Assembly: GCA_029907045.1 (NCBI GenBank)
Contig: JARYMR010000016.1
Span: 1-18,191 of the forward strand
Reading direction: 5' to 3'
Source: Candidatus Bathyarchaeota archaeon
GTDB lineage: Archaea > Thermoproteota > Bathyarchaeia > Bathyarchaeales > UBA233
DNA length: 18,191 nucleotides
Shown here one piece after another: positions 1 to 18,191 of the stretch. The notes beneath the pieces were generated by a model that saw only the letters and a list, made by a program, of their open reading frames with translations, was not told where the DNA came from and ran no database searches. Made by a program: the position numbers and the translations under genes. The stretch's first letter is position 1; each line of letters opens with the position of its first letter.

Positions 1-40
1 GTGCATTAAAGCTTACGATATACCAATTCCTACTAAAAAG

Positions 41-147
41 TGCGGCGGGCCGGATTTGAACCGGCGAACCCCTACGGGAGAGGATAGCTCATAGGAGTTT
101 TGCCGATCTTGAGTCCTCCGCCTTTGACCTGGCTTGGCTACCGCCGC
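41..147 (-). tRNA. tRNA-Leu (anticodon CAA) with 22-nt intron
   Basis: Read on the minus strand this folds as a class II tRNA. The 7-bp acceptor stem is GCGGCGG paired with CCGCCGC, followed by U8 A9, a GCC/GGC D stem, a GAGGA/TCCTC anticodon stem, a long variable arm (CCC/GGG), a T arm GCCGG-TTCAAAT-CCGGC, and discriminator A73 at position 41. The anticodon CAA lies at 109-111 in the loop CTCAAG/A, so it reads UUG leucine codons. The long variable arm and A73 fit leucine and argue against serine. No CCA is encoded. The spliced length is 85 nt. A CTTTT run directly follows the 3' end and may terminate transcription. Confidence 0.95.
86..107 (-). other. Archaeal tRNA intron (position 37/38)
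   Basis: A 22-nt insertion separates G37 from A38. Removing it restores the 5-bp anticodon stem and a 7-nt loop. Loop bases CUCA can pair with UGAG near the intron's 3' end to form the 4-bp central helix. This leaves two 3-nt bulges, AG|A and CU|A, each cut after its second base, which is the pattern recognised by archaeal splicing endonuclease. The inner intron helix is weak, with a mismatch. 37/38 is the canonical archaeal intron site. Confidence 0.88.
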
Positions 148-170
148 CCATGTTTCAATTTGGATAATGC

Positions 171-179
171 TAATTTAAG
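171..179 (-). promoter_or_regulatory. TATA box of the tRNA-Leu gene
   Basis: CTTAAATTA on the minus strand is centred about 28 nt upstream of the mature tRNA 5' end, the expected spacing for an archaeal TATA element with a very short 5' leader. Confidence 0.5.
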
Positions 180-247
180 CTTACCGACGCTGAAAAATCT
201 AGAGGGTCCGTATTGGAATCGAAAAAGCCCAATAAATGATTAGATTG

Positions 248-781
248 TTAACCACGTTTTTGAAGTATGACTTTAGCTGCTTCTAATATTTGTGCGGCTT
301 GTTTCTCTTTCAGCTTATGTCTTCTCTCGCCAAGTTCTTTTATTGCAGCCTCTATATCTGCGAATTTAATGAAATCCTTTCTCAACCCTTCTAGAAGCAC
401 GGTCCAAGTGTTCCACGTTTTAATTCCAAACATTTTTGCCAAGTCAGAGAGCGCCTTATCATCCACTAAAAATTCAGCTTTTCGCTCTTTTGCGAACAGA
501 AGAGTTTCAGCATCTGCCTTAGAAATGTCTTCAGCTTCTGCTAATTTTTTAGAAGCTGAAGCCAACTTCTTTGGAATGTCTTCAACTATTATCCATTTTT
601 TCTCTATGGCTTTTCCTATAATCTGAGCGTCGGGATGACCCAGTTTAACGCCTTCGTCGTAGGTTTCTCTTTTCACATTTGGCGTAATAATCACTTGGTT
701 GAAAAGCTGCTTGAGGAGGTATAGCTTGTTTATTTGGGCTAAATGAATAAGCGGACCAGCATTGGAGATCACAACGGGCAA
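248..781 (-). CDS. PIN-domain protein, toxin-like (DUF3368 type)
   Basis: A 177-aa protein starting at TTG (781) behind a GGAG site located in the end of the preceding gene. It opens with the PIN strand/loop VVISNAGPLIHLAQ, has a glutamate at E39 (NVKRETYDEG), a DAETLLFAKE segment at about 90-99 and FLVDDKALSDLAK at about 105-116. These match the order of acidic sites in PIN ribonucleases of the DUF3368/VapC-like group, which cut RNA as toxins. The first site is Asn7 instead of Asp, which as far as I recall also occurs in other members of this group. It lies 3 nt after the UPF0175 gene, so the two form a likely toxin-antitoxin operon. Toxicity and target are not shown by the sequence. The family call is fairly sure; activity is uncertain. 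Confidence 0.8.
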   Translation of the reverse strand: MPVVISNAGPLIHLAQINKLYLLKQLFNQVIITPNVKRETYDEGVKLGHPDAQIIGKAIEKKWIIVEDIPKKLASASKKLAEAEDISKADAETLLFAKERKAEFLVDDKALSDLAKMFGIKTWNTWTVLLEGLRKDFIKFADIEAAIKELGERRHKLKEKQAAQILEAAKVILQKRG

Positions 782-784
782 GGC

Positions 785-1087
785 TTACTCTCCATACCTC
801 GCCTTCAAATATTCTTTTATACTCTCAGAATCCCAGTTAACTGGAACATCTTCCCTCTCTAACAATTCAAGAAATTCACGTAAACGAATGCCCAATATTT
901 CTGCCGAGCGTCTCGCAGTCAACTTACCCCTCTGATAGAGATGTACAACCCTTCTTTGAAGTCCATCCTCAATAAACTCCTTAATTAATGTGGAGCGGTC
1001 AACATTTTCCAGAACTCTCACGGCTTCAACTCTTTCCAAGTCCCGCCTTGACAGTCGCACAGTAACCACAGCGCTTTTCTCAACCAT
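785..1087 (-). CDS. UPF0175 family antitoxin-like DNA-binding protein
   Basis: I place the start at ATG 1087 (100 aa). It has AGGATG just upstream, and the TATA-like element at 1117-1127 lies at the right distance. A longer reading from TTG 1114 would start almost inside that TATA box. Residues 5-45 (VVTVRLSRRDLERVEAV...STLIKEFIEDGL) look like a ribbon-helix-helix DNA-binding fold. Residues 48-98 (VVHLYQRGKLTARRSAEILGIRLREF...) are the UPF0175 signature, which is typically found beside PIN/DUF3368 toxins. The protein probably neutralises the downstream PIN protein and represses its own promoter (inference from family behaviour). The operon contains just these two genes. Confidence 0.82.
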   Translation of the reverse strand: MVEKSAVVTVRLSRRDLERVEAVRVLENVDRSTLIKEFIEDGLQRRVVHLYQRGKLTARRSAEILGIRLREFLELLEREDVPVNWDSESIKEYLKARYGE

Positions 1088-1116
1088 TTTCCATCCTAGA
1101 GTAAAAGAATACAATG

Positions 1117-1127
1117 TAATACATAAG
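1117..1127 (-). promoter_or_regulatory. TATA-like promoter of the antitoxin-PIN pair
   Basis: CTTATGTATTA on the minus strand lies about 30-40 nt upstream of ATG 1087. This predicts transcription starting about 9-10 nt before the start codon, just upstream of or within the AGGATG ribosome binding site. Confidence 0.4.
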
Positions 1128-1406
1128 TCTTCTGTTCAAAACACATAATCAATATGCTTGAAAAAATGGAGTAGCCTACTTCATAAGGCAGAAGCAAAAA
1201 GCGCAAAACCAGCCATTGCGCATTATCCAATCCAAAAGTACACAAAAAAGTTTATTAGTGAGGTGTGTGGTTTACGTGTTTAGCTCTTTAAAATTGGAGA
1301 CAATTTTTCGGTTGGATGAACCAACTGTTGGAGGAAATTGAAAGTTTGAGAAAACCCGCACCACATAATTCCATCCACGCATGTTTAAGGGTAAAACGGC
1401 GGGGGT
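1128..1406. other. Divergent intergenic region and rpoB leader
   Basis: This separates the antitoxin gene (minus) from rpoB (plus). It holds a small inverted repeat, GCGCAA/TTGCGC at 1201-1206 and 1216-1221 with a 9-nt loop, then the rpoB promoter at 1244-1257, then about 125 nt of leader. The leader contains two short out-of-frame ATG ORFs: 1316-1423 (35 codons) and 1381-1413 (10 codons). Both run across the rpoB start. No rpoH gene and no RNA gene was recognised here. Confidence 0.5.
1244..1257 (+). promoter_or_regulatory. BRE/TATA promoter of the rpo operon
   Basis: AAAAAAG followed by TTTATTA is a typical archaeal BRE plus TATA box. Transcription would begin near 1280, giving an unusually long leader of about 125 nt before rpoB. 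Confidence 0.6.
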
Positions 1407-4400
1407 TTGTTAAAATTGGCTGAAATTTCAAAAGAAGACACAAATCTTTTGTTAAAAGCATTTTTTAAAGAGAAGGGCTTAGTCCGTCAACATTTAGATT
1501 CCTTCAACGAGTTTATTGATCATGGCTTACAAGAAGTTATAGATGAAGTTGGCGAAATTCCAATAGATGTTCCAGAAAGTCCATACAAAGTTAAGCTTGG
1601 ACAAGTTTGGATAATAGATCCTCAAACCCGAATCACTGGTCCATACACCACAGAGGTTGACGGCACAAAACATGAAATATACCCGATGGAGGCAAGGCTG
1701 CGAAACTTAACCTATGCGGCTCCAGTCGCCCTTGAAATGACGCCGGTTATTGACGGCAGGGAACAAGACACAGAACTTGTTTATATCGGAAATATTCCAG
1801 TAATGCTAAAATCAAAACTTTGCTTCTTGTCACAACTTTCAAGGGAAGAATTAATAGCATGTGGAGAAGACCCAGATGACCCTGGTGGCTATTTTATAGT
1901 TAATGGTTCTGAACGTGTGATAGTGGCTATGGAGGATTTGGCTCCAAACCGCATAATAGTTGACATAGATGAGAAGGGCGCAACACCCGTTTACATGGCG
2001 AAAATGTTCTCCACAACTGTGGGCTTCAGAGCCAGAATAGAATTGAAAATGAAGTCGGATGGCGCCATATACGTTTCAATGCCAGGCGTTCCCACAGAAG
2101 TTCCAGTTGTCGTGGTGATGCGTGCTTTAGGTTTAGAGTCTGATAAGGAAATAGCTGAAGCTGTTTCGGTAGATAAAGAAATACAACGCGAGTTGGAGGC
2201 ATCCTTTGAAAAATCTTTAGGCGTAGACACAGTGAAAGATGCAATAATTTTCATTGGAAACCGTGTAGCCCACGGTCAAGTTGAAGAATACCGAATACAA
2301 AAGGCAGAGGCCATCCTTGACAAAAACTTTCTACCACATATTGGCAGAACAAGCCAAAGCAGAAGAGACAAGGCTTTATTCCTTGGCGAAATGGTTTGCA
2401 GAGTAATTGAACTAAAACTTGGAAGAAGAAATGTAGACGACAAAGACCACTTCAAAAACAAGCGCCTAAGACTTGCTGGTCCCCTTCTTGCAGACCTTTT
2501 CAGAGTAGCCTTCAGAAACCTCGTCAGAGACATAAAATACCAGCTTGAACGCATAGGCGTAAAAGGACCAATAATCACGGTTTCAGCTGCTGTGCGCCCA
2601 GGAATAATTACAGAAAGGCTTCAGCATGCTCTTGCCACTGGAAACTGGGGAAGGGGAAGGGTTGGCGTAACCCAGCTTCTGGATAGGACGAACCACATTT
2701 CAGCCCTAAGCCATTTACGCAGACTTCAGTCACCCCTAAGCCGAAGCCAACCAAACTTTGAAGCAAGAGACTTGCATCCAACCCATTGGGGACGCCTATG
2801 CCCAAACGAAACTCCAGAAGGCTCCAATTGTGGGCTTGTAAAAAATTTAGCCCTTTCTGCATGCATTTCTGTTGGCGTCAACCCAGAGAAAATAAAGCAG
2901 GTCTTATTCAGCATGGGTGTAATATCAGTTTATGAAGCAAACGAAGCCATCAAACTTTCCGGAGCCAAAGTCTTCGTTGATGGAAACCTTATTGGATATT
3001 GCAACTCTCCAGAGGAGTTAACACGGGAATTTAGGGAAAGACGAAGAAGGGGTGAAATTTCAACAGAAGTTAACATCGCTTATTTCTCGGAGGTTCATGG
3101 GGAAAGGGATGAGATATATGTAAACTGTGATGAGGGAAGAGTTAGAAGACCCCTCATAATAGTTAAAGACGGCGTACCAAAACTTCAGCGAGAGCATGGG
3201 GAAAAAATTGCTTCTGGAGAATGGTCTTGGGAAGACTTGGTTAAAAATGGCATAATTGAATATTTGGATGCTGAAGAAGAAGAGAACGCCTATGTGGCCA
3301 TAAGCCTTGACAAAATCACTCCAGAACACACGCATGTGGAAATTGCAACCTACACTATTCTTGGCATTTGCGCATCCACAATCCCCTACGCAGAGCATAA
3401 TCAGTCACCCCGCAACTCTTATCAAGCGGCAATGGCGAAGCAAGCCTTAGGAGTTTACGCAACAAACTTTAACCAACGTGTAGACTCGAGATCGCACATT
3501 TTGCATTATCCGCAAACACCATTGGTTGAAACAGCTTTGATGGATATTATGGGATATAAGCTTCGACCTTCGGGACAAAACTGCATAGTAGCTGTATTAT
3601 CTTTTGAAGGCTACAACATGGAAGACGCCCTAATCTTCAACAAAGCCTCAATTGAAAGGGGTTTGGGGCGCTCAACCTTTTATAGAATTTATGAGGCGGA
3701 ATGCCGCCAATATTTGGGGGGATTAAAGGACAAATTTGTTCTTCCAGAACCTGGAACCCGCGGTTTTAGAGGAGAGCAATATTATAGGCTTCTTGAACCT
3801 GATGGCATAATAAGTTTGGAGTCAAGCGTTGCTGGTGGAGACGTTTTAATAGGCAGAATTAGTCCGCCACGATTTATTGAGGAATATAAAGAGTTTGAAG
3901 TGAAAGGTCCTTCAATGCGGGACACTTCTGTGGATATGCGTCCTTCTGAAACTGGAATTGTGGACGCTGTCTTCTTAACAGAATCAGGCGAGGGAAGCAA
4001 ACTTGTAAAGGTCCGCGTTAGAGACCAACGCATTCCAGAATTAGGCGACAAATTTGCCTCCCGCCATGGACAAAAGGGCGTTATAGGATTAATCGTGCCA
4101 CAAGAGGATATGCCCTTCACTGAAGATGGGATAGTTCCAGATATAATAATCAACCCGCATGCTATTCCATCAAGAATGACTATTGGCCATTTCATGGAGT
4201 CGCTTGCTGGAAAGGTTGCTGCTGCAAGGGGAAAACAAGTGGATGGAACACCCTTTTCGAATGAAAAATCTGAAGACCTTAGAAAGGCTTTAGTCAAGTT
4301 GGGCTTCAGCCACACAGGAAGCGAAGTTTTCTATAATGGGGTTACGGGCGAAAAATTTGTTGCAGACATTTTTGTTGGAATTGTTTATTATCAAAAGTTG

Positions 4401-4781
4401 CACCACATGGTTGCCGACAAAATCCATGCCAGAGCCAGAGGACAAGTTCAAATGCTGACGAGGCAGCCCACAGAGGGAAGGGCTAGAGGCGGAGGCTTAA
4501 GGTTCGGCGAGATGGAGCGTGACTGCCTAATCGGGCATGGCGCCGCCATGCTTCTGCGGGATAGGCTGTTGGAAGAGTCAGATAAATACACGCTTTATGT
4601 TTGTGAAAACTGCGGTTACATAGCCTACTATGACATGAAACAGAGAAAATACATATGCAGAGTGTGCGAAGACAAAGCGAAAATTTCTCCAGTGGTGGTT
4701 TCCTATGCCTTTAAACTTCTCCTCCAAGAGCTAATGAGCCTTTGTATAGCTCCAAAATTGAAACTTAAGGAGAGGGCTTAA
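1407..4781 (+). CDS. rpoB: DNA-directed RNA polymerase subunit B (unsplit)
   Basis: An 1124-aa protein, the usual length of an intact archaeal Rpo2, so it is neither split into B'/B'' nor carrying an intein. It forms half of the polymerase active cleft. Visible hallmarks are NETPEGSNCGLVKNLA (fork region), GYNMEDALIFNKASIERG, DKFASRHGQKG at about 881-891 with the conserved lysine K890, and the C-terminal GGLRFGEMERD clamp-linking segment. A C-terminal zinc site is formed by C1066, C1069, C1084 and C1087. The start is uncertain: TTG 1407 abuts the G-rich GGGGGT, while TTG 1416 (three codons later) sits 9 nt after it and may be the true start. It is first in the operon with rpoA (1-nt gap), rpl30e and nusA. 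Archaea usually have rpoH directly upstream; it is absent here. Confidence 0.97.
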   Translation: MLKLAEISKEDTNLLLKAFFKEKGLVRQHLDSFNEFIDHGLQEVIDEVGEIPIDVPESPYKVKLGQVWIIDPQTRITGPYTTEVDGTKHEIYPMEARLRNLTYAAPVALEMTPVIDGREQDTELVYIGNIPVMLKSKLCFLSQLSREELIACGEDPDDPGGYFIVNGSERVIVAMEDLAPNRIIVDIDEKGATPVYMAKMFSTTVGFRARIELKMKSDGAIYVSMPGVPTEVPVVVVMRALGLESDKEIAEAVSVDKEIQRELEASFEKSLGVDTVKDAIIFIGNRVAHGQVEEYRIQKAEAILDKNFLPHIGRTSQSRRDKALFLGEMVCRVIELKLGRRNVDDKDHFKNKRLRLAGPLLADLFRVAFRNLVRDIKYQLERIGVKGPIITVSAAVRPGIITERLQHALATGNWGRGRVGVTQLLDRTNHISALSHLRRLQSPLSRSQPNFEARDLHPTHWGRLCPNETPEGSNCGLVKNLALSACISVGVNPEKIKQVLFSMGVISVYEANEAIKLSGAKVFVDGNLIGYCNSPEELTREFRERRRRGEISTEVNIAYFSEVHGERDEIYVNCDEGRVRRPLIIVKDGVPKLQREHGEKIASGEWSWEDLVKNGIIEYLDAEEEENAYVAISLDKITPEHTHVEIATYTILGICASTIPYAEHNQSPRNSYQAAMAKQALGVYATNFNQRVDSRSHILHYPQTPLVETALMDIMGYKLRPSGQNCIVAVLSFEGYNMEDALIFNKASIERGLGRSTFYRIYEAECRQYLGGLKDKFVLPEPGTRGFRGEQYYRLLEPDGIISLESSVAGGDVLIGRISPPRFIEEYKEFEVKGPSMRDTSVDMRPSETGIVDAVFLTESGEGSKLVKVRVRDQRIPELGDKFASRHGQKGVIGLIVPQEDMPFTEDGIVPDIIINPHAIPSRMTIGHFMESLAGKVAAARGKQVDGTPFSNEKSEDLRKALVKLGFSHTGSEVFYNGVTGEKFVADIFVGIVYYQKLHHMVADKIHARARGQVQMLTRQPTEGRARGGGLRFGEMERDCLIGHGAAMLLRDRLLEESDKYTLYVCENCGYIAYYDMKQRKYICRVCEDKAKISPVVVSYAFKLLLQELMSLCIAPKLKLKERA

Positions 4782-4782
4782 T

Positions 4783-7700
4783 ATGGCTGCGGAAGAGGTA
4801 GTTCACAAGATTATAGACGGTGTCCACTTCAGTCTATTCTCACCCCAAGACGTGCGCAAACTCTCGGTTGTTGAAATCCAAACGCCAGACACTTATGATG
4901 AGGACGGCGCCCCAATCACAGCGGGACTCATGGATGGTAGGCTGGGAACCCTTGAACCCCGACAAAGATGCAAAACATGTGGAAACACGGCAATCCGCTG
5001 TCCAGGACATTTCGGTCATATTGAGCTTGCGGTTCCAATAATTCACATTGAATTTACAAAACTAATCTATGAACTTTTGAAATCCACATGCAGAAATTGT
5101 GGGCGCATTTTGCTTCCAGACGAAACTATAAATCGGGCTCGAGCCAGAATTGAGAAGACCCGTCAACTTTTAGGTCTGGTTCCAGACGAAGTTTACAAGT
5201 CCATCACACAGGAAATAAAAGCGAAACAGTGTCCCCACTGTGGAGCTGTTCAATATAAAATAGTTTTTGAAAAGCCGACTAAATTCAGTGAGCAAATTCC
5301 CGAAAGCGGTTCAGAACCATTAACACCAAATATGATTAGGGAAAGGATGGAACGCATACCCGACGAAGACCTTGAAATTTTAGGTTTCAATCCAAAAGCT
5401 GCCCGTCCAGAATGGATGGTTCTTCAAGTTTTGCCCGTGCCACCCGTTTATGTTCGTCCATCCATAACGCTGGAGTCAGGCATTCGTTCAGAGGATGATT
5501 TAACCCATAAGCTTGTGGACATAATCCGCATAAATCAGCGGCTAAAGGAGAATATGGATGCTGGAGCCCCAACCCTCATAATTCAAGACTTGTCAGAGCT
5601 TCTACAATATCATGTGACAACATACTTTAACAATGAAGCTTCGGGGATTCCGCCAGCAAGGCATCGCTCTGGAAGGGCATTAAAAACGCTATCGCAAAGG
5701 CTTAAGGGAAAGGAAGGCAGATTCAGAAGCAACCTCTCTGGAAAACGGGTTGACTTTTCAGCCCGAACAGTTGTTTCTCCAGACCCAAACCTTGACATAA
5801 GCGAGGTTGGCGTTCCCATAGAAGTTGCTATGCGCCTATCCGTGCCAGAAAAAGTTACCGAGTGGAACCTTGAAGAGATGCGGCAACTCGTCAAAAATGG
5901 ACCTGAAAAATATCCAGGCGCCCTCTACATTATAAGACCTGATGGCAAACGCATAAGACTTGAATTTGTTACTGATAGGGAAAAGATTGCCGAGGCTTTA
6001 ATGCCTGGATTTATTGTTGAAAGGCACCTCAAAAATGGTGACATCGCCATATTTAACCGTCAACCTTCCCTTCATCGCATGTCAATAATGGCTCACGGCG
6101 TCCGCGTCTTGCCATACAAAACTTTCCGCTTGCACTTGTGTGTTTGTCCACCTTACAATGCGGATTTTGATGGAGACGAAATGAATCTTCACATACCCCA
6201 AAGCGAAGAAGCCAGAACAGAAGCGCTTCTGCTAATGCAAGTTCAAGACCAAATTCTTTCGCCAAGGTTTGGAGGTCCAATAATAGGAGCCATCCGCGAC
6301 TTCATAACAGCCGCATATCTCTTCACAAGAAAAACCAACTACCTAACAAAAGAAGAAGTAAGCAGACTACTCATTGCAGCCTGTTATGAGGGACCTCTGC
6401 CAGAGCCTAAAATTAAGGAGCCTCAGCCTTTATGGAGTGGCAAACAAATTTTCAGCCTCTTTTTGCCAAAGGATATGAATTATGTTTTGAAGGCAAACAT
6501 TTGCCAAGGCTGTGCAAAATGTGAAGAGGAAAAATGCAAATTTGATGCTTATGTTGTTGTTAAGAATGGTGAGCTTATAAGCGGCGTCATAGACAGGCGT
6601 TCCATAGGCGCTGAACAATCAGAAAGCCTCCTACACAGAATAATAAAGGATTATGGAACCCAAGCTGGACGAGAATTCCTAAACAAGATAACAAGATTGT
6701 TGAAGCTTTTCATTACAATGCGAGGCTTCACATACTCCTACGATGAGCTTGTTTTATCTTCCAAAGCTGAAAGCAGAATAAACAAAACTATGGAGAAAGT
6801 TGAAAAAAGAGTTGAGGAGCTTATAGAAAGTTATCGTAAAGGCACATTGCCGAGGCTTCCAGGACAGACCCTAGAAGATTCTTTTGAAATTTATGTAATG
6901 AATGAACTTGCCAAAGCCAGAGATGATGCTGGAAAAATTGCTGACGAAGATTTCACAATAGAAAATGCTGGCATAGTCATGACAAGGACAGGCGCGAGGG
7001 GTTCAAGCCTAAACATTGGACAAATGAGCGCCTGCATTGGACAACAGTCAGTGCGTGGAAAAAGAATACTCCGCGGATATGTTGGCAGAGCGCTTCCTCA
7101 CTTCAAGTCTGGCGACCCAAGCCCAAAAGCAAGGGGATTCGTTTACTCTTCCTATCAAAAAGGATTGGACGCCGTTGAATTTTTCTTCCATGCCATGGGT
7201 GGAAGGGAAGGTTTAGTGGACACAGCCGTTAGAACGCAACAAAGCGGTTACATGCAAAGAAGACTCATCAATGCATTGGAGCACATACGCCTAGAATATG
7301 ACGGAACAGTTAGAAACTCGGCAGGCGACATAATCCAATTTAGATACGGCGAAGACGGCGTTGACCCAGCTAAAAGCGACCATGGAAAAGCTGTTAACGT
7401 AAGCCGCTTGGTTGAGCAGTTCAAAATAGCGGAAGAGAAGGGTAGACCAGCCCCAGCAGACTACATTAAAGAAAAGCTGGAAGAGGTTAAAGACCAGCTT
7501 ACACCCTTGCTGATAGAAGAACTTAAGCAAAGCTTAGCTAAGGCAAAACTAAGCAAGGCAGGCGTTGACAAAGCTATTAAACTAACTGTTGAACATTATA
7601 AGCGTGCCCTTATGGAGCCAGGGGAAGCCGTTGGCATAGTCGCAGCCCAATCCATAGGGGAACCAGGCACACAAATGACTCTTAGAACTTTCCATTATGC

Positions 7701-8604
7701 TGGTGTTAGAGAGCAAAACGTAACCTTAGGCTTGCCGAGGCTTATAGAAATTGTTGATGCGAGGAGAATTCCTTCAACGCCAATAATGACCATCTACCTA
7801 ACTGGAGAACACAAGAAAAGCAGAGAAGCAGCAGTAAAAATTGCGCGTAACATATATTACACAACACTGGAGGATTTGGCTGAAACCGTTTACGAAGACC
7901 CCGTGCATGAGGAAATAGTTGTGGAGCTTAACAAGGCAATGATGGAAGATAGGGGTGTTTCGCTTCAAGAGTTGAAGGAAAAACTACAGATACAAAACTG
8001 CACCATAAAAATAAGGGGCAACAGAATACATATAAAGCCCAAAAAGGCTGAAGCCCTCAAGAAACTGTTAGATAAAGTTTCATCCTTCTATATTAAAGGG
8101 GTTCCAGGCATAAAGAGAGTTTTAGTTACGGAAGAACATGGAGAATGGGTTATAAGAACTGACGGTTCAAATCTACCCAAAGTTTTAGAAGTTTACGGAG
8201 TAGACACGTCGAGAACAACAACAAACAATGTTCATGAAATAGCCAAAACCTTGGGAATAGAAGCCGCCAGAAACGCCCTAATTCACGAGTCAAAGGGCGT
8301 TTTGGAGGATCAAGGGTTGGATGTTGACATTCGCCATGTCATGCTTGTTGCTGACATGATGACATCCACTGGCGAGGTACAACAGATAGGGCGTCATGGC
8401 ATAAGCGGCAAAAAATCAAGTGTTCTGGCTAGGGCTGCCTTCGAAATTACCGTTCCAAACATTGTTGATGCCGCCGTAAAAGGTGAAAGTGACCCCTTAG
8501 AAGGCGTAACCGAAAACGTTATTGTTGGGCAATCCATACCCATAGGCACGGGACTTGTTGAATTATTCATGTCAACAGTGGACTTGGGAAGGGAGAACAA
8601 ATGA
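4783..8604 (+). CDS. rpoA: DNA-directed RNA polymerase subunit A, fused A'/A''
   Basis: A 1273-aa protein joining what most archaea encode as rpoA1 and rpoA2. The A' part has N-terminal zinc ligands C63, C66, C73 and H76 (CPGHFGH), a second cysteine set C103/C106 and C150/C153, and the catalytic Mg-binding loop NADFDGDEMN (D461, D463, D465). The bridge-helix region is FFFHAMGGREGLVDTAVRTQQSGY. The A'' part carries PGEAVGIVAAQSIGEPGTQ and MTLRTFHYAG (about 946-971, trigger-loop region) and ends in the jaw/clamp region. The A'/A'' join falls roughly at residues 870-900, where no stop or start signal is present. A cysteine cluster C574/C577/C580/C585 may bind an extra metal. It starts 1 nt after rpoB with GGAG upstream, and its stop overlaps rpl30e (ATGA). 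Confidence 0.97.
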   Translation: MAAEEVVHKIIDGVHFSLFSPQDVRKLSVVEIQTPDTYDEDGAPITAGLMDGRLGTLEPRQRCKTCGNTAIRCPGHFGHIELAVPIIHIEFTKLIYELLKSTCRNCGRILLPDETINRARARIEKTRQLLGLVPDEVYKSITQEIKAKQCPHCGAVQYKIVFEKPTKFSEQIPESGSEPLTPNMIRERMERIPDEDLEILGFNPKAARPEWMVLQVLPVPPVYVRPSITLESGIRSEDDLTHKLVDIIRINQRLKENMDAGAPTLIIQDLSELLQYHVTTYFNNEASGIPPARHRSGRALKTLSQRLKGKEGRFRSNLSGKRVDFSARTVVSPDPNLDISEVGVPIEVAMRLSVPEKVTEWNLEEMRQLVKNGPEKYPGALYIIRPDGKRIRLEFVTDREKIAEALMPGFIVERHLKNGDIAIFNRQPSLHRMSIMAHGVRVLPYKTFRLHLCVCPPYNADFDGDEMNLHIPQSEEARTEALLLMQVQDQILSPRFGGPIIGAIRDFITAAYLFTRKTNYLTKEEVSRLLIAACYEGPLPEPKIKEPQPLWSGKQIFSLFLPKDMNYVLKANICQGCAKCEEEKCKFDAYVVVKNGELISGVIDRRSIGAEQSESLLHRIIKDYGTQAGREFLNKITRLLKLFITMRGFTYSYDELVLSSKAESRINKTMEKVEKRVEELIESYRKGTLPRLPGQTLEDSFEIYVMNELAKARDDAGKIADEDFTIENAGIVMTRTGARGSSLNIGQMSACIGQQSVRGKRILRGYVGRALPHFKSGDPSPKARGFVYSSYQKGLDAVEFFFHAMGGREGLVDTAVRTQQSGYMQRRLINALEHIRLEYDGTVRNSAGDIIQFRYGEDGVDPAKSDHGKAVNVSRLVEQFKIAEEKGRPAPADYIKEKLEEVKDQLTPLLIEELKQSLAKAKLSKAGVDKAIKLTVEHYKRALMEPGEAVGIVAAQSIGEPGTQMTLRTFHYAGVREQNVTLGLPRLIEIVDARRIPSTPIMTIYLTGEHKKSREAAVKIARNIYYTTLEDLAETVYEDPVHEEIVVELNKAMMEDRGVSLQELKEKLQIQNCTIKIRGNRIHIKPKKAEALKKLLDKVSSFYIKGVPGIKRVLVTEEHGEWVIRTDGSNLPKVLEVYGVDTSRTTTNNVHEIAKTLGIEAARNALIHESKGVLEDQGLDVDIRHVMLVADMMTSTGEVQQIGRHGISGKKSSVLARAAFEITVPNIVDAAVKGESDPLEGVTENVIVGQSIPIGTGLVELFMSTVDLGRENK

Positions 8605-8936
8605 TAGACTTGGATAAGGCTATTGCAACAGCCGTAAAAACTGGCAAAGTAACCTTTGGAGCAAATGCTGCCATCCAAAATGCGAAAACTGGCAAGGCAA
8701 AAATGATAATTTTGGCTGTCAACTGCCCCAAAACAATAAGGGCGGACATGGAATATTACTGTAAACTTTCAAAGGTTCCTCTAATAACATATAAGGGGTC
8801 ATCTTTGGATTTGGCTTCTGTTTGTGGAAAACCCTTCACAGTTTCAGCGTTAAGTATAAGAGAACCCGGCGACTCAGAAATTCTTGAACTAACACAAAGC
8901 GCTGAGTCAGAGGAACCCCACGGAGGAAACGAATGA
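8601..8936 (+). CDS. rpl30e: 50S ribosomal protein L30e
   Basis: A 111-aa protein of the L7Ae/L30e RNA-binding fold: KTGKVTFGANAAIQNAKTGKAKMIILAVNCP, then MEYYCKLSKVPLITYKGSSLDLASVCGKPF, matching archaeal L30e. It is a component of the large ribosomal subunit. ATG 8601 overlaps the rpoA stop by 4 nt (ATGA), so translation is probably coupled. Its place between rpoA and nusA is the standard archaeal order, which supports the call over L7Ae. The C-terminal tail is acidic and serine/glutamate-rich. Confidence 0.94.
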   Translation: MIDLDKAIATAVKTGKVTFGANAAIQNAKTGKAKMIILAVNCPKTIRADMEYYCKLSKVPLITYKGSSLDLASVCGKPFTVSALSIREPGDSEILELTQSAESEEPHGGNE

Positions 8937-9370
8937 CAAGCGGAATAAAATTCACAAGCACAGAAATGCGCTACATCGCATTGTTTGAAAGCATAACAGG
9001 CGCAAGCGTCAAAGACTGCATAGTAGACGAAGAACAAGGACGCGTAATTTTCATAGTTAATGAGGGTCAAGTTGGCGTAGCCATAGGAAAAGGCGGAAGA
9101 AACATCCGCACATTAGAAAGGATGACTGGGAAAAAGCATGAAATAATAGAGTATTCAGAAGACCCGATCCAATTTATTAAAAACGCCCTAAAACCAGCAA
9201 TAGTCAAAGAAATTCGCCTAACAGAAAGACCCGACGGAAAAACAATAGCCGTAGTCTCCGTGAATCCAAGAGACAAAGGAGTAGCCATAGGCAAAAACGG
9301 AAGAAACGCTGAACGTTTGCGCTTTTTAGCCAAAAGATATTTCCAAATACAAAATGTTAGCATAACATAA
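8933..9370 (+). CDS. nusA: NusA-like KH-domain transcription factor
   Basis: A 145-aa protein with two KH RNA-binding domains and no S1 or N-terminal NusA domain, the normal archaeal form. The KH GxxG loops are visible as VAIGKGGRNIRTLE in the first half and VAIGKNGRNAERLR near the end. It probably binds nascent RNA in transcription termination/antitermination or rRNA processing; the archaeal role is poorly defined. ATG 8933 overlaps the rpl30e stop by 4 nt. In many archaea rps12 follows; here a tiny membrane ORF follows instead. Confidence 0.93.
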   Translation: MTSGIKFTSTEMRYIALFESITGASVKDCIVDEEQGRVIFIVNEGQVGVAIGKGGRNIRTLERMTGKKHEIIEYSEDPIQFIKNALKPAIVKEIRLTERPDGKTIAVVSVNPRDKGVAIGKNGRNAERLRFLAKRYFQIQNVSIT

Positions 9371-9383
9371 AGGGGATTTAAAT

Positions 9384-9485
9384 ATGGAGTTTATAGACAA
9401 GTTTATTGGTAGTCCCCTCTTAATCCTTACAGCCTTCCTCGTCATTGACTTAATAGCCTTCATATACCATAAAATAAGAAAATAG
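9384..9485 (+). CDS. Putative 33-aa single-pass membrane microprotein
   Basis: An ATG ORF starting 13 nt after nusA, preceded by GGGGAT at good Shine-Dalgarno distance and ending in TAG just before a T-rich terminator. The product has a short N-terminal stretch MEFIDKFIGSP, a hydrophobic segment LLILTAFLVIDLIAFIY long enough to cross the membrane once, and a basic tail HKIRK. That charge pattern suggests the C-terminus stays in the cytoplasm. It would be co-transcribed with the RNA polymerase genes. I do not recognise the family. The well-placed ribosome site and start argue for a real gene, but such a short ORF could arise by chance. Confidence 0.55.
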   Translation: MEFIDKFIGSPLLILTAFLVIDLIAFIYHKIRK

Positions 9486-9490
9486 ACGCT

Positions 9491-9514
9491 TAATTTTTCC
9501 ATTTTTTACATTTT
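9491..9514 (+). terminator. T-rich terminator of the rpo operon
   Basis: Directly after the microprotein stop lies a run of T tracts (TTTTT, TTTTTT, TTTT within 24 nt), the usual archaeal intrinsic termination signal. No hairpin is needed. Confidence 0.6.
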
Positions 9515-9581
9515 AAGAATCTGTTAATCTCATACCCTTTTTTGGTTCTGAAATTTTCACTAGAAAAGTATTCTATGCAGA

Positions 9582-9589
9582 TTTATTTA
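9582..9589 (+). promoter_or_regulatory. TATA box of the small membrane protein gene
   Basis: TTTATTTA preceded by purine-containing sequence, about 80 nt upstream of ATG 9662. Transcription would start near 9612. Confidence 0.4.
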
Positions 9590-9661
9590 CTCAGTTAAAC
9601 TGTGTTTATTGTGGGAAAAGTAAAAGGAGTAATCGAAAAATAAAAGTTGGAAGATAGCTTC

Positions 9662-9835
9662 ATGAAATTGAGACAATTATGGATTGTTGCCTCCAGTATT
9701 GGAATGGGAATAGCAACGATACCATTAGCTCTTAACATGATGCCTCAAGAACTTTGGTCACTTTACTTGGCTTGGAAAATATTGCTATTTGGAGTAGTTC
9801 CCTTAGTGTTTCTCTATCTGCTAAGTAAAAAGTAA
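9662..9835 (+). CDS. Small two-helix membrane protein, unknown function
   Basis: I choose ATG 9662 (57 aa) because GGAAG ends 8 nt before it; the longer TTG 9647 reading has its nearest AGGAG 17 nt away. The product begins MKLRQLW, then a hydrophobic helix (IVASSIGMGIATIPLAL), a short loop NMMPQELWSL, a second hydrophobic helix (AWKILLFGVVPLVFLYLL) and a basic end SKK. Charges predict both ends in the cytoplasm. It stands alone between the rpo operon terminator and the convergent SMC-like operon, whose last stop is 20 nt away. No family was recognised. Confidence 0.6.
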   Translation: MKLRQLWIVASSIGMGIATIPLALNMMPQELWSLYLAWKILLFGVVPLVFLYLLSKK

Positions 9836-9854
9836 TTTTTGGAAAAGACAATTT

Positions 9855-10409
9855 CTATTTTGACAAAAGCATGTCTATAAGCGCTTTTTGGTCTATTTCT
9901 GCACGTGTTCTCCAATCCAAATATAACTGCTCATTCTCGTCTTGCGTTAAGTATCCATAGCGAATGTAACGGTCAATGTTTAAGCCCACCTTCCATCCAG
10001 GAAGCTTATCCCGCAATAATTCCTCAACTTCTTTTCGCGGCACTTTGCCCCTTTTTGATATTATGTATGCGATTGTTATGGCTAACCCTGCCAAATCGTC
10101 TATGCGCCATCCTATCATTTTAGCTTCTTTTGGCGTTAAATCGCCCCTTAACGTGATGTAGAATCTTGCCTTATCCAAATCCTCCAAAGTTGGCTTTTCC
10201 ACAGCCTTCTCCTCTTCGAAAACTGTTTTAACCTGTAAATCCAAAGTCTTCAAATAATCGTCCAAAATTTTCAAGACTTTTGGATAGTCCGAGCCTAAGG
10301 CTTTGCGTAGTTCCCAACCCTTCACTCCTGGCTTTTTATGCCTTCTATAAAAGAGCATGTGGACTGCCCGTTTCATTTTGCTTGCATAATAGCCCTTTCG
10401 CTTACTCAT
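9855..10409 (-). CDS. Tandem winged-helix KITE/MAGE (Nse3)-like subunit
   Basis: 184 aa from ATG 10409, which overlaps the upstream stop as ATGA and has GGGAGAG 6 nt before it; a start 7 codons earlier is possible but less well placed. The N-terminal half (about 11-88: KMKRAVHMLFYRRHKKPGVK, then LRKALGSDYPKVLKILDDYL and an FYITL strand) and the C-terminal half (about 105-170) each read as a winged helix. The second half has ITIAYIISKRGKVPRKEVEELL, an IRYGYLTQDENEQLYL wing and DWRTRAEID (W166, R169, A170), much like the second winged helix of MAGE/Nse3 proteins, where WGPRA is conserved. KITE proteins bind the kleisin of SMC complexes. This one is last in an operon with an SMC-like ATPase and a kleisin-like gene. 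The fold assignment is inference from pattern; alternatives are ScpB-like or an unrelated DNA-binding protein. Confidence 0.65.
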   Translation of the reverse strand: MSKRKGYYASKMKRAVHMLFYRRHKKPGVKGWELRKALGSDYPKVLKILDDYLKTLDLQVKTVFEEEKAVEKPTLEDLDKARFYITLRGDLTPKEAKMIGWRIDDLAGLAITIAYIISKRGKVPRKEVEELLRDKLPGWKVGLNIDRYIRYGYLTQDENEQLYLDWRTRAEIDQKALIDMLLSK

Positions 10410-11224
10410 TTCAACTCTCCCTTCTTCCATCTCATCCAGTCTTCTGGCGAAACAGTTATGGGTATGGAAACTAACTGCCTTTTCCCAATTTTTGTTATTG
10501 GTTTTTCGTTTGGTTTGATGAAAATTTCTTCTTCTAATGGGTGAATTTCTAACGTGGCGTATCCATATGTGACTAGAAAGCTTGTTAAAAAGGCTCTTTG
10601 CACTGTTTCCTCGTAGGTTTCTGCGCCAACAAAATCCCAGTAATGAATTTTTTCTTTTTCTCCAACTTTCGCCTTCAGTTCTTGCCAGAAATTTTCAAGC
10701 TCTTCAGAAAAGGCTTTATCCCGCAAAATTCTCTGCCTAATGAGTTCTTCTCTTGTTGCTAGGCTTGTTGCGACTTCTGCTGGCGGAAAACCCTTCCACC
10801 TTTCTTTTAACGGCAGGAGGCTTTCCCAGTATCTTGTGGCTTCTGCCAAACTGTGAAGCGAAATTTGCTCCATCTCCACTGTTGGATGCCAAGCTTGGAG
10901 GAAGGCTTCAACAATTTCTTCCTTATCTATGCGTGTAAGCTTCTCTTCTAATAGGAATGGGTCTGTGTATAGGGATGTGGACCGATGCTTAACCCATTCG
11001 CTTTGAAGTTTTATAACCGAAGCCAAATGCTGGATTGTTTCAGCGTCTAGGCATAGGTCTTCTGGAATTTCCCATTCTGGAAAATACTCTTTAACTATGC
11101 TTATGATTTCTTCAACATTTATTAGAAACGGGTCTAATGAGCGCTCTTCCACAGACTTGCACATTTCTATTATACGTTGAAGCTTTTCCCTTCCAATTTT
11201 CGCCCGCTCTCTTTTTGACTGCAT
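10406..11224 (-). CDS. Kleisin-like (ScpA/Nse4-like) SMC partner
   Basis: A 272-aa protein. ATG 11224 overlaps the SMC-like stop by one base (TAATG), so translation is coupled. Residues 29-80 (SLDPFLINVEEIISIVKEYF, then LDAETIQHLASVIKLQSEWV) resemble the ScpA pattern in which a DP-x-D-I segment is followed by a helix ending in LxxKSE. The middle (about 95-190) is helical and charged. The C-terminal 60 residues (ETVQRAFLTSFLVTYGYATL, EEEIFIKP, RQLVSIPITV, SPEDWMRW) look like a small winged helix, as expected for the kleisin end that caps an SMC head. Sequence similarity to known kleisins is weak by eye; the call rests on this pattern plus its position between an SMC-like ATPase and a KITE-like gene. 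Confidence 0.6.
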   Translation of the reverse strand: MQSKRERAKIGREKLQRIIEMCKSVEERSLDPFLINVEEIISIVKEYFPEWEIPEDLCLDAETIQHLASVIKLQSEWVKHRSTSLYTDPFLLEEKLTRIDKEEIVEAFLQAWHPTVEMEQISLHSLAEATRYWESLLPLKERWKGFPPAEVATSLATREELIRQRILRDKAFSEELENFWQELKAKVGEKEKIHYWDFVGAETYEETVQRAFLTSFLVTYGYATLEIHPLEEEIFIKPNEKPITKIGKRQLVSIPITVSPEDWMRWKKGELK

Positions 11225-13173
11225 TAGGCGACCTCTCTGATTATAGATTTCCCTTCAATGTTTTGAACCGTTATTATGTTTGCTTCTTCTTTTGCGAACG
11301 TCACTTGGCTTGGCGTTATAACGATGTATTGAGCTTTTGCATCCTTAACGGTTGAAATTAGTATTTTTGCAATTATTTCACGGTTCTTTGGGTCCATGTG
11401 AATATCATACTCGTCCACGGCTCTGAATGGCGAACGAACATGCTGTTGTAAAGCCAACAAAAAGCTCATGGTTGCCGTTGTTCTTTCTCCACCACTCTGC
11501 GTATAAGCATCCAAAGGAACGGGTTTTCCACCCTTAAAACCAACATCAATCTCCAGCCCCGCGGCCTCAATGTCATGTCCATTAACAAGCTTAACCTCGC
11601 CCACGGCTTGGGCTTGAGCCAAAATCTTCTGATATTCCAAGTTTACGCGGTCTAGGAGGCTTTGGATAACTGTTCGCCAATTCTGCATTCGCACTTTAAC
11701 CTCTTCTAAAGCCTTCTCTCGGTTTTCGGCAACTTGCTGCGCCTTCTCCTTCAACTCTAAATAAAGTTTCGAATAGGATTCATACATGCGTTCTATGTCC
11801 TCTGAAACATCAGCAAGCGCTGCCAAATGTCCATCCGTAACACGAAGCTCATCCAAGATTTCGCCAATATTCTTTACAACCGCAATTCTAGGTCCAGTTT
11901 GGTCAGCCTTCGCTAAAGCCTCATTCAAATTTACCTTTGCACTTTTGAGCTCACTTTCGAGTCTTTCCAATTCGGCTTTTAGGTTTTCTTGGCGATATTG
12001 CAGCAAAGCCAATTGAATGCGGCTGTCTACAACTCTGTTGTTTATCTTATCCATGTTTTCTTCCAAAATCTTAGTTCGATTTTGGTTTTCATCAATTTCT
12101 TTATTTAACTTTGAAATCTGCAGGCTAGAATTTTGCAAAAGTTCTTTCAAGTTTTCACTTTTTAGAAGCTTAAACTGCGCTTGGTTTTCTCTGATTGATA
12201 CGCTTGTTTGGGTTGACGGGTTTCCTTTCTCAAGCATTTCTGCCTCTTTCAGGAGTTGCTCACAAAATGAGATGGTTGCCTCGTTTCTTGCTTTTTCCCT
12301 TTCAAGGCTTAAGCGTTCAGTGAAAAAGTTTTTCATTTCACTTTTTAGCTTTTCAAGTTCGCCCTGTTGAGTCTGCAGTTGTTCTTTGGCTATTTTTGTT
12401 TCTTCTTCAATTTGATTTAAAGCATCCAATTCCCTTTTCCTTTCAGCCTCTAAACTTTTAACAAGTTCTTCCCTTTTTGAAACCTCAGCCCAAGCAAGTT
12501 CCCTCTCCAAAAATCTCCTCTTAGTCTGAAGTTGCTTCTTCGCTTGATATCTCTCGTACTGTTCTCTCCAATAATTAAGCGTCTGCTCAGCAGACTCCAA
12601 AAGCTTGTTTATAGAATCTTCTTGGCTTAATATGCGCGTTAACTTTTTCTGAGCTTCCAAAACGTTTTGGCGGTACGGTTCCAATCCCACAGCAGCCTCA
12701 ACCATGCGCAGTTTTTCCTGCTGAGAAAGCACGGTGAACTGTTCAACCATGTTTTGATGCATTATTACGAGCATGTTTTCTGGGTCAACACCCAACTTGG
12801 ACAATAGTCTTTCCACATCAGTTTTTGTGGCAGCCCTATTCTCCAATTCAAACCAGTATTTGCCATCTCTGCGCAAAACTCGGGTTAGGAAAATCTGGTC
12901 CTTATTAAACTTGGGAACTGGGCGTCTTCCACCTCTCTTCCTATTATCTAAAATGAGCGTAACACGGGCTTGGTCCTTGCCCCAACGAATTAAATCGCTC
13001 AATTTTCTTGAACGTTCAGTATAAGATTGTCCAAGGGCTACTGAAATGGCTAACAAAAGCGAAGACTTTCCAGAGCCGTTCGGTCCACAAATTACGTTTA
13101 CGCCAGATTTAAAGGGTACCCTAGCATACTCGTAACTCATGAAGTTTTCAAGGATTACTTCGCTAATCAGCAT
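11224..13173 (-). CDS. Short hinge-less SMC-like ATPase (Smc5/6-like motifs)
   Basis: A 649-aa protein; canonical SMCs are about 1150-1200. Head motifs in order: Walker A GPNGSGKSS (30-38), an SMC-type SDLIRWGKDQARVTLIL segment (59-75), Q-loop Q140 in VIMHQNMVEQF, ABC signature QSGGERTTATMSF (559-571) and Walker B FRAVDEYDIHMDPKNRE (583-599) with D587 and E588. The PFR-x-x-DE-x-D-x-x-MD wording is that of Smc5/Smc6 rather than bacterial Smc or condensin. Between the head halves lie coiled coils at about 165-315 and 333-420, joined by only a short polar turn (GNPSTQTSV, 318-326). There is no room for a globular hinge and no CxxC zinc hook (only Cys29 and Cys304 in the whole protein), which argues against Rad50. 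It is probably a DNA-organising or repair ATPase, first gene of an operon with kleisin- and KITE-like genes. Crenarchaeal coalescin-like SMC relatives are an alternative family assignment. Confidence 0.85.
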   Translation of the reverse strand: MLISEVILENFMSYEYARVPFKSGVNVICGPNGSGKSSLLLAISVALGQSYTERSRKLSDLIRWGKDQARVTLILDNRKRGGRRPVPKFNKDQIFLTRVLRRDGKYWFELENRAATKTDVERLLSKLGVDPENMLVIMHQNMVEQFTVLSQQEKLRMVEAAVGLEPYRQNVLEAQKKLTRILSQEDSINKLLESAEQTLNYWREQYERYQAKKQLQTKRRFLERELAWAEVSKREELVKSLEAERKRELDALNQIEEETKIAKEQLQTQQGELEKLKSEMKNFFTERLSLEREKARNEATISFCEQLLKEAEMLEKGNPSTQTSVSIRENQAQFKLLKSENLKELLQNSSLQISKLNKEIDENQNRTKILEENMDKINNRVVDSRIQLALLQYRQENLKAELERLESELKSAKVNLNEALAKADQTGPRIAVVKNIGEILDELRVTDGHLAALADVSEDIERMYESYSKLYLELKEKAQQVAENREKALEEVKVRMQNWRTVIQSLLDRVNLEYQKILAQAQAVGEVKLVNGHDIEAAGLEIDVGFKGGKPVPLDAYTQSGGERTTATMSFLLALQQHVRSPFRAVDEYDIHMDPKNREIIAKILISTVKDAKAQYIVITPSQVTFAKEEANIITVQNIEGKSIIREVA

Positions 13174-13284
13174 TGAAGCCCATACGCCTCTCTTTGCGGT
13201 AAAATAATAGAGGTGAAAACTCTCTTATTAAAGAATTAGCCAATTTATAATTAAAGCTCAACCCAAATTTAAATAAGAATTTGA
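13174..13284 (-). promoter_or_regulatory. Promoter region of the SMC-like operon
   Basis: This 111-nt gap follows the zinc-ribbon gene and precedes the SMC-like ATG. On the minus strand it has two TATA candidates, TTTAATTATAAATT and, nearer the gene, TCTTTAATAAG. The nearer one would give a leader of about 30 nt. The ribosome binding site is weak (GAGAGG at about 17 nt, GGGCTT closer). Confidence 0.35.
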
Positions 13285-13536
13285 CTAGTTGGAGGCTAAA
13301 CTGAACTGGATTTTTCTTTGCGCTTTCATCTCCAAGAGCCATTCCTTGGCAAGTTCTTTTGGAAAATCATCAAACATTCTCTTTAACACCGCTATTGTTA
13401 GTTTTCCGAGGGGTTTTTGGCAAACAGCGCATTTAAACCTCAAATGTGTTTCTTCAATGGTCAAAAGCGGAGAATTGCAGTAGGGGCAAAATAAAATTCC
13501 TTCTTTATAAATGGGCGACTTTAACCTATTTTCCAT
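13285..13536 (-). CDS. Small zinc-ribbon protein, unknown function
   Basis: An 83-aa protein with a four-cysteine zinc ribbon: CPYC (C17, C20) and CAVC (C36, C39), followed by a helical basic/acidic C-terminal half (LTIAVLKRMFDDFPKELAKEWLLEMKAQRK). ATG 13536 follows a strong GGAGGGG site located in the end of the nucleotidyltransferase gene, and the two ORFs overlap by 16 nt, so they are translated from one mRNA. The protein may bind nucleic acid or assist the nucleotidyltransferase; nothing in the sequence shows which. No named family was recognised. Confidence 0.72.
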   Translation of the reverse strand: MENRLKSPIYKEGILFCPYCNSPLLTIEETHLRFKCAVCQKPLGKLTIAVLKRMFDDFPKELAKEWLLEMKAQRKIQFSLASN

Positions 13537-14075
13537 TTCAGCCCCTCCCTATAATATTCTATTAAGTGCGATAGCTTTTCCTCTTTAGCTCTTTTAGTTA
13601 AATATTTCCAATCTATTTCATCATGCATGTTTAGCAAGACGGACATTACATCTGAAAAATCGAATGTGTCTGGTCTCCTGGCTTTTAATTTGGTTATTAT
13701 ATAATCTTCTGGACATGGAATGGGTATCGTTAAATCGTCAATTTTCGTTTTTCTAATGCGTTTTAAGGATTCTCGACTTAGTCCAACAGTTTTCAACGAT
13801 AGAAGAATATCTACCCCTGTTCTAGTCACATTATCAATAAACTTTAGCACAGTTTTTCCATTATAATACAAAGTATACCTATCCGTTAAAACCGCATGCA
13901 ATCTTTCCTTATTTATATGCGAGACAAGCACAATATCTATATCCGCCGAGGTTCTGGGTCTACCATAGAAATGTATTGGTATAGCCCCTATAATGACATA
14001 TTTTACTTTATGCTTTTCTAGTCTGCCAATCAAATCTTTTAGGCATAGTTTAACCTGTTCTGGTACGTAGCTCAT
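13521..14075 (-). CDS. Minimal nucleotidyltransferase (MNT/AbiEii-like fold)
   Basis: A 184-aa protein with the polymerase-beta-type nucleotidyltransferase core: VKYVIIGAIPIHFYGRPRTS followed by DIDIVL. The expected metal-binding acids are D45 and D47, with a third candidate D89 in TGVDILLS. The usual GS pair is GA here (G30, A31). The C-terminal half (PCPEDYIITKLKARRPDTFDFSDVMSVL) matches the DxxxLL-type tail of nucleotidyltransferases related to AbiEii toxins. Such proteins transfer a nucleotide to RNA, protein or small molecules; the substrate is unknown here. It overlaps a zinc-ribbon gene and not a HEPN partner. A TATA-like CTTATATCA lies at about 14111-14119 on the minus strand. Confidence 0.78.
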   Translation of the reverse strand: MSYVPEQVKLCLKDLIGRLEKHKVKYVIIGAIPIHFYGRPRTSADIDIVLVSHINKERLHAVLTDRYTLYYNGKTVLKFIDNVTRTGVDILLSLKTVGLSRESLKRIRKTKIDDLTIPIPCPEDYIITKLKARRPDTFDFSDVMSVLLNMHDEIDWKYLTKRAKEEKLSHLIEYYREGLKWKIG

Positions 14076-14163
14076 GGCTGTTCAGAACTTTAGGTTGTAA
14101 GATTGATATAAGCGTTCTAAGCTTATTATTTTTATTTTAAGGGGGTAAGGAGCAAAATTTTAA

Positions 14164-14179
14164 TCTTATGCGCATAAGA
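14164..14179. repeat. 16-bp perfect palindrome, candidate operator
   Basis: TCTTATGCGCATAAGA reads the same on both strands. It sits right after a TATA-like TTTTAAT (14157-14163) and 19 nt before the GTG of the next gene, overlapping the expected transcription start region. That is a classic place for a homodimeric repressor to bind. Confidence 0.55.
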
Positions 14180-14198
14180 ATGTTTTGGGCGTTTTACC

Positions 14199-14601
14199 GT
14201 GAGATCTATTAAGAGAAAACTTTTCGAGGAGACCATGAAACTGTTTGTTGAACATGCCTATAAAGTTCGTTATGTTCCCCATGAAGTCATAGAAGACTAT
14301 AATGCGACATACAACGTCATTTTCGAAAATAAGCATATTACAACAAATGCAGCGAAAAAACTAAACATTCCGCTGAATGAAATATGGATTTCTGAAATGT
14401 GGCAACATTATGAAACATACATAGTCTTTCACGAATTAAGAGATATATTATCGAGCACAAGGGTTCAGTAGAGATAAAGCCCATGAAAAGGCGGTAGAGG
14501 ATGGGTTTTCTTTATGGGAAAAAGATAGTCTATTTCATAAAATGATTAAAGACATAGAGGAAATGGATCAAAAAACCGCAGAGAAGAAGAAAAGGAAGTA
14601 A
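14199..14601 (+). pseudogene. Unrecognised gene interrupted by a frameshift
   Basis: The frame from GTG 14199 (or ATG 14235, behind a GAGGAG only 3 nt away) encodes 90 aa ending at TAG 14471. Coding sense then continues in another frame from about 14450 to TAA 14601, starting RAQGFSRDKAHEKAVEDGF and ending in a lysine-rich tail EKKKRK. The break lies in the AT dinucleotide tract at 14442-14449: restoring two bases there would give one protein of about 134 aa reading HELRDIYYRAQGFSRDKAHE across the join. The N-terminal part contains VFHELRD (H78, E79), which resembles the helix of zinc peptidases but lacks the second histidine of HExxH. I do not know the family. It may be a true pseudogene, a phase-variable gene or an assembly error. 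Confidence 0.65.
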
Positions 14602-14636
14602 AGTTAAAGTTGATCTTAAACTTCTTAAGCAGATAA

Positions 14637-14653
14637 CTCATATTCAATATGAG
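14637..14653 (+). repeat. Inverted repeat overlapping the ribosome binding site
   Basis: CTCATATTCAATATGAG has perfect 8-bp arms around one base. As RNA it could form a 7-bp hairpin with a 3-nt loop whose 3' arm includes the first bases of the GAGGTGG Shine-Dalgarno site (14651-14657) of the next gene. As DNA it could be an operator. Confidence 0.45.
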
Positions 14654-14661
14654 GTGGGAAT

Positions 14662-15354
14662 ATGGTTGTTGCTGGTAAGGTTTTTAGGCTTTCTGAACCG
14701 CTTTCCATAGCGGAAATTGCTTCTAGGCTTGAGGGGTATCGCATTGAAGAGGCTTATGAGGAGGGCGATTACAAGTTTACGCTTGTGAGCGAAGTTGTTG
14801 GGCTTTTGCCAAAGCCAAAGGAGAATATGCTTAGGGGCGTATATTCGCATGATTATGTGATTCATGTTTTTCATAGGGGTAAAATGGCGCCTTTGCCACG
14901 CACTATTGAAGCGGTTTTCAGTTTTACCCAGCATGAGGATAACACTTTCTTAACAATTGTTGAAAAGAAGCGCCTAGCCAATTTTATAGCCAATAAGCTT
15001 AGCGAAATCATTTTCGAAAAGGTTGGTGGCATTGTTGAAGCACGAATTCCGCCAGAAACCCTTAGAGAGTTTCACCTAAAAAACCCTGAGGATACCAAAA
15101 TTACGTTCTTTGATAATGTGGATATTCCAAATGTGAATAAGCTTTCGCTTTACGGTCCAGACTTGATAAATACTTCGCTTTTCGAAGACTATTGTAAGCA
15201 TGGCGACTTGTGGTATGTGGTGGCTAGAGCTAGAGAATATGGCTATGTTGTTGGCATAACAAGAGACGCTTCTGTGACAATTTTTAATTTAACTGATAAG
15301 GAAAGGTATTTGGAGTATGTCGCAAAAGAAGTTTACAAACTAATAATAAAGTAA
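14662..15354 (+). CDS. Conserved-looking hypothetical protein, unknown function
   Basis: A 230-aa soluble protein with no signal peptide, membrane helix or metal-binding motif that I can see. ATG 14662 has a strong GAGGTGG site. The N-terminal 140 residues alternate short strands and helices (GKVFRLSEPLSIAEIASRLE, KFTLVSEVVGLLPKPKENM, MAPLPRTIEAVFSFT, FLTIVEKKRLANFIANKLSE). The C-terminal half includes NVNKLSLYGPDLINTSLFED, YGYVVGITRDASVTIFNLTD and a final helix. I do not recognise the family. It is convergent with the cobalamin adenosyltransferase gene, whose stop is 13 nt away, and downstream of a frameshifted gene on the same strand. Confidence 0.85.
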   Translation: MVVAGKVFRLSEPLSIAEIASRLEGYRIEEAYEEGDYKFTLVSEVVGLLPKPKENMLRGVYSHDYVIHVFHRGKMAPLPRTIEAVFSFTQHEDNTFLTIVEKKRLANFIANKLSEIIFEKVGGIVEARIPPETLREFHLKNPEDTKITFFDNVDIPNVNKLSLYGPDLINTSLFEDYCKHGDLWYVVARAREYGYVVGITRDASVTIFNLTDKERYLEYVAKEVYKLIIK

Positions 15355-15367
15355 AAGATTTTCATGG

Positions 15368-15898
15368 CTAGTATTCTATTCCCTTTCTTGCTTGGAAACC
15401 CTTATTGTATGGATGCTTAATCTCCCTCATTTCTGTGACTAAATCCGCTGCCTCAACTATTTCATTCGGTGCATACCGCCCAGTCAAAACAAGCTCAACA
15501 TGTTTAGGCTTATTCTTTATCAACTCTACAACCCTTTCAGTCTTTATTAGTTTCAAGTTTAGAGCTACATTAATTTCGTCTAGGATTACTATGTCATATT
15601 CTCCGCTTTTGACGGTTTCTTCAGCCAATGTTAAGGCTTCTTCTGCAAGTTTGATATCCTCTTGGCTTGGTGGCTTTTCTGTTACAAATTTGCCTCTTCC
15701 AAAAGCCTTCAATTTTAAGTTTGGAAGCTTATCTACAATGTATAGTTCGCCGTAATCGAATCCGCCTTTAATGAACTGAATTATGTAAACTTTTAATCCT
15801 CTACCTGTTGCTCTTAGGGCTAGCCCAAAGGCTGCTGAGGTTTTGCCCTTCCCATTTCCAGTATAAACCTGAACCATTCCCTTTTCAAGTTTTGGCAT
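15368..15898 (-). CDS. cobO: Cob(I)alamin/corrinoid adenosyltransferase, CobO/BtuR family
   Basis: A 176-aa protein, the normal size for this family. It moves the adenosyl group of ATP to the cobalt of a reduced corrinoid, making adenosylcobalamin. The N-terminal nucleotide loop is GNGKGKTS (14-21). ILDEIN (105-110) is the acidic core motif, and VLTGRYAP then HPYNKGFQARKGIEY at the end are signature parts of CobO/CobA/BtuR. ATG 15898 shares a base with the meaB stop (TAATG), so it is the last gene of the mutase operon. Its place suggests that it supplies the coenzyme for the mutase encoded upstream. Confidence 0.93.
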   Translation of the reverse strand: MPKLEKGMVQVYTGNGKGKTSAAFGLALRATGRGLKVYIIQFIKGGFDYGELYIVDKLPNLKLKAFGRGKFVTEKPPSQEDIKLAEEALTLAEETVKSGEYDIVILDEINVALNLKLIKTERVVELIKNKPKHVELVLTGRYAPNEIVEAADLVTEMREIKHPYNKGFQARKGIEY

Positions 15899-16854
15899 TA
15901 TTTTGCCTTCTTAAATTTTGAATGCAAAAGTTCTTCAGCCGCTGAAGCTGGGTCTATTTCTTTAGCCATAATTTTTTGGAGGGTTTCTTGGAATTTTCCT
16001 TCCATTTTCAACTCCTCTATTATGGAATTTACTGTTCTTTCTTTTATGGCTTCGACAAGTTCAGTTTCCGCCCTTAGAAGACTTCTTTCTTCCACTTTTT
16101 CCTTTTTCAGAAAGGTTTTATGCTCCTCCAATTTTTCGATGAGTTGAGGAACGCCCTCACCTGTGAGGGCTATTGTTTTTAGAACTGGTGGTTTCCACGC
16201 TTTTTCTTTAGTGTTTAATTGTAGCATGGCTTGTATGTCTGTTACGGCTTTTTCTACGTTTTCGCGGTCTGCCTTGTTCACAACGAAGATGTCAGCTATC
16301 TCCATCAAACCAGCTTTTATAGCTTGAATATCGTCGCCCAAGCCAGGCGCGTGAATAACAACTATTGTTTCCGCGACTTTGATGATTTCCACTTCTGATT
16401 GTCCCGCACCAACGGTTTCAACAATCACTATGTCTTTGCCTGCTGCGTCCAAAATTTTGACGGTATCCCTTGTTGCTTTTGCTATTCCGCCTGGATAGTT
16501 ACGGGTCGCCATGCTCCTTATGAAGACGCCTTCGTCTGTGCTTAATTCTTGCATTCTTATTCTGTCGCCTAAGAAGGCTCCACCAGTGAAGGGGCTTGTG
16601 GGGTCTACGGCTACAACGCCAACACGTTTACCCCTTCGCCTATACTCCCTAACAATCTTTTCGATTAGGGTGCTTTTTCCAGAACCACCAGGACCAGTCA
16701 AACCTATAATATGAGCTTTTCCAGTGTGGGGATAAATTTTTGATATAAGCGTTTTTGCTTCTGGGACGTCATTTTCTATTATTGTTATTGCCTTTGCTAT
16801 GCTCCTGCGGTCTCCGGCTAGAACGCCTTGGGCTATTTCTTCAATTTTTGACAA
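15898..16854 (-). CDS. meaB: MeaB/ArgK family GTPase, mutase chaperone
   Basis: A 318-aa G3E GTPase. The P-loop is GPGGSGKST (54-62), followed by VVAVDPTSPFTGGAFLGDRIRM (81-101), the switch region ETVGAGQSE (146-154) and base-recognition NKAD (193-196), all as in MeaB. MeaB gates cofactor delivery to methylmalonyl-CoA mutase and protects or reactivates it; the older name ArgK (arginine transport kinase) is misleading. The start is TTG 16854, with AGGA only a few bases upstream, an awkwardly short spacing. It begins 14 nt after the B12-binding subunit gene ends, and cobO overlaps its stop. Confidence 0.95.
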   Translation of the reverse strand: MSKIEEIAQGVLAGDRRSIAKAITIIENDVPEAKTLISKIYPHTGKAHIIGLTGPGGSGKSTLIEKIVREYRRRGKRVGVVAVDPTSPFTGGAFLGDRIRMQELSTDEGVFIRSMATRNYPGGIAKATRDTVKILDAAGKDIVIVETVGAGQSEVEIIKVAETIVVIHAPGLGDDIQAIKAGLMEIADIFVVNKADRENVEKAVTDIQAMLQLNTKEKAWKPPVLKTIALTGEGVPQLIEKLEEHKTFLKKEKVEERSLLRAETELVEAIKERTVNSIIEELKMEGKFQETLQKIMAKEIDPASAAEELLHSKFKKAK

Positions 16855-16868
16855 TTTCCTTGCACATC

Positions 16869-17276
16869 TTAAGCTCTTTTAGGCGCGTTTTGCAAAACGA
16901 ACTCTATTATCTTTTCCGTTGGGGTTCCAGGTCCAAATATTTCTTTTATTCCCAACTTTTTCATTTCTGGAACGTCTTCGTCTGGGATTATTCCTCCAGC
17001 GAAAACCATGACGTCTGTTAATCCTTTCTCTTTAAGAAGTTCCATAATTCTTGGGAAGAGGGCTTTGTGGGCTCCTGAAAGGATGCTTAAACCTATTACA
17101 TCTACATCTTCTTGGAGGGCTGTTTCAACAATTTGTTCTGGCGTCTGCCTCAAACCCGTGTAGATTACTTCCATCCCAGCATCTCTTAGGGCTCTTGCAA
17201 CCACTTTGGCTCCTCTGTCGTGACTGTCTAAGCCTGGTTTTGCGATTAATACTCTAATTTTTCTTTTGCTCTGCAT
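16869..17276 (-). CDS. mcmA2: Methylmalonyl-CoA mutase-type B12-binding subunit
   Basis: A 135-aa protein consisting of just the cobalamin-binding Rossmann domain. It has the base-off/His-on motif DSHDRG (D17, H19, G22), where H19 ligates cobalt, then the GLSILSGAH segment (62-70) and [10 protein letters not shown] (92-101), which line the cofactor. This is the small subunit of the split mutases typical of archaea. ATG 17276 is preceded by GGGGT. It follows the large-subunit gene by 14 nt and precedes meaB by 14 nt. Confidence 0.94.
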
Positions 17277-17290
17277 ATTCTTACCCCTTT

Positions 17291-18191
17291 TTAGATTACT
17301 ATTAATTCTTTATATTCTCCGTAAACTTTTCGCAGCACATCCGTTATTTCGCCAAGCGTTGCATAAGCTTTTACTGCTTCGATTATTGTTGGCATGAGGT
17401 TTTCTTCTTTTTCTGCTGCGTAATGGAGTTTTTCGAGGATTTCCTTCACCTTCCTGTTGTCGCGTTCTCTCCTTAATTTTTGAAGTCTTTCGACTTGTTC
17501 TTTTTCAACTTTTGGGTCTATCCTTAAAAGTTCTATTGGACATTCTTCCTCTTCTATGGCGAATTCGTTTACGCCAACAATTATGCGCTTTTTCTCTTCA
17601 ACCTCTCGCTGATATCTGTAGGCGCTTTCAGCAATTTTTTTTTGGAAGAATCCTTTTTCTATGGCGGCTACGACTCCGCCCATGTCGTCTATTTTTTGTA
17701 TGTATTCCATGGCTTTTCCTTCCATCTCTTTTGTTAAGGCTTCAACATAATATGAGCCTCCTAAGGGGTCAACGGTGTTTGTTACTCCGCTTTCATAGGC
17801 TATTATCTGTTGGGTTCTTAGGGCTACGCGAACAGCCTCTTCGGTTGGCAAGCATAAGGCTTCGTCAAAGGAGTTTGTGTGTAAGGATTGGGTTCCGCCC
17901 AGCACAGCGGCTAAGGCTTGGATTGTTGTGCGTACAATGTTGTTTAATGGTTGTTGGGCTGTGAGGGTGCAGCCAGATGTCTGAACGTGCATGCGCATCC
18001 ACATGGACCTTGGATTTTTGGCGTGGAAGCGTTCCTTCATTATCCTAGCCCATAAGCGTCTTGCGGCTCTAAACTTGGCTATTTCTTCAAAGAAGTCGTT
18101 GTGGCACGCAAAGAAGAAGGATACTCTCGGAGCGAAACTGTCAATGGGAAGTCCCCTTTCAACAGCGGCGTCCACGTAGGCGATACCGTTC
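17291..18191 (-). CDS. mcmA1: Methylmalonyl-CoA mutase-type large subunit (partial)
   Basis: The C-terminal 300 or so residues of the large (TIM-barrel) subunit. The reading frame is open to the window edge ([20 protein letters not shown]), so the GTG at 18175 is not the start. Family hallmarks are [60 protein letters not shown] and [16 protein letters not shown]. The barrel binds acyl-CoA and, with the B12 subunit, catalyses carbon-skeleton rearrangement, most likely (R)-methylmalonyl-CoA to succinyl-CoA. Residues that separate methylmalonyl- from isobutyryl-type mutases lie outside the window, so the substrate is not settled. Confidence 0.94.

Follow-up and report, generated by a model that had tools for sequence, protein, structure and literature searches.

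Three open reading frames (ORFs) follow one another on the minus strand of the window, by which we mean the whole analysed stretch of 18,191 nucleotides. The first (11224..13173) encodes a predicted SMC ATPase of 649 aa with a Smc5/6-type head, a short coiled coil and no detected hinge domain, the second (10406..11224) a 272 aa protein assigned as an Nse4-type kleisin, and the third (9855..10430) a KITE protein of 191 aa, or of 184 aa with the start at 10409. The stop codon of the SMC gene overlaps the start codon of the kleisin gene by one base (TAATG), which bears out the three adjacent, overlapping genes described in an earlier sequence-only reading of this DNA. The ATGA junction that was claimed for kleisin and KITE exists if KITE starts at Met8 (10409); when the first ATG is taken instead, the two ORFs overlap by 25 nt.

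The same arrangement was found elsewhere in archaea. The order SMC-kleisin-KITE is conserved in 78 of 80 loci and is therefore far beyond chance, so that the co-occurrence of the three genes, proposed earlier as a check, was confirmed. SMC and kleisin are spaced by -1 in 43 of 79 relatives, and kleisin and KITE by -25 in 40 and by -4 in 13 of them, the choice of starts in these counts leaning on the window's own starts. At one Candidatus Bathyarchaeota locus (L001) the SMC is 94% identical to that of the window; at another (L050) the SMC is present and the partner genes are absent from the 4 kb downstream.

All 125 positive genomes contain one KITE place, which in one genome (G075) is split into two adjacent pieces. 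Within what the profile detects, and a more distant KITE could escape it, the two different KITE subunits of Smc5/6 do not appear to be present. As to the two different SMC subunits of Smc5/6, the 30 genomes inspected have one short-type SMC place each, and several also contain SMC-like ORFs of about 780-910 aa, which are partly classified. The zf-Nse family (Nse2 SUMO ligase) was found in 0/30 genomes, with control genomes equally silent. Many genomes with the three genes also encode a canonical SMC, with a hinge and a ScpB-type KITE, at a locus of its own; neither this second locus nor the short, hingeless form of the window SMC had been mentioned in the earlier reading.

Motifs and domains of the three proteins

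The Walker A, signature and Walker B motifs claimed for the ATPase were all found in the SMC ORF, on the minus strand. Walker A (GPNGSGKSS, residues 30-38, 13060..13086) is invariant at 8 of 9 positions in an alignment of 45 sequences (A6). The signature motif QSGGER (residues 559-564, 11482..11499) likewise occurs in two Smc5 sequences of the PDB alignments; among 116 short SMCs, QSGGE was found in 98, HSGGE in 12, LSGGE in four and ESGGE in one, with no signature found in the last. Walker B reads PFRAVDEYDIHMD (residues 582-594, 11392..11430), and 77 of the 116 short SMCs fit the strict pattern PFR-x-V/L-DE. In the aligned eukaryotic chains, the corresponding motif is PFRVVDE in Smc5 and PFRCLDEFDVYMD in one SMC6.

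The short SMCs are about 550-680 aa long. Residues 276-375 (12049..12348, minus strand) form the tip of the coiled coil, where a hinge would be expected; this stretch varies in length, and is the part of the SMC with the lowest conservation and the most gaps. The Pfam scan gave no match to SMC_hinge in the window SMC at E <= 1. This family was detected in 18/30 genomes, at the place of the short SMC in none, and is absent among the 25 of 87 families listed for 45 short SMCs.

Sequence and structure comparisons agree on an Nse4-type kleisin with an Nse4_C winged helix. The window protein matches Nse4_C with an E-value of 0.0018 (score 18.9, below the curated cut-off of 26), and matches at E <= 0.1 were obtained for 22 of 48 relatives, the best at 1e-6. 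Counted by genome, Nse4_C matched the kleisin ORF in 10/21, in one of them over the cut-off (5.8e-8). When the kleisin profile was compared with the PDB, Nse4 (8.5e-5) and EID3 (1.1e-3) came first, followed by ScpA (6e-3). Foldseek placed Nse4 chains at ranks 1-2 (best 3.3e-4) for the AlphaFold2 model (pTM 0.39); because superposition of the model on whole Nse4 chains gives an rmsd >20 Å, the match is one of individual domains. The C-domains of ScpA match at equal Z.

The N-terminal helical domain of the kleisin (residues 4-86, 10967..11215, minus strand) is modelled with helices at 4-28, 37-50 and 54-86 and, by analogy with Nse4, is a candidate binder of the SMC neck. The ScpA-like pattern previously claimed for this end drew weak sequence support (6ivh_A, E 0.12). 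The C-terminal winged-helix domain (residues 171-240, 10505..10714, minus strand) is a candidate SMC-cap binder.

The DWRTRA end of the KITE protein is real, W173 and R174 being invariant both in 59 sequences and in 47 sequences of broader diversity. The predicted fold places the protein with the Nse1/Nse3 (MAGE) type, and is matched by ScpB and MukE-MukF as well. Its sequence points weakly in the same direction: Pfam gave zero matches for the window protein, and the two commonest families among the 47 KITEs at E <= 0.5 were MAGE (18/47) and SMC_Nse1 (12/47). Other winged-helix families reached similar best E-values in fewer KITEs (PaaX, 1.8e-4 in 3/47; TrmB, 8.9e-4 in 6/47), and the KITE profiles retrieved no KITE from the PDB by sequence. 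The models of both partners show the expected folds, whose absence had been named earlier as a refuting outcome, and separate sequence and fold tests agree on the subunit logic that had been proposed: an SMC with an Nse4-type kleisin and an Nse1/Nse3-type KITE.

Kinship with Smc5/6 and other SMC systems

The window SMC matches SMC_N at 8.3e-36, and in similarity rankings its head is nearer to Smc5/Smc6 than to other SMCs. With profile A6, the ten best PDB matches were all Smc5/Smc6 (1.5e-68 to 3.2e-55), followed by Smc (9.3e-54), Smc2 (1.6e-43) and, far below, Rad50 (2.2e-13), so a Rad50-like ATPase, named earlier as a refuting outcome, was not what was found. The C-head of the window SMC alone retrieved Smc5 at the top (1.1e-18), then Smc (1.2e-14) and one SMC6 (1.7e-14) in a tie, with a second Smc6 (7.7e-10) below the Smc chains. 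In the reverse control, the canonical bathyarchaeal C-head placed Smc, Smc4, Smc1, Smc3 and Smc2 all ahead of Smc5, which was the last of 44 (1.2e-11).

Phylogeny was not decisive on the placement relative to Smc5 and Smc6. In the tree of N- and C-heads, built on a set without Smc1-4 and ASRP sequences, the SMC groups with Smc5 and Smc6 (support 96/93), but three contrary groupings were not rejected by the AU test (p-AU 0.18-0.20), among them that of Smc5/6 with canonical Smc (p 0.18). In the tree of the C-head alone, Smc5 branches with canonical Smc (support 97/96) and the neighbour of Smc6 is Rad50. Of the proposal that the operon is a relative or forerunner of Smc5/6, kinship is supported by the sequence and fold tests, whereas a forerunner is less certain, the first tree favouring a grouping with Smc5 and Smc6 on which the AU test is indecisive and with which the C-head tree conflicts.

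The unrejected grouping of Smc5/6 with canonical Smc and the C-head tree, together with the rank and equal Z of the ScpA C-domains and the ScpB and MukE-MukF matches of the KITE model, would fit a divergent archaeal Smc-ScpA-ScpB, whose likeness to Smc5/6 reflects general SMC-kleisin-KITE homology with no special tie. We consider this unlikely, as parts of Smc5/6 ranked top for each of the three subunits separately, and a separate ScpB (PF04079) was detected over cut-off in 20/30 genomes, never at the KITE gene.

It is still less probable that an archaea-specific SMC-related ATPase of the ASRP, coalescin or Sph kind, or a Rad50-like one, recruited a kleisin and a KITE. ASRPs are likewise archaeal and of comparable short length, and the window SMC matches the NCBIfam ASRP model at 3.3e-20; however, this score (72.2 bits) lies far from the cut-off of 300 and SMC_prok_A matches more strongly (1.2e-53), itself under cut-off. 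According to PMC9389158, nearly all ASRPs carry a zinc hook, whereas a CxxC in residues 201-480 was found in 0/116 short SMCs. Such an origin is disfavoured.

A Lamassu- or Wadjet-like defence module, not serving chromosome maintenance, is highly improbable: PADLOC reports mad3 (5.9e-29) and LmuB (1.6e-19) for the SMC, but we take these as generic ABC-head matches, PADLOC reports nothing at E <= 0.1 for either the kleisin or the KITE, the neighbours of the locus in the window include no recognised effector gene, and, unlike patchy defence genes, the system occurs in 115/151 genomes of the class (E <= 1e-10).

The proposed complex and its meaning

The three genes probably specify one archaeal complex that is related to the Smc5/6 core of eukaryotes and distinct from canonical Smc-ScpA-ScpB. 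Like that core (Smc5, Smc6, Nse4, Nse1, Nse3), it combines an SMC head, an Nse4-type kleisin and an Nse1/Nse3-type KITE, each with its best match there. Unlike it, the archaeal genomes have a single KITE gene and a single short-type SMC gene, whose product is about 550-680 aa without a detected hinge, compared to about 1,070-1,160 aa in the PDB chains. Smc-ScpA-ScpB shares the SMC-kleisin-KITE logic, and MukBEF and Wadjet (JetABC) are also among the closest known systems.

As to assembly and stoichiometry, we infer that the short SMC would form a homodimer whose two heads are bridged by one kleisin, its winged helix capping one head and its N-terminal helices holding the neck of the other SMC. 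The KITE, probably dimeric, would sit on the kleisin linker. ATP would bring the heads together, and kleisin, KITE dimer and heads would then make up a small clamp, which lies over DNA and opens when ATP is hydrolysed. Because the SMC has no detected hinge and its arms are short, a role as ATP-gated DNA clamp or holder of joint DNA in genome maintenance seems likelier than that of a long-armed loop extruder.

The short SMC probably belongs to the same family as the archaeal SMCs that group with SMC5/SMC6 in PMC9389158. The word kleisin does not occur in that text, and the accessible part describes no missing hinge. The origin of Smc5/6, and whether it is nearest to the common ancestor among eukaryotic SMC complexes, is treated as an open question in PMC4989898.

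Our results suggest that a Smc5/6-like machine may be older than eukaryotes. A tentative scenario, to which we give nearly even weight, is that the Smc5/6 core arose in archaea, hingeless and with single SMC and KITE genes, and that eukaryotes, which inherited it beside a complex of the Smc-ScpAB type, derived Smc5 and Smc6 from the SMC by duplication, and Nse1 and Nse3 likewise from the KITE. In this scenario, the living archaeal form would show that an SMC-kleisin-KITE machine is viable without a hinge. A small three-gene relative would test the need for this part, which is regarded as defining for SMCs, and would also offer a minimal, expressible machine and a natural outgroup for the Smc5/6 duplications, and canonical and Smc5/6-type loci in one archaeal genome would date their split before eukaryotes.

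Gene order and distribution of the operon

The SMC-kleisin-KITE operon (9855-13173, minus strand) consists of three open reading frames encoding 649, 272 and 191 aa (11224-13173, 10406-11224 and 9855-10430, respectively), and these overlap at their ends, as the sequence-only reading had claimed. A survey of ORFs and domains in the window revealed that the flanks are housekeeping genes for the most part. One flank encodes subunits of RNA polymerase together with a NusA-type KH protein and a member of the L7Ae/L30e family. The largest of these subunits, which is split in two in many archaea, is encoded here by a single unsplit ORF (4783-8604, plus strand) of 1273 aa that contains all five Rpb1 domains. 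The other side carries a small zinc-ribbon-like ORF, a nucleotidyltransferase-like ORF and a cluster comprising corrinoid adenosyltransferase, MeaB GTPase, B12-binding subunit and methylmalonyl-CoA mutase (15368-18190, minus strand). A UPF0175 protein and an adjoining 177-aa ORF with no Pfam match at 1e-5 (248-1114, minus strand) could, by their look, be a toxin-antitoxin-like pair.

From 277 candidates obtained in an SMC scan of named genomes, 80 loci were retained, the majority titled Bathyarchaeota. Kleisin and KITE adjoin the SMC gene in all but two: both are missing beside it in L050 and come 2.5 kb after it in L070. Among 300 genomes of the same phylum, the kleisin profile matched in 127 (E <= 0.01), with values graded from 3e-142 to 2e-19 except for one stray match (G139), and the KITE profile in 125 (E <= 1e-4). 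Both genes were present in 124 genomes, and in 118 of these the KITE gene came immediately after the kleisin gene without a change of strand, in keeping with the co-occurrence looked for across archaeal genomes. Of the remaining six, two had the genes on different contigs, two had shortened first matches, and in two the genes lay 1.9 kb apart.

When 40 divergent loci were retrieved, an SMC match was present in 36 (including one fragment at a contig end), KITE in 38, and all three genes in order in 31. In L103, L104 and L116, the SMC gene is nearby on the opposite strand. In L089 (5012-8302), L103 (1136-6303) and L111 (5044-6320), kleisin and KITE stay near each other, with SMC away or on the opposite strand; two ORFs separate kleisin and KITE in L089. 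Of 151 genomes sampled from the class, 124 matched the kleisin profile at 1e-3. Nine of them, counted from the list, matched only above 1e-10, and since most of these are probably ScpA, 115/151 was used as the figure for the class. Thermofilaceae were also among the named genomes with matches to the gene set. The conserved co-occurrence and order indicate that the three genes stay together as one unit across much of the archaeal phylum, including the Thermofilaceae.

Among the papers listed in searches of the open literature, a scope that excluded bioRxiv and most subscription journals, none was on the archaeal kleisin and KITE partner genes. Overlap with two other works is likely: one by Yoshinaga and Inagaki (2021), the other by van Hooff et al. 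(2024).

Relationship of kleisin and SMC head to Smc5/6

Nse4_C was the sole Pfam family common to many kleisin relatives (22/48 at E <= 0.1; the next family reached 2/48). A separate Nse4_C scan covered 21 genomes, including 12 with the kleisin according to the kleisin-profile scan. It matched the kleisin ORF in 10, one of them above the curated cut-off (5.8e-8); two of 14 control genomes matched, below that cut-off. Precomputed PF08743 was found on 3/120 kleisin relatives among those listed. Kleisin profiles ranked Nse4 and EID3 above ScpA in the PDB, and one profile search lists no ScpA at all. The AlphaFold2 model (pLDDT 75.6, pTM 0.39) predicts a helical N-terminal part and a winged helix at the C-terminus, and Foldseek placed two Nse4 chains on top, followed by cohesin and ScpA winged helices. 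Superposed as whole chains, the structures agree poorly (rmsd above 20 Å), and for this reason the evidence counts domain by domain.

When the SMC was searched as a single sequence, an Smc (3.5e-30) and an SMC6 (4.6e-30) came together on top, followed by another Smc and Smc5. With a profile built from 45 diverse relatives, the ten top PDB sequences were all Smc5 or Smc6, and Smc came next (9.3e-54). As scores can be raised by full-length coiled coils, the search was repeated with the C-terminal part of the head (C-head) alone. Smc5 was first (1.1e-18), then an Smc (1.2e-14) and one SMC6 (1.7e-14), with the other Smc6 placed lower (7.7e-10). As a reverse control, the same stretch of a canonical bathyarchaeal Smc gave a different order: Smc5 was last of the 44 matches listed, and Smc6 was absent among them. 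The motifs agree with the ranking of the short SMC: its QSGGER and PFR-x-VDE are as in Smc5, and its EYD-x-HMD resembles DEFDVYMD of Smc6.

For the phylogeny, the N- and C-terminal head columns were joined (52 rows, 400 columns; four eukaryotic sequences and two Rad50 rows, with Smc1-4 left out). The short SMCs formed one group with Smc5 and Smc6, set apart from canonical Smc and Rad50 at a support of 96/93, but this grouping is not decisive: three contrary groupings were not rejected by AU tests (p 0.18, 0.19, 0.20), nor was a plain Smc5+Smc6 pair (p 0.37), and the C-head-only tree differs, with Smc5 joining canonical Smc (97/96) and Smc6 beside Rad50, under a long-branch warning. In PMC9389158, a wider-sampled tree has a clade of SMC5, SMC6 and 'SMC5/6-related' archaeal SMC (100%/0.99); we infer that this archaeal set and the short SMC are the same family.

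Missing hinge and a possible mode of action

Two incomplete proteins excepted, the short SMCs are 551-683 aa long. At residues 276-375 the conservation breaks down and the length varies, some relatives having only a short turn there. SMC_hinge was found in 18/30 genomes, always in a frame also matching the canonical Smc model, and in none of the 30 at a short SMC. A CxxC hook, sought in residues 201-480 of 116 short SMC sequences, was not found in any of them. The missing hinge argues against a large ring.

According to PMC7297730, the Nse4 N-domain of Smc5/6 sits on the SMC6 neck, its winged helix on the SMC5 head, and the KITEs on the linker. By analogy, the same set of parts suggests that the kleisin could form an asymmetric bridge across an SMC homodimer, and the bridged homodimer would then act as an ATP-gated DNA clamp. 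The whole mechanism, absence of a large ring included, is our inference.

Relation to canonical Smc-ScpA-ScpB

ScpB was above cut-off in 20/30 genomes. Eleven of these also had a ScpA match (3 above the ScpA cut-off), each adjoining both ScpB and the longer Smc. In a separate scan of 20 genomes, PRK03918, the NCBIfam model for Rad50, was matched in one at the strict threshold of E <= 1e-40. In PMC7055376 (2020), it is argued that archaeal Smc complexes are able to function without KITE; the archaeal SMC of this operon does have one. In nine of the 30 genomes scanned (G026, G044, G074, G150, G200, G217, G253, G257 and G290), neither a canonical longer Smc nor a match to SMC_hinge, to ScpA or, above cut-off, to ScpB was seen, and the short system may therefore be their only SMC complex.
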